Shown: in pieces, positions 1-64,000 of the stretch | How the letters are laid out: every line of letters begins with the position of its first letter | Position numbering within the stretch: position 1 is the stretch's first letter | Assembly: GCA_019187185.1 (NCBI GenBank) | Contig: JABAQU010000009.1 | Location: forward strand, 101,521-165,520 | Direction: 5' to 3' | DNA length: 64,000 bases | Source: Steroidobacteraceae bacterium | Lineage (GTDB): Bacteria > Pseudomonadota > Gammaproteobacteria > Steroidobacterales > Steroidobacteraceae | Translations under genes and position numbers: made by a program | The notes under the pieces: model-generated | What the model saw: only the letters and a program-made list of their open reading frames with translations | Database searches by the model: none | Told to the model about the DNA's origin: nothing

Positions 1-496
1 CTTCGTGCACCTCGCCGACGACCTGATCGACGCGGAGCCGCCGTGCCTCGCCCAGATGGCCGACGTGTATGCCGAGGTGCATGCGAGCGTGCTCGGCGTC
101 GAAGAGGTACCGAAGAGGGACACCGGCAAGTACGGCATCGTCGCGACCGAGCGCGGCAGCGGCGCCGTGCGCCGGATCCGCAGCATCGTCGAGAAGCCGA
201 AGCCGGCCGCCGCGCCGTCGAACCTTGCGGTCGTCGGCCGCTATGTGCTGACCGCGCGCATTTTCGAGCACCTCGAGCGCATCGGGCGCGGCTCGGGTGG
301 CGAGATCCAGCTGACCGACGGCATCGCGCGGCTGATGCAGGATGAGCCGGTCTATGCGTACCGGTTCGAGGGCGAGCGATACGATTGCGGCAACAAGCTC
401 GGTTACCTGCAGGCGACGGTCGAGCACGCACTGGCACATCGCGAACTCGGTGCCCCGTTTGCCCAGTGGCTGCGCCGCCGGGCGCGCAGTATTTGA
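1..496 (+). CDS. galU: UTP-glucose-1-phosphate uridylyltransferase, C-terminal part
   Basis: The reading frame is open from the first base, so only the last ~164 residues are in the window. GalU makes UDP-glucose from UTP and glucose-1-phosphate in the cytoplasm, for cell-surface polysaccharides. Visible family segments are KYGIVATE, VEKPKP, VGRYVLT, GGEIQLTDGI and the motif around YDCGNKLGYLQA near the end, all in the expected GalU order and spacing. The stop is followed after only 46 bases by the next gene, which has its own ribosome binding site. Identity is secure; the N-terminal nucleotide-binding loop lies outside the window. Confidence 0.93.
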   Translation, partial: FVHLADDLIDAEPPCLAQMADVYAEVHASVLGVEEVPKRDTGKYGIVATERGSGAVRRIRSIVEKPKPAAAPSNLAVVGRYVLTARIFEHLERIGRGSGGEIQLTDGIARLMQDEPVYAYRFEGERYDCGNKLGYLQATVEHALAHRELGAPFAQWLRRRARSI

Positions 497-542
497 CCTG
501 TGTCATGGCCGCCGGTTACGCGCAGGGAGTAGGGTGTTGCCC

Positions 543-935
543 ATGAGCGGACGCACCAGAATGCGTGTGCGCGTGGCACTGGCAGCCGTGCTCGGCCTGC
601 TGTTCCAGCAGATTGCGCTCACGGCCTACAGTTGCCCCGTGGAGCCGGCTGCGGCTGCCGCCGTGGCAGTTGCATCTGCGGGCGCGCATTGCACGGGTGA
701 TTCGGCGCATCTCGCGTCGGACAATCCTGCACTGTGCGCCGGGCACTGCGCCGCCCACACGCCGGCACCCTCCGACGCATCGTTGAAGGCCGCGACCGCG
801 GTATGGGCGCCTGCCCCCGCATTCGTCACGACCCTGCCGCCCGCGCAACCCGTGCAGGCGGCTGTTCGCTCAGGCGCGACCGCGCCGGTTCCCGACCTGC
901 CACCCCGTTTCCGGTACTGCAGCCTCCTGATCTAG
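543..935 (+). CDS. small secreted Cys/His-rich protein ahead of metal efflux operon
   Basis: 130-residue protein of unknown function. The first ~28 residues (MSGRTRMRVRVALAAVLG then a hydrophobic run) form a signal peptide, so it is probably periplasmic. It carries scattered possible metal ligands: YSCPVEP, AHCTGDSAH and the cluster ALCAGHCAAH, and ends in RFRYCSLLI. The start at 543 is chosen because a GGGAG-type ribosome site precedes it and the signal peptide begins there; an in-frame longer version would run through galU. It stands directly before a CusCBA-type operon, where small periplasmic metal-sensing or metal-binding proteins of CzcI type are common. I infer a metal-related role from position and ligands only. 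Confidence 0.6.
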   Translation: MSGRTRMRVRVALAAVLGLLFQQIALTAYSCPVEPAAAAAVAVASAGAHCTGDSAHLASDNPALCAGHCAAHTPAPSDASLKAATAVWAPAPAFVTTLPPAQPVQAAVRSGATAPVPDLPPRFRYCSLLI

Positions 936-1004
936 CCCGCGGACCTGTGCATCACCGCGACCGCCTCGTGCGGTGCGCCCGTTGTGCCAGTCCGTGGAGG
1001 CTGC

Positions 1005-2288
1005 ATGCTTTCTTGCCCCGTTCCCCGATTCCTGCGTGCCGCGTGTCTCGCGTCGGCTCTCGCAGGACTTGCCCTGCCGGCCGTGTGCGCCGCCGCGGCG
1101 CCACCCCCGGAACCGCCCGCGGGACTCACGCTCGCTGAAGCGGTACGCCTCGCGGTCGAGCGCGCACCACAGCTCGATGCGAGCCGTGCCGCCGTCGATG
1201 CCGCGACGCAGGAGTGGCGGCGTGCAGGCCGCCTGCCGGACCCGATGCTCGCGATCGGTGTCGACAACCTGCCGGTGACCGGCACGGATGCCTTCGACCC
1301 CGATGCGGACTCCATGACCGAGAAGACCCTCGGTTTGCGCCAGGACTTGCCCGCGCGTGCACGGCGCATTGCCGAGCGAACGGCAGCATCCCGCGCGGTG
1401 GAACTCGCGCGGTCCGAGGTCGCGGCCGGGCGGCTCGCTGTCGCGCGGTCGGCCGCCAACGCGTGGATCTCGCTCTGGGCCGCACAGCGCGAGATCGAGG
1501 CCTTCGATGCGCTGCGCGACCAGGCGCGCCTTGCAGCGCGGCTCGCAAGGGCACGCGTGGCAGGTGGCGCACCAGTCGTGGATGCGCTCGCGGCCGAAGC
1601 CGCGGTCCTCGACCTCGACGGTGAAGCGGCGCTCGCGGAAGGGTCCGCAGGTGTGGCCCGCGCGGAGTTCTCGCGGTGGATCGGCCCCGGCTCCGGGGCC
1701 ATCGCGCCGTCGGCGCCGGATTTCGGTCGAGCCCCGCGTCCGGTCGACGCCGCCCTCGCGGCCCTCGACGCGCATCCCGCGCTGCGAACGGCGGCCGCAC
1801 GGGTCGCTTCGGCTGCCGCGGCGGTCGATGTGGCGCGCGCCGGGCGCCACCCCGACTGGAACGTGTCTGCGAGCTACGGGCAGCGTGCCGGCTTCAGCGA
1901 CATGCTGATGCTGGAAGTCGGTGTCAGCCTGCCGCTCTTTGCACGCAACAGGCAGGTGCCGGACATCGCGGCGCGCACCGCCGATCAACGCGCGGCACTT
2001 GCCGACGAGGAGGCACTGCGCCGCGAACTGACCGCGCAGGTCGAGGCCACGTACGCACGGTGGGACGCTCTCCGGCGCCTGGTGGCAGCACACGTGCAGG
2101 CTCTCGGCCTGCTGCACGCACGCAGTGCCGCGGCGCTCGCCTCTTATCGCGCGGGCGGCGACCTGCGCGCATGGCTCGACGCGCGCCGCGACGAGGCGGC
2201 GGCGCATCGCACCCATGCCGGCCATCTCGCTGACCTCGGCCGTGCCTGGGTCGACCTGGCCTATCTGTTCGAGGAGCCGATCCCATGA
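1005..2288 (+). CDS. TolC-family outer membrane efflux protein (CusC/CzcC type)
   Basis: 427-residue outer membrane channel of a tripartite heavy-metal RND pump. After a signal peptide ending near AAAA it shows the repeated coiled-coil/beta layout of the family: LTLAEAVRLAVERAPQLDASR near the N terminus, LPDPMLAIGVDNLP, and a second copy of the fold around PALRTAAARVASAAAAVDVAR. The ATG at 1005 follows GGAGG at 996-1000; a GTG at 984 in the same frame is possible but lacks as good a site. The gene overlaps the next by 4 bases (ATGA), a sign of translational coupling with the adaptor and pump. Confidence 0.88.
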   Translation: MLSCPVPRFLRAACLASALAGLALPAVCAAAAPPPEPPAGLTLAEAVRLAVERAPQLDASRAAVDAATQEWRRAGRLPDPMLAIGVDNLPVTGTDAFDPDADSMTEKTLGLRQDLPARARRIAERTAASRAVELARSEVAAGRLAVARSAANAWISLWAAQREIEAFDALRDQARLAARLARARVAGGAPVVDALAAEAAVLDLDGEAALAEGSAGVARAEFSRWIGPGSGAIAPSAPDFGRAPRPVDAALAALDAHPALRTAAARVASAAAAVDVARAGRHPDWNVSASYGQRAGFSDMLMLEVGVSLPLFARNRQVPDIAARTADQRAALADEEALRRELTAQVEATYARWDALRRLVAAHVQALGLLHARSAAALASYRAGGDLRAWLDARRDEAAAHRTHAGHLADLGRAWVDLAYLFEEPIP

Positions 2289-3496
2289 AGACCCGCTCAT
2301 CACATCTCGTGATTCTGGTCGTGCTCGCGCTCGTCGCCGCTGCAGCGGGCCTCGGCTGGTGGAGCCATACGCGTGAGGCGCCCGCACCCGGCGTGGCGGC
2401 CACGGGCGGGCGCAAGGTTCTCTACTGGTACGACCCGATGGTGCCCGACCAGCATTTCGATCACCCCGGCAAGTCGCCGTTCATGGACATGCAGCTGCTG
2501 CCGAAGTATGCGGACGAGGCTGCGGCGGACGGGGTTGCCGTATCGCCCGTGACGCAGGACAGCCTCGGCATCCGGACCGTCGCGGCGGAAATGGGCCGTC
2601 TCGATGGCGAGATCGCCGTGGCCGGCACGATTGCCTGGGACCTGCGGCTCGAGCGGGTCGTCAGTGCACGTACCGATGTGATCGTCGACCGGCTGTACGT
2701 CAAGGCGCCGTTCACGAGGGTGCAGCAAGGCGAGCCGCTGGCCCGGGTGTTCGCGCCGGCGTGGAGCAGTGCGCTGGCCGAAGCGCAGGCGATCAGGGAA
2801 TCCGGCGCGGCGGGTCAGCGCGAACTCGAGGCTGCGGCGGCGGCACGACTGCGCGCACTCGGCGTGCCGGACGGCACGCGCCTCGGTGCCGACGGCCGCA
2901 TCGTGCTGACCGCGCCGGTACCGGGCGTCGTCAGCGAGATCGGCATACGGGAGGGTGCGGCCGCGCCGCCCGAGGCGGTCCTCTTTCGCATCAACGGCAC
3001 GCGCACCGTCTGGCTGCAGGGCGCCATACCGCAGGCCGATGCCGCGGACGTCGCGGCGGGCATGCCGGTCATCGCCGACGTGGAGGGCGTATCGAAGCGT
3101 ATCGACGGACGCGTCGAATCCCTGCTGCCGCAGGTCGATCCCTCGAGCCGCACGCAGGTCGCGCGGGTGGTGCTCGACAATCCCGACGGCCTGCTCGCCG
3201 CAGGACAACTCGCGCGCGTCGGCCTTGCGGCACGGGCGCGCGATGCGCACTGGCTCGTCCCGACCGACGCGGTGATCGGCAGCGGAGGGCGCGCGCACGT
3301 GATCGTGCGCCATGGTGACGCGCACTTCATGCCGGTGGCCGTGCACACGGGCCGCAGCCGTGGTGGCCGGACGGAAATCCTGCACGGGCTCGAGGGCGGC
3401 GAGCAGGTGGTCGCGTCCGGGCAGTTCCTGCTCGATTCGGAAGCGAGCCTGTCGGGCGCGCTCGATCGACTCGGCAGCCACGGGTTGCACCGGTGA
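2285..3496 (+). CDS. RND efflux periplasmic adaptor, CusB-like
   Basis: 403-residue membrane-fusion protein linking inner pump and outer channel. It has an N-terminal membrane anchor (residues ~8-27), then a heavy-metal-binding domain with [20 protein letters not shown] followed by MDMQLLPKY, typical of CusB/CzcB-type adaptors of copper/silver systems. The lipoyl/barrel-sandwich halves follow ([19 protein letters not shown] and [18 protein letters not shown]) and the beta-barrel and membrane-proximal domains end the protein. Starts inside the stop of the channel gene and overlaps the pump gene by 4 bases (GTGA), so the three are one coupled unit. The Met-rich HMBD suggests Cu(I)/Ag(I) rather than Co/Zn/Cd, but this is not decisive. 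Confidence 0.9.
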
Positions 3497-6400
3497 TCGC
3501 CCGCATCATTGCCGCGTCGATCGCGAATCGCGTCGTCGTGCTCGTCGCCGCCCTCGCTGTGGCGGCGTGGGGCATCTGGGCGCTCGTGCGCGCGCCGCTC
3601 GATGCGCTGCCGGATCTGTCCGATACGCAGGTCGTGATACGCACGGAATGGCCGGGGCAGGCGCCGCGCATCGTCGAGGACCAGGTGACGTATCCGCTGT
3701 CGACCACGATGCTGTCCGTGCCCGGCGTCAAGGCCGTGCGCGGGTTTTCGTTCTTCGGCGATTCTTTCGTGTACGTCCTCTTCGATGACGACACCGATCT
3801 TTACTGGGCGCGCTCGCGGGCGCTCGAATACCTGAGCCAGGTGCGCGATCGGCTGCCGGCCGCAGTGACGCCCGCGCTCGGGCCCGATGCCACGGGTGTC
3901 GGCTGGATCTACGAATACGCGCTGGTCGATCGCAGCGGCGCCCACGATCCCGGGCAGTTGCGCGCGCTGCAGGACTGGTTCCTGCGCTACGAGCTCAAGA
4001 CCGTGCCGGACGTCGCCGAGGTCGCGACGGTCGGGGGCATGGTGCAGGGCTGGCAGGTCGTGCCGGATCCGGTGGCGCTCGCGAGCCGCGGCGTCACCGT
4101 GGCGCAGTTGATCGGTGCGATCCGCGCAGCGAACGGCGCAACGGGCGGATCGGTGATCGAGCGGGCGGAGGCCGAGATCATGGTGCGCAGCGAGGGCTAC
4201 CTGCGCACCCGCGAGGATCTCGAACGTGTGCCGGTCGGGCAGGGCGAGGGCGATGTACCGATACTCTTGCGTGACGTCGCGCTCGTGCATCGCGGCCCCG
4301 TGCTGCGCCGGGGCATCGCCGAACTCGACGGCGAGGGCGAGGTCGTCGGCGGCATCGTCGTCCTGCGCTCGGGCAGGAATGCGCTCGATGCGATCGCGGC
4401 GGTGAAGGCGCGTCTCGCGAGCCTTGCGGCGAGTCTGCCCGCGGGCGTCGAAGTCGTGACGGTCTATGACCGGTCGGGGCTGATCCTCGAGGCGGTGCGC
4501 AACCTCGCGCGCAAGCTGGCGGAGGAATTTCTCGTCGTGGCGCTCGTCTGCGCGCTGTTCCTCTGGCATGCGCGCTCCGCGCTCGTCGCGGTCGTCACGC
4601 TGCCGCTCGGCATACTCGCCGCGTTCATCGTGATGCACTTCCAGGGCATCAGCGCGAACCTGCTCTCGCTCGGCGGCATCGCGATCGCGATCGGAGCCAT
4701 GGTCGACGCCGCCGTCGTGATGATCGAGAACGCGCACAAGCATCTCGAGCAGTTCGGGGAGCGCCATGGACGGGCGCCGCGGGACGCCGAACGCCTGGAG
4801 ATCGCACGCATCGCCGCGAGCGAGGTCGGGCCGGCACTGTTCGTGAGCCTGCTCGTAATCACGCTGTCGTTCATCCCGGTGTTCGCGCTCGAGGCGCAGG
4901 AAGGCCGGCTCTTCTCGCCGCTCGCGTACACGAAGACCTGGGCGATGGCCGCTGCCGCCGTGCTCGCCGTGACGCTGATCCCGGTGCTGATCGGGTTGCT
5001 GATCCGCGGCTGCATCCGTCCGGAGCGCGACAATCCGCTGAACCGCGGGCTGATCGCAGCCTACCGGCCGGTGCTCGAGGCGGTGCTGCGCCGCCCGCGC
5101 ACGACCCTCGCGCTCGCCGCGGGCGTGCTGCTCCTGTCCCTCGTGCCGCTGTCGCGCCTCGGCAGCGAGTTCCTGCCGATGATCGATGAGGGCACACTGC
5201 TCTACATGCCGACGGCGCTTCCGGGCCTGTCGGCCGGCAAGGCGGCGGAACTGCTCGGCCAGACCGACCGGATGATTCGCTCCGTGCCGGAAGTGGCGCA
5301 TGTGTTCGGCAAGGCCGGTCGCGCGGAGACCGCGACCGATCCCGCCCCGCTCGAGATGTTCGAGACCACGGTGACGTTCAAGCCCCGCAGCGAGTGGCGT
5401 CCGGGCATGACCCCCGCGAAACTGCGCGAGGAACTCGATGCGGCCGTGCGCGTGCCGGGGCTGACGAACCTCTGGGTGCCGCCGATCCGCAACCGCATCG
5501 ACATGCTCGCCACCGGCATCAAGAGCCCGATCGGGATCAAGGTCACCGGGCCCGACATCGCGGAAGTGGCCCGCCTCGGCGACGCGATCGAGGCGGTCGC
5601 GCGCACAGTGCCCGGCGTGAGCTCGGCGCTCGCCGAACGCGTCGAGGGCGGCCGCTATCTCGACATCGATGTCGATCCGGTGCGTGCCGCACGGTACGGC
5701 CTGTCGCAGGCCGACCTGCAGCAGTTCATCGCGACGGCGATGGGTGGGGAAGCCGTGACGCAGACCATCGAGGGCCGGGAGCGCTACCCGGTGATCGTGC
5801 GCTACCCGCGCGCGGTGCGCGACTCGGTCGAGGCCGTCGGGCGCCTGCCGCTCGTCGCGCCCGGCGGCGCGCAGCTGACGCTCGCGCAGGTCGCGGATGT
5901 TGCCGAGAGCACCGGCCCGCCGATGTTCAGGAGCGACAACGGCCGGCTTGCGAGCTACGTCTATGTCGACGTGTCGGGCCGTGACCTCGGGTCCGTCGTC
6001 GCCGACCTCAAGGTGGCGACGGCCCGCGACGTGCCGCTGCCTCCGGGCTACTCGATCGCGTGGTCGGGCCAGTTCGAATACCTCGCGCGTACCCGCCAGC
6101 GCCTCGTGCTCGTGGTGCCGGTGGTGCTTGCGATCATCTTCGGCCTCATCTGCGTCGTGTTTCGTCGCGTCTCCGAAGCCGCGATCATCATGCTGTCGTT
6201 GCCGTTCGCGCTCGCGGGCGGCCTGTGGCTCGTGTGGCTGCTCGGGCATGCGATATCCGTGGCGTCGCTGATCGGCTTCATCGCACTCGCCGGCGTGGCC
6301 GCCGAGTTCGGCATCATCATGCTGCTCTACCTGCGCCAGGCCTGGGAGCGCGCGCTCGCGAGGCGAGCCGATGCCGGCCTCGCGGAACTCGACGAGGCCA

Positions 6401-6675
6401 TCCGGGAGGGGGCGGTCCAGCGTGTGCGGCCGAAGGCCATGACCGTCGCTGTCATCATTGCCGGGCTCCTGCCGATCCTCTTCGGCGGCGGCGCGGGGTC
6501 GGAGGTGATGCAGCGTATCGCGGCGCCGATGGTGGGCGGCATGCTGAGTGCGCCGCTGCTGTCGATGCTCGTGATCCCGGCGGCGTACCGGCTGCTGCGC
6601 GCACGCGAAATCGCGCGTCGCTCGTCAGCGATAGATGTGGTACAGCATCAGGTACACGACGACCCCCGACACTGA
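3493..6675 (+). CDS. heavy-metal efflux RND pump, CusA/CzcA family
   Basis: 1060-residue inner-membrane proton/cation antiporter, the usual length for HME-RND pumps. Begins with the family signature [18 protein letters not shown] and [13 protein letters not shown]; the TM4 motif [19 protein letters not shown] holds the proton-relay acid. Two large periplasmic loops and twelve membrane spans can be traced. GTG start at 3493 overlaps the adaptor stop. Metal specificity is judged copper/silver-like from the adaptor. The last 51 bases overlap the 3' end of the convergent DUF420 gene (6625-6675), so the two 3' coding ends share DNA, which is unusual but clearly encoded on both strands. Confidence 0.92.
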
Positions 6676-7047
6676 GACGTAGATCCACACCGGCCAGGTC
6701 CACCGGGCCCAGCGGCGGTGGCGCGCTTCCTCGCGGCGCAGGCCGCGCCAGAAGGTCGCGAGCACGAGCGGGATCGCGATGGCGGCCAGCACGACATGGC
6801 TGACGAGCAGTGCGTAGTACATCGGCCGGATCCATCCCTCGCCCCGGAACACGAAGATCGGCGCAGACAGGTGATAGGTGATGTAGCCGGCCAGGAAGAG
6901 CACCGAGACACCGACCGCCGCGATCATCGTCGCGCGATGCGCGGCGACCCGGCGGCGGGCGATGTGCGTGCGGCCCACCACCAGCAACACGCTGGTCGCC
7001 GCATTGAGGGCCGCGTTGATGTGCGGCAGGTGCGCGGTGATGTCCAT
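6625..7047 (-). CDS. DUF420 membrane protein, probable heme-copper oxidase assembly factor (CtaM-like)
   Basis: 140-residue protein with four membrane spans, typical of DUF420. Family features seen: [22 protein letters not shown] at the start, conserved His residues in spans ([28 protein letters not shown]) and [19 protein letters not shown] near the end. DUF420 proteins such as CtaM of Bacillus and Staphylococcus are needed to mature heme-copper oxidases. The ATG at 7047 is chosen over longer in-frame starts because it begins the conserved family N terminus. It diverges from the oxidase-like cluster across a 133-base region holding an FNR-type box, so both sides may be co-regulated. Its 3' end overlaps the cusA-like gene. 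Confidence 0.85.
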
Positions 7048-7101
7048 CGAATCGCCGCTATCGTATAGTTCCGCCAACAAGGGTGGCAAACCACCCGACG
7101 C

Positions 7102-7115
7102 TTGATCAAGGTCAA
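7102..7115. promoter_or_regulatory. FNR/ANR/DNR-type binding box
   Basis: The sequence TTGATCAAGGTCAA matches the Crp/FNR-family consensus TTGAT-N4-ATCAA in 9 of 10 fixed positions; the GTCAA right half is a common variant in DNR/NO-responsive sites. Its centre (7108.5) lies about 40 bases before a start point implied by a weak -10 TAGGAA at 7136-7141, the usual class II activator position. It sits between the DUF420 gene and the seven-gene cluster and suggests control by low oxygen or nitric oxide. Which regulator binds cannot be told from the site. Confidence 0.65.
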
Positions 7116-7180
7116 GGACAAGGCGGCGACGGTGGTAGGAAACTGCCGCACGCGCGCAGCCGCGCGTCCAGGGGGGCGAC

Positions 7181-7336
7181 ATGAGTGACCAGCCGAACGA
7201 CGACGACAAGATCCCGCTGATGCAGCGCCTGCTCGACAATCCGTTCCTGCTGCTGTTCCTCGGTGTGCTGATCCCGATGGTGCTCTACATCCTGTGGGGC
7301 GTGATCGACATCCTCACCATTCCTGCCGCGAAGTAA
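7181..7336 (+). CDS. 51-residue single-span membrane protein, first gene of oxidase-like cluster
   Basis: Small ORF with an acidic N terminus (MSDQPNDDDKIPLMQRLLDN) and one membrane helix (about residues 21-46), ending IPAAK. A purine-rich GGGGGG site stands 5-10 bases before the ATG. It lies 20 bases before the CuA subunit gene and is the first gene after the FNR-type box. In ba3-type oxidases a tiny single-helix subunit (IIa) accompanies subunits I and II, and I infer that this is an analogous or homologous accessory subunit. No family signature is recognised beyond the membrane helix, so the role rests on position, size and topology. Confidence 0.7.
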   Translation: MSDQPNDDDKIPLMQRLLDNPFLLLFLGVLIPMVLYILWGVIDILTIPAAK

Positions 7337-7356
7337 TCTCCTTCGGGGACAAAAAA

Positions 7357-7896
7357 ATGACTGCAATTCTGCCGCCTGCCGAACGACTGTGGTGGAAGCA
7401 TCCGCTGGATCGGGTGGAAGGCACCTGGATCGCGATCGCTTTCGTCTGGTGCATGGTCATGTTCTTCATGATGATCTACTGGCACATCAACGGCCGCCAG
7501 AACCTCTCCACCGAGACCTACAAGGCGTCGCCGGAGGCTTACCAGGCGAGGGCCGAGGCCTGGGCCAGCCAGTACACCGTGCGTGTCGACGAGACGACCG
7601 GCAATCCGGTCGTGGCGCCACCCGCCGGGGGCGATGCCTATCTCATCGCCCGCCTGTGGAGCTTCTGGCCGACGCTGGAGCTCGAGAAGGACAAGACCTA
7701 CCGGCTGCACCTGTACTCGATGGACTATAACCACGGCTTCTCGCTGCAGCCGTCCAACATCAACATCCAGGTCGTTCCGGGCTACGAGCACGTCGTGACG
7801 GTGACGCCGAACCAGAGCGGCACCTATTCGGTGGTCTGCAACGAATTCTGCGGCATCGGCCATCACACGATGGTCGGCACCCTCTACGTGAAGTGA
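7357..7896 (+). CDS. CuA-containing heme-copper oxidase subunit II (ba3-like)
   Basis: 179-residue protein with one N-terminal membrane helix (about residues 22-42, WIAIAFVWCMVMFFMMIYW) and a periplasmic cupredoxin domain. The complete binuclear CuA site is visible: His126 in DYNHGFS, then C161-x3-C165-x3-H169-x2-M172 (CNEFCGIGHHTM). CuA accepts electrons from a periplasmic donor and passes them to the low-spin heme of subunit I. The single helix and short length resemble B-family oxidases, not the two-helix A-family form. The ATG at 7357 follows a purine stretch; a longer in-frame start would overlap the small upstream gene. Translated just before subunit I (14-base gap). Confidence 0.92.
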   Translation: MTAILPPAERLWWKHPLDRVEGTWIAIAFVWCMVMFFMMIYWHINGRQNLSTETYKASPEAYQARAEAWASQYTVRVDETTGNPVVAPPAGGDAYLIARLWSFWPTLELEKDKTYRLHLYSMDYNHGFSLQPSNINIQVVPGYEHVVTVTPNQSGTYSVVCNEFCGIGHHTMVGTLYVK

Positions 7897-7910
7897 CGGA
7901 GATCGCGACG

Positions 7911-9611
7911 ATGGCAACCACGACAAGCTACCGTACCTGTTCGATCTCCGGGCTGCAGTTCGAGAGCCGGGCGGAGAAACTCATCGCCGCCAACGCCGTG
8001 GCCGGCGTGGTGTTCCTGCTGATCGGCGGCCTGCTGGCGCTCGGTGTGGCGCTCACGCGCTGGCCGTCCGTGCACTGGCTGCAGGCCGACAAGTTCTACC
8101 AGGTGCTGACGGCGCACGGCCTGAACATGCTGATCTTCTGGATGATCTTCTTCGAGATCGCCCTGCTGTATTTCTGTGCCTCGACACTGCTGCGCTGCCG
8201 GATCGCCACGCCGAAAATCGCGTGGCTCGCCTTTGCGCTGATGCTGGTCGGCGCGGCGATGAACAATGTCGCCGTGTACCAGGGCGCCTCGAGCGTCATG
8301 ATGACGTCGTACGTGCCGATGCCGGCGACGCCGTCCTTCTATCTCGGCCTCGTGCTGTTTGCCGTCGGCGCGCTGATCGGCTGCTTCGTGTTCTTCGGGA
8401 CCCTGGTGGTCGCCAAGCGCGACAAGACCTACGAAGGATCCATCCCGCTCGTCACTTTCGGCGCGGTCACCGCGGCCATCATTGCCGTATTCACGATCGC
8501 ATCCGGCGCCATCATCCTCGTGCCGACGTGGCTGTGGTCGATCGGCGTCGTCAAGGAAGTGGATCCGCTGATTTACCGGCTCGTCTGGTGGGGCCTCGGC
8601 CATTCCTCGCAGCAGATCAACGTCGCCGCGCAGATCTCGGTGTGGTACCTCGTCGCCGCAGTCGCGTTCGGCGCGAAGCCGATGTCCGAGCGGGTGAGCC
8701 GCGGGGCATTCCTCCTCTACATCCTCTTCCTGCAACTCGCGAGCGCCCACCACCTGCTGGCCGACCCGGGTGTCTCGACCAACTGGAAGGTGCTCAACAC
8801 GAGCTACTTCATGTACTTCGCGGTGCTCGCGTCGATGATCCACGGGCTCACCGTGCCGGGCGCGATGGAAGTGGCGCAGCGCCAGAAGGGCTTCACCCGC
8901 GGGCTGTTCGAGTGGCTGCGGCGCGCCCCGTGGGGCAACCCGACCTTCTCGGGCGTGTTCATCTCGATCATCGGCTTCGGCTTCCTCGGCGGCATCTCGG
9001 GCGTGATGATGGGCACTGAGCAGCTGAACATGATCATCCACAACACGATCTACGTGCCGGGACACTTCCATGCGACGGTCGTGGTCGGCACCACGCTGAC
9101 CTTCATGGCGCTGACCTACTACCTGCTGCCGGTGCTGTTCAAGCGGGAGGTCATCAATCCGGGCCTCGCGAAGCTGCAGCCCTACCTGTTCGGCCTCGCG
9201 ATGTATGTCTTCTGCCTCGTGATGATGGGCGCGGGGACGCTCGGCGTGCCGCGGCGGCATTGGGACCTCGGCTTCGGCGGCATGCCCGGTGCTTATGAGT
9301 GGCCCGGTGCGGCGTACCTGATGATGGGACTCGTCGGCATCTCGGGTGTCGTCGCGATCATCGGCGGGGCGCTCTACATCTACCTCACCGTCGGCACGCT
9401 CCTCTGGGGCAGGAAAGTCGCGGTGGCGGGGGCGAGTGCGCAGCCGACACCGATTCCGCCGACGGCGCCGACACTCGCGGCGCAGAGTTATGGCTCACTG
9501 GGATTTGCCGCCCCCGGCACCTTCGTGCTGGCGATGGTGTTCCTCGTGTCGTTCGTCCTGTACTACTTCGTGAACTGGAAATATCTGTCGACATTGTGGG
9601 GCATGAGCTGA
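7911..9611 (+). CDS. heme-copper oxidase superfamily subunit I, B-family-like, active-site Tyr replaced by Gln
   Basis: 566-residue integral membrane catalytic subunit. Metal ligands are in place: H69 (LTAHGLNML, low-spin heme), H231 (WGLGHSSQQ), H280-H281 (ASAHHLLADPG) for CuB, and H385/H387 (VPGHFHATV) for the two hemes. The HHLLADPG and NTIYVPGHFH contexts are those of ba3/B-family oxidases. However the residue four after H231, which in oxidases is the Tyr cross-linked to a CuB ligand, is Gln235 (codon CAG at 8613-8615). Loss of this Tyr is typical of nitric-oxide-reducing members of the superfamily, so the product may reduce NO and not, or not mainly, O2. It is paired with a genuine CuA subunit, as in the CuA-type NO reductase of Bacillus azotoformans. 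Oxidase activity cannot be excluded. Confidence 0.88.
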   Translation: MATTTSYRTCSISGLQFESRAEKLIAANAVAGVVFLLIGGLLALGVALTRWPSVHWLQADKFYQVLTAHGLNMLIFWMIFFEIALLYFCASTLLRCRIATPKIAWLAFALMLVGAAMNNVAVYQGASSVMMTSYVPMPATPSFYLGLVLFAVGALIGCFVFFGTLVVAKRDKTYEGSIPLVTFGAVTAAIIAVFTIASGAIILVPTWLWSIGVVKEVDPLIYRLVWWGLGHSSQQINVAAQISVWYLVAAVAFGAKPMSERVSRGAFLLYILFLQLASAHHLLADPGVSTNWKVLNTSYFMYFAVLASMIHGLTVPGAMEVAQRQKGFTRGLFEWLRRAPWGNPTFSGVFISIIGFGFLGGISGVMMGTEQLNMIIHNTIYVPGHFHATVVVGTTLTFMALTYYLLPVLFKREVINPGLAKLQPYLFGLAMYVFCLVMMGAGTLGVPRRHWDLGFGGMPGAYEWPGAAYLMMGLVGISGVVAIIGGALYIYLTVGTLLWGRKVAVAGASAQPTPIPPTAPTLAAQSYGSLGFAAPGTFVLAMVFLVSFVLYYFVNWKYLSTLWGMS

Positions 9612-9613
9612 CC

Positions 9614-10441
9614 ATGCGATGGCGGTTGCACGCAATCGCCATCCTGCTGACGGTGGCTGCGGTGGGACGGGCGGAGCCGCAGGCGACGTACCAGGCGGCC
9701 GTGCTCGATCCGCAGGTGGTGCTCGACACGAGCCGCGCGGCGGTCGGCAACGTCCCGGGCGACTATCCCATGCGCGATCGCCGCGAGCGCGAGGTGCGCC
9801 TCGCGGACTTCCGGGGCAAGCCGCTGCTCGTGAACTTCGTCTACACGGGGTGTTTCGAGGTGTGCCCGAACAGCACGCTCGCGCTGCGCAATGCCGTGAA
9901 CGCGATGCGCGCCCGCTTCGGCACCGATCAGTTCCGCGTGGTCAGCATCGGGTTCGACCAGCCGACCGACTCGCCGGCGGCGATGCGCAGCTACGCCGCG
10001 CAACGACGCATCGACGATGCGAACTGGGAGTTCCTGAGCCCACGGCGCGAGGACGTGGCGATGCTCGCGCGCGACTTCGGTTTCACGTTCATCGCGACGC
10101 CGCGCGGGTTCGACCACACGCTGCAGGTCAGCGTCGTCGACGCGGAAGGCCGGATCCGGCGGCAGGTGGTCGGCGACACGTTCACCGCGGCATCGCTCGG
10201 TGAGCCGCTCAGGCAATTGATTGCCGGCCGGCTCCTGAAGGACACGACAACCCTCACCGACCTGCTCGATCGCGTGCGCATCCTCTGTTCGGTCTACGAC
10301 CCGGAAACCGGCCAGTACCGCGTGAGTTACGCGCTCTACATCGAGATTGCCGGCGGTCTCACGTTCATCGTCGCGATGCTCTGGTTTGCCATGGCGGAGT
10401 GGCGCCGCGCGCGCGTGGCGCGCCGGCGCGCCGCGCACTGA
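9614..10441 (+). CDS. SCO1/SenC-family copper chaperone with C-terminal membrane anchor
   Basis: 275-residue periplasmic thioredoxin-fold protein. A signal sequence is followed by the SCO motif C80-x3-C84 in YTGCFEVCPN and the copper-ligand His168 in FDHTLQ. SCO proteins deliver copper to the CuA site and keep its cysteines reduced. After the SCO domain there is an extra ~60-residue tail with RVRILCSVYDPETGQYRVSY and a hydrophobic helix (GGLTFIVAMLWFAMAEW) ending in basic residues, so the protein is held by its C terminus. It starts two bases after subunit I and is followed 7 bases later by the next gene, consistent with one transcript. Confidence 0.88.
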   Translation: MRWRLHAIAILLTVAAVGRAEPQATYQAAVLDPQVVLDTSRAAVGNVPGDYPMRDRREREVRLADFRGKPLLVNFVYTGCFEVCPNSTLALRNAVNAMRARFGTDQFRVVSIGFDQPTDSPAAMRSYAAQRRIDDANWEFLSPRREDVAMLARDFGFTFIATPRGFDHTLQVSVVDAEGRIRRQVVGDTFTAASLGEPLRQLIAGRLLKDTTTLTDLLDRVRILCSVYDPETGQYRVSYALYIEIAGGLTFIVAMLWFAMAEWRRARVARRRAAH

Positions 10442-10448
10442 GCCGACG

Positions 10449-10976
10449 ATGCCGAGGCCTCCCGCCAGCCCCAAACCGCGAGCAGCGGCCGTGATCGGCC
10501 AGGTCGTGCTGTACGCGGCGCTGGCCGGCGCCATCGCGGTCTTTTCGCGCTGGCCGGTCTACCACCAGCTCGAGCCCGACCAGTCGTTGATCAAGCTGAG
10601 CATCGTGCACGAGACGCAGCACGTGACGGCCTGCCAGCGACGCACACCCGAGGAACTCGCGAAGTTGCCGCCGAACATGCGGGCGCCGATGAACTGCCCG
10701 CGCGAGCGCGCGCCGCTCACGGCCGAGGTGGACGTCGACGGCCATCCCGTGATTCGCCAGATCGCCCAGCCCTCCGGCCTCGCGCGCGACGGCCGGGCGC
10801 TGCTCAGTCATCGGCTGGTCACGACGGCGGGCAGCCACGAGATCGCGGTCCGCGTGCGCGACAGCGCGCGTACCACGGGCTTCGACTACCAGCGCGAGGA
10901 GAGAGTCACTTTGCAGCCGGCACAGATCCTGGTCATCGACCTGCAGCCCGAGCGGCACGAGATCACGTTCCGATGA
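10449..10976 (+). CDS. membrane-anchored protein of unknown function in oxidase-like cluster
   Basis: 175 residues. One N-terminal membrane helix (about residues 15-35, VIGQVVLYAALAGAIAVFS) then a soluble, probably periplasmic domain of ~135 residues. The domain has two cysteines about 25 residues apart (VTACQRR and MNCPRER) and a predicted beta-rich second half (HEIAVRVRDSARTTGFDYQ). I do not recognise the family. Position between SCO and the second heme-copper-like subunit, with 7-base and 4-base (ATGA) junctions on either side, argues that it is a structural or assembly component of the complex; the Cys pair could bind copper or form a disulfide. Confidence 0.7.
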   Translation: MPRPPASPKPRAAAVIGQVVLYAALAGAIAVFSRWPVYHQLEPDQSLIKLSIVHETQHVTACQRRTPEELAKLPPNMRAPMNCPRERAPLTAEVDVDGHPVIRQIAQPSGLARDGRALLSHRLVTTAGSHEIAVRVRDSARTTGFDYQREERVTLQPAQILVIDLQPERHEITFR

Positions 10977-12388
10977 GCACGCGGTCGGATGCCGTACTCG
11001 CCGTCGACGCGGTTGGCGCCCCGGACCTCGCGAAGGTGATTCCGCCGGCGGGGCTCGGCCGCCTGACCCGCGGCTGGCTGTGGCTCGGCCTCTCGTCGCT
11101 CGCCGGCTCGGGCGTTTTCGCGGTCCTGCTGGTGCTGTCGCGGACACCGCAGGTCAACGAGTGGCTGCCGGTCGCAGAGTTCTTTCGCGTTGCGTTGATC
11201 GTGCACGTGAATCTCTCGGTGCTCGTGTGGTTCGTCGCGCTCGCCGGCATCCTCTGGTCGATGACCGGCTCGACGCGCGCACCGGGCCTTGCGTGGCTGG
11301 CCCTTGGTCTTTGCGCAGTGGGCACGGTGATGATGGCGCTGGCGCCGTTCACGGGCTCCGGCCAGCCGATTGCCGCGAACTACGTGCCGGTGCTCGACGG
11401 CCCCGTGTTCCTCACCGGCCTCGCCGTGTTCGGGCTGGGCGGTGCGGCGCTCGTGCTGCGCGGCCTCATGGCGGTGCAGCCCATCGGCCAGGCCCAGACC
11501 GAGGACGGCGCGATGCGCTTCGGACTCCTCGCGAGCCTGGTCGCCGCCGCCGTCGCGGTATTCGCATTCGCTGCGTCGTGGTGGCTCGTGCCACGTTCGC
11601 TCGATGCGCGGACGTACTACGAAATCCTCTTCTGGGGCGGCGGACACGCGCTGCAGTTCGTGTGGACGCTGCTGATGCTCGTCGGCTGGCTGTGGCTCGC
11701 GCGCGCCTGCGGTGCGCGCCTGTCGCTGAGTCCGCGGCTCACGGTGCTGCTGCTCGCGCTGGCGCTCGCGAGCGTGTTCGTCACGCCCTATGCCTATGTG
11801 GCTGCCGATGTCACGTCGGTCGAGTTTCGCCTGCTCAACACCTGGGCGATGCGGCTCGGCGGGGGCATCGCGATCGTGCCGATCGCGCTCGCGGTCGCAG
11901 CGGGGCTGCTGGGCGCCGGCGCGGCGCGGCGCGCCACCGTACCGCCGCTGCGCGCGGCGCTCGTCGCATCGATCGTGCTCTTCGGGGCAGGCGGCGTGAT
12001 CGGCGCCTTCATCGGCGGCAGCGACGTGCGCATACCCGCGCACTATCACGGCTGCATCGTCGGCGTGACCCTCGCGCTGATGGGCATGGTCTATCTCCTG
12101 CTGCCGAGGCTCGGCTACGGCGCGCCGTCGAGCCGTCTCGCGTTCTGGCAGCCGGTGCTGTACGGCGCGGGCCAGCTGCTGCACATCATCGGTCTCGTAT
12201 GGTCGGGCGGCTACGGCGTGCAGCGCAAGGTGGCGGGCGCCGAGCAGGTGTTGCGCAGCACGGGCGAGGTCGCGGGGATGGGCCTGATGGGACTCGGGGG
12301 CCTTGTCGCGATCATCGGCGGCCTGCTGTTCGTCGTGGTCGTCGTGCAGGCGATGCGTGCGCGACCGCAGGTCGGGGCCCAACGATGA
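10973..12388 (+). CDS. heme-copper oxidase-like subunit lacking the CuB histidine pair
   Basis: 471-residue protein with about twelve membrane spans and the outline of a heme-copper subunit I. Retained: H78 in TM2 (LIVHVNLSV), H225 in TM6 (WGGGHALQF) and H357/H359 in TM10 (IPAHYHGCI), enough for a low-spin and a second heme. Missing: where the CuB His-His pair should stand, before the aligned segment ending in RLLNT, there is TPYAYVAAD (Y273-A274). The Tyr position after H225 is F229. The protein may thus be a heme-only electron carrier or carry an altered metal site. It is often labelled simply cbb3-type subunit I; that label would hide the missing ligands. Coupled by overlaps to both neighbours. 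Confidence 0.8.
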   Translation: MSTRSDAVLAVDAVGAPDLAKVIPPAGLGRLTRGWLWLGLSSLAGSGVFAVLLVLSRTPQVNEWLPVAEFFRVALIVHVNLSVLVWFVALAGILWSMTGSTRAPGLAWLALGLCAVGTVMMALAPFTGSGQPIAANYVPVLDGPVFLTGLAVFGLGGAALVLRGLMAVQPIGQAQTEDGAMRFGLLASLVAAAVAVFAFAASWWLVPRSLDARTYYEILFWGGGHALQFVWTLLMLVGWLWLARACGARLSLSPRLTVLLLALALASVFVTPYAYVAADVTSVEFRLLNTWAMRLGGGIAIVPIALAVAAGLLGAGAARRATVPPLRAALVASIVLFGAGGVIGAFIGGSDVRIPAHYHGCIVGVTLALMGMVYLLLPRLGYGAPSSRLAFWQPVLYGAGQLLHIIGLVWSGGYGVQRKVAGAEQVLRSTGEVAGMGLMGLGGLVAIIGGLLFVVVVVQAMRARPQVGAQR

Positions 12389-14301
12389 TCAGGGCTCTGC
12401 AGGGCCTGATCCGCTGGTTGTTCATGCATGCGGAGGCGGTGTTCAACCGGGCCTTCGGCGACCGGCTGAACCCGCTGTACTACCTGGGCGCGATCACTTT
12501 CTTCCTGTTCTGGGTCGTCGCCATCACGGGCCTGTACCTGTACGCGTTTTTCGATACGGCGGTCACCGGCGCCTACGACTCGGTCGAGTCACTGACCCAT
12601 GCGCAGCCGTATGTCGGTGGCATCATGCGCAGCGTGCACCGCTATGCCTCCGACGGCATGGTGGTCCTCATGTTCGTGCACATGCTGCGGTACTTCGCAT
12701 TCGACCGCCTGCGCGGCTTTCGCTGGTTCTCGTGGGTCACGGGTGTCGTCCTCATCTGGTTCGTGTACATCAGCGGAGTCGGCGGCTACATGCTGCCCTG
12801 GGACCGGCTCGCGCAGTTCGTGACGGTTGCGAGTTTCGAGTGGCTCGACTGGCTGCCCGGCATCGACGGCAGCCTGATCCGCAATGTCATCTATCCGGAG
12901 AGCGTCAACGACCGTTTCTTCTCGCTGCTCGCCTTCATGCACATCGGCGCGCCGCTCCTGACGCTGCTGCTGATGTGGGTACACGTCCAGCGCGTGCCGA
13001 AGGCCGATACCCAGCCGCCGCGACCGATCGCCATCGGCGTCCTCGCGACGCTCGTGCTGCTCGCGCTCGTGCAACCGGTACTGAGCCAGGGCGGCCCGGC
13101 CGACCTAGCCGTCGCCGTGAATGCCGTTGCGCTCGACTGGTTCTACCTCGCGCTCTTCCCGCTGGTCTACGCCTGGCCGTTGCAGCACACCTGGATGCTC
13201 GTCATCGGTGTCACGCTGCTGCTCGCGATGCTGCCCTGGCTGCGCCTGCGGCGCGGCGGGCGCAAACCCGAGGTGCACATCGAAATGCATCCGGGGCCGC
13301 GGCGCGTGACGGCGCTGCCGGGTGAAACGCTCCTCGAGGCGGGCCTGCGTGCGGGGCTCGCGCTGCCGTACGAATGCCGCAACGGCGGCTGCCAGGTGTG
13401 CGTGTGCACGGTCATGCAGGGCGAGGTCGATCACGGCGCGTACCAGCCCGACGCCCTGACGGATGCGATGCGCGCGAACGGCAAGGCGCTGATGTGCTGC
13501 GCGACGGCGCTCGGCGACGTCGCGATCGAGATCGACGTCGAGTCGATCGACCCGGGCGGCATGGCACCGGTGCTCGAGCGGGTGGCGCGCATCGAGCAGA
13601 TGCGGCCCCTCAGCGACGACGTGATGGAGATGAAGCTGTCGCTGCCCGGCGGTGAGCGGATGGATTTCGGCGCGGGTCAGTACGTCAACGTGGTGCTGGA
13701 AGATGGCGAGCGACGCGCCTACTCGTTCGCGAACGCGCCGCACGACAACGAATTCATAGAGCTGCAGGTCAAGCTGATTCCGGGCGGCCGCTTCTCGCCA
13801 CGCGTGTTCACGTCGCTCAAGGTCGGCGACACGCTCCAGATCGAAGGCCCATTCGGCCGCTTCACGCTGCGACCGGGCGTACGGCCGATCCTGCTCGTCG
13901 CGACGTCCACCGGTTTTGCGCCGATCAAGAGCATCGTCGAGGACGCACTGCACCGTGGCGTGCGCCGCCCGATGCGCCTGTACTGGGGCGTACGCCATCG
14001 CAGCGACCTTTACCAGCTCGATGTGTGCGCTCGGTGGGAGCGCGAACACGCAGACTTCAAGTTCATTCCCGTGCTGTCACGGCCGGAGGGCAGCGGCTGG
14101 ACCGGTCGCACCGGCCACGTGGATACCGCCATCCTCGAGGATTTCCCGAACCTGCAGGGCTACGAGGTGTACGTCTGCGGCTCGGTGCAACTCGTCCGCG
14201 GCGCGGTGCCCGCATTCCTGTCGCGTGGCCTCAGCGAGAACGCCTGCTTCACCGATACCTTCACGCCCGCGACCGCGGTGACCGCACAGCAGCCGTCCTG
14301 A
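12385..14301 (+). CDS. fusion: diheme cytochrome b + [2Fe-2S] ferredoxin + FAD/NAD(P)H reductase
   Basis: 638-residue three-module protein. Residues ~1-205 are a cytochrome b of bc1/b6 type with four membrane spans and two His pairs spaced x13 (H85/H99 and H186/H200), plus GGYMLPWDR. Two more helices follow to ~290. Residues ~295-385 are a plant-type ferredoxin: C331-x4-C336-x2-C339 (CRNGGCQVC) and C371/C372. Residues ~390-638 are a ferredoxin-NADP reductase-like unit: FAD motif RAYSFANAP, nucleotide motif VATSTGFAPIKS, and VYVCGSVQLV. It should carry electrons from NAD(P)H through FAD and Fe-S into membrane hemes b. The ATG overlaps the preceding stop (ATGA at 12385-12388). The module order is unusual and no standard name fits. 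Confidence 0.85.
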   Translation: MIRALQGLIRWLFMHAEAVFNRAFGDRLNPLYYLGAITFFLFWVVAITGLYLYAFFDTAVTGAYDSVESLTHAQPYVGGIMRSVHRYASDGMVVLMFVHMLRYFAFDRLRGFRWFSWVTGVVLIWFVYISGVGGYMLPWDRLAQFVTVASFEWLDWLPGIDGSLIRNVIYPESVNDRFFSLLAFMHIGAPLLTLLLMWVHVQRVPKADTQPPRPIAIGVLATLVLLALVQPVLSQGGPADLAVAVNAVALDWFYLALFPLVYAWPLQHTWMLVIGVTLLLAMLPWLRLRRGGRKPEVHIEMHPGPRRVTALPGETLLEAGLRAGLALPYECRNGGCQVCVCTVMQGEVDHGAYQPDALTDAMRANGKALMCCATALGDVAIEIDVESIDPGGMAPVLERVARIEQMRPLSDDVMEMKLSLPGGERMDFGAGQYVNVVLEDGERRAYSFANAPHDNEFIELQVKLIPGGRFSPRVFTSLKVGDTLQIEGPFGRFTLRPGVRPILLVATSTGFAPIKSIVEDALHRGVRRPMRLYWGVRHRSDLYQLDVCARWEREHADFKFIPVLSRPEGSGWTGRTGHVDTAILEDFPNLQGYEVYVCGSVQLVRGAVPAFLSRGLSENACFTDTFTPATAVTAQQPS

Positions 14302-14325
14302 CCGGTCCGCTTCCATGACCGCGCG

Positions 14326-15300
14326 TCAGGGGCAGGGCTCGCCGGCCGCGGGAGCGCGTGCGCTGATTTCACCGGCCGTGGCATCGACGGCCGCCGCGAG
14401 CGCAGTCCCGCGTGCATGCTCGCGCGCCACGGCGATCTCGGCGAGCGCCGCCTCGCGACAACCGCGCAGTGACAGCAACTCTGCATAGTTGTTGCGTGCG
14501 GCGACATCGTTCGGGGCGCGCAGCAGCAGTTCGCGCAAGTCCTCCTCGGCGCCCGCGCGATCGCCCTCGGCGAGCCGCATGTTCGCGGCGCCGAGCCGCA
14601 GCAGCGGTGCATCGGGCCAGCGCGTGATGCCCGCGTCATAGGCGCGCAAGGCTGCGCCCTTGTCGATGTGCTCGAAGTCGGCGACTGCAGCCGCGAAGCC
14701 GGACGCGGTGGCTGCTTGCGGCACCTCTCCCGGGCGCAGCACGACAAATCCCCAGCGATGCGCGCGCCCCCAGGCGCCCTTGAAGCGCCACAGCGACATG
14801 CGGGCGCGCTGCGTTCTGCCCGACCGCAGCAGCATGCGCCCCGCGTCGCGTTCGTAGCCGACCGCGACCGCGTAGTGCCAGATCGGCCAGGCATCGACGC
14901 CGAGATTCAGCAGCACGAGTACGGGGCGCCCTTCGGCGAGCAATCGTACCAGTGTCTCGAACCGGGGCTCGATGACATAGGGAATGCGATGCCGTTGCCG
15001 CGCTGCCGCCAGCATTTCGATCTGCAGGCTGCCTTTGCGCGCCGGAATATAGACGTCGCCGACGAGTTCCGCGGGCGTCACGTGGGCACCGCTCGCGCCG
15101 AGGAGGGTGGCCAATGCGGCCGGGCCGCACTGATGGTCATCCTGTGGAAAAAACGGGGTTGCCGACAGATCGACCTGCGGAGGAGTGTCGGCGGGCCACG
15201 GCGCAGTCGCGCCGGGCCCGCCGGATCTTCCGGGGAGCGTGCCGCAGCCACTCGCGAGCAGCGCAACGGCGAGCACCGCCGTGCGACCGATACGCATCAT
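14326..15300 (-). CDS. PA2778-family C39-like cysteine peptidase lipoprotein with TPR tail
   Basis: 324 residues. A lipobox LASGC places the lipidated Cys near residue 19. The C39-like papain fold shows DDHQCGPAALATLL with nucleophile Cys58 and the His of IWHYAVAVGY about 90 residues on. From ~residue 210 there are tetratricopeptide-type helices (DAPLLRLGAANMRLAEGD, ARNNYAELLSLRG). PA2778/PA2779 pairs are common in Gammaproteobacteria; the peptidase is thought to act in the periplasm but its substrate is not established. The PA2779 partner is directly upstream with a 15-base gap, so they form an operon. Convergent with the cytochrome b fusion gene. Confidence 0.85.
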   Translation of the reverse strand: MMRIGRTAVLAVALLASGCGTLPGRSGGPGATAPWPADTPPQVDLSATPFFPQDDHQCGPAALATLLGASGAHVTPAELVGDVYIPARKGSLQIEMLAAARQRHRIPYVIEPRFETLVRLLAEGRPVLVLLNLGVDAWPIWHYAVAVGYERDAGRMLLRSGRTQRARMSLWRFKGAWGRAHRWGFVVLRPGEVPQAATASGFAAAVADFEHIDKGAALRAYDAGITRWPDAPLLRLGAANMRLAEGDRAGAEEDLRELLLRAPNDVAARNNYAELLSLRGCREAALAEIAVAREHARGTALAAAVDATAGEISARAPAAGEPCP

Positions 15301-15315
15301 GGCTCGGGCGCCGGG

Positions 15316-15696
15316 TCAGACCTTCTTGAAAATGTCGATCACGCCGGTGAACTCGAGAATCATCAGGACGATGAAGACGATGCCGATCACGGCGAGGACG
15401 TCGCCGCCCGCCGGCGCCTGCTCGAGCCGGGTCGCGAAGGACGCGAGCTCCGTGTCGGTCAGCGCAGCCGCCCGATCACGGGCCGCCTGCGGTGAGACGC
15501 CGAGATCGGTGAGGCGCTGCTGGACATCGGCGCGCGCGAGTACGCTGTCGACGCGCGCGAGGTTCGCGCTACGCGCGCTCGCTGCCACTGCGGCGCTGGT
15601 GTCGATCATTGCGGCGCGGGCGGGGGCAGGCACGACGCCGGCGACAAAGGCAGCCAGGGTCACCGCGACGATGCCGCGCCGTAGAGTCATGGTCAT
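15316..15696 (-). CDS. PA2779-family protein
   Basis: 126-residue small exported protein: signal peptide (MTMTLRRGIVAVTLAAFVAG then VVPAPARA), a helical middle with repeated Ala/Arg (ARADVQQRLTDLGVSPQAA), and a C-terminal membrane helix (VLAVIGIVFIVLMILEFTG) ending in DIFKKV. This matches PA2779, which always sits next to the PA2778-type peptidase; its helix probably anchors it in the membrane as a partner. The start at 15696 has an AAGGAG site 7 bases upstream. Function unknown. Confidence 0.85.
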   Translation of the reverse strand: MTMTLRRGIVAVTLAAFVAGVVPAPARAAMIDTSAAVAASARSANLARVDSVLARADVQQRLTDLGVSPQAARDRAAALTDTELASFATRLEQAPAGGDVLAVIGIVFIVLMILEFTGVIDIFKKV

Positions 15697-15900
15697 GGGA
15701 TCTCCTTGCAAGGACGCGCACAACGCGCCGCGCAGTCTAGGCAAAAGCGCGCGGCCGCCACAAGTCGCGGAGAGGCGATGCTGCGGCGCACGCCCATGCG
15801 CCCGGCCTCCGAGGCGGCACCGCGCCGCAGGGTGTCGAATCTGTATTTTCACGTGACAACGGCGTACAACGTCCTGCGTCGCAACCCGAGGGGAACTGCC

Positions 15901-16404
15901 ATGCACAGACTTGCGAGAGCTGCACTCGTCGCAGCAGGCCTGCTGGCGGTGGTCGGATGCACGCCATCCGGGCCAGACGCCGGCAATACCAAGGCGGACG
16001 AAGACACGATGCGCCGCGGCACCGAGAGGTGGATTGGCGCCTATTCGAAGGGGGATGTCGACGCGATCATGGCGCTGTACACCGAAGATGCGGTCGTCAT
16101 GCCGCCAGGCGCGCATGCGGCCACCACGCCTGAGGCGCTGCGGGATTTCCTGACGACCGACATCGCGACCTCAGCCGGACTGACCTTCGAACTCGGCGAC
16201 AGCGCGACCGGTGTTTCGGGTGACCTCGGCTGGCACGCAGGAGCCTTCTCGGTGAAGAACTCGGCGGGCGAGACCGTCAATACCGGCAAGTATCTCGAGG
16301 TGTGGCGCCGGGCGAATGGCAAGTGGCTGATCGTGCGCGACATGTGGAACCTGGATGCCGCGCCGGGCTCCGTGGCCTCACCGGCGCCGGCACCGACGAG
16401 CTGA
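15901..16404 (+). CDS. NTF2-fold (DUF4440/SnoaL-like) lipoprotein
   Basis: 167 residues with lipobox VVGC (Cys ~20). The domain has the usual order of an NTF2-like fold: helix WIGAYSKGDVDAIMALYTEDAVVM followed by PPGAHAATTPEALRDFL, and ends with strands YLEVWRRANGKWLIVRDMWN. Such proteins bind small molecules or form dimers; a specific role cannot be given. A GAGGGGA ribosome site precedes the ATG. It converges on another NTF2-fold gene four bases downstream. Confidence 0.75.
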   Translation: MHRLARAALVAAGLLAVVGCTPSGPDAGNTKADEDTMRRGTERWIGAYSKGDVDAIMALYTEDAVVMPPGAHAATTPEALRDFLTTDIATSAGLTFELGDSATGVSGDLGWHAGAFSVKNSAGETVNTGKYLEVWRRANGKWLIVRDMWNLDAAPGSVASPAPAPTS

Positions 16405-16408
16405 CGCG

Positions 16409-16960
16409 TCAATGCGCGGCGGCGCCCGATTGGCGTGCGGGCGCCATGGCGGTGTGCAGATGGCGGATGCGCCATTGCCCCGCGGCCAGGCTGAGCACGG
16501 CCGTACCCGTGCCGGTCATCGATACACGATGCCGGCCATCCTCGAACTGTGCGCTGCGCACGGTCACGTCGAACGACCAGGCATACGTGGCGTAGGCGAG
16601 CGTGCCGACGACGTGAGGGCGCACATCGCTGATGCGATACGACGGCGCCTCGAACAGCGCCATCTCGGGTGCGAGATGGTCGCGAAAGCTCTGCCATCCG
16701 TGGTCGACGTGGCTGCCCTCGAAGTACGTGAAGGCGTCCTCATCGGCGATCAGCGGGCGTACCGCTGCGAGGTCGTTCGCGCTGAGTGCCGCGGCGTAGC
16801 GGTCCAGCACCGCGGCAACCGCGAGCGCCTGGCCGACGAGCGGCGTTGCGACGGGGGCAGCATGCGTTTCGCCTTCGTGTGCGTCTGCCGCGCCAACGGG
16901 CAGCAGCGTGGCGAGGAACACAAGGGCGGGTAGACAGCCGGCAGGCAATCGCGCTCGCAT
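16409..16960 (-). CDS. secreted NTF2-fold (SnoaL/DUF4440-like) protein
   Basis: 183 residues. Signal peptide (ending near ADAHEGETH, which also offers a His-rich mature N terminus), then an NTF2-like domain: VLDRYAAALSANDLAAVRPLI, FEGSHVDHGWQSFRDHL, and the final strands AVLSLAAGQWRIRHLHTA. The HEGETH and HLHTAM segments could bind metal. Starts with AGGAG five bases upstream. It follows the amidohydrolase gene by 11 bases on the same strand and may share its transcript. Substrate unknown. Confidence 0.75.
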   Translation of the reverse strand: MRARLPAGCLPALVFLATLLPVGAADAHEGETHAAPVATPLVGQALAVAAVLDRYAAALSANDLAAVRPLIADEDAFTYFEGSHVDHGWQSFRDHLAPEMALFEAPSYRISDVRPHVVGTLAYATYAWSFDVTVRSAQFEDGRHRVSMTGTGTAVLSLAAGQWRIRHLHTAMAPARQSGAAAH

Positions 16961-16971
16961 GGCGGCTCCTC

Positions 16972-18342
16972 TCAGAACGTGGCCGAAGGTGGCGGATAGG
17001 AGAAGGGTTCGACCATGCGGCCGTCGCGCTTGGCGATACGGCCGCTCTTCATCACGAAATCGACGTCGAGGAGCGTACCGACGTCGTCGAGCGGGTTCCC
17101 GGCAACCGCTATGAGGTCCGCGAGTTTGCCGGGCTCGAGCGTGCCGACCTCACCTGCGATGCCGAACAGGTCGGCCGTCGCGACGGTGGCGCTGCGCAGC
17201 GCATCCATCGGCGACATCCCGAAGCGGACCATCAGGCCGAATTCCTTGGCGTTGTCGCCGTGCGCGAACGTGCCGGCGTCGGTGCCGAATGCGATTTTCA
17301 CGCCGGCGGCGTACGCACGTTCGAAGGCCTTGTGTTCGTTCCGGATGCGAACCGATTCAGGATTCGGGACCTTGAAGATTGGCGGTGGGTAGCTCGCCGA
17401 CAACGTCGGCACGAGATAGGTGCCCGCTTTCTTCATCATCGCGAGGCCCTCGTCGTCGACGAGAAAGCCGTGCTCGATCGAATCGACGCCGGCGTGCACC
17501 GCCTGGCGGATCGCGAGGGCGGAGTACGCGTGGGCCGCGGCTTTCAGCCCGAGCAGGTGCGCGGTCGCGACGATCGCCTCGACCTCGTCCGGGAAAAACT
17601 CGGGCTCGAGCGCCGTGTTCGAGCTGAAGCCTCCGGTCGAGGTGAACTTGATCACGTCGGCGCCGAGCTTGTACTGAAAGCGCACTGCCTCGCGGCACTC
17701 GTATGGCCCGTCACACGTGCCATCGCGCAGGCGTGCCTGCGGGTCGCCTGTCGCGTCGAGCGGCAGCGTGTCGCCGTGCCCGCCGGTCACCGCGAGCGCC
17801 GAACCCGCGACCAGGATGCGCGGACCGATCATGCGGCCTTGCCGTATCGCATTGCGTACGGCGAACACGGACGAGTCGTCGGATCCGAGGTCGCGCAGCG
17901 TCGTGAAGCCGGCGGCGAGGCTGCGCCGGGCGTAGATCATCGCATTCACGGCACGCTCGGCTCCGGTCGACGGATTGCGGTCGCCGCGCTCGGTACGGTG
18001 CCGGCCGAACGACGGTTCCATCGCGAGGTGCACATGGGCGTCCATCAGGCCGGGCAGCACGAACCGGTTGCGCAGGTCGATCACTTCGACCATCGCGCCC
18101 GCGGACGTCTGCAGCACAGCTGCATCGGTGTACCCCTTGTCGACGGACAGGATGCGATCGTTCCTGACGATGATCGACATCTCCCGTTCCGGCGGCCGGC
18201 CCGGTACGGCGAGCAAGATTCCGGCGTGCACGACGACATAGCGGTCCGGCGGAGCTGCAGCGACAGCTGCGTGAGGCGCGGCGGCAGGCAAGAGCCCGAC
18301 GATTGTCGCCAGCATGCGTGCGACGAGCCAGGATGTACGCAT
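16972..18342 (-). CDS. exported metal-dependent amidohydrolase (imidazolonepropionase/prolidase-like group)
   Basis: 456 residues with a signal peptide (MRTSWLVARMLATIVGLLPA). Amidohydrolase metal ligands are all visible: MDAHVHL (HxH), IKFTSTGG (Lys), AAAHAYSA (His), SIEHGFL (His) and GTDAGTFAHGD (Asp). C-terminal strands (LEPGKLADLIAVAGNPLDD) close the beta-sandwich. This subgroup hydrolyses N-acyl or dipeptide-like amides in the periplasm. The start at 18342 gives a proper signal peptide; an alternative ATG at 18372 overlaps the LysR stop (ATGA) and would add ten residues. Downstream of the LysR gene and upstream of the NTF2-fold gene on one strand. Confidence 0.83.
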   Translation of the reverse strand: MRTSWLVARMLATIVGLLPAAAPHAAVAAAPPDRYVVVHAGILLAVPGRPPEREMSIIVRNDRILSVDKGYTDAAVLQTSAGAMVEVIDLRNRFVLPGLMDAHVHLAMEPSFGRHRTERGDRNPSTGAERAVNAMIYARRSLAAGFTTLRDLGSDDSSVFAVRNAIRQGRMIGPRILVAGSALAVTGGHGDTLPLDATGDPQARLRDGTCDGPYECREAVRFQYKLGADVIKFTSTGGFSSNTALEPEFFPDEVEAIVATAHLLGLKAAAHAYSALAIRQAVHAGVDSIEHGFLVDDEGLAMMKKAGTYLVPTLSASYPPPIFKVPNPESVRIRNEHKAFERAYAAGVKIAFGTDAGTFAHGDNAKEFGLMVRFGMSPMDALRSATVATADLFGIAGEVGTLEPGKLADLIAVAGNPLDDVGTLLDVDFVMKSGRIAKRDGRMVEPFSYPPPSATF

Positions 18343-18368
18343 TCGAGTTTCCCCCGCAGTGCCGGATG

Positions 18369-19214
18369 TCATGCGTCCGCCGCGACGCGCCGGATCGTGT
18401 CGAGCGCCAGGGCGAGCGGTTCTGCCTGCATCTTCGTCGCAAAGCACAGGTAGGCGGGTAGTCGAAAGTCGGGCGCATCCGCCACGCGGTGCAGGCGGCC
18501 CGCGAGTTCGAGCGCGTGCGTAAGGCGCGCGGGGAAATAGCCCGCACCGCCGCCTGCCAGCAAGTGCTGCAGGCCGAGCCAGCCCATGTTCACGCTGAGC
18601 CCCGAGCCGGCGTAGTCGGGAAATGCCTTGCTGTGGTGGGCGTGAAACTCCGGGCCCCAGTCGACGTACACGTAGTCACGGCCGGGAGCGGCGCGCACAT
18701 CCTTGCGCGAGGAGACCATCACGAGCCGCTCCTCGAGCAGCGGTTCGATCGTGAGTCCGGGGCGCGCCTGCGGTGTATAGAGGAGGGCGACATCGATGCG
18801 GCCGTCGACGAGCCCCGCCATCAGTTCATCGCCGAACCCCATGATGGCGCGCACGCCGACATCGGGCGCGACGACGCGAAATGTCGCGATCCAGTCGAGC
18901 AGCAGTCCCTCCCACAGGCCGAAGCGGGCTGCGACCGTGAGGCTCGCGCGAAAGCCGCTCGCGACGCCGATCTCGTGGCGGGCCTGCTCGACCGTGCGGG
19001 TCAGGAGCGATGCGTGGCGCTGGAACTGGCGCCCCGCGGCGGTCAGCGATGCACCGGACTTGTTGCGCACGAAGAGGGCCGCGCCGAGCGTGTCTTCGAG
19101 CCGCTGGATGCGGCTGCTCACGGTCGACTGCGTGACGTGCAGGCGGGCCGCGGCGTCGCCGAAGCTGCCCGTGTCGACGACAGCCAGGAAGGTACGTGCG
19201 AGCTCCGTATCCAT
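18369..19214 (-). CDS. LysR-family transcriptional regulator
   Basis: 281 residues. N-terminal winged helix: LARTFLAVVDTGSFGDAAAR, then HVTQSTVSSRIQRLEDTLGA and LFVRNKSGASLTAAG, the standard LysR DNA-binding domain. The C-terminal effector domain has FGDELMAGLVDGRIDVALLY and LLEERLVMVSS. It is the first gene of the minus-strand set with the amidohydrolase, with which it overlaps or nearly overlaps, and it diverges from sodB, so it may control either. Imperfect dyads in ATATATCCGATGTATAT (19219-19235) in the divergent region could be its operator. Confidence 0.87.
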   Translation of the reverse strand: MDTELARTFLAVVDTGSFGDAAARLHVTQSTVSSRIQRLEDTLGAALFVRNKSGASLTAAGRQFQRHASLLTRTVEQARHEIGVASGFRASLTVAARFGLWEGLLLDWIATFRVVAPDVGVRAIMGFGDELMAGLVDGRIDVALLYTPQARPGLTIEPLLEERLVMVSSRKDVRAAPGRDYVYVDWGPEFHAHHSKAFPDYAGSGLSVNMGWLGLQHLLAGGGAGYFPARLTHALELAGRLHRVADAPDFRLPAYLCFATKMQAEPLALALDTIRRVAADA

Positions 19215-19249
19215 CGATATATCCGATGTATATGGACAATATTAGTCGT

Positions 19250-19278
19250 TTGTCAAATGTAAACAGTGCGCGTAGGGT
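19250..19278 (+). promoter_or_regulatory. candidate sigma70 promoter for sodB
   Basis: TTGTCA (19250-19255), 17-base spacer, TAGGGT (19273-19278), followed by a GGAG site at 19296-19299 nine bases before the ATG of sodB. The -35 is good, the -10 weak, so activation or a moderate level is expected. The same intergenic region holds AT-rich dyads that may serve the divergent LysR gene. Confidence 0.4.
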
Positions 19279-19308
19279 CAGCGCTCGTTCAACACGGAGC
19301 TTGTCGCC

Positions 19309-19935
19309 ATGTCCATAGAATTGCCGGCCCTGCCATACGCCCTCGAAGCGCTCGAACCGCATGTGTCCCGCCAGACCCTGTCGGTCCACCACGGCAAGCA
19401 CCACGCCGCGTACGTCGAGAGAACCCGCGCATTGATCCAGCGCACGCCGTACGAATCGGCGTCGCTCGAGGACATCGTGCGCGCACACGGCGACAAGCCG
19501 GGCCCGCTGTTCAATGCCGCGGCACAGGCCTGGAACCACGCCTTTCTCTGGCAGAGCATGCGCCCGAACGGGGGTGGGGATGCCACCGGGCCGATCGCCA
19601 AGCGCATCGAGAAGGATTTCGGCAGCCACAATGCGTTCCGCCAGCAGTTCATCAAGGCGGCCACCGAGCAGTTCGGCAGCGGTTGGGCCTGGCTCGTGCT
19701 CGACGGCGACACGCTGCGGATCACGTCGACCTCGAATGCCGCGACACCGCTCGTCGGCAGCCAGCGGCCGCTGCTGACACTCGACGTCTGGGAGCACGCG
19801 TATTACCTCGACTACCAGCATCGCCGGCTCGACTACGTCACGGCGTTCCTTGCGCACCTCGTGAACTGGGACTTCGCGAACGCAAATCTCACCGGGGAGC
19901 GCCCGGTCGCCGAGTCGCCGCGAAAGCGCGCGTGA
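19309..19935 (+). CDS. sodB: superoxide dismutase, iron type
   Basis: 208 residues. All four metal ligands are visible: H27 (SVHHGKHHAAYV), H77 (AAQAWNHAFLW), D159 and H163 (TLDVWEHAYYLDY). Gln73, four residues before H77, is the Gln position typical of Fe-SOD (Mn-SOD carries its Gln elsewhere), so iron is the likely metal. Removes superoxide in the cytoplasm; no signal peptide. Slightly longer than E. coli SodB because of the extra C-terminal tail TGERPVAESPRKRA. Monocistronic, ending in a hairpin shared with the convergent decarboxylase gene. Confidence 0.93.
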   Translation: MSIELPALPYALEALEPHVSRQTLSVHHGKHHAAYVERTRALIQRTPYESASLEDIVRAHGDKPGPLFNAAAQAWNHAFLWQSMRPNGGGDATGPIAKRIEKDFGSHNAFRQQFIKAATEQFGSGWAWLVLDGDTLRITSTSNAATPLVGSQRPLLTLDVWEHAYYLDYQHRRLDYVTAFLAHLVNWDFANANLTGERPVAESPRKRA

Positions 19936-19939
19936 GCGC

Positions 19940-19975
19940 CGCGTCACGCCGGGCGCCATGCGCCGGCGTGACGCG
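19940..19975. terminator. 13-bp perfect hairpin between convergent sodB and decarboxylase genes
   Basis: The arms CGCGTCACGCCGG (19940-19952) and CCGGCGTGACGCG (19963-19975) are perfectly complementary with a 10-base loop. There is no clear T-run, so it is not a classical intrinsic terminator, but its place at the meeting point of two convergent genes fits a bidirectional end or RNA-stabilising structure. It covers the decarboxylase stop codon and its last codons. Confidence 0.5.
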
Positions 19976-21416
19976 CGACGATGGCTGCCGACTCCTCGGC
20001 GACGTGCGTGACGCAATCGTCGATGCGGTCCTGGTGCGTGCGAAAGCTCAGCACGCAGACACGTGCGAGGAATCGCCCGCCCGCATGACAGCCGGTGATG
20101 ATGACCTTGCCGCGACGCGTGACCCGCTCGAGGAGCTCGCGCGTCGCGGCATCCTCGTCGGCGAGCGTCGAGCCCGGCCACGCGAGGTGAAACGCGAAGA
20201 GTGACAGTTGCGGAGGCGCATCCATGACGACGTGCGGCAGCGCGGCGATGCGCTGCGCAGCGTCGAGTGCGAGACGGCGCTTCTCGGCGAGCGCGGCGCG
20301 ATAGCGTGCGGCGCCGTAGAGCTTGAAGGCGAGCCAGACGCGCAGGCCCCGGAAATTGCGCGACAGGTCGGGCCCGTACTGGTGCGGGTCGTAGAATTCG
20401 TCGCCCTGGCGATTCTCCGGCATGTAGCTCGCGGTCTCGGAGTGCGCGGCCCGCAGCGCCTCGCCATCGCGCACGAGCAGCGCGCCGCTGCCGTACGGCA
20501 GGAACAGCCCCTTGTGCGGATCGAGCGTCAGCGAATCGGCATCGGGCAGGCCCGCGAGCAGTGGGCGCAGCTCGGGGCACAGGTGAAAACTCGCTCCGTA
20601 CGCACCGTCCACGTGATGCCACAGGCCGCCGGCCCGGCACAGGGCGGAGATCTCGCGCATCGGGTCGACCGCGCCGGTGTTCGTCGTGCCGGCGGACGAC
20701 ACGACGAGGAATGGCAGGAAGCCCGCCGCGCGATCGCGCTCGATCGCGTCGTGCAGCGCATCCACCCGCATGCGGAATTGGGCATCGACGGCGATCGAAC
20801 GCACGCGGTCGGGCAGGATGCCGGCGAGGCGCGCGGACTTGCCGACGGAGTGATGCGTCTCCGACGACAAATACATCGTGCCGCGGCGCAGCTCGGCACC
20901 GAGCAGCCGCTCGCGCGCGCAGACGATGGCCGAGAAATTGGCGGTCGAGCCGCCGGTCGTGAACAGGCCGCGCGAGCCCGCGGGAAACCGCATCCACTCG
21001 CGCAGCCAGTCGAGCGCGTTGGCTTCGAGCTGCACGAGGGCGGGCGCGGTGAGCCACACTCCCGTATAGCGGTTGATACCCGCCGCGATCAGGTCGGCGA
21101 GCGCGCCCGGAAATACGCCACCGCCCGGAATGTACGCGAGGTAGCCGGGGCTCGCGGTGTTGTAACTGCGCGGGATCCATTCGTCGAACAGCGCGTCGAG
21201 CAGCGGTGCGAGGTCGGTTCCGTCTTCCGGCGCGGGCTCGCGCAGCGCGCGACACAGGTCGGCCGCGTCGACGTTGCCGCGTGCCGGCTGCTCGCCGATC
21301 GTCGCGAGGTGATCGACCACGCGCTTGACGACGTCCTCGCCCATGCTGCGCATGACCTGCGGCGAGAACTCGAGATCGGCATCGCCGTCCGTCATCGGGG
21401 CAGGGTCCTCGATCAT
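19944..21416 (-). CDS. PLP-dependent group II decarboxylase (aromatic/glutamate decarboxylase family)
   Basis: 490 residues. Features of the family: SPGYLAYIPGGGVFPGALAD near residue 100, TTGGSTANFSAIVCAR, SSETHHSVGKSARLAG, HVDGAYGASF (Asp that binds the PLP nitrogen) and LTLDPHKGLFLPYGSG with the PLP lysine. Decarboxylates an amino acid such as an aromatic one; exact substrate not readable. Translation is coupled to the upstream amidase by an ATGA overlap (21413-21416). The two enzymes together could free and then decarboxylate an amino acid, but the amidase is secreted while this enzyme is cytoplasmic. Confidence 0.88.
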   Translation of the reverse strand: MIEDPAPMTDGDADLEFSPQVMRSMGEDVVKRVVDHLATIGEQPARGNVDAADLCRALREPAPEDGTDLAPLLDALFDEWIPRSYNTASPGYLAYIPGGGVFPGALADLIAAGINRYTGVWLTAPALVQLEANALDWLREWMRFPAGSRGLFTTGGSTANFSAIVCARERLLGAELRRGTMYLSSETHHSVGKSARLAGILPDRVRSIAVDAQFRMRVDALHDAIERDRAAGFLPFLVVSSAGTTNTGAVDPMREISALCRAGGLWHHVDGAYGASFHLCPELRPLLAGLPDADSLTLDPHKGLFLPYGSGALLVRDGEALRAAHSETASYMPENRQGDEFYDPHQYGPDLSRNFRGLRVWLAFKLYGAARYRAALAEKRRLALDAAQRIAALPHVVMDAPPQLSLFAFHLAWPGSTLADEDAATRELLERVTRRGKVIITGCHAGGRFLARVCVLSFRTHQDRIDDCVTHVAEESAAIVARHAGAWRPA

Positions 21417-23935
21417 GGCATCATCAACGATGGAGCGCGGCGGTGATGCGTCGCGCGCTCGTAGGCGTACCCCAGTTCGAGCAGGCGACGATCGTCCCAC
21501 GGTCGGCCGAGGAACGAAATGCCGACGGGATAGCGGTCCCCGATGAACCCGGCAGGCACCGTGACCTGCGGCAGGCCCGTCATCGCGCTTTCCTGGCAGG
21601 TACCCGGCTCGGAGCCGTAGCGCACGAGGCCACCTTCGTGCGTGTGGGGTCGCGCCTGGTTGGCCGGGTACAGGATGGCGTCGAGCCGCTCCCGGTCCAT
21701 CAGTCCGACGAGCGCTGCGCGGAACTCGTCGCGAGCCGCGTGGAAGGCGTCGTTGGCTGCCGCGAGATCGCGACCTTCGGGCATCGGCCCGTTGGCATCG
21801 CGCAAGCGCGCTTCGCCCTCCGGTGCGAGGCGCCCCGAGGCGAGCAGGTCGTCGATCGTGAGGACGCGCTCGCCGGGGGCCGCGCCGCGTGCGAGGTAAG
21901 CGTTCCACGCCGCCTTGAGAGCGCCGGGCGCGCGGCCGCGGGCAGCGACGTACAGCGCATCCAGGTGGGCGATGCCGACCTCGACGAGGGTCGCACCATG
22001 GGCGCGCAACTCCGCCTCGACGCGATCCATCAGGCCTGCGACCTCGCGTTCTCCCGTGAAGCCGACGTAGCGCTGGCGCAGGAGTCCGATGCGCGCGCCC
22101 GTGAGCGTCGCCGCATCGAGCGAGGCTGCGAACGAGCCCGCGATGTGCGCGTCAGCGCCGTCGGTGACCGGGTCCTCGGGATCGCGGCCGACGACCTGGT
22201 CGAGGGCGAGCGCAAGGTCGCGCACGGACTTGCCGATGGGCCCCACGGCATCGTTGTACGGCCGCAGCGGTTGCACGCCCGCGCGACTCGTCAGGCCGCG
22301 CGTCGTGCGGATCGTTGCGAGCGAGGCGAACGACGCGGGGTTCGACAGCGAGTTGCAGGTGTCGGTGCCGAAGGCGAGCGCCGCTAAATCGCCAGCGACC
22401 GCGACCGCGCTGCCGCCGCTCGATCCTGCCGTGGAGAGGGAGGGATCGAAGGCGTTGCCGATCGTGCCACCGACGCTGCTGATGCCGAAGTCCCCGAAGG
22501 GAAACTCGTCGAGATTGGTCTTGCCGAGGAGCAGGGCGCCCGCGTGACGCATGCCCGCCGCGACCCTGGAGTCGAGTCGTGGCCGATGCTCCCTGAGCGC
22601 GAACGTGCCACCGGTGCTCGGCATGCCAGCCACGTCGATGTTGTCCTTGAAAAGGACCGGTATGCCGTGGAAGGGGCTGCGGACCACACCGGCCGCGCGC
22701 TCTGCATCGAGTGCCCGCGCTGCGGCGAAGACCGCGGGATTGAGGGCGAGCAACGCGTGAAAGGCGGGACCATTGCGGTCGAAGAGCGTGAGGCGCGTCA
22801 GGTACTCGCGCAGCAGGTCTTCGGAAGTGGTCTCACCCTGCGTGAGCGCACGCTGCAGATCATCGAGGCTGCGGCCGGCCACATCGAACCGGCGGCGGGG
22901 CTGTGCCCCGGGGATCTGCCAGTTGACGATCGAGGCGCGCATTGCGGGTGTCAGTCCGCGCAGATCGGGGTGCGCGAGCAGCGCGCGCGCGACCGCGGTG
23001 ACACGCGCGATCTCGGTTCCGGCCGCAGGCACCCGCGCATCGCCGGCGCGGTACACCGGATCGAAGTACGGTGCGACGATCGCGTTCTTCAACGTCGTCG
23101 GCGGCCCGCCGCGGGGATCATAGACCTCGCTGAGCCCCTTGACGACGAACGTCATGAGGGCCTGTGTCTCACCCGGTGTCAGCGTGAAGGTGAAAATGTA
23201 GGCGACATGTGCCGGGTCGTAGCCCGGATAGGCATCCGTGAACGGGTCGGCGTACATGTCGCCCGCGCGCAGCTGCAGCATCGCAGTGCGGGTGCCGAGC
23301 ACCTGCGACGACGGTCCATGTCCCGACGGACCATCTTCGGGATTGGCCACGGACGCTGCGTTCTGCATCAACGTGACGAATCCGTCGCTCGCGTCGATAT
23401 GGCGATCGCCGTTGCCGCTCGTGGCGATCGCGACGAGTCCGCCCTCGGCATAGGCTCCGGCGGCACCGCCCCATGCAACCGACACAGTGAGCCGATTCGG
23501 CGTTACGTTGCGGAAGGAATCGACGTAGCGAAGGTAGATCGCGTCCCGTGGGGCATGGATCGAACGCGATGCGACGATTCCGCCCGCGAGCACCGGTGTC
23601 AGTGAATCGAATCGTTCGCCGTCGCGCGCGAGTCCGAAGCCGCGCAGTACATGATTGGAGATGATTGCGCGCCCATCGGCACCCACGACGCGCAGCTTCA
23701 GATAGCCGAAGCCGTTGAACGGATTGGCGCGGCCGCCGGTCGCGATGCTGCCGCTGTCCTGCGCCCATGTCGAGGTGTCCTGTATGTCCCAGAACTGGCC
23801 GTCTGCATCGGGGAGCGGCGTGACGGCGCAGGCGTTGCGCACGTACGCGGTGACCATCATCGCCAGTGCGACGTATGCGAATCGCGGGCAGTGCGTGTGC
23901 ATCGACTGGACACTCGCAATCGTGTTATGTCGCAT
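21413..23935 (-). CDS. exported amidase-signature hydrolase with extra N-terminal domain
   Basis: 840 residues, far longer than a usual ~480-residue amidase. A signal peptide is present (best if translation starts at the in-frame ATG at 23902; neither start has a clear ribosome site). Residues ~40-330 form a beta-rich domain I do not recognise. From ~360 the amidase-signature enzyme is complete: catalytic Lys in IPVLFKDNIDVAG, STAGSSGGSAVAVAGD and GTDTCNSLSNPAS with the Ser-cisSer pair, then GLTSRAGVQPL and GPIGKSVRDLALAL. Hydrolyses an amide outside the cytoplasm. Overlaps the decarboxylase gene and diverges from the S8 protease. Confidence 0.85.
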   Translation of the reverse strand: MRHNTIASVQSMHTHCPRFAYVALAMMVTAYVRNACAVTPLPDADGQFWDIQDTSTWAQDSGSIATGGRANPFNGFGYLKLRVVGADGRAIISNHVLRGFGLARDGERFDSLTPVLAGGIVASRSIHAPRDAIYLRYVDSFRNVTPNRLTVSVAWGGAAGAYAEGGLVAIATSGNGDRHIDASDGFVTLMQNAASVANPEDGPSGHGPSSQVLGTRTAMLQLRAGDMYADPFTDAYPGYDPAHVAYIFTFTLTPGETQALMTFVVKGLSEVYDPRGGPPTTLKNAIVAPYFDPVYRAGDARVPAAGTEIARVTAVARALLAHPDLRGLTPAMRASIVNWQIPGAQPRRRFDVAGRSLDDLQRALTQGETTSEDLLREYLTRLTLFDRNGPAFHALLALNPAVFAAARALDAERAAGVVRSPFHGIPVLFKDNIDVAGMPSTGGTFALREHRPRLDSRVAAGMRHAGALLLGKTNLDEFPFGDFGISSVGGTIGNAFDPSLSTAGSSGGSAVAVAGDLAALAFGTDTCNSLSNPASFASLATIRTTRGLTSRAGVQPLRPYNDAVGPIGKSVRDLALALDQVVGRDPEDPVTDGADAHIAGSFAASLDAATLTGARIGLLRQRYVGFTGEREVAGLMDRVEAELRAHGATLVEVGIAHLDALYVAARGRAPGALKAAWNAYLARGAAPGERVLTIDDLLASGRLAPEGEARLRDANGPMPEGRDLAAANDAFHAARDEFRAALVGLMDRERLDAILYPANQARPHTHEGGLVRYGSEPGTCQESAMTGLPQVTVPAGFIGDRYPVGISFLGRPWDDRRLLELGYAYERATHHRRAPSLMMP

Positions 23936-23944
23936 GGTACACGG

Positions 23945-23973
23945 TTGAATTCATGGTGTAGCCGGAGTACGGT
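23945..23973 (+). promoter_or_regulatory. candidate sigma70 promoter for the S8 protease gene
   Basis: TTGAAT (23945-23950), 17-base spacer, TACGGT (23968-23973), 38 bases before the ATG at 24011, which has GGGGA five bases upstream. The region is only 75 bases wide and also must hold the promoter of the divergent amidase. Confidence 0.4.
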
Positions 23974-24010
23974 CGGCGGCAGCCAATTCCAGAACAATTC
24001 GGGGATACAC

Positions 24011-26986
24011 ATGGGCAAGGGAATTTTCGTCTCGCGATCGAAGATCGCGGTCATGCTGCTCGCTGGTTCACTGGTTGCACTTCCCGGCATCACCGAGGGT
24101 GCAGGTGGCAAGCGGCGCACGATCGACGCGAGCCAGTCGATCAATCTGCACGGCACCAGGCTGTCGGCAGAACAGGCAAGAGTCCAGGTGTTCGTGCGCC
24201 TCGACGAGCCGGCGGTGGCCGAGCTCAATGCAGCGAGTCTCGCGAGCACGGGCAAGTTCGCGACGCCGGCCGCACAGCGCGAGCAGGCGCGGCGCGTGTC
24301 GCAACAGCAGGCACGCTTTCGCGGGACACTCGACAGCCTCGGGGCGCAGGTCCTGTCCGCCCAGCGCGTGGGCGCGAACGGCATGCGCGTCAACGTGAAC
24401 CGGGCGGAACTCGCCGCGCTGCGTGCCATGCCCGGCGTGCGTTCGGTCGGCCGCGTGCAGCGGCAGTATCTCGACAACATCGACAGCGTGCCGTGGATCG
24501 GCACGCCGGCGGTATGGGCCGCGGTCGGTACCGGCAAGGGTGTATCGATCGGCATCATCGATACCGGCATCGATTACACGCATGCGGATTTCGGCGGCAG
24601 CGGCAATCCGGCCGACTATGAGGCGAACGACAAGTCCGTGATCGAGCCCGGCACGTTCCCCACCGCGAAGGTCAAGGGTGGCTACGACTTTGCCGGCCCG
24701 ACCTACGATGCGAATGTCCCCGGGTCCGTTCCGACGCCCGATCCCGATCCGCTGGACGGCAACGGGCACGGCACGCACGTATCAGGCACCGCAGCGGGAA
24801 TCGGCGTGCCGGGCAGCGTCGGCCAGGGCGTCGCGCCCGGTGCCGATCTCTACGCGCTCAAGGTGTTCAGCGATGACGGTGGCAGCACCGATCTCGTCTC
24901 GCTCGCCATCGAATGGGCGATGGACCCGAATGGCGACGGCGACATGAGCGATCACCTCGACGTGATCAACATGAGCCTGGGCTCGCCGTTCGGCGACCCG
25001 AACGATCCGTCGGCGATTTCGTCGAACAACGCGGCGGCCGTCGGCATCATCGTCGCGACGTCCGCCGGCAACGAAGGCGACACGCCGTACGTCACGGGCT
25101 CGCCGGGAGTGGCGAGTGCCGCGATTTCCACGGCGGCCAATACGCCGGGCGGGCGGCTGTACTCGAAGTTCGACGTGACCGCACCCGCAAGCGTGGCCGG
25201 GACCTACCCGTCGCTCGAAGGCGCAGGTCCTGTGACGTTTGCGCAGGCCGGGCCGATCTCGGGCAGCCTCGTGCTCGCAGATCCGGTGATCGGTTGCGGC
25301 CCGCTCAACAACGCGGCGACGATCGCAGGCAACGTGGCGTTCATCCGTCGCGGCACCTGCGGCTTCATCGACAAGTACCTGAATGCGCAGGCGGCGGGTG
25401 CAACGGCCATCGTCGTGTTCAATGACGGCGCGAACTCGACCCGCATCGACCCGATCGTGATGGGCGGCCTCGACGATCGCGTGACGATCCCCGGCCTCAT
25501 GATCTCGAGCACGGTCGGCAACGCGCTGGCCGCGACCTCGGGCGTCGCGGTCACGTTGTCGGCGGCACCCGATGCATCGAAGGACGACCAGATCGCCACG
25601 TTCTCGTCGCGCGGCCCCGGCGGCGGCGGCTCGCACTTCAAGCCGGACCTGTCCGCGCCGGGCGTCGCCATCGTGTCGGCCGGCGTGGGCACGGGCACGG
25701 GATCGGCGAATCTCCAGGGCACGTCGATGGCGTCGCCGCACGTGGCGGGCGCTGCCGCGCTGCTGCGCCAGGAACATCCGGACCTGAAGCCGGCCGCGAT
25801 CAAGGCGCTGCTGCAAAACTCGACCGTCGATTCGAGCGCGTCGGGTGACACCGACCTGATGCGCCAGGGTGTCGGCGCACTGCGCGTCGATCGTGCGGCG
25901 GCGCTCGAGAGCTATGCCGCGCCCGCCGGCGTGTCGTTCGGCCGGCTGAATCCGCTCACGCCGATCTTCGAGAAGGAAGACGTGACGGTGCGCGACCTGA
26001 GCGGCAAGCATCGCCACTTCAGCGTGCAACACGTGCCGAACCAGACCTACCCGGGTGTCGAGGTCAATTGTCCGCGCGACGTGCGGGTGGGCGGCAAGGG
26101 CAGTGCGAAGATGCGCATTTCGCTGCGCTTCGATCCGCGCGCCGCGTGGGACGCCGGCGTCTACGACAATGCGATCATCAGCCAGACGGAAGTCGACGGC
26201 TGGTGCGTGTTGAGCGACGGCACCGACACATTGCGGGTCGGCTATGTCGCGGTGGTCGATCCGGCCTCGGGCGTGTTCGCGCTGCCGGACCGCGGTCTCT
26301 CGGGTGCGAAGCTGCTGAACATCGGCCCGACGATCGGCTGGGCCGAGGGCTTCACGCTCGCGAAGCTCGGTGGCGAGCGACAACATGGCACGACGAGCTC
26401 GATCCAGGCGCTCGGGTTCAGGCGCGCGAACCCCGACTTCTACGCCGGCTACGATGTGCTCGAACTCGGCATCGCGACCGACCAGCCGTTCGAGCATCTC
26501 TCGAACCTCGAGTTCACGCTCGAGATCGACGCGGACGGCGACGGCGTGACGGACGCGACGCTGGTGGGCGCCGACCTGTCGAACTTCCAGGATGTCGATC
26601 CGGGACAGTTCGTCACCGCGCAGTTCGATGCGACGGGTTCGGGCTTCCTCGACTGGCTCGCGAACTCGTGGGACTACAACGATCGCACCTTGATCCTGCC
26701 CTTTACGTTCGCAACCGCGGGCGGTCTCGTGCCGGAGAAATTCAGCTACGTGCTGACCGTGACCGGGCGCGACGGCGAGAGCGACGTGCAGCATGGCACG
26801 ATCGACCTCGCGAAGGAGATCGTGCCCGATGTGAACAGCTTCGGTGTCGATCCGCGCGACAATGTCGAAGTCGGTTTGACTGGGCCGACCGGCGTGTCGA
26901 TGTGGTTGTTGCAGAACAACCGGGCGGCATCGCAGCTCGGCCTCACGCCTCACGTGGACTGGAAGACTCACCGCCGCGGGCGTTGA
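24011..26986 (+). CDS. secreted subtilisin-like S8 serine protease with PA domain
   Basis: 991 residues. Signal peptide (SKIAVMLLAGSLVALPGITEG), an I9-type propeptide (RVQVFVRLDEPAVAEL ... MRVNVNRAELAALRAMPGV), then the S8 catalytic domain: Asp184 in IIDTGIDYTHADF, His253 in GNGHGTHVSGTAAG and Ser572 in QGTSMASPHVAGAAALL. The ~300-residue gap between His and Ser holds a protease-associated domain (VAFIRRGTCGFIDKYLNAQA). After ~620 come beta-rich C-terminal domains with IDADGDGVTDA, a possible calcium-binding stretch. A large extracellular protease, followed by a strong terminator. Confidence 0.92.
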   Translation: MGKGIFVSRSKIAVMLLAGSLVALPGITEGAGGKRRTIDASQSINLHGTRLSAEQARVQVFVRLDEPAVAELNAASLASTGKFATPAAQREQARRVSQQQARFRGTLDSLGAQVLSAQRVGANGMRVNVNRAELAALRAMPGVRSVGRVQRQYLDNIDSVPWIGTPAVWAAVGTGKGVSIGIIDTGIDYTHADFGGSGNPADYEANDKSVIEPGTFPTAKVKGGYDFAGPTYDANVPGSVPTPDPDPLDGNGHGTHVSGTAAGIGVPGSVGQGVAPGADLYALKVFSDDGGSTDLVSLAIEWAMDPNGDGDMSDHLDVINMSLGSPFGDPNDPSAISSNNAAAVGIIVATSAGNEGDTPYVTGSPGVASAAISTAANTPGGRLYSKFDVTAPASVAGTYPSLEGAGPVTFAQAGPISGSLVLADPVIGCGPLNNAATIAGNVAFIRRGTCGFIDKYLNAQAAGATAIVVFNDGANSTRIDPIVMGGLDDRVTIPGLMISSTVGNALAATSGVAVTLSAAPDASKDDQIATFSSRGPGGGGSHFKPDLSAPGVAIVSAGVGTGTGSANLQGTSMASPHVAGAAALLRQEHPDLKPAAIKALLQNSTVDSSASGDTDLMRQGVGALRVDRAAALESYAAPAGVSFGRLNPLTPIFEKEDVTVRDLSGKHRHFSVQHVPNQTYPGVEVNCPRDVRVGGKGSAKMRISLRFDPRAAWDAGVYDNAIISQTEVDGWCVLSDGTDTLRVGYVAVVDPASGVFALPDRGLSGAKLLNIGPTIGWAEGFTLAKLGGERQHGTTSSIQALGFRRANPDFYAGYDVLELGIATDQPFEHLSNLEFTLEIDADGDGVTDATLVGADLSNFQDVDPGQFVTAQFDATGSGFLDWLANSWDYNDRTLILPFTFATAGGLVPEKFSYVLTVTGRDGESDVQHGTIDLAKEIVPDVNSFGVDPRDNVEVGLTGPTGVSMWLLQNNRAASQLGLTPHVDWKTHRRGR

Positions 26987-27013
26987 CGCGGTCGTCGTTC
27001 CAGGCCCTTCCGG

Positions 27014-27042
27014 AAGGGGCCGCCACGCGGCGGCCCCTTTTC
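27014..27042. terminator. rho-independent terminator, probably bidirectional
   Basis: AAGGGGCCGCC (27014-27024) pairs with GGCGGCCCCTT (27029-27039) over 11 bp with loop ACGC, followed by TTTC. It ends the S8 protease gene and lies 13 bases from the stop of the convergent lipoprotein gene; the AA run on the left arm gives a weaker T-run on the other strand. Confidence 0.85.
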
Positions 27043-27054
27043 ATTCGGGCTCTT

Positions 27055-27675
27055 CTATTCCGCTTCGATCGCGGGGCAGGGTCGCACGGTCATGCGGTCG
27101 GTGTGATAGGTATACACGCGACCTGCGTAGCGCAACGTCAGCAGCAGGCCATCGACCGGCCCGGCTGCAGGGGTCTCGCCCTGCTGCGGGCAACCGAGGC
27201 TGCTGTCCGGCCACTGCTGTCCCTTGACACCGCCAAGACGGATCCTGACGGGCTCGACGCCGAGCCGCCGGGCGAGGTCCTCGCGCGCACGCTCGAACAT
27301 CTCGTCGATGCCGCGCGCGGCCGACGCCGATTGGCGGCGCAAGGTCTTCGCATCGCTGCAGACGACGACGTTCCTGCCCGACACATGAACGAGGTGAGTG
27401 CGTCCCTGCGCGGTCGCCGAGACCGCGTATCCTTCGGTGATCACGGTCGCGGCAACGGTGCCGGGAGCGCCGCAGCCCATGCCCGAATCGCTCCACGTAC
27501 GCGCAGTGACACTCTCGACCCGGATGTCGCCCACCTCGACATGCAGCTTGCGCGCGAGTGCCTCGCGCGCAAGCTGCGAGGCCTCTGCCTCAGCAGTGCT
27601 CGACGGCTGGCCCGGAGGCGCCGCGTTGGCGCAACCGCTCAGGGCAAGTATCGCGATGACCGCCGTGCGCAGCAT
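27055..27675 (-). CDS. lipoprotein with two tandem copies of a W-DS-GC domain
   Basis: 206 residues with lipobox LSGC (Cys ~15). The rest is an internal duplication of ~85 residues: each copy has a helical start (ASQLAREALARKLHVEVGDI and FERAREDLARRLGVEPVRI), a Trp-Asp-Ser motif with GC (TWSDSGMGC and QWPDSSLGC), a Gly-rich turn, a strand pair (GYAVSATAQGRTHLVHVSG and GLLLTLRYAGRVYTYHTD) and a closing Cys (NVVVC and TVRPC). Each copy could close on itself with a disulfide. Function unknown. Eight bases downstream of the barrel protein gene and probably cotranscribed with it. Confidence 0.72.
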   Translation of the reverse strand: MLRTAVIAILALSGCANAAPPGQPSSTAEAEASQLAREALARKLHVEVGDIRVESVTARTWSDSGMGCGAPGTVAATVITEGYAVSATAQGRTHLVHVSGRNVVVCSDAKTLRRQSASAARGIDEMFERAREDLARRLGVEPVRIRLGGVKGQQWPDSSLGCPQQGETPAAGPVDGLLLTLRYAGRVYTYHTDRMTVRPCPAIEAE

Positions 27676-27683
27676 GGGGCACC

Positions 27684-28265
27684 TCAGAACGAGTAACGGC
27701 CGTAGAGGCCGACATCCGTCTGATCGTCGGAGAGCAGCACTTCGAGGCCGGCGGACCAGGCGCTCGTGAAGTGATAGCGGGCGCCGAGCCTGGCGCCCGT
27801 GCTGTCGCCTGCATCGTCGAGATCGGTGTAGTCGAGCGCGGCCTCGAATTCGAGCTGAGGCGCCGCGAGCGCACGGATGCCGACGCTCACGCCATAACCA
27901 TTGTCGTCGGCGGAAATGCCGAACGGACCGTCGGCCGACACGTCGACGTAACTGATGCGCGCCACGCCGTCCATCCGGTCGGTGAGCGGAATGTGGCCGC
28001 CGAAGCCGACGTCGATCAGGTCGAAATCGACGTCATTGCCGCCGACGTCGAACGAAACCTGGCGATAGCCTGCGGCGGCGAACCAGTTCGTCCCGAAGCC
28101 GACGGAGCCGCGCAGGAAAAACCCGTCGCCGTTTTCGTTCAGGTCGTCGATGTCGGTGCGCGCCCAGCCGGCATCGACCGTCGAATAGCTGAAGTCCGCG
28201 GCAGCGACACTCGTTGCGGCGCCCAGTGCGAGGGCCGCGAGCACGCCGGTCTTGATTGCTGTCAT
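27684..28265 (-). CDS. outer-membrane beta-barrel protein
   Basis: 193 residues. After a signal peptide ending at ATSVAAADF the chain alternates short beta strands and Asp/Gly turns (GFFLRGSVGFGTNWFAAAGY, RISYVDVSADG, FEAALDYTDLDD) and ends in VGLYGRYSF, an aromatic C-terminal residue typical of barrels that are folded by the Bam machinery. About eight strands fit the length, as in small OmpA/OmpX-type barrels. ATG at 28265 has GGAG seven bases upstream. Role unknown; first gene ahead of the duplicated lipoprotein. Confidence 0.75.
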   Translation of the reverse strand: MTAIKTGVLAALALGAATSVAAADFSYSTVDAGWARTDIDDLNENGDGFFLRGSVGFGTNWFAAAGYRQVSFDVGGNDVDFDLIDVGFGGHIPLTDRMDGVARISYVDVSADGPFGISADDNGYGVSVGIRALAAPQLEFEAALDYTDLDDAGDSTGARLGARYHFTSAWSAGLEVLLSDDQTDVGLYGRYSF

Positions 28266-28385
28266 CAATGTACTCCAGAGTATTGAGCAAGCGCCCGTGC
28301 AGTCACGGGCGGCGCGATGGTAGCGTCCTGTACCGGGAATGCAATGTCTGTAGTCATAATGCGACGCTCTTGACGGGAGCCTGGT

Positions 28386-28727
28386 GTGTCGAACGGCGTG
28401 TTCGCGGTGCGTGCGAGGGTATGGCGTTACCAGGGAAGTGCCGCATGGTATTTCGCGCGCGTACCCCGCCGGGCGTCGATGCAGATCCGGATGGCGAGGG
28501 ACGCGCCACGCAGCGCCTGGGGCTCGATTCGCGTGACCGCCAGGATCGGCAGTACCGTGTGGAAGACCTCACTTTTCCCGGACAGTAAGAGCGGGTGCTA
28601 TCTGCTGCCGCTCAAGGCCGATGTGCGCCGGAGGGAAGGCATCGAGGCGGACGCGACGATTCGTGTCACGTTGCGGACAGCGCCGCTCGACTTGCCCTTT
28701 CAGCGAGCGAGGAAGCGCCACAGATAG
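28386..28727 (+). CDS. DUF1905 domain protein
   Basis: 113 residues, cytoplasmic. The conserved DUF1905 pattern is clear: RVWRYQGSAAWYFARVPRRA near the start, RSAWGSIRVTARIGSTVWKTSLFP in two adjoining blocks, and SGCYLLPLKADVRRREGI then ATIRVTLR. These small beta-barrel-like proteins have no assigned activity. GTG start at 28386 is the first plausible one; there is no strong ribosome site. Its last 28 bases overlap the 3' end of the convergent esterase gene. Confidence 0.8.
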   Translation: MSNGVFAVRARVWRYQGSAAWYFARVPRRASMQIRMARDAPRSAWGSIRVTARIGSTVWKTSLFPDSKSGCYLLPLKADVRRREGIEADATIRVTLRTAPLDLPFQRARKRHR

Positions 28728-30211
28728 TCGTTTGCACTGAAATCCGTCGCGGGTTGGTCGCTGCCCGCGGCCGGCGAGCGATTGCCGCCCGGCCACGAGT
28801 GGCCACCACCGTACACGATGCCGGTGGCGGGATCGAAGACATCCACCGGATCCGACTTGCACAATGTCACGGGCGCGCTCGGCAGACCCGGATCCAGCGG
28901 CACGTCATAGTGATAACAGACGGTCGACGCGGACAGCGATTCCTCGGTCGCCTGCGCGGCGACATTGTTGCGGGTGCGCCAGTCCGAGATCGTCGCGTCG
29001 ACCGACAGGAAGTTGCGATCCGACAGGCCCTCGCCGAAGCCGCCGTCGAACGGGTAGTTGCGATCGTTGGTGGCGTGCAGGTGCAGTATCGGGATGGGAC
29101 GGGACGGATTGCAGGCATAGTACGCATTGCCGTCGCGATCGAACTGGCCGGATGCGCCGCTCACTGCCGCGATACCCGAGATGCGATCGGCGAGCGCGCA
29201 GGCGAGGCGGTACGACATCATCCCGCCATTGGAGAAGCCCGACGAGAACACCCTGGTCACATCGACCGGATAGTTCGCCTCGACGTCGTCGAGGAGTGCC
29301 GAAACAAAAGCCACGTCATCGACGTTCTGCGTCTGCGCGGAGCCGCAGCACAGGCCCGCATTGAAGGTCTGGAGGGCGCCGCTGCCTTCCGGATAGACGA
29401 TGAATATGCCCTCGTCTGCGCCGAGCGCATCGAGCAGCGTCATCGATGCATTGATGCGCGCGTTGCCGCCGCCGCCGTGCAGCGCAAGGAGCAGCGGCCG
29501 CGGGCCGCTGACTCCGTCGGGAATGTAGATCGAGTACCCGCGCGTGCCTTGCCCCGGCACGGCGATCGATCGATCGACGAATCGGCCGGCCACACGGATC
29601 GTGATTTGCGACGACCACGATCCGTACGTGGCCGTGATCGTCGCGCTGCCCACGGCAAGTCCGCGCACGCCACCGTCGGCGGATGGCAGCGCGACACCAG
29701 GCTGTGACGAGGCGAACGTCACTTGGGCGGAGTCGACATACAGCGGGTAGGGGTCCGTCGAGTGCGCCTTGTATGCGGCAAAGAGGTCGATCTGCTGGCC
29801 AACACCGATCGTCGTGCCCGGCGCTGGCTCGAGGCGAAACTCGCCGGCTGCGTTGACGGTGATGTCGAGCGTGAAGACCGCCGACCCGGCGCTGTTGCTC
29901 GCCCGCAGGACGTAGCCGGCGGTGGGGGAGGGCGACGCGGGGGTGCCGCTGATTTCCCCGGTCGTGCTGTCGAGCGCAAGACCGGCAGGCAGCGCCGGCG
30001 AGACGCTGTAACCCGTTACGGTGCCCGAAACGGTCGGCACGACCGGGGCCATCGGGACGCCGACGACGAGTGCCGGTATGGTCGGGTAAGACAGCCCGCT
30101 CGGTGGCGCCAGGGGTGCCGGGGATGAATCGCCCCCGCCGCACCCGGCCAGGGCGAGCCCCAGCACGGCCGCCCATGAGACGCGTACCGCCCGTTTTCCG
30201 CGCATGCGCAT
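28700..30211 (-). CDS. lipoprotein esterase of the PHB depolymerase/feruloyl esterase family with Ig-like domains
   Basis: 503 residues. Lipobox LAGC (Cys ~24) then a proline-rich linker and a putative Ig fold (ALPAGLALDSTTGEISGTPA), a second beta domain of BIG2 type (VTFASSQPGVALPSADGG), and from ~210 an alpha/beta-hydrolase of the LpqC/PhaZ group: LLLALHGGGGNAR (oxyanion), nucleophile Ser in SSGFSNGGMMSYRLA, acid in HLHATNDRN and His in GGGHSWPGG. Likely cleaves polyester or hydroxycinnamate esters at the cell surface. Six Cys in the catalytic part may form disulfides. Confidence 0.85.
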   Translation of the reverse strand: MRMRGKRAVRVSWAAVLGLALAGCGGGDSSPAPLAPPSGLSYPTIPALVVGVPMAPVVPTVSGTVTGYSVSPALPAGLALDSTTGEISGTPASPSPTAGYVLRASNSAGSAVFTLDITVNAAGEFRLEPAPGTTIGVGQQIDLFAAYKAHSTDPYPLYVDSAQVTFASSQPGVALPSADGGVRGLAVGSATITATYGSWSSQITIRVAGRFVDRSIAVPGQGTRGYSIYIPDGVSGPRPLLLALHGGGGNARINASMTLLDALGADEGIFIVYPEGSGALQTFNAGLCCGSAQTQNVDDVAFVSALLDDVEANYPVDVTRVFSSGFSNGGMMSYRLACALADRISGIAAVSGASGQFDRDGNAYYACNPSRPIPILHLHATNDRNYPFDGGFGEGLSDRNFLSVDATISDWRTRNNVAAQATEESLSASTVCYHYDVPLDPGLPSAPVTLCKSDPVDVFDPATGIVYGGGHSWPGGNRSPAAGSDQPATDFSANDYLWRFLAR

Positions 30212-30275
30212 GCAAGGTCCATCATGAAGGCTGTTGCGTTACAGAACGCGGTACCGGGTCGCAGGTGTACAACGA

Positions 30276-31913
30276 CTACCCGATTGCGATCAGGGCCTCG
30301 TGCAGGTCGCTGTAATAGCGCACGGGCGTGACCTGCTTGCCGACGAGCTCGACCCGCACGAGCTTGCGCAGCACATTCGGGCGCGCCTCGCAATACAGCA
30401 CCCGCACGCCGCGCCGCTCGAGATTCCGGGTCGCCTCTTCGATCGCCTGCAGTCCCGTCGCGTCCATGAACGGTACCCGTCCGAGGCGGATCACGATCGC
30501 GCGCGGATCGGTGTGCGTCCGCCCGAGGACGCGCTCGAGACTCTCGACGGCGCCGAAGAAGAAGGGGCCTTCGATCGAATAGACGATCACGCCGCGGGGC
30601 AGGGTCTCGCGACCGGTGCCTCGCAGCTCCGCATCGAGCGCTCGCTCGTCGACCCGCAGCACTTCGACGGCATTCGACATGCGGCGCAGGAAGAGGAGCA
30701 TGGCAAGGATCACGCCGACGTTCACCGCGATGACGAGGTCGACCATCACGGTCAGGACGAACGTGATCAGCAGGATCGCGACGTCGGCGCGCGGCGCCGT
30801 GCGCACCATGCGCATGAAATGCCTTGCCTCGCTCATGTTCCACGCGACGAGGAACAGGATTGCCGCGAGGGCTGCGAGCGGCACGGCACCCGCGAGTGGT
30901 GCGAGGAGCAGCAGGATCGCGAGCAGCAGCACCGAGTGCACGATGCCGGCGAGCGGGTTCGTCGCGCCGTTGCGAAAACTCGTCGCGGTGCGCGCGATCG
31001 CACCGGTCGCGGCGATGCCGCCGAACAGCGGCGAGATCACATTGGCAATGCCCTGACCGATCAGCTCCTGGTTCGAGTCGTGCCGCGTGCCGGCCATGCC
31101 GTCGGCGACCGAGGCCGACAGCAGCGACTCGATGGCGCCGAGCATCGCAATCGTGAATGCCGCAGGAACGAGCGACACGAGCCGATCGAGCGACAAGGCG
31201 GGCCACACGAAATGCGGCAGGCTCTGGGGGATGCCGCCGAACGCACTCGCGATCGTCGCAACGCCTTCGAAGCCGATGGTCGCCTGCAGGATCGTCGCGG
31301 CGACCATCGCCACGAGGGGACCCGGGACACGTTGCAATCCGGGTACACGCGGTGCGTAGATCGCGAGCAGGAGGCTCAGCACGGCAAGGCCGGTCGTCGC
31401 CGGATGCAGTTGCGGCAACGACTGCAGCAGATGCACCAGCTTCTCGTGAAAGTGCTCGCCGGCAGGCGCAGGCAGGCCGAAAAAGTCCTTCCACTGGCTG
31501 ACCCAGATCACGACGCCGATGCCGGCCGTGAAGCCGACGATCACGGGGTCTGGGATGTAGCGCAGCACGCCGCCGAATTTCGCGGCACCGAAGAGGATCA
31601 GGATCACGCCGGCCATCAGGGTCGCGAGCAGCAGGCCGTCGACGCCATGGCGCGCGACGATCGCCGCGAGTATGACCACGAATGCGCCGGTCGGCCCGGC
31701 GATCTGGATGCGGCTGCCGCCGAAGAGGGATACGGCGAGGCCCGCGATGATCGAGGTGTAGATGCCCTGTTCCGGCTTGACGCCCGACGCCATTGCAAAC
31801 GCCATCGCGAGCGGCAGCGCGACCACACCGACCACGAGCCCCGCGACGAGGTTGCGCCCCCAGGTCTCGCGCGCGAGGAGCCCGGCGCGTGCCGCTTCGA
31901 CGATGGCGATCAC
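30276..31913 (-). CDS. SulP/SLC26-family anion transporter with STAS domain
   Basis: 545 residues. SulP signature LAMAFAMASGVKPEQGIYTS near residue 55, ten or more helices, GIANVISPLFGGIAATGAIAR in the middle, and a C-terminal STAS domain from ~430 (VIVYSIEGPFFFGAVESLER, VPFMDATGLQAIEEA). Moves sulfate, bicarbonate or dicarboxylate into the cell. The GTG start at 31913 overlaps the stop of an upstream LysR remnant (GTGA at 31910-31913); a longer N terminus is possible but less likely. Confidence 0.88.
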   Translation of the reverse strand: MIAIVEAARAGLLARETWGRNLVAGLVVGVVALPLAMAFAMASGVKPEQGIYTSIIAGLAVSLFGGSRIQIAGPTGAFVVILAAIVARHGVDGLLLATLMAGVILILFGAAKFGGVLRYIPDPVIVGFTAGIGVVIWVSQWKDFFGLPAPAGEHFHEKLVHLLQSLPQLHPATTGLAVLSLLLAIYAPRVPGLQRVPGPLVAMVAATILQATIGFEGVATIASAFGGIPQSLPHFVWPALSLDRLVSLVPAAFTIAMLGAIESLLSASVADGMAGTRHDSNQELIGQGIANVISPLFGGIAATGAIARTATSFRNGATNPLAGIVHSVLLLAILLLLAPLAGAVPLAALAAILFLVAWNMSEARHFMRMVRTAPRADVAILLITFVLTVMVDLVIAVNVGVILAMLLFLRRMSNAVEVLRVDERALDAELRGTGRETLPRGVIVYSIEGPFFFGAVESLERVLGRTHTDPRAIVIRLGRVPFMDATGLQAIEEATRNLERRGVRVLYCEARPNVLRKLVRVELVGKQVTPVRYYSDLHEALIAIG

Positions 31914-32227
31914 GCTGTCACTCCCTCGCACACCTGCTGCAGCAGCAGCTGCTCGAGCCATTCCGCGAAGACCTGCACGCGTCGCGAAAGTCGCGGGCGC
32001 TGCGGAAAGAGCAGCGCCATGGTCATGGGCGCTGCACGATACTGCGGCAAGACCTCGACGAGCTCACCCGACTCGAGGTGCGGACGGACATCGTAGGCGG
32101 GCACCTGGATGAGCCCGGCGCCCGCGAGACAGCAAGCGATGTGCGCTTCGGCACCGTTGACAGTGACGCGCACCCGGGAGATCCGATTGTTCGATATGTC
32201 TGGCAGGTCTTGTCGGATTCTGCGGCT
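31910..32227 (-). pseudogene. truncated LysR regulator (C-terminal effector domain only)
   Basis: The open frame codes for the last ~105 residues of a LysR protein: VRVTVNGAEAHIACCLAGAG, LIQVPAYDVRPHLESGELVE and RRVQVFAEWLEQLLLQQV match the end of the effector domain. The DNA-binding helix-turn-helix and most of the effector domain are absent; an in-frame TAA (32228-32230) blocks the frame upstream and no further LysR sequence is visible before the LLM gene. Only 87 residues follow the first GTG. It probably derives from a regulator of the adjacent SulP gene, to which it is still joined by a GTGA overlap. Confidence 0.75.
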
Positions 32228-32307
32228 TTATCCGCAGATTGTAGACGATAGGCTGTGCGAGGCCCAAGCGATCGTGCGCCGCGCATTGTCCAGGGCTGAA
32301 CCGCGCG

Positions 32308-33294
32308 TCACAAATGCCGGATGTCGATGCGCGGCGCGACCTCGCGGAAGAAGAGGCGCAGCGTCTCCCAGCTGAGCTCCTTCTCGAGACCCGAGATCAG
32401 CGGATGCAGGACGATGCCGTCGTTCGGCGCGAGTGACGGCGCGCGCGCGAGGACTTCGTCCGGCGTCAATGGCTGGTAGATCCCGAGCGCGCGCAGCGCG
32501 TCCGCGTCGGTCGCGGGCTTGAACATGCCGCCCTGGCTCGCGCCCGCCTGCCAGCGCGCGTACATGTTCGTCTCGCCGAGGCAAAAGGGGGCGAGCCGCT
32601 GCCAGGTGCGGTCCGGGTCTTCGCAGACGAAGAGATAGGAGTACGCCATCTCGCCCTGATACCGCGGCGCGCGACCGACGGCGGCGCATTCGGCCACATA
32701 GTGCGGATTGAGTGACGAGACGGCGATGAACCCGTCCCCGATGCGTGCCGCGCGGCGTGCGGCCGCGGGCGTGGCGCCACCCATGAAGAGCGGCGGGTGA
32801 GGGCGTTGCAGCGGGCGCGGCGTGACGCGGCAGCGGCGCCCGCGGTACTCGAAGGGCTCTCCCGTCCAGGCGTCGCGCAGCACGCGCACGCCTTCTTCCA
32901 TCAATGCGCCGCGCTCGGCGGGATCGGCGCCGAAGGTTGCGAATTCTTCGGTCACGAACCCGCCCATCAGCAGCAGCTGGACGCGTCCCTTGCTGATGTG
33001 ATCGAGCACCGCCGCATCCTCCGCGACGTGCAGCGGGTTGCGGAACGGCAGCACGACGTTCACGAGCAGGCGGACATGACGCGTGATGGCCGCGGCGGCG
33101 GCCGCGAGCGTCAGGGGGCTCGGCATGTAACCGTCGTCCGTGCCGTGATGCTCGCCGAAGTTCAGCGTGACCGGAAAGCCCTGCGCGTCGATCCAGGCAA
33201 TCTGCTCGAGCGTCGTGTCGTAGACCTCCTCCGGGCTCATCGGCGAGAGGCCCGCGGGCGCGCGGCATTCATAGCGGATCTGGACGTATGCCAT
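32308..33294 (-). CDS. LLM-class flavin-dependent (luciferase-like) oxidoreductase
   Basis: 328 residues. TIM-barrel of the bacterial luciferase superfamily: VTLNFGEHHGTDDGYMPSPL, LVNVVLPFRNPLHVAEDAAV, LDHISKGRVQLLLMGGFV, RPHPPLFMGGATPAAARRAA and ARIGDGFIAVSS. Uses FMN or F420; the substrate cannot be read. Last gene of a minus-strand operon after alcohol dehydrogenase (12-base gap), sulfotransferase and DUF1214 genes, a set typical of accessory metabolism of hydrophobic or steroid-like alcohols, which is an inference. Confidence 0.87.
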   Translation of the reverse strand: MAYVQIRYECRAPAGLSPMSPEEVYDTTLEQIAWIDAQGFPVTLNFGEHHGTDDGYMPSPLTLAAAAAAITRHVRLLVNVVLPFRNPLHVAEDAAVLDHISKGRVQLLLMGGFVTEEFATFGADPAERGALMEEGVRVLRDAWTGEPFEYRGRRCRVTPRPLQRPHPPLFMGGATPAAARRAARIGDGFIAVSSLNPHYVAECAAVGRAPRYQGEMAYSYLFVCEDPDRTWQRLAPFCLGETNMYARWQAGASQGGMFKPATDADALRALGIYQPLTPDEVLARAPSLAPNDGIVLHPLISGLEKELSWETLRLFFREVAPRIDIRHL

Positions 33295-33306
33295 CGGCGG
33301 CGAGCC

Positions 33307-34329
33307 TCAGCCAATGCCCCAGGGTGCGACCATGACCTTGCAGTCGGCTGTCGGGCCACGCAGGCTCTCGAACTTCGCCGGCATGGCGTCGAGCGACACC
33401 GTATCGGTGATCATCGCGCGGGGTGCGTGCTCACCGGCTGCCATGACCTCAGCCGTGTACTGGAAGTCGCGCTTCTCGTAGACCACCGAGAACCAGAGCC
33501 GGAGTTCCTTCATCAGGGCCACGGTGCCCACGTAGGAGTCGGGCTTCGTCGTGAAACCGAGGCCGACGACGAGACCGCGCGGCGCGACATGTTCCATCGC
33601 CTGGCCGATGGCGCCCGGGATGCCCACGGCCTCGAAGACGACGTCGGGTGGTCCGCCGAGGGCATCGTTGACGGCGGCGGCCGGTTGGTCCACCTCGCCC
33701 TGTGCGATGAAATGCGTGGCGCCCAGTGCCTGCGCGAAACGCTCGCGACGCCGCGTGCTCGCCATCAGCGCCACGCGCGAGGCGCCGAGGCGCCGCGCCC
33801 AGAACGCGCAGGCGAGCCCGATCGGGCCGGCACCCATCACGAGCACGCGGCAGCCGACCTGCAGTGCGGCCTTGCGTACGCCTTGCAGTCCGACGGCCAT
33901 CGGTTCGATGAGCGCGCCATCCTCATCCGTGAGCGCGGGGGGCAGGACGACGCAGTCGTTGGCCCCGACACGCGAGTACTGCGAGAACCCTGTGACGACG
34001 TCGATGCGCGCGCGCGGGCAATGATGCGGCCTGCCATCGTCGCAGGCTGCGCAATGACCGCAGCCGACAAAGGGCAGCGGCGCAACCCGATCGCCGATTT
34101 TCAGTTGCGTGACATCCTTGCCGAGCGCGACGATTTCTCCGGCAAACTCGTGGCCCATGATCGTGCCCACCGCGATGGACGAGCCCGGCTCCGACGTCAT
34201 GTGCAGGTCGCTGCCGCAGATGCCCGCGCGGCCGACCCTGATTACGACTTCACCCGGGCCGGGCGACGGATCGGGCCGGTCTTCGACGACCATGGGTTTG
34301 CCGATTCCCTGGAAGATCGCGGCTTTCAT
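33307..34329 (-). CDS. zinc-dependent medium-chain alcohol dehydrogenase
   Basis: 340 residues. Catalytic zinc site: GICGSDLHM (Cys) and GHEFAGEIVALG (His-Glu). The structural zinc lobe is GCGHCAACDDGRPHHCPRAR, which has three clear Cys plus one. The NAD(P)-binding Rossmann turn is VLVMGAGPIGLACAFWA. Oxidises an alcohol or polyol. Start overlaps the stop of the sulfotransferase gene (ATGA at 34326-34329), so translation is coupled. In-frame extension upstream runs inside the sulfotransferase gene and is not used. Confidence 0.9.
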   Translation of the reverse strand: MKAAIFQGIGKPMVVEDRPDPSPGPGEVVIRVGRAGICGSDLHMTSEPGSSIAVGTIMGHEFAGEIVALGKDVTQLKIGDRVAPLPFVGCGHCAACDDGRPHHCPRARIDVVTGFSQYSRVGANDCVVLPPALTDEDGALIEPMAVGLQGVRKAALQVGCRVLVMGAGPIGLACAFWARRLGASRVALMASTRRRERFAQALGATHFIAQGEVDQPAAAVNDALGGPPDVVFEAVGIPGAIGQAMEHVAPRGLVVGLGFTTKPDSYVGTVALMKELRLWFSVVYEKRDFQYTAEVMAAGEHAPRAMITDTVSLDAMPAKFESLRGPTADCKVMVAPWGIG

Positions 34330-35498
34330 GACTGCCTCGCTGGGGTAGGGACCTGCAGGCCGTGGCGCGCAATGTAGGGCGCAAAGTGCCGACGCAGTTC
34401 GTCGGCCGTGACGCCGTATTGCTCCGGTGTGTATTCGTGCTTGCCATGCTTGTGCTGCGGGTTCGCCGCGAGCCATGCGCGCATGCTGCGCTCCGCGGCA
34501 GGGTCCAGGTCGAGTCCGAATTGCGCGTAGATGCGCCCGACCTCGCGCATCGGCTCGCGCCGGAAAGCGCGGAAGTCGATGTCGATGAAACGATCGGCAT
34601 GGTGGCGGCGCACCTCTTCGCCGCGCTCGACCGACCAGGCCCAGAGATCGCGTTCGCGCGGCCCGAGCGTCCGCGGATCGATCTCGCAGCCGTGGAAGAA
34701 AGTGCGCGCCGGGTGGATCACGCCGCACACCGAAGGCACGCACTGCACGGGATCGCGGTGCGTCTGGATGATGCAGGCATCGGGAAACACCTCGAGCAGG
34801 GCATCGAGGTGCCCGACGCTGCCGGGGTTCTTGAGGAGCCATCGTTGATCGCCGGCATCCGCCCCGATGAGGCGCAGGTTGTCGGCGTATCGGCGATAGC
34901 TCCCACGTTCATCCTGCGTGCGCAGCCAGCGGTCGAAATCCGGCAGGCCGATCGCGCTCGCGAAGTAGTGGCTGACGAAGCTCTGCGCGAGCAGGTTCAG
35001 GCATTCGTCGACTTCGTCGGCGTTGACCTCGTGGGTGATCCGCATCGCAGGCACGGCTTCGAGGAAAGCGTTCTGCCGCTCGACCGCGGCGCGAAATTCC
35101 GGCACCTGCTCCCAGTCGGCCCGTGGCGGGCGAGGCATGGGGGTGTTGATGAGCCACTGCTCGAGGCCCTGGAAGCGCGGGTCCATCGAGAGGAGCTTGT
35201 GCAGCGCCGTGGTGCCGCTGCGCGGAATGCCGACGACGACGAGCGGCGCACGGATCGGCTGCGCGAGGCAGTCGGGCCGGCGCTTCCAGCCCGCCTCGGA
35301 GTACAACCGGCTCACGAGGATGCCGACGAGGATGCCCGTGAGCTGCTGGATGTTGTGCTCGCCGACCGGCACGCTGCGACGGATCTCCTCGATGATGCGA
35401 CCGAGCGGCTCCTCGAAACCCGTGCCGAAATCGTCGAGACCGCCGGCGCCCTGCGACGCCAGTTCGAGGAGCTGTGCGATGTCCGGGAACTGCATCAC
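34326..35498 (-). CDS. PAPS-dependent sulfotransferase
   Basis: 390 residues (389 from the ATG at 35495). The 5'-phosphosulfate loop is VVGIPRSGTTALHKLL and the 3'-phosphate motif is IIQTHRDPVQCVPSV. C-terminal HKHGKHEYTPEQYGVTADEL is typical of the group close to Sulfotransfer_3 in Proteobacteria and mycobacteria. Transfers a sulfo group from PAPS to an alcohol or phenol. The GTG at 35498 overlaps the stop of the DUF1214 gene (GTGA) and sits six bases from GGAG, so it is a slightly better start than the ATG one codon later. Confidence 0.88.
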   Translation of the reverse strand: MMQFPDIAQLLELASQGAGGLDDFGTGFEEPLGRIIEEIRRSVPVGEHNIQQLTGILVGILVSRLYSEAGWKRRPDCLAQPIRAPLVVVGIPRSGTTALHKLLSMDPRFQGLEQWLINTPMPRPPRADWEQVPEFRAAVERQNAFLEAVPAMRITHEVNADEVDECLNLLAQSFVSHYFASAIGLPDFDRWLRTQDERGSYRRYADNLRLIGADAGDQRWLLKNPGSVGHLDALLEVFPDACIIQTHRDPVQCVPSVCGVIHPARTFFHGCEIDPRTLGPRERDLWAWSVERGEEVRRHHADRFIDIDFRAFRREPMREVGRIYAQFGLDLDPAAERSMRAWLAANPQHKHGKHEYTPEQYGVTADELRRHFAPYIARHGLQVPTPARQS

Positions 35499-36667
35499 CA
35501 GCGTCTCCTCAGCTGTGCCCCGATGCGCCGTGCACGCAGTCGCGCGGCGCGCTCGGTGGCCGACACATGCGGCGTATCCGCAGGCAGGTGGCGGCGCAGC
35601 TCGGCGAGCGGTACACGGGTGATCGTCGGAATGGGGTTCGAACTGCAGCCGTACCAGCGTCCGATCAGCATACCTTGCCGCGAGCCGGCCGGATCGAGCC
35701 AGTTCGGCACACCCGGATCCTCGTGCGCGACGACCGCGCGAAAGCGGCCATCATTGTCGATGCGTGCCTGGTGACCGTTCAGGCTGCTCTGGCGATACAC
35801 GAACTCGATCGCATTCCAGAGCTCGTCGTTCAGTTGCACGTTCCAGTAGGGCCGCGTCGCCGGCAGCTCCGTGTCGAGCACCAGCGCTTCATCCGGGGCG
35901 ACGTCAAAAATGCCCTGCCAGTAATACTGGGCCGCGATCGAGCCGCCGAGCGTCGTCAGCTCGAGCCGATTCACGAGGCCGCGATCGCGGGCGCTCTTCT
36001 GGTAGCTGAGCCACTGGCGCGAGAGCTGCGCCGCGAAGCCCCCGAGCAGTGCACGCAGGCGACGGTCGATGTTCTCGATGGTCTGGTGGGGCTTGAGTGG
36101 CTGAGGATCGAGCCGCTCGATCGCGAGGCGCGCATCCTGCTCGCCGCCCCAGTCGTAGGAGCGCTGGCGGACGAGGATGAACTCGGCTTCGCGGTGCAGC
36201 GGCCACCAGTCGCCCCGGTGGCCGGCCGGTCGCTCCGCACTCAGGATCACGTCGAGTTCGCCCTTCGGGCCGAGCGTGAGGTCGTCCGCATCGAAGTAAT
36301 CGAAGTTGCGCCCGGGCTGCGCCGACATGCCCATCATGTTGCAGCCGGTGCCGAAGGTGAGCAGCTTCACGGTGCCGCGCGTGCCGCTGATCCGGTAGGT
36401 GCCGTCGCCGCGAACCGGCGCGAGCAGGTAGGTGTCGTCGGGGTTCGGCTGCAGCAGGAACACCGAGTTCAGGAACGGCGCCCAGTCGGGATGCTCGGGA
36501 CTCGACTGGAAGTACAGGAAATAGCCGAGCGAGAGATTCATGACGAGCTGGCGGTAGAGTTCCGCGCACAGTTGCTCGCTCGCCGGATCGAGCAGGATGT
36601 CGCGCAGCCCGGCGGCCGGTGCCAGCAGCTCGATGTACTCCGACCAGGGCGCCAGTCGTGCAGTCAT
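35495..36667 (-). CDS. DUF1214 domain protein
   Basis: 390 residues, no signal peptide. DUF1214 features: PDDTYLLAPVRGDGTYRISG and TRGTVKLLTFGT in the first third, and RPYWNVQLNDELWNAIEFVY with HQARIDNDGRFRAVVAHEDP near the end. The function of the domain is not known; it is common beside sulfotransferase and LLM genes. First gene of a four-gene coupled operon (DUF1214, sulfotransferase, alcohol dehydrogenase, LLM). ATG at 36667 chosen because it begins conserved sequence; a longer frame upstream runs through the promoter region. Confidence 0.82.
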   Translation of the reverse strand: MTARLAPWSEYIELLAPAAGLRDILLDPASEQLCAELYRQLVMNLSLGYFLYFQSSPEHPDWAPFLNSVFLLQPNPDDTYLLAPVRGDGTYRISGTRGTVKLLTFGTGCNMMGMSAQPGRNFDYFDADDLTLGPKGELDVILSAERPAGHRGDWWPLHREAEFILVRQRSYDWGGEQDARLAIERLDPQPLKPHQTIENIDRRLRALLGGFAAQLSRQWLSYQKSARDRGLVNRLELTTLGGSIAAQYYWQGIFDVAPDEALVLDTELPATRPYWNVQLNDELWNAIEFVYRQSSLNGHQARIDNDGRFRAVVAHEDPGVPNWLDPAGSRQGMLIGRWYGCSSNPIPTITRVPLAELRRHLPADTPHVSATERAARLRARRIGAQLRRRW

Positions 36668-36807
36668 GCCCGTCCTCCCGGGGATTCGGTGGTCCAGCGT
36701 GTCGCGGCAGGGCGGCCTTGGCATCCCGCAATTTGACTAGGGATCGCAGAGATGCCGCCGGGGCAGGGCCACGCACCGGATCTCGGCCAGGCAGAGGTCC
36801 GCCTCAA

Positions 36808-36845
36808 ATGGACAACTGAAATATCTGGTCGCAAAATGTGTCCAT
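36808..36845. promoter_or_regulatory. possible autoregulatory operator of the Phd-PIN module
   Basis: ATGGACA (36808-36814) and TGTCCAT (36839-36845) form a 7-bp inverted repeat separated by 24 bases. It straddles an AT-rich stretch (GAAATATCT) that may be the -10 region, and its right half runs into the antitoxin ATG. Antitoxins of the Phd/VapB type usually bind such palindromes to repress their own operon. Confidence 0.4.
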
Positions 36846-37062
36846 GAAGCAAATCGCTGCCGCGAAGTTCAAGGAGCAATGCCTCGCGCTACTCGACAGC
36901 GTGGGCGCGGAGGGCATTGTCATCACGAAACGAGGCAAGCCGGTGGCCAAGCTGATTCCGATCGGAGCCGAATCGGCCGCACTGATCGGCGCTCTCGAGG
37001 GACGGTTGAAAATTACCGGTCAGATCCTTTCCACCGACGCCAAATGGCATGCTGAATCTTGA
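36844..37062 (+). CDS. Phd/YefM-family antitoxin
   Basis: 72 residues. Typical N-terminal DNA-binding part: MKQIAAAKFKEQCLALLDSV, then GIVITKRGKPVAKLIPI, the hallmark of Phd/prevent-host-death antitoxins. The C terminus should cover the toxin. An upstream GTG at 36838 in the same frame would add two residues only. Overlaps the PIN toxin gene by 14 bases (37049-37062). Confidence 0.85.
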   Translation: MKQIAAAKFKEQCLALLDSVGAEGIVITKRGKPVAKLIPIGAESAALIGALEGRLKITGQILSTDAKWHAES

Positions 37063-37408
37063 TACGCACGTGTTTCTCCATGCGGTCGGCGGCGAGTTGA
37101 CCGCGCGGGAGGAACGCAAGCTCCGCTCCGATCGCTGGAGCATCTCTGCAATCGTGCTGTGGGAAATCGCCAAACTCGCGCAACTCGGACGGATCGTGAT
37201 CGATCTCGACGACTCAGAGGTTGTCCGCGTCCTGGCAGCCGTTCACGTCTGGCCAATCACCGCAGAAGTCACGCGCTCCAGCACTCGGCTCGACATCCAC
37301 GCGGATCCAGCCGACGAGCTCATCGCCGCGACCAGCCTGGTGCACAACGTGCCGCTGCTCACGCGCGACCGCAAGTTGTTGGCATCGAGGATCGTGCCGC
37401 TCGCGTAG
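37049..37408 (+). CDS. PIN-domain toxin (VapC-like ribonuclease)
   Basis: 119 residues. The four acidic catalytic positions of PIN nucleases are seen: LNLDTHVFLH (Asp5), LWEIAKLAQLGR (Glu), DPADELIAATSL (Asp) and LTRDRKLLAS (Asp). Toxins of this group cut tRNA or rRNA when the antitoxin is lost. It overlaps the Phd-family antitoxin gene, a classical two-gene module. A long inverted repeat and tRNA-Asn follow directly. Confidence 0.87.
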   Translation: MLNLDTHVFLHAVGGELTAREERKLRSDRWSISAIVLWEIAKLAQLGRIVIDLDDSEVVRVLAAVHVWPITAEVTRSSTRLDIHADPADELIAATSLVHNVPLLTRDRKLLASRIVPLA

Positions 37409-37421
37409 CCCCTGTTCAGCT

Positions 37422-37499
37422 TGGTGCCGGGTTTTCGGTTATTCGGTTATTGCCGCGCCGAACGGCGGCAATAACCGAATAACCGAAAACCCGGCACCA
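37422..37499. repeat. 35-bp perfect inverted repeat with 8-base loop
   Basis: The left arm 37422-37456 and right arm 37465-37499 are perfect reverse complements. Inside each arm the motif CGGTTATT is repeated in tandem (TTTCGGTTATTCGGTTATTG). No T-run follows, so it is not a simple intrinsic terminator, though it could stop transcription from the toxin gene or the tRNA. Its low-GC composition and perfect symmetry look like a small mobile or palindromic intergenic element inserted beside tRNA-Asn. Confidence 0.85.
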
Positions 37500-37508
37500 T
37501 TTCCTGAG

Positions 37509-37583
37509 TGGCTCCCCGGGTTGGACTCGAACCAACGACCAACGGATTAACAGTCCGACGCTCTACCGCTGAGCTACCGGGGA
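37509..37583 (-). tRNA. tRNA-Asn (anticodon GTT)
   Basis: Minus-strand cloverleaf: acceptor arm TCCCCGG/CCGGGGA, D arm GCTCAGCGGTAGAGC, anticodon loop CTGTTAA (GTT), T arm with GGTTCGAGTCC, discriminator G and encoded CCA. 75 nucleotides. Confidence 0.97.
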
Positions 37584-37633
37584 ACAGGGGCGGGCAGAAA
37601 GGCGGCGAATTCTCGTGGACGGGCGCGGGCCCG

Positions 37634-38014
37634 TCAAGGGACGACATGCCGCCTGGCTCGGGCGCGCCACCACAGGCCGAGGTAGGCGACGAGGTTCACC
37701 AGCGCAAGCCCGGCACCGAGCGCCCGCTGCATGCCGCGCGTGAGACCCGCCGGATAGATCACCGGCGTGATGTACCGTGCGATGAATCCGCCCTCGTAGC
37801 CGAGCTCGCCCGCACGCAGGCGCAGACTGTTCTCGAGCGGGGTGAGCGGGCAGATGGCCCCTGTCGCGAGGATCCACAGGCCCCACGCGAGCGCGAGCGC
37901 ATGTATCCACGCCGTGCGCGGCCATCGCCACGCGACGAAGCCGCCCGCGACGACGTAGGCGATGAAAGCAAAGTGCAGCGCGACGACGAGATCGGCGAGA
38001 AATCGCGCGACCAC
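37634..38014 (-). CDS. DUF2784 membrane protein
   Basis: 126 residues with three to four membrane helices: VALHFAFIAYVVAGGFVAWR, ALAWGLWILATGAICPLTPLEN and ALVNLVAYLGLWWRARAR. The ICPLTPLEN and YITPVIYP segments are typical of DUF2784. Function unknown. GTG at 38014 is a likely start because the aminotransferase stop lies just four bases upstream; the two genes form an operon. Confidence 0.8.
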   Translation of the reverse strand: MVARFLADLVVALHFAFIAYVVAGGFVAWRWPRTAWIHALALAWGLWILATGAICPLTPLENSLRLRAGELGYEGGFIARYITPVIYPAGLTRGMQRALGAGLALVNLVAYLGLWWRARARRHVVP

Positions 38015-38018
38015 GCCC

Positions 38019-39224
38019 TCAGGCGGTCTTGGCCGCCACTCCCGAACCGAGCACGCGCGCCATGCGATCCACTGCCTTCTCGAGCGTTTCCATGCTGCAG
38101 GCAAACGAGATGCGCATGTGGCCCGGCGCACCGAAGCCCGAGCCGGGTACGACCGCCACACCGCCTTCGTTCAGCAGCAGTTCGGCGAATGCGTTGTCGT
38201 CGCGGCAGCCCATCGCGTGCATTGCGGCACTCACGTCGGCAAACGCGTAAAAGGTGCCCGCGCCCGGCAGGCACGAGATGCCCGGCAGGGAATTGAGGCC
38301 CTCGACGATGTAGTCGTGGCGCTTGCGGTACTGCGCGTTCATCTCGGCGACGCAGGTCTGGTCGCCGTTCAGCGCGACGACCGCCGCGCGCTGCGTGATG
38401 CTCGAGGCGTTCGACGTGGACTGGCCCTGGATCGTCGACATCGCGGTGACGAGCTCCTTCGGTCCGCCGCAGTAGCCGAGGCGCCAGCCAGTCATCGCGT
38501 AGGCCTTCGAGCAGCCGTTGATCGTGACGGTGCGGTCGTAGAGCTCCGGCACCGCGGTCAGCAGGCTGCAGAACGGCTCGCTCGCCCAGTAGATCTTCTC
38601 GTACATGTCGTCCGTGCCGATCACGATGCGCGGGTGCGCCATCAGCACTTCGCCGAGCGCGCGCAGTTCCGCGCGCGTGTACGCGGCCCCGGTCGGGTTG
38701 CAGGGGCTGTTCAGCAGCACGAGGCGCGTCTTCGGCGTGATCGCCGCCTCGAGCTGGCGCGGCGTGATCTTGTAGCCCTGGTTCGCGCCCGCAAACGGCA
38801 TTACCGGCAGGCCGTCGGCGAGCAGCACCATGTCGGGGTACGACACCCAGTAGGGCGCCGGGATCACGACCTCGTCGCCCGGGTCGAGAACGGCCATGCA
38901 GAGGTTGTAGATCGTCTGCTTCGCGCCGCTCGAGACGATGATCTGCGAGCGCTCGTACTCGATGCCGTTGTCGCGGCGGAACTTCGCGATGATCGCGTCC
39001 TTCAGTTCGTTGATGCCGTCGACATTGGTGTAGCGCGTGAAGCCGCTCCTGATCGCGTCCACGCCCGCGGCGGCGATGTGCGCCGGCGTGTCGAAATCGG
39101 GCTCGCCGGCGCCGAGTGCCACGATGTCCTTGCCTTCGGCCCGCAGTTTCGCGGCGCGCGCGGTGACGGCGAGGGTGGGCGAGGGCTTGACGCGCTGGAC
39201 GCGGCGGGAGACGGGTAGTGTCAC
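38019..39224 (-). CDS. class I PLP aminotransferase (aspartate aminotransferase type I-gamma)
   Basis: 401 residues. Motifs: [42 protein letters not shown] (substrate and PLP contacts), the PLP lysine in [17 protein letters not shown], and the closing Arg in [12 protein letters not shown]. Family members interconvert aspartate and oxaloacetate; prephenate use is possible in this subclass. GTG at 39224 gives the usual length; upstream in-frame sequence crosses the divergent uvrB promoter and is not likely translated. Confidence 0.9.
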
Positions 39225-39266
39225 GGATCGGGCCTGCGAGTGGGTGAGTGGGGGAGGCGAGCACGT

Positions 39267-39272
39267 TATATT
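39267..39272 (+). promoter_or_regulatory. candidate -10 element for uvrB
   Basis: TATATT stands 35 bases before the uvrB ATG in the 82-base divergent gap. No good -35 and no LexA box (CTG-N10-CAG) can be seen, so SOS control of this copy is not supported by the visible sequence. Confidence 0.3.
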
Positions 39273-39306
39273 ACCCGATCGCCTCCGAGGTACGTATCGC
39301 CGCCCC

Positions 39307-41340
39307 ATGGAAAAGACCCACCCGACGACCCCAGGGCCGTTCACCCTCCGCGCCGGTTACGCGCCGGCCGGCGACCAGCCGCAGGCGATCGACCGGCTGG
39401 CCGAGGGGCTCGGCGACGGCCTCGCGCACCAGACATTGCTCGGCGTGACCGGCTCGGGCAAGACGTTCACGATCGCGAACGTCATCGAGCGCGTGCAGCG
39501 CCCGACATTGGTGATCGCCCACAACAAGACGCTCGCCGCGCAGCTCTACGGCGAGTTCCGCGAATTTTTCCCGGACAACGCGGTCGAGTATTTCGTGTCG
39601 TACTACGACTATTACCAGCCGGAGGCCTACGTCCCCTCGAGCGACACCTACATCGAGAAAGATGCCTCGATCAACGAGCACATCGAGCAGATGCGGCTCT
39701 CGGCTACGAAGGCGCTGCTCGAGCGGCGCGACTCGATCATCGTCGCCACCGTGTCGTCGATCTACGGGCTCGGCGATCCGCAGGCCTATTTCGCGATGGT
39801 GCTGCACCTGAAGCGCGGCGACCGCCTCGACCAGCGCCGGCTGCTGCGCCGCCTTGCCGACATGCAGTACACACGCAACGAGCTCGACCTGCGTGCCGGC
39901 ACCTACCGCGTGCGCGGTGACGTGATCGACGTGTTCCCGGCCGAATCGGACCGCGCGGCGGTGCGCATCGAGCTCTTCGACGACACGATCGAGTCGCTCG
40001 CGCTGTTCGATCCGCTGACGGGCGAGGTGACACGCAAAGTGCCGCGCTACACGGTTTATCCCGGCTCGCACTACGTGACGCCGCGCGAGCGGATCATCGC
40101 CGCGATCGACCAGATCCGGGACGACCTGCGCGCGCGCCTCGCGGAACTGCGGGATGCGGGCAAGCTGGTCGAGGCTCAGCGACTCGAGCAGCGCACGATG
40201 TTCGACATGGAAATGATGAAGGAGGTCGGTTACTGCGCGGGCATCGAGAACTATTCTCGCTACCTCTCGGGGCGCGCGCCCGGCGAGCCACCGCCTTGCC
40301 TGTACGACTACCTGCCCGAAGGCGCGCTGCTCGTCGTCGACGAGAGCCACCAGACGATCCCGCAGCTCGGCGCGATGTACCGCGGTGACCGCTCGCGCAA
40401 AGAGACGCTCGTCGAGTACGGCTTTCGCCTGCCCTCGGCGCTCGACAATCGGCCGCTCAAGTTCGAGGAGTGGGAGGCGCTCGCGCCGCAGATGATCTTC
40501 GTGTCGGCGACGCCCGGCCCGTATGAGCAACGGCACGCCTCGCAGGTGGTCGAACAGGTCGTGCGGCCGACCGGGCTCGTCGACCCGGAAGTCGAGGTGC
40601 GCCCGGTGCGCTCGCAGGTCGACGACGTGCTGTCGGAAATCCACCTGCGTGTCGAACGGGGCGAGCGTGTGTTGATCACCACGCTCACCAAGCGCATGGC
40701 CGAGGACCTGACAGAGTACCTGCACGAGCACGACGTGCGCGTGCGCTACCTGCACGCGGACGTCGAGACCGTCGAGCGCACCGAGATCATCCGCGACCTG
40801 CGGCTCGGCAGGTTCGACGTGCTCGTCGGGATCAACCTGCTGCGCGAGGGGCTCGACATGCCGGAAGTCTCGCTGGTAGCGATCCTCGATGCCGACAAGG
40901 AAGGCTTCCTGCGCTCCGACAATTCGCTGATCCAGACGATCGGGCGCGCCGCGCGCAACCTGCACGGCCGCGCGATCCTCTATGCGGACAGTGTCACCGG
41001 CTCGATGCAGCGCGCGATCGACGAGACGAACCGGCGACGTGCAAAGCAGCTCGCCTTCAATGCCGAACACGGCATCACGCCGCGCGGCATCGAGAAGGCG
41101 GTCGCCGACATCATGGAAGGCGCCCGGCCGGACGTGCCGCGGCCACGCGGCCGGGCCGCCGCCGACCCGAAAGTGAAGGCGCTGCGGCCGGAGCAGATCG
41201 TGCGACGTATCAAGGCGCTCGAGACGGAGATGTTCAAACGCGCGCGCAACCTCGAGTTCGAGGCGGCGGCCCGGCTGCGCGACGAGATCGCGCAACTGAA
41301 GCAGGCGGAACTCGGGCTCCCGCAGAGCCGGGCAGGGTGA
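39307..41340 (+). CDS. uvrB: excinuclease ABC subunit B
   Basis: 677 residues, the usual length. Helicase motifs in order: Walker [11 protein letters not shown], the damage-binding hairpin region [24 protein letters not shown] box [13 protein letters not shown], motif [28 protein letters not shown] and [10 protein letters not shown]. The UVR domain that meets UvrC is at the end ([17 protein letters not shown]). Works with UvrA and UvrC in nucleotide excision repair in the cytoplasm. Diverges from the aminotransferase gene. Confidence 0.97.
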
Positions 41341-41382
41341 CCGCAAGCCAGCCGGTAACACCTTGAAATATCGTGCATTCGG

Positions 41383-41412
41383 TTGCTTCCGGGCCGTGCT
41401 CTACGGTATCTT
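41383..41412 (+). promoter_or_regulatory. candidate promoter of tRNA-Val
   Basis: TTGCTT (41383-41388), 18-base spacer, TATCTT (41407-41412), followed after 12 bases by the mature tRNA end. Consistent with initiation a few bases before the tRNA. Confidence 0.45.
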
Positions 41413-41424
41413 TCGCGCCCCCGC

Positions 41425-41499
41425 AGGCGCGTAGCTCAGTGGTAGAGCACTTCCTTGACATGGAAGTGGTCGGTGGTTCGATCCCACTCGCGCCTACCA
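41425..41499 (+). tRNA. tRNA-Val (anticodon GAC)
   Basis: Acceptor AGGCGCG/CGCGCCT, D arm GCTCAGTGGTAGAGC, anticodon loop TTGACAT (GAC) on stem CTTCC/GGAAG, T arm GGTTCGATCCC, discriminator A and encoded CCA. 75 nucleotides. Confidence 0.97.
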
Positions 41500-41530
41500 T
41501 CTTTTCATTGGGTGCATCGAGTAGCGAGTG

Positions 41531-41860
41531 ATGATTGGTGCCGCCGGCGTCCGGGAGACCCTGCAGTTGCGTCGCGAGGAGCTGCTGAAGCGCGCCGACC
41601 GCGCGCGCGACGACGCCGCGCATCGCCGCGAAGCCGTGAGCCCCGATTTCTCCGAGCAGGCCGCCGAGCGCCAGAACGACGACGTGCTGCGCGGCATCGA
41701 GTCCGCGGCCCGCAGCGAACTCGCGCAGATCGATGCGGCGCTCGCGCGCCTCGAGCGCGGTGAGTACGGTGTGTGTACCCGGTGCGGCAACGACATCGAG
41801 GCCGCGCGGCTCACGGCGATTCCGTACGCGGACCGCTGCCAGTCCTGCGCCGGCCACTGA
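41531..41860 (+). CDS. DksA/TraR-family zinc-finger protein
   Basis: 109 residues. N-terminal coiled coil ([20 protein letters not shown], then [20 protein letters not shown]) and a C-terminal four-cysteine zinc finger [13 protein letters not shown] ... [11 protein letters not shown]. Shorter than DksA (151), so a TraR/YbiI-type member that probably docks in the RNA polymerase secondary channel. The DksA pair of Asp at the coiled-coil tip is not evident (SPDFSEQ is nearby). Lies between tRNA-Val and thrS. Confidence 0.82.
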
Positions 41861-41868
41861 GTCGCATC

Positions 41869-43797
41869 GTGCCCGTGATCACGCTGCCGGACGGCAGCCA
41901 GCGCAAGTTCGACCAGCCTGTGTCTGTCGACGACATCGCGGGCAGCATCGGCGCCGGCCTGCGCAAGGCTGCGCTCGCCGGTCGTGTGGACGGCCGGCTC
42001 GTCGATACGAACCACCTGGTCGACCGGGATGCGAGCGTCGCGATCGTCACGGCGAAGGATCCAGACGGCCTCGAGATCCTGCGTCATTCGACGGCGCATC
42101 TGCTCGCGCAGGCCGTCAAGCAGCTCTATCCGGATGCGCAGGTCACGATCGGTCCCGTGATCGACGACGGGTTCTACTACGACTTTGCGTATTCGCGGCC
42201 GTTCACGCCGGAGGATCTCGCGGCGATCGAGACGCGCATGGCAGAGCTCGCGAAGGCCGACGAGAAAGTCACGCGGCGCGTGATGAAGCGCGACGACGCC
42301 GTCGCGTTCTTCAAGGGGCTCGGCGAACACTACAAGGCCGAGATCATCGCGAGCATCCCGGAGAAGGAGGAGATCAGCCTCTACGGGCAGGGCGACTGGG
42401 TCGACCTGTGTCGCGGCCCGCACGTGCCGTCGACCGGCAGGCTCAAGGTCTTCAAGCTGATGAAGGTCGCCGGCGCCTACTGGCGCGGCGATTCCCGCAA
42501 CGAGATGCTCCAGCGCATCTACGGCACGGCCTGGGCCGACAAGAAGGAACTCGACGCCTACCTGCACCGCCTCGAGGAAGCCGAGAAGCGCGATCACCGG
42601 CGCATCGGCCGCGAGCTCGATCTCTTCCACATGCAGGAAGAGGCGCCGGGCGCGGTGTTCTGGCACCCGAAGGGCTGGCAGATTTTCCAGTCGCTCATCG
42701 CCTACATGCGCGAGAAGCAGCGCGCCGCGGGGTACGAAGAGGTCAATGCGCCCGAGATCATGGACGCGGCGCTGTGGAAGCAGTCCGGGCATCTCGAGAA
42801 GTTCGGCGAGAACATGTTCCTGACGCAGACGCCGGACGAGCGGCTGTACGCGATCAAGCCCATGAACTGCCCGGGGCACGTGCAGATCTTCAGGCAGGGC
42901 ATCCGCAGTTACCACGACCTGCCAATCCGCTTTGCGGAGTTCGGCAAGGTGCATCGCTACGAACCCTCGGGCGCACTGCACGGGCTGATGCGCGTGCGCG
43001 CCTTCACGCAGGACGATGCGCACATCTTCATCACGGAGGAGATGATCACCGAGGAAACGGTGCGCGGCATCGAGCTGCTGCTGTCGATCTACCGCGACTT
43101 CGGTTTCGACGACGTGAAGGTCAAGTACTCCGACCGGCCCGAGAAGCGGGTGGGGAGCGACGAGGTCTGGGACCGGTCCGAACAGGCGTTGATCGCAGCG
43201 ACGAAGGCCGCCGGCATCGAGTACACGCTGAATCCGGGCGAGGGCGCGTTCTACGGCCCCAAGCTCGAATTCGTGCTGCAGGATGCGATTGGCCGGGACT
43301 GGCAGTGCGGTACCTGGCAGGTCGACCTCAACCTGCCGGGGCGCCTCGGCGCGCATTACATCGATGAGCACAGCGCAAAGCGCACGCCCGTGATGCTCCA
43401 CCGGGCGATCTTCGGCTCGCTGGAGCGGTTTTTCGCCATCCTGCTCGAGCACCATGCGGGGCGTCTGCCGGCCTGGCTCGCGCCCGTGCAGGCGGTGGTG
43501 TGCACGATCACGGACCGCCAGGACGACTACGCCCGGAAAGTCACGGATTTGCTTAAAAATCAGGGATTTCGGGTCGAAAACGACTTGCGGAACGAAAAGG
43601 TGGGCTTTAAGATTCGCGCCCACACGCTACAGCGTGTGCCGTACATGTTGGTCGCCGGTGACAAGGAAGTCGCTGCGAACCTGCTTTCCGTGCGTTCCCG
43701 CAACGGCAAGGATCTGGGCACAATGTCGCCGGAGACGTTTGCAAAGCGCCTCCGCGACGAGCTCGAGAGCCGCGGGCGCCGAACTTTGGAGGATTGA
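41869..43797 (+). CDS. thrS: threonyl-tRNA synthetase
   Basis: 642 residues. TGS domain at the N terminus ([20 protein letters not shown]), editing domain with [14 protein letters not shown], class II core with zinc Cys in [12 protein letters not shown], motif 2 [19 protein letters not shown] and motif 3 [21 protein letters not shown], and the anticodon-binding domain from ~540. GTG start at 41869 (GTG CCC GTG ATC) gives the standard length. First gene of the thrS-infC-rpmI-rplT-pheST run. Confidence 0.96.
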
Positions 43798-43800
43798 TTT

Positions 43801-44322
43801 ATAGCCATTGCAAGCAAGCGCGTCCGGCGCAATGACGAGATCAACGCACCGCAAGTGCGGGTGATTGCTGCCGACGGCTCCCAGGCGGGAGTCATGTCCA
43901 GGTACGACGCGCTGCAGATGGCCACGTCTGCCGGGCTCGATCTCGTGGAAGTGTCGCCCACGGCGGAACCGCCGGTGGTGCGCGTGATGGACTACGGCAA
44001 ATTCCTGTTCGAGCAGAACAAGAAGGCGCACTCCGCGAAGAAGAAGCAGAAGCAGATCCAGGTCAAGGAAGTGAAGTTTCGTCCCGGGACGGACGAGAAC
44101 GATTACCAGGTCAAGTTGCGAAACCTCATTCGCTTCCTGACCGAAGGTGACAAGGCCAAGGTGACCCTGAGGTTCCGCGGCCGTGAGATGGCGCATCAGG
44201 AGATCGGGCGCAAGCTCCTCGATCGGGTGGTGGTCGACCTCGCCGGTGTCGGCAGTGTCGAGCAGAACCCGCTCATGGAGGGGCGCCAGATGGTGATGGT
44301 CTTCGCGCCGAAAAAGAAGTGA
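43801..44322 (+). CDS. infC: translation initiation factor IF-3, non-ATG start
   Basis: 173 residues if started at 43801. Family blocks: [53 protein letters not shown] and [17 protein letters not shown]. There is no ATG, GTG or TTG at the proper N terminus. The frame begins after the thrS stop with ATA (43801) GCC ATT (43807) GCA AGC AAG; the GGAGG at 43788-43792 is eight bases from ATA and fourteen from ATT. infC in E. coli starts with AUU for autocontrol through start-codon discrimination, so ATA or ATT is credible here. The first GTG (43855) would remove 18 conserved residues. Confidence 0.93.
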
Positions 44323-44426
44323 TCCGCGCGCGGCGGTCGCCCGAAGGGCACCGCTGATCCGGATCCGCGGGCAAGCGGCAGCGCGCGAGCGCCGCCTGCG
44401 AGCCATGGCTACAAATGGAGATGAAC

Positions 44427-44630
44427 ATGCCCAAGTTGAAAACCAACCGGGCGGCCGCGAAGCGTTTTCGCAAGACTGCGAAGGGCTTCAAGAGCTACGC
44501 CGCCGGTCGTCGACACAACCTCGGCCACAAGGCCCCCAAGGTCAAGCGCCACGCCCGTTCGGGCGGCAGCAGCCTCGTGCACGAGAGCGACGTCGGTCGT
44601 CTCGCGCAGCTGCTCCCCAACCACAAGTAA
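44427..44630 (+). CDS. rpmI: 50S ribosomal protein L35
   Basis: 67 residues, MPKLKTNRAAAKRFRKTAKG at the start and the Lys/Arg-rich fold throughout (HKAPKVKRHAR). ATG at 44427 has GGAG six bases upstream; two nearby upstream in-frame ATGs (44415, 44421) overlap that site. Follows infC by 104 bases. The gap is GC-rich and may hold a leader structure for L20 autoregulation, not resolved by eye. Confidence 0.96.
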   Translation: MPKLKTNRAAAKRFRKTAKGFKSYAAGRRHNLGHKAPKVKRHARSGGSSLVHESDVGRLAQLLPNHK

Positions 44631-44649
44631 CGGCACGAGGTAACGAGTC

Positions 44650-45012
44650 ATGGCACGAGTCAAGCGTGGCGTGACGGCCGGGCGCCGTCACAAGAAAGTC
44701 CTGGGCAAGGCGAAGGGCTACTACAACGCCCGTCGCAAGGTCTATCGCACCGCCAAGCAGGCGGTGATCAAGGCGGGCCAGTATGCGTACCGCGATCGTC
44801 GCGCGAAGAAGCGCGAGTTCCGGGCGCTGTGGATCACGCGCATCAATGCGGCGGCGCGCCTGTACGACATCTCGTACAGTCAGCTCGTGAACGGCCTGCG
44901 CAAGGCCGGCATCACGATCGACCGCAAGGTGCTGGCGGAAATCGCGGTGCACGACGCGTCGGCCTTCGAGGCGATCGCGAAGCAGGCCAAAGCGGCGCTC
45001 GCAGCGGCGTAA
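44650..45012 (+). CDS. rplT: 50S ribosomal protein L20
   Basis: 120 residues: [40 protein letters not shown], then [20 protein letters not shown] and [18 protein letters not shown]. Standard length. L20 binds 23S rRNA and in many bacteria represses rpmI-rplT. Nineteen bases after rpmI. Confidence 0.97.
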
Positions 45013-46041
<1,029 letters not shown>

Positions 46042-48420
46042 ATGAGAGTCCCGCTGTCCTGGCTGTCCGAGTGGGTGCCGGTGGGCATCGACGGGCGCGC
46101 GCTCGGCGATCGATTGTCGCTCGCGGGCTTCGAGCTCGAGGCCATCGCACCGGCGGCGCCGCCGTTCTCGGGTGTCGTCGTCGCGGAGATCCTGTCGGCC
46201 GAGCGTCACCCGCAGGCCGACAAGTTGCAGGTGTGCCGCGTCTCGGCCGGTGACGGCGCGCCGCTGCAGATCGTCTGTGGTGCGGCGAATGCCCGCTCCG
46301 GTCTCAGGACCGCGCTGGCCGTCGTCGGCGCCGAGTTGCCGGGCGGCCTGCGCATCAAGGCCGCGAAGCTGCGCGGCATCGAATCCGCCGGCATGCTGTG
46401 CTCCGCGAAGGAACTGGGGCTCGCCGAAACGTCCGAAGGAATCCTCGAGCTCCCGGCGGACGCCCCCGTCGGACGCAACCTGCGCGAGTGGCTCGACCTC
46501 GATGATGAAGTCCTCGAGCTGAATGTCACGCCGAATCGCGGCGACGCGATGTCGGTACTCGGCGTGGCGCGCGAAGTGGCTGCGATTCTCGGTGAGGGGC
46601 GCGCGGTAGCGGGCCCTTCGCTGCACGCGGTGGCCGCCGGCAGCGGCGAATGTCGCACGGTGCGTCTCGAAGCCCCGAAGGCGGCACCGCGCTTCGCAGG
46701 GCGAGTGATCCGTGGCGTCGACAACCGGCGGCCGACGCCGCTCTGGCTGCGCGAGCGGCTGCGACGCGCGGGCCAGCGCTCGATCAGCCCTGTCGTCGAC
46801 GTGACGAACTTCGTGCTGCTCGAACTCGGCCAGCCGATGCATGCCTACGATCTGGCAACGCTGCGTGGTGACGTCCGCGCACGCCCGGCCATCGCCGACG
46901 AGCCGCTCACATTGCTCGATGGCCGGGCGATTACGCTCGCCGGTGATGAACTCGTGATCGCCGACGATGGGGGCGCAGTCGGGCTCGCGGGCATCATGGG
47001 CGGGGCACGCACCGCCGTCACCGCGACGACCACCGACGTGTTCCTCGAAAGCGCGTGGTTCAGCCCGCAGGCGCTCGCGGGCCGCGGCCGCCGGCACGGA
47101 CTGCACACTGACGCGAGCCAGCGCTTCGAGCGCGGCGTCGATCCCGAGGGCCAGGCGCGCGCGATCGAGCGCGCGACCGCGCTGCTCATCGGAATGGCGG
47201 GCGGCACGCCCGGTCCCACGCAGGTGGTCGCATCGGCCGAACACCTGCCACAGCGTGCCCCCGTGCGATTGCGAAGAGCACGTCTCGCACGCGTGCTGGG
47301 TGTCGCACCGCCGGACGCAGCAGTGGAGGGGCATCTGCGGGCGCTCGGGATGACCGTCGTTGCGACGCCCGATGGCTGGGAGGCAACGCCGCCCGGGTTC
47401 CGGTTCGACGTGACGATCGAAGCGGACCTGATCGAGGAAGTCGCTCGTCTGGCCGGTTTCGAGGCCATACCGGCTGCCCGCCTCGCGGCCGCACAGCGGA
47501 TTGACGCCGAGCCATCGGTGGTGCCGGATGAGGCGCGGGCACTCGAGTTGCTCGCCGCGCGCGGCTATCACGAATCGATCAGCTACGCATTCGTGGATCC
47601 GACCCTGCAGCAGCAACTCTTTGCGGATGCCGCCGCGCTCACGCTCGCCAATCCGATCGCGAGTGATCTTGCAGTGATGCGCGTGTCGCTGTGGCCAGGG
47701 TTGTTGCGCGCGATGCGGGAAAATCTTCGCCGGCAACACGATCGCGTGCGGCTCGTCGAGCACGGCAGCGTGTTCGTCGTGGAGGGCGCGAGCACGCGCG
47801 AAGTCGATATGATGGCAGGCGTCGCATGTGGCACGCGTGCGCCGGAACAGTGGGGCGCCGCAAAGGCGCCCGTCGACTTCCACGACGTCAAGGGCGATCT
47901 CGAGGCGCTGCTCGCCACGACCGGCAGTGGGGAATTCTCGTTCGTCGCCGATCGCCTGCCGTGCCTGCATCCCGGACGCGCGGCACGCATCGTGCGCGGG
48001 GAGCGCCATGTCGGCTGGATCGGCGAGTTGCACCCCGACCTCGTGCGCGTGCTCGAGTTGACATATGTCCCTGTGCTGTTCGAACTCGAGTACGCGGCCC
48101 TGTCGGCGGAAAAACCACGATTTCGCGAGGTTTCGCGCTTCCCGCAGGTGAGGCGGGACATCGCGATCGTGGTCGATGATGCGACGCCTTTAAGCGCGAT
48201 TCGCGAACGTGTAACCTTGTCGGGATCGAGCCTGCTGCGCGATCTCGTGGTGTTCGATGTTTACCGGGGGGCCGGCATAGAATCCGGACGAAAAAGCGTC
48301 GCTTTAGGCTTGATTTTTCAGGATAAATCTCGCACCCTGACCGATCAGGACGCAGACCGTGCCGTGGCGGCCGTCGTGGCTGATCTGTCGGGTGCGCTGA
48401 ACGCGAGAATCAGAGAGTAG
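46042..48420 (+). CDS. pheT: phenylalanyl-tRNA synthetase beta subunit
   Basis: 792 residues. [20 protein letters not shown] start, tRNA-binding OB fold ([16 protein letters not shown]), B3/B4 editing domain, B5 domain, and C-terminal anticodon-binding ferredoxin fold ([20 protein letters not shown]). Begins directly after the pheS stop. Confidence 0.97.
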
Positions 48421-48422
48421 GG

Positions 48423-48722
48423 ATGGCCCTGACCAAGGCGGAAATGGCCGAAGCGCTGTTCAATCAACTCGGGTTGAACAAACGCGAAGCGCGCGAACTC
48501 GTCGACCTGTTCTTCGAGGAAGTGCGTGCAGCGCTCTCGAACGGCGAACAGGTCAAGCTGTCCGGCTTCGGCAATTTCGACCTGCGCGACAAGAACCAGC
48601 GCCCGGGTCGCAATCCGAAGACAGGCGAGGAGATTCCCATCACGGCCCGTCGTGTGGTGACATTCCGTCCGGGGCAGAAGCTGAAGGCTCGCGTCGAGGC
48701 CTATGCTGGAACCAAAGAATAA
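48423..48722 (+). CDS. ihfA: integration host factor alpha subunit
   Basis: 99 residues: [62 protein letters not shown]. The Pro in the RNPKTGE arm that bends DNA is present. Usual position after pheT. Overlaps the MerR gene by 20 bases. Confidence 0.95.
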
Positions 48723-49059
48723 CGACGTCCTGCCGGCCATCCCGGGCAAGCGCTACTTCACGATCGGTGAAGTGAGCGACCTGTGCGGCGTGAAGCCGCA
48801 CGTGCTGCGTTACTGGGAACAGGAATTTCCGTCGCTGAAGCCGGTGAAGCGCCGCGGCAATCGCCGGTATTACCAGCGCCAGGACGTCATCGTGATCCGC
48901 CAGATTCGCAGCCTCCTCTACGAGCAGGGTTTCACGATCGGCGGCGCGCGCAACAAGCTCGCGGGCGAAGAGGCACGCACGGATACGACGCAGAGCCAGC
49001 AGATCGTGCGCCAGGTGCGCATGGAACTCGAGGACATGCTGAAGATCCTGCGCCGCTGA
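48703..49059 (+). CDS. MerR-family transcriptional regulator
   Basis: 118 residues. Winged helix [41 protein letters not shown], then [19 protein letters not shown] and a dimer coiled coil. This short MerR with no effector Cys sits after ihfA in most Gammaproteobacteria, function not well defined. Translation starts inside ihfA. Confidence 0.92.
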
Positions 49060-49099
49060 GCGGCGCAATCGCGGCAACTCGCGGCCGCGCGGCGAGTGT

Positions 49100-49105
49100 T
49101 ATGAT
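49100..49105 (+). promoter_or_regulatory. -10 element for tRNA-Pro
   Basis: TATGAT lies 26 bases before the mature tRNA-Pro end, in the right place for a promoter; a matching -35 is not clear in the GC-rich sequence upstream. Confidence 0.4.
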
Positions 49106-49131
49106 TCGCGCTCGGGAATCAATCATCGTGT

Positions 49132-49208
49132 CGGAGCGTGGCGCAGCCTGGTAGCGCACTTGCATGGGGTGCAAGGGGTCCCGAGTTCAAATCTCGGCGC
49201 TCCGACCA
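49132..49208 (+). tRNA. tRNA-Pro (anticodon GGG)
   Basis: Acceptor CGGAGCG/CGCTCCG, D arm GCGCAGCCTGGTAGCGC, anticodon stem CTTGC/GCAAG around ATGGGGT (GGG), T arm GAGTTCAAATCTC, discriminator A and encoded CCA. 77 nucleotides. The usual gene after ihfA-merR in Gammaproteobacteria. Confidence 0.97.
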
Positions 49209-49333
49209 ATCTTCACAAATCCCTGTGCCTGCCGCGATCGCAGCGCTCACGGCCATCGGCTTTCGGCCTCTGGCCGACCGCAGGATCTCGCCGATGTCGG
49301 GCGGCTGCAATCAACCAACGGGTGACCACGGCG

Positions 49334-49654
49334 ATGCTCACCTTCGACGACAAGGGTGAACCGTCCGGCTGGGGCACATGGGAGGACGCGGAGGCTCTGC
49401 GGCGATGGTCGTTCCGGCGTCGCACGCCGGATCAACGGCTGGCGTGGCTCATTTCCGCGCTCGAACTCGCCTACGCGGCCGGCGCGTTGAGTCCTCGCAT
49501 GCCCGACGCTGAGTCATTGCAGGCACCGTGCTCGCCAAGTAACGGGATTCGACGCGACCGGGTTCTCCGACGGTGCCGCGCGCACCTTGCACCGGCCGCT
49601 GTCGCGGATCAGCAGACCTGCAACGGACAGCATCCCATGTACCATGAACGGTAG
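49334..49654 (+). CDS. small hypothetical protein
   Basis: 106 residues, no recognised family. The first half looks like a real protein (MLTFDDKGEPSGWGTWEDAE, TPDQRLAWLISALELAYAAG), with a Trp-rich start and an amphipathic helix that resembles short proteins found beside toxin or nucleotidyltransferase genes. The second half (after RMPDAESLQ) is Arg/Cys-rich and may be out of its natural frame, so the gene may be truncated or frameshifted. ATG at 49334 has only a weak ribosome site. 49209-49333 holds nothing else recognised. Confidence 0.4.
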   Translation: MLTFDDKGEPSGWGTWEDAEALRRWSFRRRTPDQRLAWLISALELAYAAGALSPRMPDAESLQAPCSPSNGIRRDRVLRRCRAHLAPAAVADQQTCNGQHPMYHER

Positions 49655-49675
49655 TTCGGCATTGCACGACCAACC

Positions 49676-51139
49676 ATGGCGAGGATCCCCTACGTCCGCC
49701 TGATCCGCGAGTTCGCCGAGCGCACGCCGGAGCGCGTCGCGATCGTGCTCGATGACGAGTCGATCACCTGCGAGCAACTCGAGCGGCGCTCGAACCGCCT
49801 GGCGCGTGCCTATGCCGCCCAGGGCGTGCGCGAGGGTGACTTCGTCTCGATCTGCTTGCCCAACTGTGCCGAGTACTTCGATGCCTGCATTGCGGCGTGG
49901 AAGCTCGGTGCCGTGCCGAATCCGCTCGCGCCGACAATGCCGCGCCTGGAGCGCGCTGCGCTCATCGCGGAAGCGGACCCCGTGCTCGTCGTCGGCGTGG
50001 ACGAGCCCGTGGCGGGGCGGCGGACGTTGCCCGCCGGCTTCGAGCCTGGCCCGCAGTTTCCGGATGAACCCCTGCCCGAACGCGTGGCGCCGCACGAGCG
50101 CGCGATGGCGTCCGGTGGCAGTACGGGGCGGCCGAAGCTGATCATTCCGGCCAATCCCGCGCTCTACGATCCGGACAAGGCGATGTCGCTGTTCAAGCCG
50201 CGCAACGCGATGCTGGTTCCCGGGCCGCTCTATCACGCCGGGCCCTTCAGCGCTGCGTGGGGCGGCCTCTTTGCGGGCGGACAGAGCGTGGTGATGCGCC
50301 GCTTCGATGCCGAACGCTGCCTGCAGCTCATCGAGCGGTATCGCATCGACAAGGTGTTTTTCGTGCCGACGATGCTGGCCCGCATCTGGCGCCTGCCCGA
50401 GGCGGTGCGCAATCGCTACGACGTCTCGTCGCTCGAGTACGTCGGCACGGGCGGCGCGCCGTGCCCACAGTGGCTCTTCCGCGCCTGGATCGACTGGCTC
50501 GGGCCCGATCGCCTGTTCGAAGGGTATGGGCCGAGCGAGCGCATCGGCCGCACGTTCATCACCGGGCGCGAATGGTTGCAGCGCCCGGGCTCGGTCGGGC
50601 GCGCGATGGATGGCTGTCGCGTGCAGATCCTGGACAGCGAAGGCCGGGAATTGCCGCCGCGCGAGATCGGCGAGATCTACATGTTGCCTGCAGGAGGCAC
50701 GGGGAGCACCTTCCACTATCGCGGCGCGCAGCGCCGCGTGACGGCTGACGGCTGGGAGTCGGTCGGCGACATGGGCTGGCTCGACGAGGACGGTTATCTC
50801 TACATCGCCGACCGGCGCACCGACATGATCCTCTGCGGCGGCCGCAACATCTATCCTGCCGAGATCGAGGCCGCACTGAACGCGCACCCGACCGTGCGCG
50901 CCAGCGCGGTGATCGGCCTGCCCGACGACGATCTCGGGCAGCGCATCCATGCGATCGTCGAGACGGGCGACGCGTCCGTCACGGACGAGGCGCTGCGTGC
51001 GCATCTCGAGCCACGCCTCGTGCGCTACAAATGGCCGCACAGCTTCGAGTACGTGACGGAGCCGCTGTTCAACGAGGCCGGCAAGGTGCGTCGTTCGGCG
51101 CTGCGCGAGGAGAGGCTAGCGGCGCGTGACGGGAGTTGA
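49676..51139 (+). CDS. acyl-CoA synthetase (AMP-dependent ligase family)
   Basis: 487 residues. Adenylation motifs: P-loop MASGGSTGRPKLIIP, VPGPLYHAGPF, EGYGPSERIG in place of the usual YGxTE, and DMGWLDEDGYLYIADRRTDM plus GGRNIYPAEIEAAL; the C-terminal catalytic Lys region is FNEAGKVRRSALRE. Activates a carboxylic acid to its CoA thioester. The acid is unknown; GYGPSE instead of GYGxTE is typical of a subgroup in steroid/aromatic degraders. It may supply the CoA pathway that follows. Confidence 0.87.
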   Translation: MARIPYVRLIREFAERTPERVAIVLDDESITCEQLERRSNRLARAYAAQGVREGDFVSICLPNCAEYFDACIAAWKLGAVPNPLAPTMPRLERAALIAEADPVLVVGVDEPVAGRRTLPAGFEPGPQFPDEPLPERVAPHERAMASGGSTGRPKLIIPANPALYDPDKAMSLFKPRNAMLVPGPLYHAGPFSAAWGGLFAGGQSVVMRRFDAERCLQLIERYRIDKVFFVPTMLARIWRLPEAVRNRYDVSSLEYVGTGGAPCPQWLFRAWIDWLGPDRLFEGYGPSERIGRTFITGREWLQRPGSVGRAMDGCRVQILDSEGRELPPREIGEIYMLPAGGTGSTFHYRGAQRRVTADGWESVGDMGWLDEDGYLYIADRRTDMILCGGRNIYPAEIEAALNAHPTVRASAVIGLPDDDLGQRIHAIVETGDASVTDEALRAHLEPRLVRYKWPHSFEYVTEPLFNEAGKVRRSALREERLAARDGS

Positions 51140-51168
51140 TGCGGACGCCAGATCGGGCGGTCAGTGCG

Positions 51169-52131
51169 CTATGTGCCGGCAGGCACGCCCCAGCCACCGG
51201 CGGCATAGCCTTTCGGCAGGCCGGCGTCCGGCGTAAAACCATACATCTCTTCGCCCGGCAGCGCCTCGATGAGGATCCGGCGCACCGCGAGCAGCTTGGC
51301 GAGATCGATGCCGGTGCGCAGGCCCATCGAGTCGAGCATGAACACCAGATCTTCCGTGACGATGTTGCCGCTGGCGCCCGGCGCGTAGGGGCAGCCGCCG
51401 AGACCGCCGAGCGAGCTGTCCAGCGTGGTGATGCCTTCGTCGAGTGCAGCGAGCGCGTTCGCGAGGCCGAGGCCGCGCGTGTTGTGCAGATGGATGCCGG
51501 ACAGCCGGTCGTGGCCTATCTCTGCCCGGACGAGCCGGATGAGGCGGCGCAGCTGCGCGGGATTGGCGTAGCCGGTGGTGTCCGAGAGTCCGACTTCATC
51601 GACGCCCGCTTCGACCAGGCGCCGCGCCAGCTCCACGACCTTGCCTTCCGGCACCGGGCCTTCCAGCGTGCAGCCAAAAGCCGTCGACACGTTGCCTTCG
51701 AAGCCGGGACGCTCAGCCTCGGGAAGTTCGCGGATGTGCGCGGCGATGCGACGCACCTCCGCGAGGACTTCATCGTGGGTCTTGCGCAGGTTCGCCTTGC
51801 TGTGGGTTTCGCTGGCGGAAAGAGGCAGGGCGATCTTGTGGGCGCCGGCACGGATGGCCGTCTCGGCACCCCTGAAATTCGGTACGAGGGCGAGCACCGT
51901 GAGGCCCGGAAGGGTCCTGGCGTAGGAAACGACTTCCGCTGCATCGGCCATCTGCGGCAGGAGCGTTGCGGGTACGAAGGAGCCGACCTCGATCTCGCGC
52001 ACACCCGCCGCGGCCTCGGCGGCGATCCATGCCTTCTTGGCCGCCGTCGGCATGATGGACTTGATGCTCTGCAGACCGTCTCGGGGTCCGACCTCGCTGA
52101 CCAACACATCTATATCGCGGCTTTCCGGCAT
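51169..52131 (-). CDS. HMG-CoA lyase-like aldolase
   Basis: 320 residues. HMGL-type TIM barrel: SEVGPRDGLQSIKSIM (metal and base), GIHLHNTRGLGLANALAA (metal His pair) and the catalytic-Cys loop GLGGCPYAPGASGN. Cleaves 3-hydroxy-3-methylglutaryl-CoA or a related branched acyl-CoA to acetyl-CoA and an oxo acid. A TTG three codons upstream is an alternative start. Diverges from a CaiB-type CoA-transferase; with the LeuCD-type genes nearby the substrate could also be citramalyl-CoA, which is an inference. Confidence 0.88.
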   Translation of the reverse strand: MPESRDIDVLVSEVGPRDGLQSIKSIMPTAAKKAWIAAEAAAGVREIEVGSFVPATLLPQMADAAEVVSYARTLPGLTVLALVPNFRGAETAIRAGAHKIALPLSASETHSKANLRKTHDEVLAEVRRIAAHIRELPEAERPGFEGNVSTAFGCTLEGPVPEGKVVELARRLVEAGVDEVGLSDTTGYANPAQLRRLIRLVRAEIGHDRLSGIHLHNTRGLGLANALAALDEGITTLDSSLGGLGGCPYAPGASGNIVTEDLVFMLDSMGLRTGIDLAKLLAVRRILIEALPGEEMYGFTPDAGLPKGYAAGGWGVPAGT

Positions 52132-52233
52132 GGCTCCCAATCTTCACCCTAAAGAGGTCGTGTAGGCGATAATCCACAATTCCGCGGTGTGCCGCAGGGC
52201 CCGCGGACCATATCACGGCAAGCGAGGATTTCC

Positions 52234-53436
52234 ATGTCCGGCAAGCAGACGCACCCGCTGGGCGGCGTGCGCGTCATCGAGTTCACCCATATGGTGATGG
52301 GCCCTGCGGCCGGCCTGATGCTGGCGGACCTCGGCGCCGACGTCATCAAGATCGAGCCCGTCGAGGGCGACAGCACCCGCACGCTGCCGGGCTCGGGGGC
52401 CGGCTACTTCCCCATGTACAACCGCAACAAGCGCAGCTTGTGCGTCGATCTGAAGGCGAGCGCGGGCAGGGATGCAATACTGCGACTCACCGACTCGGCG
52501 GACGTGGTGATCGAGAACTTCCGCCCCGGCACCATGGATCGCCTGGGCCTCGGCTACGCGGCGCTGGGCGCGCGCAATCCGCGCCTCATTTATTGCTCGG
52601 AGAAGGGTTTTCTCAAGGGGCCGTACGAAGAGCGTACGGCGCTCGATGAAGTCGCGCAGATGATGGGCGGCCTCGCTTATATGACCGGACCTCCCGGCAA
52701 GCCGCTGCGCGCCGGTACCTCGGTGATCGATGTGCAGGGCGGGATGTTCGGGGCGCTCGGCGTCATCGCCGCGCTGTACCAGCGCGAGGCGACCGGGCGC
52801 GGCCAGTACATCGTCGCCTCGCTGTACGAGAGCACGGTGTTCCTGGTCGGGCAGCACATGGCGCAGTTCGCCGTCACGGGCAAGCCCGCGGCGCCCATGC
52901 CCGTGCGAGTGTCGGCCTGGGCCATCTATCAGGTGTTCGATACGGCCGACGGTGAACAGGTGTTCGTCGGCGTGGTGAGCGACAAGCAGTGGAAGCTGCT
53001 CTGCGAAGCCTTCGACCTGCATGAACTCGCCGCCGATCGCAGCCTCGACAGCAACAGCGACCGCGTGGCCCACAAGGACCGCCTGCTGCCGGTGATCAAG
53101 GCGACGTTCCTGAAATACCGCAAGCAGGAATTGATGGCCAAGCTCGAGAAGACCGGCCTGCCGTTTGCGCCCATCGCGCGCCCCGAGCAACTCTTCGAGG
53201 ATCCGCACCTGATGGCGGGCGATGGACTTCTGCCCGTGACCATCACCGACGGCGAGCGCAAGGGCGAGAAGACGCGGCTGCCGGCGTTGCCGCTCGAAAT
53301 GGACGGGCATCGCTTCGACATCCAGCGCGATCTTCCGCGGCGTGGCCAGCACAGCCGGGAAGTGCTGGCGGAGGCCGGTTACACTGCTGCAGAGATCGAC
53401 GCGATGATCGGGGCCGGTGTCGTCGGAGCGGAGTGA
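52234..53436 (+). CDS. CaiB/BaiF family class III CoA-transferase
   Basis: 400 residues. GGVRVIEFTHMVMGPAAGLM at the start, LGADVIKIEPVEGD, NRNKRSLCVDLK, VVIENFRPGTMDRLGLGY and the catalytic Asp in RTALDEVAQMMGG; the C-terminal part has LPVTITDGERKGEKTRLPALP. Transfers CoA between organic acids. ATG at 52234 is chosen over an in-frame ATG-like start upstream because the conserved N terminus begins there. Convergent with leuD-like gene (19-base gap). Confidence 0.9.
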   Translation: MSGKQTHPLGGVRVIEFTHMVMGPAAGLMLADLGADVIKIEPVEGDSTRTLPGSGAGYFPMYNRNKRSLCVDLKASAGRDAILRLTDSADVVIENFRPGTMDRLGLGYAALGARNPRLIYCSEKGFLKGPYEERTALDEVAQMMGGLAYMTGPPGKPLRAGTSVIDVQGGMFGALGVIAALYQREATGRGQYIVASLYESTVFLVGQHMAQFAVTGKPAAPMPVRVSAWAIYQVFDTADGEQVFVGVVSDKQWKLLCEAFDLHELAADRSLDSNSDRVAHKDRLLPVIKATFLKYRKQELMAKLEKTGLPFAPIARPEQLFEDPHLMAGDGLLPVTITDGERKGEKTRLPALPLEMDGHRFDIQRDLPRRGQHSREVLAEAGYTAAEIDAMIGAGVVGAE

Positions 53437-53455
53437 GAAGCCGCTCGCGCGCAAT

Positions 53456-54076
53456 CTACAGGTAGATCCAGGGCCGCCGCAGGCGGTCCTGCGCCTGGAA
53501 GGCGAGGATCGCATCATCGCGCTTCAGCGTGTGCGCGATGCCGTCGAGGCCTTCGAGCAACATTTCCCGGTCAGTGTCGTTGATCGCGAACGCGTGGCGC
53601 GCGCCGTCCGGCGCCGTGACCGTGCGCTCGACGAGATCCACCGTCAGCGGCGGGCTCGAGGCATCGCCTTCCACCTGCCGCGCCAGGTCCTCCACCACGG
53701 CATTGTCGAGCACGACCGGCAGGATGCCGTTGCGCACGCAGTTGCCGGCGAAGATGGCACCGAAGCTCGGCGCGATGATCGCGCGTATGCCCCACTCGTG
53801 CAGCGCCCAGACCGCGTGCTCACGCGACGAGCCGCAGCCGAAGTTCGCGCCGGCGAGCAGGATGCGCGCGTGCCGGTAGGGTTCGCGGTTCAGCACGAAG
53901 TCGGGGGCCTCGTCGCGGCTGCCGGGGGTCCTGTAGCGCCAGTTGGCGAAGAGACCTGCGGCGAGACCGGTCTTGCCCACGGTTTTCATCTCCCGGCTCG
54001 GGATGATGGCGTCGGTGTCGATGTTGATCCGCAGCAGAGGCGCGGCGACGGCGGTGATGCGGGTGAATTTTTCCAT
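53456..54076 (-). CDS. LeuD-type aconitase-family small subunit
   Basis: 206 residues. INIDTDAIIPSREMKTVG, LAGANFGCGSSREHAVWALH and IIAPSFGAIFAGNCVRNGIL are the swivel-domain motifs of 3-isopropylmalate dehydratase small subunit. Forms a hydro-lyase with the large subunit encoded 19 bases upstream. No leuA or leuB is in the window, and neighbours are CoA enzymes and transport genes, so a related 2-methylmalate/dimethylmalate-type dehydratase is as likely as leucine synthesis. Confidence 0.85.
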   Translation of the reverse strand: MEKFTRITAVAAPLLRINIDTDAIIPSREMKTVGKTGLAAGLFANWRYRTPGSRDEAPDFVLNREPYRHARILLAGANFGCGSSREHAVWALHEWGIRAIIAPSFGAIFAGNCVRNGILPVVLDNAVVEDLARQVEGDASSPPLTVDLVERTVTAPDGARHAFAINDTDREMLLEGLDGIAHTLKRDDAILAFQAQDRLRRPWIYL

Positions 54077-54095
54077 GGTGGCGGGCTCGCGGCTT

Positions 54096-55502
54096 TCAGC
54101 GCGCCAGTTGACGAACATCCGCGAGATGCCCGGCGATGGCTGAAGCCGCCACGGTGGCCGGACTCGCGAGATGAGTGCGGGTGCGCGGACCCTGCCGGTT
54201 CTCGAAGTTGCGGTTGGTGCTCGACACGACGCGCTCCTCGAATCCGAAACTCTCGCCGCCGGCGTAAAAGCACATCGAGCAGCCGGATTCACGCCACTCG
54301 AAGCCGGCTTCCCGGAAAATGCGGTCGATGCCTTCCTGCTCGGCCGCCCGCTTGACCCGCGTCGAGCCCGGCACGCAGATCGCGCGTACGCCGCTGGCGA
54401 CCTTGCGGCCCTGGAGAATCGCGGCCGCTGCGCGCAGGTCCGACAGGCGGCTGTTGGTGCAGGAACCGATGAACGCCGCCTGGATCGGGAGGCCCCGCAG
54501 GCGCGTACCGGGCTGCAGCCCCATGTACTCCAGGGCACGCTCCATGGATCGGCGTCGGTTGGCATCGGCCTGCCCGGCCGGGTCCGGTACCACGCCGTCG
54601 ATGCCGGCTTCGTGCTGCGGGCTGGTGCCCCACGTGACCTGCGGCGCGAGGTGTGCACAGTCCAGCGAAATTTCCGCGTCGAAGCGGGCATCGTCGTCGC
54701 TGCGCAGTGCGCGCCAGCGCTCGACCGCCCGGTCCCAGGTCTCGCCCCTGGGCGCATAGGGGCGGCCACGGACATATTCGAACGTCGTGTCGTCCGGTGG
54801 GACGACGACGGTCCACGCGCCGAATTCGACGCCCATGTTGCACAGCGTGAGCCGCGCCTCCACCGGCAGCGAGCGCACAGCCTCGCCCGCGAACTCGATC
54901 GCGTAGCCGACGCCACCGCCTGCCGTGTGGGCGCCGATCAGCGCAAGGATCATGTCCTTGGCCGTCACGCCCGGCGCGAGCCGCCCATCGAAGCGGACGC
55001 GCATGTTGCGCGGCTTGCGCACCACGAGCGTCTTGGTCGCGAGTGCGTGCTCGGCTTCGGTCGAGCCGATACCCCAGGCGAGTGCGCCGAGGCCGCCCAG
55101 CGTGCACGTGTGGCTGTCAGGGCAGACGAGGCTCACGCCGGGCAGGGCGATGCCCTGTTCGGGCGACACGACGTGGACGATGCCCTGGTCGTCGCCACCG
55201 ATGTCGAAGAGCGTGATGCCGGCCGCACGCGCCGCGGCGCGCGTCTGGGTGATGAAGTCGGTGCCACCGGGCACGCGGGTCGTGTCGCCGCGCCCCGGAA
55301 AGGTATCGACGATGTGATCCATCGTGCAGAACACCTGCTCGGGATTGCGCACGCGGCGGCCCGCTGCGGCGAGTTCCTTCAGGGCCACGCTGCCGGTGCG
55401 TTCGTGCAGGAAGATGCGATCGATGTAGAGGAGGCTGCCGCCGTCACCCAGGTCGGCGACCAGGTGTTCGTCCCAGAGTTTGTCGATGAGGGTTTTCGCC
55501 AC
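54096..55502 (-). CDS. LeuC-type aconitase-family large subunit
   Basis: 468 residues, normal LeuC length. MAKTLIDKLWDEHLVADLGD, CPDSHTCTLGGLGALAWGIG, FIGSCTNSRLSDLRAAA (first cluster Cys) and SGCSMCFYAGGES (two more), then TNRNFENRQGPRTRTHLASP. All [4Fe-4S] Cys are present. The usual LeuC sequence after the CxxC is LGMN; here it is FYAGGESFGFEERV, a change next to the active site that may mean a different substrate. GTG start at 55502 (GTGGCGAAAAC) fits the family start; the upstream extension is not conserved. Confidence 0.86.
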   Translation of the reverse strand: MAKTLIDKLWDEHLVADLGDGGSLLYIDRIFLHERTGSVALKELAAAGRRVRNPEQVFCTMDHIVDTFPGRGDTTRVPGGTDFITQTRAAARAAGITLFDIGGDDQGIVHVVSPEQGIALPGVSLVCPDSHTCTLGGLGALAWGIGSTEAEHALATKTLVVRKPRNMRVRFDGRLAPGVTAKDMILALIGAHTAGGGVGYAIEFAGEAVRSLPVEARLTLCNMGVEFGAWTVVVPPDDTTFEYVRGRPYAPRGETWDRAVERWRALRSDDDARFDAEISLDCAHLAPQVTWGTSPQHEAGIDGVVPDPAGQADANRRRSMERALEYMGLQPGTRLRGLPIQAAFIGSCTNSRLSDLRAAAAILQGRKVASGVRAICVPGSTRVKRAAEQEGIDRIFREAGFEWRESGCSMCFYAGGESFGFEERVVSSTNRNFENRQGPRTRTHLASPATVAASAIAGHLADVRQLAR

Positions 55503-55537
55503 GACAACAATGTAGCAGCAAACGAAAGCGGGCATTA

Positions 55538-55554
55538 TCCGCCTGCAGGGCGGA
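55538..55554. promoter_or_regulatory. small perfect dyad between leuC-like and MFS genes
   Basis: TCCGCC-TGCAG-GGCGGA, six-base arms, in the 76-base divergent gap. Possible operator for a regulator acting on both genes; weak evidence. Confidence 0.25.
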
Positions 55555-55578
55555 GGCAGCCCAAACCGGGGAGAGGCA

Positions 55579-56820
55579 ATGTTCTACGGCTGGCGGATCG
55601 TGGTGGTGGCCATGCTCGCAATGGGGCTGAGCAATGGCCTGAACAGCTATTCCTATGGCCTGCTCGTGCTGCCGGTCGGCACCGAGTTCGGCGCGAGCCG
55701 CATGGACATGATGTGGGGCCTGACGGCAGGCTCGCTAACGTCGGTGCTGATTTCGCCGTTCGCAGGGTCGCTCATGGACCGGCGCTCGGCCCGCATGCTG
55801 TTTGCGGTCGGTGCCGTCTCGCTCGCACTTGCGATGGGGGTGATCGCCGTATCGCGCAATGTGTGGGAGTTCGTCCTGGCCTTTGTGCTGCCGATGCCGA
55901 TCGGTGCCACGCTCCTCGGCCAGATCGGCACCAATACGCTCGTGAGCCGCTGGTTCACGAAGCACCGGGGCCGCGCGCTCGGCATCACGGCGCTCGGTAC
56001 CTCGATCGGCGGCCTGTCCATGCCGCTCATCGTCCAGACCCTCGTCGACGCCTATGGCTGGCGGACAGCCTGTCTGTGGCTCGCGGCCATCGCGCTGCTC
56101 GTCCTGCTGCCGCCCGTGTGGCTGATCGTGCGCAATCGGCCGTCGGATCTCGGCCTGCATCCCGACGGCGGGCCGGGCGATGCCGCTGCGCGCGCCGCGG
56201 CCCCGGGTGCGGCGGCGGCGCAATTGCCCGATTTGCTTAAGAGCGTCGAGTTCTGGCGCATCGCGATCGCCGTGGGCGCGCTGATGGCCACCTTCACCGT
56301 GATCCTGGCCAACTTCGTGCCCTACGCCATTGGTCACGGCGTTGCCGCTCGGCAAGCCGCATTCCTGATTTCGACCGTCTCCGTCGCGGGCATCAGCGGC
56401 AAGCTCATCTTCAGCATCTTCGCGGACCGCATCGACCTGAAATGGGCATTGCTCGGCGCGCTGGCGCTCATCGCGCTGTCGCTCGGGCTGCTGGTCCGGT
56501 TCCACGCGCATTGGATCATGCTGACGGCCGCCGGGTTGGTCGGGCTCGCCTCGGGCGCGTTCCTGCCTGCGTGGGGCGCGCTGCTCGCGCGCCTCTACGG
56601 GCCGTTCATTTTCGGTCGGGTCATGGGGCGCATGCAGCCGATCGCCATCATCATGGTGATGCTGGCCATGCCGCTGAGTGGCCACCTGTTCGACCGCACG
56701 GGCAGCTACGGGGCCACATTCCTCACGATGGCGGGCGTCGCGGCGCTCGCGTTTCTGATCCTGCTCCCGTTGCGTATGAACGCATCGGAAGGGGCGCCGG
56801 CGCGACCACAGGAGACGTGA
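55579..56820 (+). CDS. MFS transporter (monocarboxylate/oxalate-formate antiporter-like)
   Basis: 413 residues with twelve predicted helices. MFYGWRIVVVAMLAMGLSNG at the start and DRRSARMLFAVGAV, GRALGITALGTSIGGLSMPL, GYGWRTACLW-like motif (DAYGWRTACLWLAAIALLVL) and FADRIDLKWALLGAL are the OFA/MCT type hallmarks. Probably imports an organic acid used by the nearby CoA enzymes. GGGGAGA ribosome site just before the ATG. Diverges from the leuC-like gene. Confidence 0.87.
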   Translation: MFYGWRIVVVAMLAMGLSNGLNSYSYGLLVLPVGTEFGASRMDMMWGLTAGSLTSVLISPFAGSLMDRRSARMLFAVGAVSLALAMGVIAVSRNVWEFVLAFVLPMPIGATLLGQIGTNTLVSRWFTKHRGRALGITALGTSIGGLSMPLIVQTLVDAYGWRTACLWLAAIALLVLLPPVWLIVRNRPSDLGLHPDGGPGDAAARAAAPGAAAAQLPDLLKSVEFWRIAIAVGALMATFTVILANFVPYAIGHGVAARQAAFLISTVSVAGISGKLIFSIFADRIDLKWALLGALALIALSLGLLVRFHAHWIMLTAAGLVGLASGAFLPAWGALLARLYGPFIFGRVMGRMQPIAIIMVMLAMPLSGHLFDRTGSYGATFLTMAGVAALAFLILLPLRMNASEGAPARPQET

Positions 56821-56846
56821 TCGCGCCGGTGCCGTTCAGGCCGGTT

Positions 56847-59165
56847 TCAGTATTCGTAGATGAAGTTCACGCCATAGGTGCGCCGCTCGGCCCAGGCTTC
56901 GGCGCTCGTCGTGAACCCCGCGGGTGTCACGGTGCCCGTGAGCGGATCCTGGACCGCCACGGGTCCGCCGAGGCCGATGCGGTGCGTGAGCCAGGCGCGA
57001 TCGGTCAGGTTCTTGCCCCACACGTCGATGCGCAGCGTGCTGTCATTGGTGAACCGGGTCTTCCAGGACAGGCGCCCGTCGAGCAGCCCGACCGGCGGAC
57101 GCGAGTAGAGCTCGGCGCCGGGCACACCCTTGCCGGAAGGCTCGGTCAGGTACACCCGATCGTCCCAGCGATAATTCGCGATGGCGGTGAAGTCGCTCGC
57201 TGCCGTCTTGAGAAACGTCCAGTTGGCGCCGGCACTGACACTGCTCTTGGCCACATAGGAGATGCGGAAGAGATCCTTGATGTTGTCCCCGACCTGGTAC
57301 GGTGACGCGGGATTCACGGCGGGATCGAACAGCGTGCCCGCGCGCGCGATGACCTCGTCGTCCTTCGTATCGAGATAGGTGTAATCGAGGTTGAAGCTCA
57401 GGGTATCGAGGGGCTGCCAGAGCGTTTCGAGCTCGAGGCCCTGCACCGACGCCTTGCCGGCATTCAGCCCGAGCACGACCGAGTTGTCGGTCGGGCTCGC
57501 GACGAAGAACATCTGCATGTCATCGAACTTGCTCACGAACGCTGCGGCGTTCAGCCGCACGTGGCGATCGAAGAGGTAGCTCTTGAGGCCGAGTTCGTAG
57601 CTCGTGACATCCTCGGGCTTGAACGTGTTGCCGAACTGGCCGATGTCCGTGCTTTCCGCGGAGCCGCCGGCCTTGTAGCCTGTGGCTACACGCAGGTAGG
57701 TGCTCACGTCGTCGGTCCACGCGAAGTCGGCCGTGAACGCCGGATTGAAGCGGCTCGACTCCACGTTGTTCGAATTGATGAGCCCGGGTGCAGGCTCCTG
57801 TGCGATCGGAAAGCCGAAGAAGCTGATCAGGTATGTGCGGGTGGCGAGACGCTCGTCCTTCGTGTAGCGGCCGCCGAACGTGAGATCGAGCCGGTCATCC
57901 AGGATGGGCGGCGTCCACGTGAGCTGCGCAAAGACTGCCTTCGACTTCGATTCCGCGACCACATTGCGGTCCTTCGTCATCAGCAGCGGCGGCGGAAAGA
58001 GGTTGGTGATCGTCACGTTTTCGAAGTGCCGGGCGTCTTCCTTCGCGTAGTAGAGCCCCGCGACATACTTGATGCGGTCGTCGAGCAGGCTGCCCACCGC
58101 CTGCAGTTCCTGGGAGAAGACGTGGTACTGGATGTCGTCGTGCGTGCGAAAGCCGACGAAGAACGAATCGGCATAGTCCTGATAGTAGATCGTACCGACA
58201 TCCCGGTAGCCGGTGAGGGACCTGATCGTCAGGGCATCGTTCACGTTCCACGCGAGCGTGAGGCCGTGTGATTCGTACTCGCCCTGGCTTTCCGGCAGGT
58301 CGATGGGCCGGTAGGTTCGATCTTCCGGCCGGCCGCTGTTGGAGTAGCCGGGAATGAGTCCCACGAGCGCGGGATTCGTGTAGTAGATGGGCGTCGAATC
58401 GAGATCGCCGCGTTCATAGAAGTAATCGGCCGTGAAGGACTCACCCGGCTGCCAGCGCAGCGCGGCGCGGCCCGCGGTCTGCTCTTCCTCGCCGTAGTCG
58501 TGGCTCGGCCCTATATTCTTCACGTAGCCGTCCTGCTGGCGCTTCAGGAACGAGAACTTGGCGGACAGGCCACCCCACTTCGGCAGGTCGAGCACGGTCA
58601 GGCTCCTGAGCCGCCCGTTGTTGCCGAAGCCCAACTCTTGCTTGAAGCCGAACTCGCCGCTCGGCTTCTTGCTGATGAGGTTCACCGCACCGCCCGTGGT
58701 GTTGCGCCCGTAGAGGGTGCCCTGCGGGCCGCGCAGCACTTCCACGCGCTCGATGTCGGCGAGATCGAACGTGACCATCTGTGAGCGCGGAATGTAGAAG
58801 CCGTCCTGGTAGAGACCGACGGCGCTGTCGAGCGTGATCTGCCCGGAGTCGGCGACGCCCTGGCCGCGGATGAACAGGATGAGCGTATTGGAGGAACTCG
58901 GATACGGCGCAAACGAGATGCTCGGAGTGGCCTTGGCCACGCCGTCGAAGTCGGTGATGCCCCGATTGGCGAGGGTGTCGGCCGAGAAGGCAGAGATCGC
59001 GATCGGTGTGTCCTGCAGGGACTCCTCACGCTTCTGTGCGGTGACGACCACTTCCTGGATCGTGCCTTCGGACTGCTCCGGCTGCTGCGCGTTCGCGTCC
59101 TGAACGCAGATCGAAAAGGCAATCGCGGCTGCGAGGCCCAGCTGCGTGCCGCGAATGAGTGTCAT
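56847..59165 (-). CDS. TonB-dependent outer-membrane receptor
   Basis: 772 residues. Signal peptide (MTLIRGTQLGLAAAIAFS), TonB-box region with IQEVVVTAQKREESLQDTPI, plug domain (SFAPYPSSSNTLILFIRGQG, VEVLRGPQGTLYGRNTTGGA) and a 22-strand barrel ending RRTYGVNFIYEY with aromatic C terminus. The plug start EVVVTAQKREE is that of the large group in Sphingomonads and Steroidobacter-like bacteria that take up hydrophobic or sugar/acid substrates. Start at 59165 sits nine bases from GGAG; an ATG at 59174 overlaps that site. Downstream of the hydroxylase subunit genes. Confidence 0.9.
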   Translation of the reverse strand: MTLIRGTQLGLAAAIAFSICVQDANAQQPEQSEGTIQEVVVTAQKREESLQDTPIAISAFSADTLANRGITDFDGVAKATPSISFAPYPSSSNTLILFIRGQGVADSGQITLDSAVGLYQDGFYIPRSQMVTFDLADIERVEVLRGPQGTLYGRNTTGGAVNLISKKPSGEFGFKQELGFGNNGRLRSLTVLDLPKWGGLSAKFSFLKRQQDGYVKNIGPSHDYGEEEQTAGRAALRWQPGESFTADYFYERGDLDSTPIYYTNPALVGLIPGYSNSGRPEDRTYRPIDLPESQGEYESHGLTLAWNVNDALTIRSLTGYRDVGTIYYQDYADSFFVGFRTHDDIQYHVFSQELQAVGSLLDDRIKYVAGLYYAKEDARHFENVTITNLFPPPLLMTKDRNVVAESKSKAVFAQLTWTPPILDDRLDLTFGGRYTKDERLATRTYLISFFGFPIAQEPAPGLINSNNVESSRFNPAFTADFAWTDDVSTYLRVATGYKAGGSAESTDIGQFGNTFKPEDVTSYELGLKSYLFDRHVRLNAAAFVSKFDDMQMFFVASPTDNSVVLGLNAGKASVQGLELETLWQPLDTLSFNLDYTYLDTKDDEVIARAGTLFDPAVNPASPYQVGDNIKDLFRISYVAKSSVSAGANWTFLKTAASDFTAIANYRWDDRVYLTEPSGKGVPGAELYSRPPVGLLDGRLSWKTRFTNDSTLRIDVWGKNLTDRAWLTHRIGLGGPVAVQDPLTGTVTPAGFTTSAEAWAERRTYGVNFIYEY

Positions 59166-59229
59166 GTTCAGCATCTCCGTTCCCCCTGTCGATGTGAAAC
59201 CGAAATCGTCGCTGCGCAATGGTTGGAAA

Positions 59230-59715
59230 TCAATGGGGCTGCAGTCTTGCGGCCGCAAGACGCACCGCCGCGAGAATGCTCTGGTAGCCGGTGCAACGGC
59301 ACAGGTTGCCGCCGAGGGCATGCCGGATTTGGTCGTCGCTCGGTGCCGGGTTGTCGCGCAGCAGCTCGAGGGTACTCATCAGGAACCCCGGCGTGCAGAA
59401 GCCGCACTGCAGGCCGTGCGCGTCGATGAAGGCCTGCTGGATCGGATGCAGCGCACCGGTCTCCCGATCGCGCAGTCCTTCGACCGTCGTGACCTGCGCA
59501 CCATCGACCTGGACCGCCAGCGTGAGGCAGGAGCGCGCAACGCGGCCGTCGATCATGACGTTGCAGGCGCCGCAAATGCCATGCTCGCAGCCGACGTGTG
59601 TGCCACCGAGGCGCAGTTCGTGCCGCAGGAATTCGGACAGGGTCAGGCGAGGCTCGACCTCGCGTTCGTGCGCTTCGCCGTTGACGGTCACGCGGATCCG
59701 CTGCGTCGTGCTCAT
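59230..59715 (-). CDS. molybdenum hydroxylase [2Fe-2S] small subunit (CoxS/XdhA-like)
   Basis: 161 residues. Plant-type cluster CEHGICGACNVMIDG plus the second cluster LQCGFCTPGFLMS and NLCRCTGYQSI, so both [2Fe-2S] sites are complete. Passes electrons from the molybdopterin subunit to FAD in xanthine-dehydrogenase/CO-dehydrogenase family enzymes. ATG at 59715 overlaps the stop of the medium subunit gene (ATGA). The TonB receptor gene follows on the same strand. Confidence 0.92.
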   Translation of the reverse strand: MSTTQRIRVTVNGEAHEREVEPRLTLSEFLRHELRLGGTHVGCEHGICGACNVMIDGRVARSCLTLAVQVDGAQVTTVEGLRDRETGALHPIQQAFIDAHGLQCGFCTPGFLMSTLELLRDNPAPSDDQIRHALGGNLCRCTGYQSILAAVRLAAARLQPH

Positions 59716-60599
59716 GCCGCGCTCCGCCCGGCGCGCTCGACCGCCTGTGCAAGGCAGCGCTCCGCCAGGGTCTTCACGAGATGTCGACGATATTCGCTCG
59801 ACGCGTGGATGCAACTCATCGGTTCGTGCAATGCGTTTGCGGCCGCCGCTGCCGCGCGCGCGAACACTGCCGGATCGGGTGGTTGCCCGTTCAGTGCGTC
59901 TTCGCCGGCCGTCAGTCGCACCGCAGTGGGGTTCACACCGAAGGCGGCCATGCGTGTTTCGCGGCAGACGCCGCCGCCGAGGCGCAGTGTGACCGCGACA
60001 CCGGCGAGGGCGAGGTCGCCTCGGCGCCGGGAGATCTCCTTGATCGCCCAGCCGGTACCCGCCGGCATGACGGGCATCCGGACCTCGGTCAGGATTTCCG
60101 TCGGTGCGAGGCTCGTGGTCATGTACGTCACAAAGAAATCGGCTGCGGGAATCACGCGTTCGCCCGCTGAACCAACGGCCTTCATTTCCATGTCGAGCAC
60201 GAGGGCGACGGCCGGATACTCCGAGGCGGGATCGGCATGGGCGAACGACCCACCGACGGAGCCGCGGTTGCGGATCTGCAGATGGGCGACGAGCTGCGTG
60301 GCTGCGTGGAACAGCGGTTGCCGGTCGCGGATCAGCGCCGAGTCCTCGGCGCAGCGCTTGCTCACCATGGCGCCGATGACGATCTGGCCTGCCTCCTCGT
60401 GCAGCGCGTCGAGCCCCGGGATGCGCCGCAAGTCGATGAGCAATTCCGGTCGCGCGACGCGCATGGCGAGCATCGGCATCAGGCTCTGGCCGCCGGCGAT
60501 GATCTTCACGTCCGTGCCTTCCCGCTCGTAGCGCGCGAGCAACGCGACGGCCTCCGCAAGTGTGGATGGCGCGAGATAGTCGAACGCGGCTGGCTTCAT
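59712..60599 (-). CDS. molybdenum hydroxylase FAD subunit (CoxM-like)
   Basis: 295 residues. FAD contacts: VKIIAGGQSLMPMLAMR, QIRNRGSVGGSFAHADPASE, and the CO-dehydrogenase flavoprotein C-terminal part with RRRGDLALAGVAVTLRL. First gene of the minus-strand set. The molybdopterin large subunit (CoxL/XdhB) that must complete the enzyme is not upstream or downstream in this window: the gene is followed upstream by a long non-coding stretch. ATG at 60599 begins the conserved domain. Confidence 0.9.
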   Translation of the reverse strand: MKPAAFDYLAPSTLAEAVALLARYEREGTDVKIIAGGQSLMPMLAMRVARPELLIDLRRIPGLDALHEEAGQIVIGAMVSKRCAEDSALIRDRQPLFHAATQLVAHLQIRNRGSVGGSFAHADPASEYPAVALVLDMEMKAVGSAGERVIPAADFFVTYMTTSLAPTEILTEVRMPVMPAGTGWAIKEISRRRGDLALAGVAVTLRLGGGVCRETRMAAFGVNPTAVRLTAGEDALNGQPPDPAVFARAAAAAANALHEPMSCIHASSEYRRHLVKTLAERCLAQAVERAGRSAA

Positions 60600-61318
60600 C
60601 TGCGTGTCGTCGATTCGCCCGGAGCTCACTCGAGTGTCGTGGCGAGTTGTACGACGAACGCCCTCCGCCTGCGTCATCAATCTTGATGATGCGTCAACTT
60701 TGGAGAACTCCCAACCTTCGGTTCTTTGTTGGACCTGTTCTAGTTTTCTGCCATAAGCGGGCAATGGACGTCGATGCCGCAGTTCCTCTGGCGGTCACAA
60801 GCGACCACAGCAGTATACGGCTGATCTGTCAGGTACCCTCGAAGGCTCGCCATCTCTAGAGCCGATGTGACATGAGTCTTCGGCGGGCATGCACCCAAAT
60901 CCGAATATCTCAGGGCCTGTACCGCCATTGCACCAACCAGATCCAGGATTTGGCAAACCGCCGCATCCGATATGAATACCTGAGGATCAGGCTACTACTG
61001 AGGCACGAGAGTTGGAAGGCGAACGGCAATGGGGTGTATATCGTGCCCCGCGATTTGGTGTACGGGTCGTGAAATCCGAAGTGGTTGGTCCCCTGATAAG
61101 TTGACGACCTCGACAACCGGGCGGGTTGATTGTCGGCGAGGGCCCCCAGCTGCTTGCGGAACATGCGGCGAAACTGCTATTACCACTCGTCGTTCTTGCA
61201 AGACAAAACAATATGTCTCCCGTGTATATGGCTTGCTGTACAAGTGGTGGCAATCACTTGACGATGCAATAGCTGATGAAGTGTACTGATACCCCACCTA
61301 GGTCTTGAGGGTGACGCG
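60600..61318. other. 719-base intergenic region, lower GC
   Basis: No gene is recognised here. It holds the palindrome at 60674-60689, several stop-rich short frames on both strands and a TTGACG (61258-61263) that might be the -35 of the following regulator gene. The base composition is clearly more AT-rich than the genes up to 60.6 kb, like the next gene, suggesting foreign or rearranged DNA that perhaps displaced the missing hydroxylase large subunit. Confidence 0.5.
60674..60689. promoter_or_regulatory. palindrome upstream of hydroxylase subunit genes
   Basis: TCATCAATCTTGATGA is a 7-bp-armed dyad with a 2-base centre, 75 bases upstream of the CoxM-like ATG. Probably an operator of the minus-strand hydroxylase/receptor genes; regulator unknown. 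Confidence 0.4.
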
Positions 61319-62554
61319 ATGGGCGCGGACTTATCTGCTCGAATGGAGGGCAGAGCGCGTGCTCCGATAAAGAAAGAGCTTCTTCAGGCGACGTTGCCCA
61401 CTTCGCGGTGCATCGAATTCAAGCACACAGGGCTCTCGTTTGAGGAATTCGACCACCTAGTCTGGTTGGTCTATTCGGGCACCCACGAAAACGTGCCTTG
61501 GACCGGTATGCTCAATTATTTGCGCGCGCTTCTCGACGCGAATTACGTTTCTCTAATCCTTCGGTTACCGCACGACCAGCAGCCGTTGCGGGTAGTCTAT
61601 GCCGGCAAGGCAGGACCCGTTTTCGGAACACGCATATTCACGGACTTCATCGCACTCGATCCGTTCATCAATTTGCCACGCAATCGCATGGTCGCGCTCG
61701 AAGAGCTTATCGACGATGCCACTTGGCAGGCAAGCTCGTGCTATCAGGAGTTCTATGCACCCCTGCATGTACGCTACCACTTGGCCGCCGACGTAGGTGA
61801 AGATTCCTCGGAGCCGGTGTGCCGGCTGCGAATTACGCGTCCACCCACTGGCAAGAGATTCGGTGCGCGTGAACGGGCTATCTGCAACGTCTTGTTGCCT
61901 CATCTAGAGGTTGCGGTGCAGTTGCGCTCACGTCTCGACATTGCCGATGTTGAACAATGCTTCTACAGCGGCATGCTAGGACGTTTGTCGGTGGGTATAG
62001 TGTTTCTCGACACTGAGGGGCGTGTTCTGAAGGTGAACGACGCCGCCGACGCGATCTTGGCAAAGGGCGACGGCCTGTCTATCTCCAGTGGCTTTCTTAC
62101 TGCTCGAACGCGCCGCGATGACCGAGATCTGCGTAAGTTAATTGAACACGCCTTGGAGGCAGGTGGAAGGCGGGTACCGAGTGTGCTTGCTGGAATGGCA
62201 GTTCGCCGGACGCCCGGACGATCGAATCTCGGTGTCGCGGTGCGTGCGGCGCCGCCAACGCGATGGAGCGAGCCATCATCGCGTCCTGCTGCGCTCGTTA
62301 TCATTCGCGATCCCGAAGCGACTGTGCAAGTATCCCAAATGGACTTGAAGCGCCTGTATGGCCTTACTTCTGCCGAGGCAAGTATTGCGCAGCGTCTGAT
62401 CAATGGTTGTACGATCGACGACGCCGCAATGGAGCTGAACGTGAGCCGCAATACTGTGCGCAGCCAAGTTCGCGCCATCTTTGCGAAGACCGGCGTAAGT
62501 CGTCAGGCTGATCTATTGCGCACTCTGCTACATAGCGTAGCCCCGCTATCGTGA
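61319..62554 (+). CDS. LuxR-type helix-turn-helix regulator
   Basis: 411 residues. C-terminal LuxR/GerE-like HTH: LYGLTSAEASIAQRLINGCT, IDDAAMELNVSRNTVRSQVR and AIFAKTGVSRQADLLRTLLH. The N-terminal ~330 residues may hold a PAS-like sensor (VGIVFLDTEGRVLKVNDAAD) and a preceding domain I do not recognise. ATG at 61319 has GAGGG seven bases upstream. Codon use is more AT-rich than most genes here, and an IS3 element follows directly, so the gene may have been acquired. Target unknown; the hydroxylase/TonB genes are the nearest candidates. Confidence 0.82.
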   Translation: MGADLSARMEGRARAPIKKELLQATLPTSRCIEFKHTGLSFEEFDHLVWLVYSGTHENVPWTGMLNYLRALLDANYVSLILRLPHDQQPLRVVYAGKAGPVFGTRIFTDFIALDPFINLPRNRMVALEELIDDATWQASSCYQEFYAPLHVRYHLAADVGEDSSEPVCRLRITRPPTGKRFGARERAICNVLLPHLEVAVQLRSRLDIADVEQCFYSGMLGRLSVGIVFLDTEGRVLKVNDAADAILAKGDGLSISSGFLTARTRRDDRDLRKLIEHALEAGGRRVPSVLAGMAVRRTPGRSNLGVAVRAAPPTRWSEPSSRPAALVIIRDPEATVQVSQMDLKRLYGLTSAEASIAQRLINGCTIDDAAMELNVSRNTVRSQVRAIFAKTGVSRQADLLRTLLHSVAPLS

Positions 62555-62565
62555 CGCGGCACGCC

Positions 62566-63459
62566 TCATGCATCATGTGGGCGCCACAAAATTAACTGCT
62601 TTCGTTTCCCGGATCTGTTTGACGGTTTGTTTTCGGCGTGTATTGGCCTGTTTCCTGAGTCCTCCGCAGCCATTTTCCCCGCAAATTCTGCCGGCGTTAG
62701 CTCTTTGAGAGCCTGGTGAGGCCAACTCTCGTTGTATTCGACCCGCCAAGCTCCGATCTTCGCTTTGGCCTCGTCAATCGTCTCGATCCAGTGCACGTTC
62801 AAGCACTCGTCGCGGAACTTGCCGTTGAAGCTCTCGATGTACGCGTTCTGTGTGCGCTCGCCGGCCTCGATCAGCCGTAAGGCCACATCGCGCTGCCACG
62901 CCCACTGATCCAGTGCCTGGCCGGTGAACTCAGGACCCTGATCGGTGCGGCTGACCTTCGGCAGACCACGGAACTGGCCGACGCGATCCAGGACTCGCGT
63001 GACGTACGCCCCGCCAATCGCGTGGTCTACGACGATGTCGAGCGACTCCTTCGTGAAGTCATCGACAATGGTCAGATATTTGAGCCGCCAGCCGTACTCC
63101 AGGCTGTCACTGACAAAATCTATCGACCAGACCTGGTTGGGCGCCGTGGGTCTCTGCAGCGGCCGACGCTCTACGGCCACGCCTTCGCGGCGCTTGCGGC
63201 GCCGAACCTGCAGCTTCTCCAGCCGATACAGCCGATGCACGCGCTTCACGTTGACCTCAGCCCCTTCCCGGCGCAGCAGGGCGTGAATGCGCCGGTAGCC
63301 AAACCGGCGCCGCTGCGCAGCCAGTTCCACGATGCGACATCGCAGCTGCCCACCGTCAGCTTCCCGGCCGGGCGCGTAGTGCAACACCGTGCGCGAGATC
63401 GCCATCAGCTGACAGGCCCGCCGCTCCGAGATCTTCGTCTTCGCCCGCATGGCCATCAC
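62566..63459 (-). CDS. IS3-family transposase OrfB (DDE integrase)
   Basis: 297 residues from the GTG at 63459. RRRFGYRRIHALLRREG is the usual N-terminal helix region, and the rve/DDE catalytic core follows: VWSIDFVSDSLEYG (first Asp), SRTDQGPEFTGQAL (second Asp), YIESFNGKFRDECL (Glu). It is normally produced as an OrfAB fusion by -1 frameshifting; the -1 frame runs open from the OrfA end through TVSPQARREAVMAMRAK. The C-terminal end RKQLILWRPHDA may read beyond the natural element. Confidence 0.9.
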   Translation of the reverse strand: MMAMRAKTKISERRACQLMAISRTVLHYAPGREADGGQLRCRIVELAAQRRRFGYRRIHALLRREGAEVNVKRVHRLYRLEKLQVRRRKRREGVAVERRPLQRPTAPNQVWSIDFVSDSLEYGWRLKYLTIVDDFTKESLDIVVDHAIGGAYVTRVLDRVGQFRGLPKVSRTDQGPEFTGQALDQWAWQRDVALRLIEAGERTQNAYIESFNGKFRDECLNVHWIETIDEAKAKIGAWRVEYNESWPHQALKELTPAEFAGKMAAEDSGNRPIHAENKPSNRSGKRKQLILWRPHDA

Positions 63460-63482
63460 CGCTTCACGCCTGGCCTGCGGGC

Positions 63483-63749
63483 TTACCGTTTTCCCCGCGC
63501 CACCACCTTCAGCGCTTCAATGTCCAGCATCGCTTCGGCCAGCAGCTTCTTCAGCTTGCTGTTCTCGCTCTCCAGCTCTCGAAGCCGGCACGCTTCCGAC
63601 ACGTCCATCCCGCCAAACTTGCCGCGCCACTTGTAGAACGCCGCATCGCTGAATCCGTGCTTGCGCCCCAGGTCCTTCACCGCCACGCCGGACTCCACCT
63701 GCTTCAGGAACCCGATGATCTGCTCGTCCGTAAACCTCGACTTCTTCAT
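63483..63749 (-). CDS. IS3-family transposase OrfA
   Basis: 88 residues: MKKSRFTDEQIIGFLKQVES, helix-turn-helix KDLGRKHGFSDAAFYKWRGK, and leucine zipper RLRELESENSKLKKLLAEAM. Typical of the IS407/IS51-type OrfA. Preceded by GGAGAGATCGGGC before the ATG. Confidence 0.93.
   Translation of the reverse strand: MKKSRFTDEQIIGFLKQVESGVAVKDLGRKHGFSDAAFYKWRGKFGGMDVSEACRLRELESENSKLKKLLAEAMLDIEALKVVARGKR
63489..63495 (-). other. programmed -1 frameshift site
   Basis: On the minus strand G-GGA-AAA in the OrfA frame (codons GGA AAA CGG then TAA) is a canonical X-XXY-YYZ slippery heptamer. A -1 slip reads GGG AAA ACG GTA and enters OrfB, giving OrfAB. It lies 4-10 bases before the OrfA stop at 63483. Confidence 0.75.
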
Positions 63750-63802
63750 GCCCGATCTCTCCTCGGAAATCGGGCTCTATGCACCTCGAAGTAGCCCTGA
63801 CA

Positions 63803-64000
63803 ACTAGGGAAGCTCTGCGCAGGCTATCCGCTGCACGGGAGCGATGATGGTGAATGGTTCGGCGATCACGGATTCGGGCGCTCCAATGGGCGGAAGTAAC
63901 ATTCGGCGGCACTTTTCGCGCCGCTCGATCGCCTTGATGCGGTCACCGGGCGCACGCCTCCTGTCGCGGTATCAGCCGGCGCCTGACCAGGTACAGGTTG
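63803..64000. other. window end, no gene recognised
   Basis: The 198 bases after the IS show no recognised gene. On the minus strand a partial frame from the window edge ends at TGA (63943-63945) after NLYLVRRRLIPRQEACAR; it could be the end of another gene or IS fragment, but is too short to name. Confidence 0.3.

What the first reader, a model, noticed from the sequence alone, without database searches (positions are those of the whole stretch)
7181..14301. Candidate undescribed NAD(P)H-linked heme-copper respiratory complex
Seven tightly packed genes encode a one-helix peptide, a CuA subunit, a B-family-like catalytic subunit, SCO, an anchored unknown protein, a second heme-copper-like subunit lacking CuB ligands, and a cytochrome b-ferredoxin-NAD(P)H reductase fusion. 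Three junctions are 2-7 bases and two are ATGA overlaps. Known oxidases and NO reductases take electrons from cytochrome c or quinol; here a flavoprotein in the same transcript could feed the membrane hemes straight from NAD(P)H. The combination is what is new, whatever each part does.
Basis: partly seen in the sequence, partly recalled or inferred. Interest (0 to 1): 0.93.

Follow-up and report, generated by a model that had tools for sequence, protein, structure and literature searches.

The report
NAD(P)H-wired nitric oxide reductase cluster
This seven-gene bacterial cluster encodes a copper-and-heme-type enzyme that likely turns toxic nitric oxide into the greenhouse gas nitrous oxide and is predicted to draw its electrons from the cell's NAD(P)H through a reductase encoded in the same operon, a wiring I did not find described for this enzyme family.

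Summary
The seven genes are real; only one junction statement was wrong. The catalytic pair is a CuA-bearing, B-family heme-copper enzyme whose active-site tyrosine is glutamine in 96 of 96 distinct relatives. Genomes carrying it nearly always carry cytochrome d1 genes (31 of 34, against 43 of 335 without it); a NirS-type gene lies within 20 kb in 11 of 34; 21 of 34 lack a detectable c/qNOR. The window's only perfect FNR/DNR-type box lies 65 nt upstream. It is therefore most likely an alternative NO reductase rather than an oxidase. All 67 loci (of 80) holding the catalytic gene also encode a bc1-type cytochrome b fused to a cytosolic redox module. Three module types occur: [4Fe-4S]2-FlpD, [2Fe-2S]-FAD-NAD(P)H reductase (this window) and flavodoxin-FAD-NAD(P)H reductase (one genome). 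This interchange supports electron input from cytosolic NAD(P)H, which is untested. The second heme-copper-like protein, lacking two CuB ligands, is strongly associated with the reductase, but 18 of 46 genomes have it alone, often beside heme A/O synthase genes. An obligate relay role is therefore doubtful. The catalytic core is a known kind (sNOR/eNOR-like); the reductase wiring and the CuB-less paralogue are new.

The parts
6625..7047 (-). Divergent DUF420 (CtaM-like) gene, 140 aa; family required for aa3/caa3 oxidase assembly in Firmicutes
   Evidence: PF04238 at 4.9e-42; found at this place in 7 of the 80 loci; CtaM role from passages of PMC9145763. May share the regulatory box.
7102..7115 (.). 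FNR/DNR-type box TTGATCAAGGTCAA, 65 nt upstream of orf1
   Evidence: Only match to TTGAYNNNNRTCAA in 64 kb (0.11 expected, 11 of 100 shuffles had at least one). The same perfect box lies within 600 nt upstream of CuA in 23 of 79 loci against about 2.2 expected (one genome is in twice, as L042 and L168). DNR consensus CTTGATnnnnATCAAG from passages of PMC1274295.
7181..7336 (+). orf1: 51-aa single-helix peptide, resembling in size and place the small cbaC peptide of bNOR/sNOR clusters
   Evidence: One TM segment; homologues upstream of CuA in 64 of 80 loci; a 46-aa membrane peptide upstream of cbaBA is described in passages of PMC3475470.
7357..7896 (+). CuA subunit II
   Evidence: PF00116 at 3.2e-5; ba3 subunit II best solved relative; H126, C161, E163, C165, H169, M172 in 93 of 93 distinct relatives.
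7911..9611 (+). Catalytic subunit I (SU1): B-family heme-copper protein with Gln in place of the active-site Tyr
   Evidence: Best solved relatives: T. thermophilus ba3. H69, H231, Q234, Q235, N237, H280, H281, H377, H385 in 96 of 96 and H387 in 95 of 96 distinct relatives. Q235 aligns with ba3 Tyr237 (alignment; residue number recalled).
9614..10441 (+). SCO/SenC copper chaperone with a C-terminal helix
   Evidence: PF02630 at 1.3e-14; C80, C84 and H168 conserved.
10449..10976 (+). orfU: one N-terminal helix plus a predicted periplasmic Ig-like beta-sandwich; conserved Cys62, Met77 and Cys83
   Evidence: AF2 mean pLDDT 92.6; no PDB match at E<=0.001; Cys62 and Cys83 in 85 of 85, Met77 in 83 of 85 distinct relatives; fused to the cytochrome b-FlpD protein in L174.
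10973..12388 (+). HCO2: CuB-less heme-copper oxidase paralogue
12385..14301 (+). Cytochrome b (bc1/b6-type) - [2Fe-2S] ferredoxin - FAD - NAD(P)H reductase fusion
   Evidence: PF00033, PF00111, PF00970, PF00175; H85, H99, H186, H200 and C331, C336, C339, C371 in 71 of 71 distinct relatives; positive-inside loops put the C-terminal modules in the cytosol if the 243-261 segment does not cross.

Best explanation
The operon encodes the CuA subunit and the tyrosine-less catalytic subunit of a B-family heme-copper enzyme, which is likely a nitric oxide reductase, together with a cytochrome b fused to a [2Fe-2S]-FAD-NAD(P)H reductase that would feed it electrons from cytosolic NAD(P)H. Shown by sequence: a full CuA site; heme and CuB ligands in subunit I with Gln where oxidases have the cross-linked Tyr; a bc1-type cytochrome b with four invariant heme-ligand-type His; an intact 2Fe-2S/FAD/NAD(P) reductase; association with cytochrome d1 genes; a DNR/FNR-type box upstream. 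Inferred: NAD(P)H reduces FAD, then 2Fe-2S, then the cytosolic-side and periplasmic-side b hemes; from there electrons pass, directly or through a small carrier, to CuA, the low-spin heme and the heme-CuB site, where 2 NO become N2O. The cytochrome b module is interchangeable: most relatives have a [4Fe-4S]2-FlpD version, often in addition; this window has only the NAD(P)H version. SCO would load CuA, orfU is probably a periplasmic partner of the cytochrome b. HCO2 is inferred to be an accessory heme protein (heme handling, assembly or NO binding) rather than an obligate link in the electron chain. NO reduction itself: about 0.75. NAD(P)H as the physiological donor: about 0.45.
For: Catalytic type: the active-site Tyr is Gln in 96 of 96 distinct relatives, also in Thermus and Thermomicrobium relatives; oxygen reductases keep Tyr and NO reductases replace it (Table A4 of PMC8756737, passage; PMC3475470, passage). 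NO context: cytochrome d1 genes at E<=1e-20 in 31 of 34 carriers against 43 of 335 others (Fisher p 2e-21); NirS-type score class (470 bits or more, a cut I set at the gap in the list) in 22 of 34 against 19 of 335; within 20 kb of SU1 on the same contig in 11 of 34 (coordinates). 21 of 34 carriers have no c/qNOR at E<=1e-3, 14 of them with a NirS-type gene, and several of those also have nosZ. Hemerythrin, Crp/Fnr regulators and, in Thermus, Rrf2 and DUF542 genes lie beside it. Upstream box. Electron input: 67 of 67 SU1 loci among the 80 hold a cytochrome b fusion; 57 hold both FlpD and FNR forms, 5 FlpD only, 5 FNR only. The own genome has no FlpD form elsewhere, so here the FNR form stands alone. 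One genome carries the same cytochrome b fused to flavodoxin, FAD and NAD(P) domains three genes from HCO2 (L173). FlpD-cytochrome b and orfU are one protein in L174.
Against: No biochemistry. 13 of 34 carriers, this genome among them, do have a NorB-type gene, and this genome also has a second tyrosine-less B-type enzyme (Asn type), so SU1 is not its only candidate NOR. Its own cytochrome d1 gene lies on another contig. Three carriers (G120, G228, G111) have no cytochrome d1 gene. Thermus and Thermomicrobium relatives have no cytochrome b beside them, so the enzyme can work without it, presumably with cytochrome c. The full FNR fusion is rare in the class sample (G000, G082 and, split over two contigs, G342 of 369), and in G082 it lies 1.9 Mb from the cluster. 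The cytochrome b keeps a PEWY-like Asp-Trp motif, which hints at a quinone site. B-family NO reductase and oxidase functions are disputed even for sNOR (PMC6967387).
Confidence: 0.5

Rival explanations
1. SU1-CuA is an alternative NO reductase fed in the ordinary way, by cytochrome c through CuA or by quinol, and the cytochrome b-FNR protein does something else (NAD(P)H:quinone reductase, redox poise, stress).
For: CuA is intact. Thermus and Thermomicrobium relatives have no cytochrome b beside them. The cytochrome b keeps a PEWY-like Asp-Trp motif and the LPWD segment in the FNR forms (the comparison with bc1 is recalled). bNOR takes both menaquinol and cytochrome c (PMC3475470, passages).
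Against: 67 of 67 SU1 loci of the HCO2-chosen set and 12 of 15 class-sample loci have a complete cytochrome b fusion; of the other three, one has a cut copy, one ends at the contig end, one has it 14 kb away. Three different cytosolic modules were attached to the same cytochrome b, and orfU is fused to one of them.
Confidence: 0.28
2. A high-affinity oxygen reductase, as was argued for the Nitrosomonas sNOR, with NO reduction at most a side reaction.
For: sNOR of N. europaea rises under O2 limitation and has been proposed to be a terminal oxidase (PMC6967387, passages). FNR-type boxes also serve microaerobic genes. B-family fold. CtaB and CtaA genes lie nearby in many loci.
Against: Gln instead of the cross-linked Tyr in 96 of 96; association with cytochrome d1 genes and absence of c/qNOR in 21 of 34 carriers.
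Confidence: 0.12
3. The cytochrome b runs the other way: it oxidises quinol at a bc1-like periplasmic site, sends one electron to CuA and the NOR, and the other across the membrane to the cytosolic ferredoxin/FAD or FlpD module (bifurcation-like).
For: bc1-type cytochrome b with invariant Asp-Trp in the ef-loop position and, in the FNR forms, the LPWD segment; cytosolic low-potential-type modules attached. NO is a very strong oxidant (recalled).
Against: No Rieske protein or cytochrome c1 among the cluster genes scanned; transfer to NAD(P)+ would run against the membrane potential; flavodoxin-FAD-NAD(P)H reductases normally consume NADPH (recalled).
Confidence: 0.06

Closest known systems
sNOR (norSY-senC of ammonia oxidisers) and bNOR/qCuANOR (cbaCBA-senC of Bacillus)
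   Same: CuA subunit II, B-family subunit I without the catalytic Tyr, SCO/SenC in the cluster, and in Bacillus a small peptide in front; ctaB beside the B. bataviensis cluster (PMC3475470, passages; PMC6967387, passages).
   Different: Tabulated active-site residue is Asn, here Gln at the Tyr position; no cytochrome b-reductase fusion, orfU or HCO2 appears in the passages I saw.
eNOR (Rhodothermus, Chloroflexota, archaea)
   Same: Gln as the active-site substitution and a cupredoxin subunit II (Table A4 and text passages of PMC8756737).
   Different: An Anaerolinea thermolimosa neighbourhood table in the same paper lists subunit III, COX4 and SURF1 genes (passage); none is among the window cluster genes. 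Clade not tested: the reference paper (Murali 2024) is not held.
NADPH oxidases (NOX/DUOX) and similar transmembrane reductases
   Same: Cytosolic FAD/NAD(P)H domain drives electrons outward over two membrane b hemes (recalled).
   Different: Here the membrane part is a bc1/b6-type cytochrome b (PF00033), a 2Fe-2S domain is inserted, and the partner would be a NO reductase.
Cytochrome b of bc1/b6f complexes
   Same: PF00033, four heme-ligand-type His, invariant Asp-Trp in the PEWY position (comparison recalled).
   Different: No Rieske or c1 gene in the cluster; fused to three different cytosolic reductase modules.
Heme-copper oxidase subunit I (for HCO2)
   Same: Predicted full HCO fold with heme ligands.
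   Different: No TM VII His-His pair for CuB; no NCBIfam match at E<=0.1 and no PDB sequence match at E<=1.

Membership tests
B-family oxygen reductase (ba3) | B-family subunit I with heme and CuB ligands | tested here: met
   ba3 is the best solved relative; all six His present.
B-family oxygen reductase (ba3) | Active-site Tyr cross-linked to the TM VI His | tested here: not met
   Gln235 in 96 of 96 distinct relatives.
sNOR | CuA subunit II and SCO/SenC gene in the cluster | tested here: met
sNOR | Asn as active-site residue (Table A4 of PMC8756737) | tested here: not met
   Gln at the Tyr position; an invariant Asn237 lies two residues on, so the table could mean another residue.
sNOR | Falls in the sNOR clade of the reference phylogeny | not testable with these tools
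   Murali et al. 2024 is not held; no named Nitrosomonas NorY came up.
eNOR | Gln as active-site residue and cupredoxin subunit II | tested here: met
eNOR | Falls in the eNOR clade of the reference phylogeny | not testable with these tools
   No reference sequences at hand.
cNOR/qNOR | Glu in place of the active-site Tyr | tested here: not met
   Gln235 in 96 of 96; the own genome has a separate NorB-type gene.
NO reductase by function | Reduces NO to N2O | not testable with these tools
   Context only.
NAD(P)H:heme transmembrane reductase | FAD, NAD(P) and 2Fe-2S domains with conserved cluster Cys, on a two-heme cytochrome b | tested here: met
   (domains and ligands only).
Cytochrome bc1/b6f complex | Rieske and cytochrome c1/f partners | tested here: not met
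   No such domain among the cluster genes.
Heme-copper oxidase catalytic subunit (HCO2) | Three CuB His ligands | tested here: not met
   TM VI His kept, TM VII pair absent in 107 of 107 distinct relatives.

The most novel reading that the evidence does not exclude
A heme-copper NO reductase wired straight to cytosolic NAD(P)H: a transmembrane cytochrome b carries electrons from an NAD(P)H reductase to the CuA-NO reductase, bypassing quinone pool, bc1 complex and cytochrome c, with swappable cytosolic input modules (FlpD, FNR, flavodoxin-reductase) in different denitrifiers.
Probability: 0.4. Interest if true: 0.9.

Novelty: new variant of a known kind. Interest (0 to 1): 0.7.

Why it matters
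NO reduction is the step that makes N2O in denitrification, and known heme-copper NO reductases take electrons from cytochrome c or quinol. A version fed by NAD(P)H would tie N2O production to the cell's soluble reductant pool, would run without cytochrome c or quinol, and would be missed by surveys that annotate these genes as 'cbb3-type cytochrome c oxidase subunit I' (the NCBI name seen). It also gives NirS-bearing genomes without c/qNOR a candidate for the missing step (14 of 34 carriers). The CuB-less paralogue beside heme A/O synthase genes is a separate, testable unknown.

Tried and rejected
Ordinary oxidase: set aside because of the Gln substitution and the denitrification context, but kept as a rival. 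HCO2 as an obligate electron relay: doubted because in 18 of 46 genomes it occurs without SU1. In 8 of those 18 it lies next to a heme A or heme O synthase gene; in two it lies beside a sigma-70-family gene (for one of them) and in three beside cytochrome-c-assembly or thioredoxin-like genes (for one of them). G061 had only a marginal HCO2-like hit (8e-17) and was counted as lacking it. orfU fold search: no PDB match at E<=0.001. AMO search to find nitrifiers among the carriers rang nowhere, controls included, so it shows nothing. HCO2 has no match among plasmids. NCBIfam gave no name for the NirS-type proteins of L175 and L176; Pfam later gave cytochrome c plus d1 domains. The pHG1 stretch fetched for a NorB query held none; a NorB-type protein of the own genome was used instead. 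A NirK search, planned, was not run. No NorB search was run on genomes without SU1, so the 21 of 34 has no control. Simple promoter/terminator scan: nothing above chance.

Literature: ten searches gave listings. Passages only were read in PMC6967387, PMC11388526, PMC3475470, PMC8756737, PMC9270275, PMC12569097, PMC11707229, PMC6094997, PMC11046850, PMC1274295 and PMC9145763. None of these passages describes a cytochrome b-FNR or FlpD fusion with a CuA-NOR, but subscription papers, and Murali et al. 2024 in particular, were out of reach.

Counting notes: the 80 loci are the best 80 of 230 by HCO2. Conserved-residue rows (100, 98, 94, 73, 93, 93, 90) contained repeats; one search gives distinct sequences without the window. 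L042 and L168 are the same contig. The class sample of 369 genomes includes the window's own.


Full report
What is there. The seven genes stand as described; the junctions are 20, 14, 2, 7, -4 and -4 nt. A divergent DUF420/CtaM-like gene (6625-7047) and, further upstream, a CusAB-like metal efflux pair (2285-6675) precede them. The only perfect TTGAYNNNNRTCAA box in the 64 kb lies at 7102-7115, 65 nt before orf1. One such box is expected in about one of nine shuffled windows, so the place, not the presence, carries weight. In 23 of 79 relatives' loci with enough upstream sequence the same perfect box lies within 600 nt upstream of CuA, against about 2.2 expected. Passages of PMC1274295 give CTTGATnnnnATCAAG as the DNR consensus for nir, nor and nos genes; the window site is C-TTGATCAAGGTCAA-G, one base off.

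Catalytic pair. Subunit I matches COX1 (1.5e-64), and its closest solved relatives are Thermus ba3 enzymes. In the HMMER alignment the ba3 TM VI segment GHPIVY pairs with GHSSQQ. The heme and CuB histidines and Gln235 are invariant in 96 of 96 distinct relatives, except one Lys at position 387. The GH(S/G)(S/A)QQ(I/V)N motif reaches Defluviimonas, Thermus and Thermomicrobium plasmid relatives at 50-61% identity. The CuA ligands are invariant in 93 of 93. By the tabulation of PMC8756737 (Table A4, passage) oxygen reductases have Tyr here, sNOR and CuANOR Asn, eNOR Gln. The pair is therefore an alternative CuA-type NO reductase by sequence criteria; which clade is open.

Genome context. A class-wide sample of 369 genomes was searched with SU1, HCO2, the cytochrome b-FNR protein and cytochrome d1. 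SU1 relatives at 62% identity or more are in 34. Cytochrome d1 proteins (E<=1e-20) are in 31 of these 34 and in 43 of the other 335 (Fisher p 2e-21). The top score class (470 bits or more, the cut placed at a gap I saw in the list; two members checked have cytochrome c plus d1 domains) is in 22 of 34 against 19 of 335. It lies within 20 kb of SU1 on the same contig in 11 of 34. With a NorB-type query from the own genome, 13 of 34 carriers have a c/qNOR and 21 do not; 14 of those 21 have the NirS-type gene. No NorB search was made on non-carriers. Full-length or split nosZ is present in some of these. Against: the own genome has a NorB-type gene, a further Asn-type B-family gene and no nosZ, and its d1 gene is on another contig.

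Cytochrome b module. In the 80 HCO2 loci (best 80 of 230) the cytochrome b is found fused to Fer2-FAD-NAD in 70 and to two 4Fe-4S plus FlpD in 70, both in 62. Of the 67 loci with SU1, all have at least one: 57 both, 5 only FlpD, 5 only FNR (L001, L003, L013, L041, L049). In those five and in the window SCO and orfU are adjacent, where others have the FlpD protein. The own genome has no FlpD form. Of 15 class-sample loci with SU1 that I fetched, 12 have the FlpD form complete, one a cut cytochrome b, and two none in the locus (one at a contig end, one with it 14 kb away). L173 has, near HCO2, the same cytochrome b fused to Flavodoxin_1, FAD_binding_1 and NAD_binding_1; L174 has the FlpD form fused to an orfU domain. 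Heme-ligand-type His 85, 99, 186 and 200 are in all 157 cytochrome b rows, and an Asp-Trp pair sits where bc1 cytochrome b has PEWY (Asp 157 of 157, Trp 156 of 157; the PEWY comparison is from memory). Loop charges fit six crossings with the reductase modules in the cytosol if the 243-261 segment is a re-entrant or surface helix.

FNR fusion and independence. In the class sample the full-length FNR fusion is found in G000 and G082, and split over two contigs in G342 (the listing is capped but sorted by E-value). A four-genome order sample added G369. All four genomes carry SU1; in G082 the fusion is 1.9 Mb away. So the fusion is rare at class level, but where sampled here it is not found without SU1.

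Mechanism. The best-supported reading is NAD(P)H to FAD to 2Fe-2S to the two b hemes to CuA to the heme-CuB site, reducing NO. The NO part rests on residue, context and regulation; the NAD(P)H part rests on domain content and on the interchange of three cytosolic modules on one cytochrome b. Transfer between cytochrome b and CuA, the direction of flow, and any complex are inferred. Energy: electrons would move outward, so the step would not conserve energy by itself (inference).

Novelty. Known: CuA-type alternative NORs with SCO genes. New as far as my ten searches of open papers and the passages read go: the attached cytochrome b with swappable cytosolic reductases, orfU and the CuB-less paralogue. 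Murali et al. 2024, the paper most likely to mention gene neighbourhoods, was not held.

Noticed in passing
Own genome G000:C13:16162-17484 (L085): A further B-type heme-copper gene with Asn at the Tyr position (FGHMYIN), beside a CuA-like hit; with SU1 and a NorB-type gene this genome has three NOR-like catalytic genes, besides aa3 and cbb3 oxidases.
   Followed up: partly
L148, L149, L150, L151, L153, L157, L140, L145: HCO2 family members beside heme A synthase (CtaA) or heme O synthase (CtaB) genes, several next to aa3-type operons, in genomes without SU1: a possible unrecognised oxidase assembly or heme-handling protein with an oxidase fold.
   Followed up: partly
L173:2672-5212 (-): The cytochrome b fused to flavodoxin, FAD and NAD(P) domains (846 aa) near HCO2 and SU1; the only one seen.
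   Followed up: partly
L174:6887-8935 (+): Cytochrome b-[4Fe-4S]2-FlpD fused to an orfU domain in one 682-aa protein.
   Followed up: partly
L010:4925-5824 and similar: Heme O synthase (UbiA family) between subunit I and SCO in 64 of 80 loci; absent from the window cluster. It suggests an o- or a-type heme in the enzyme.
   Followed up: partly
L088 (Thermus thermophilus plasmid pHB5018d): A 51% identical subunit I with CuA and a small peptide, followed by Rrf2, DUF542 and YwiC-like genes, a NO-stress-like setting without cytochrome b.
   Followed up: no
window 2285-6675: CusB/CusA-like metal efflux genes just upstream.
   Followed up: no
window 14326-15300 (-): Peptidase C39-like domain plus TPR protein, downstream and convergent.
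   Followed up: no
window 62566-63459 (-): IS-type integrase (rve domain) in a stretch of lower G+C at the window's end.
   Followed up: no
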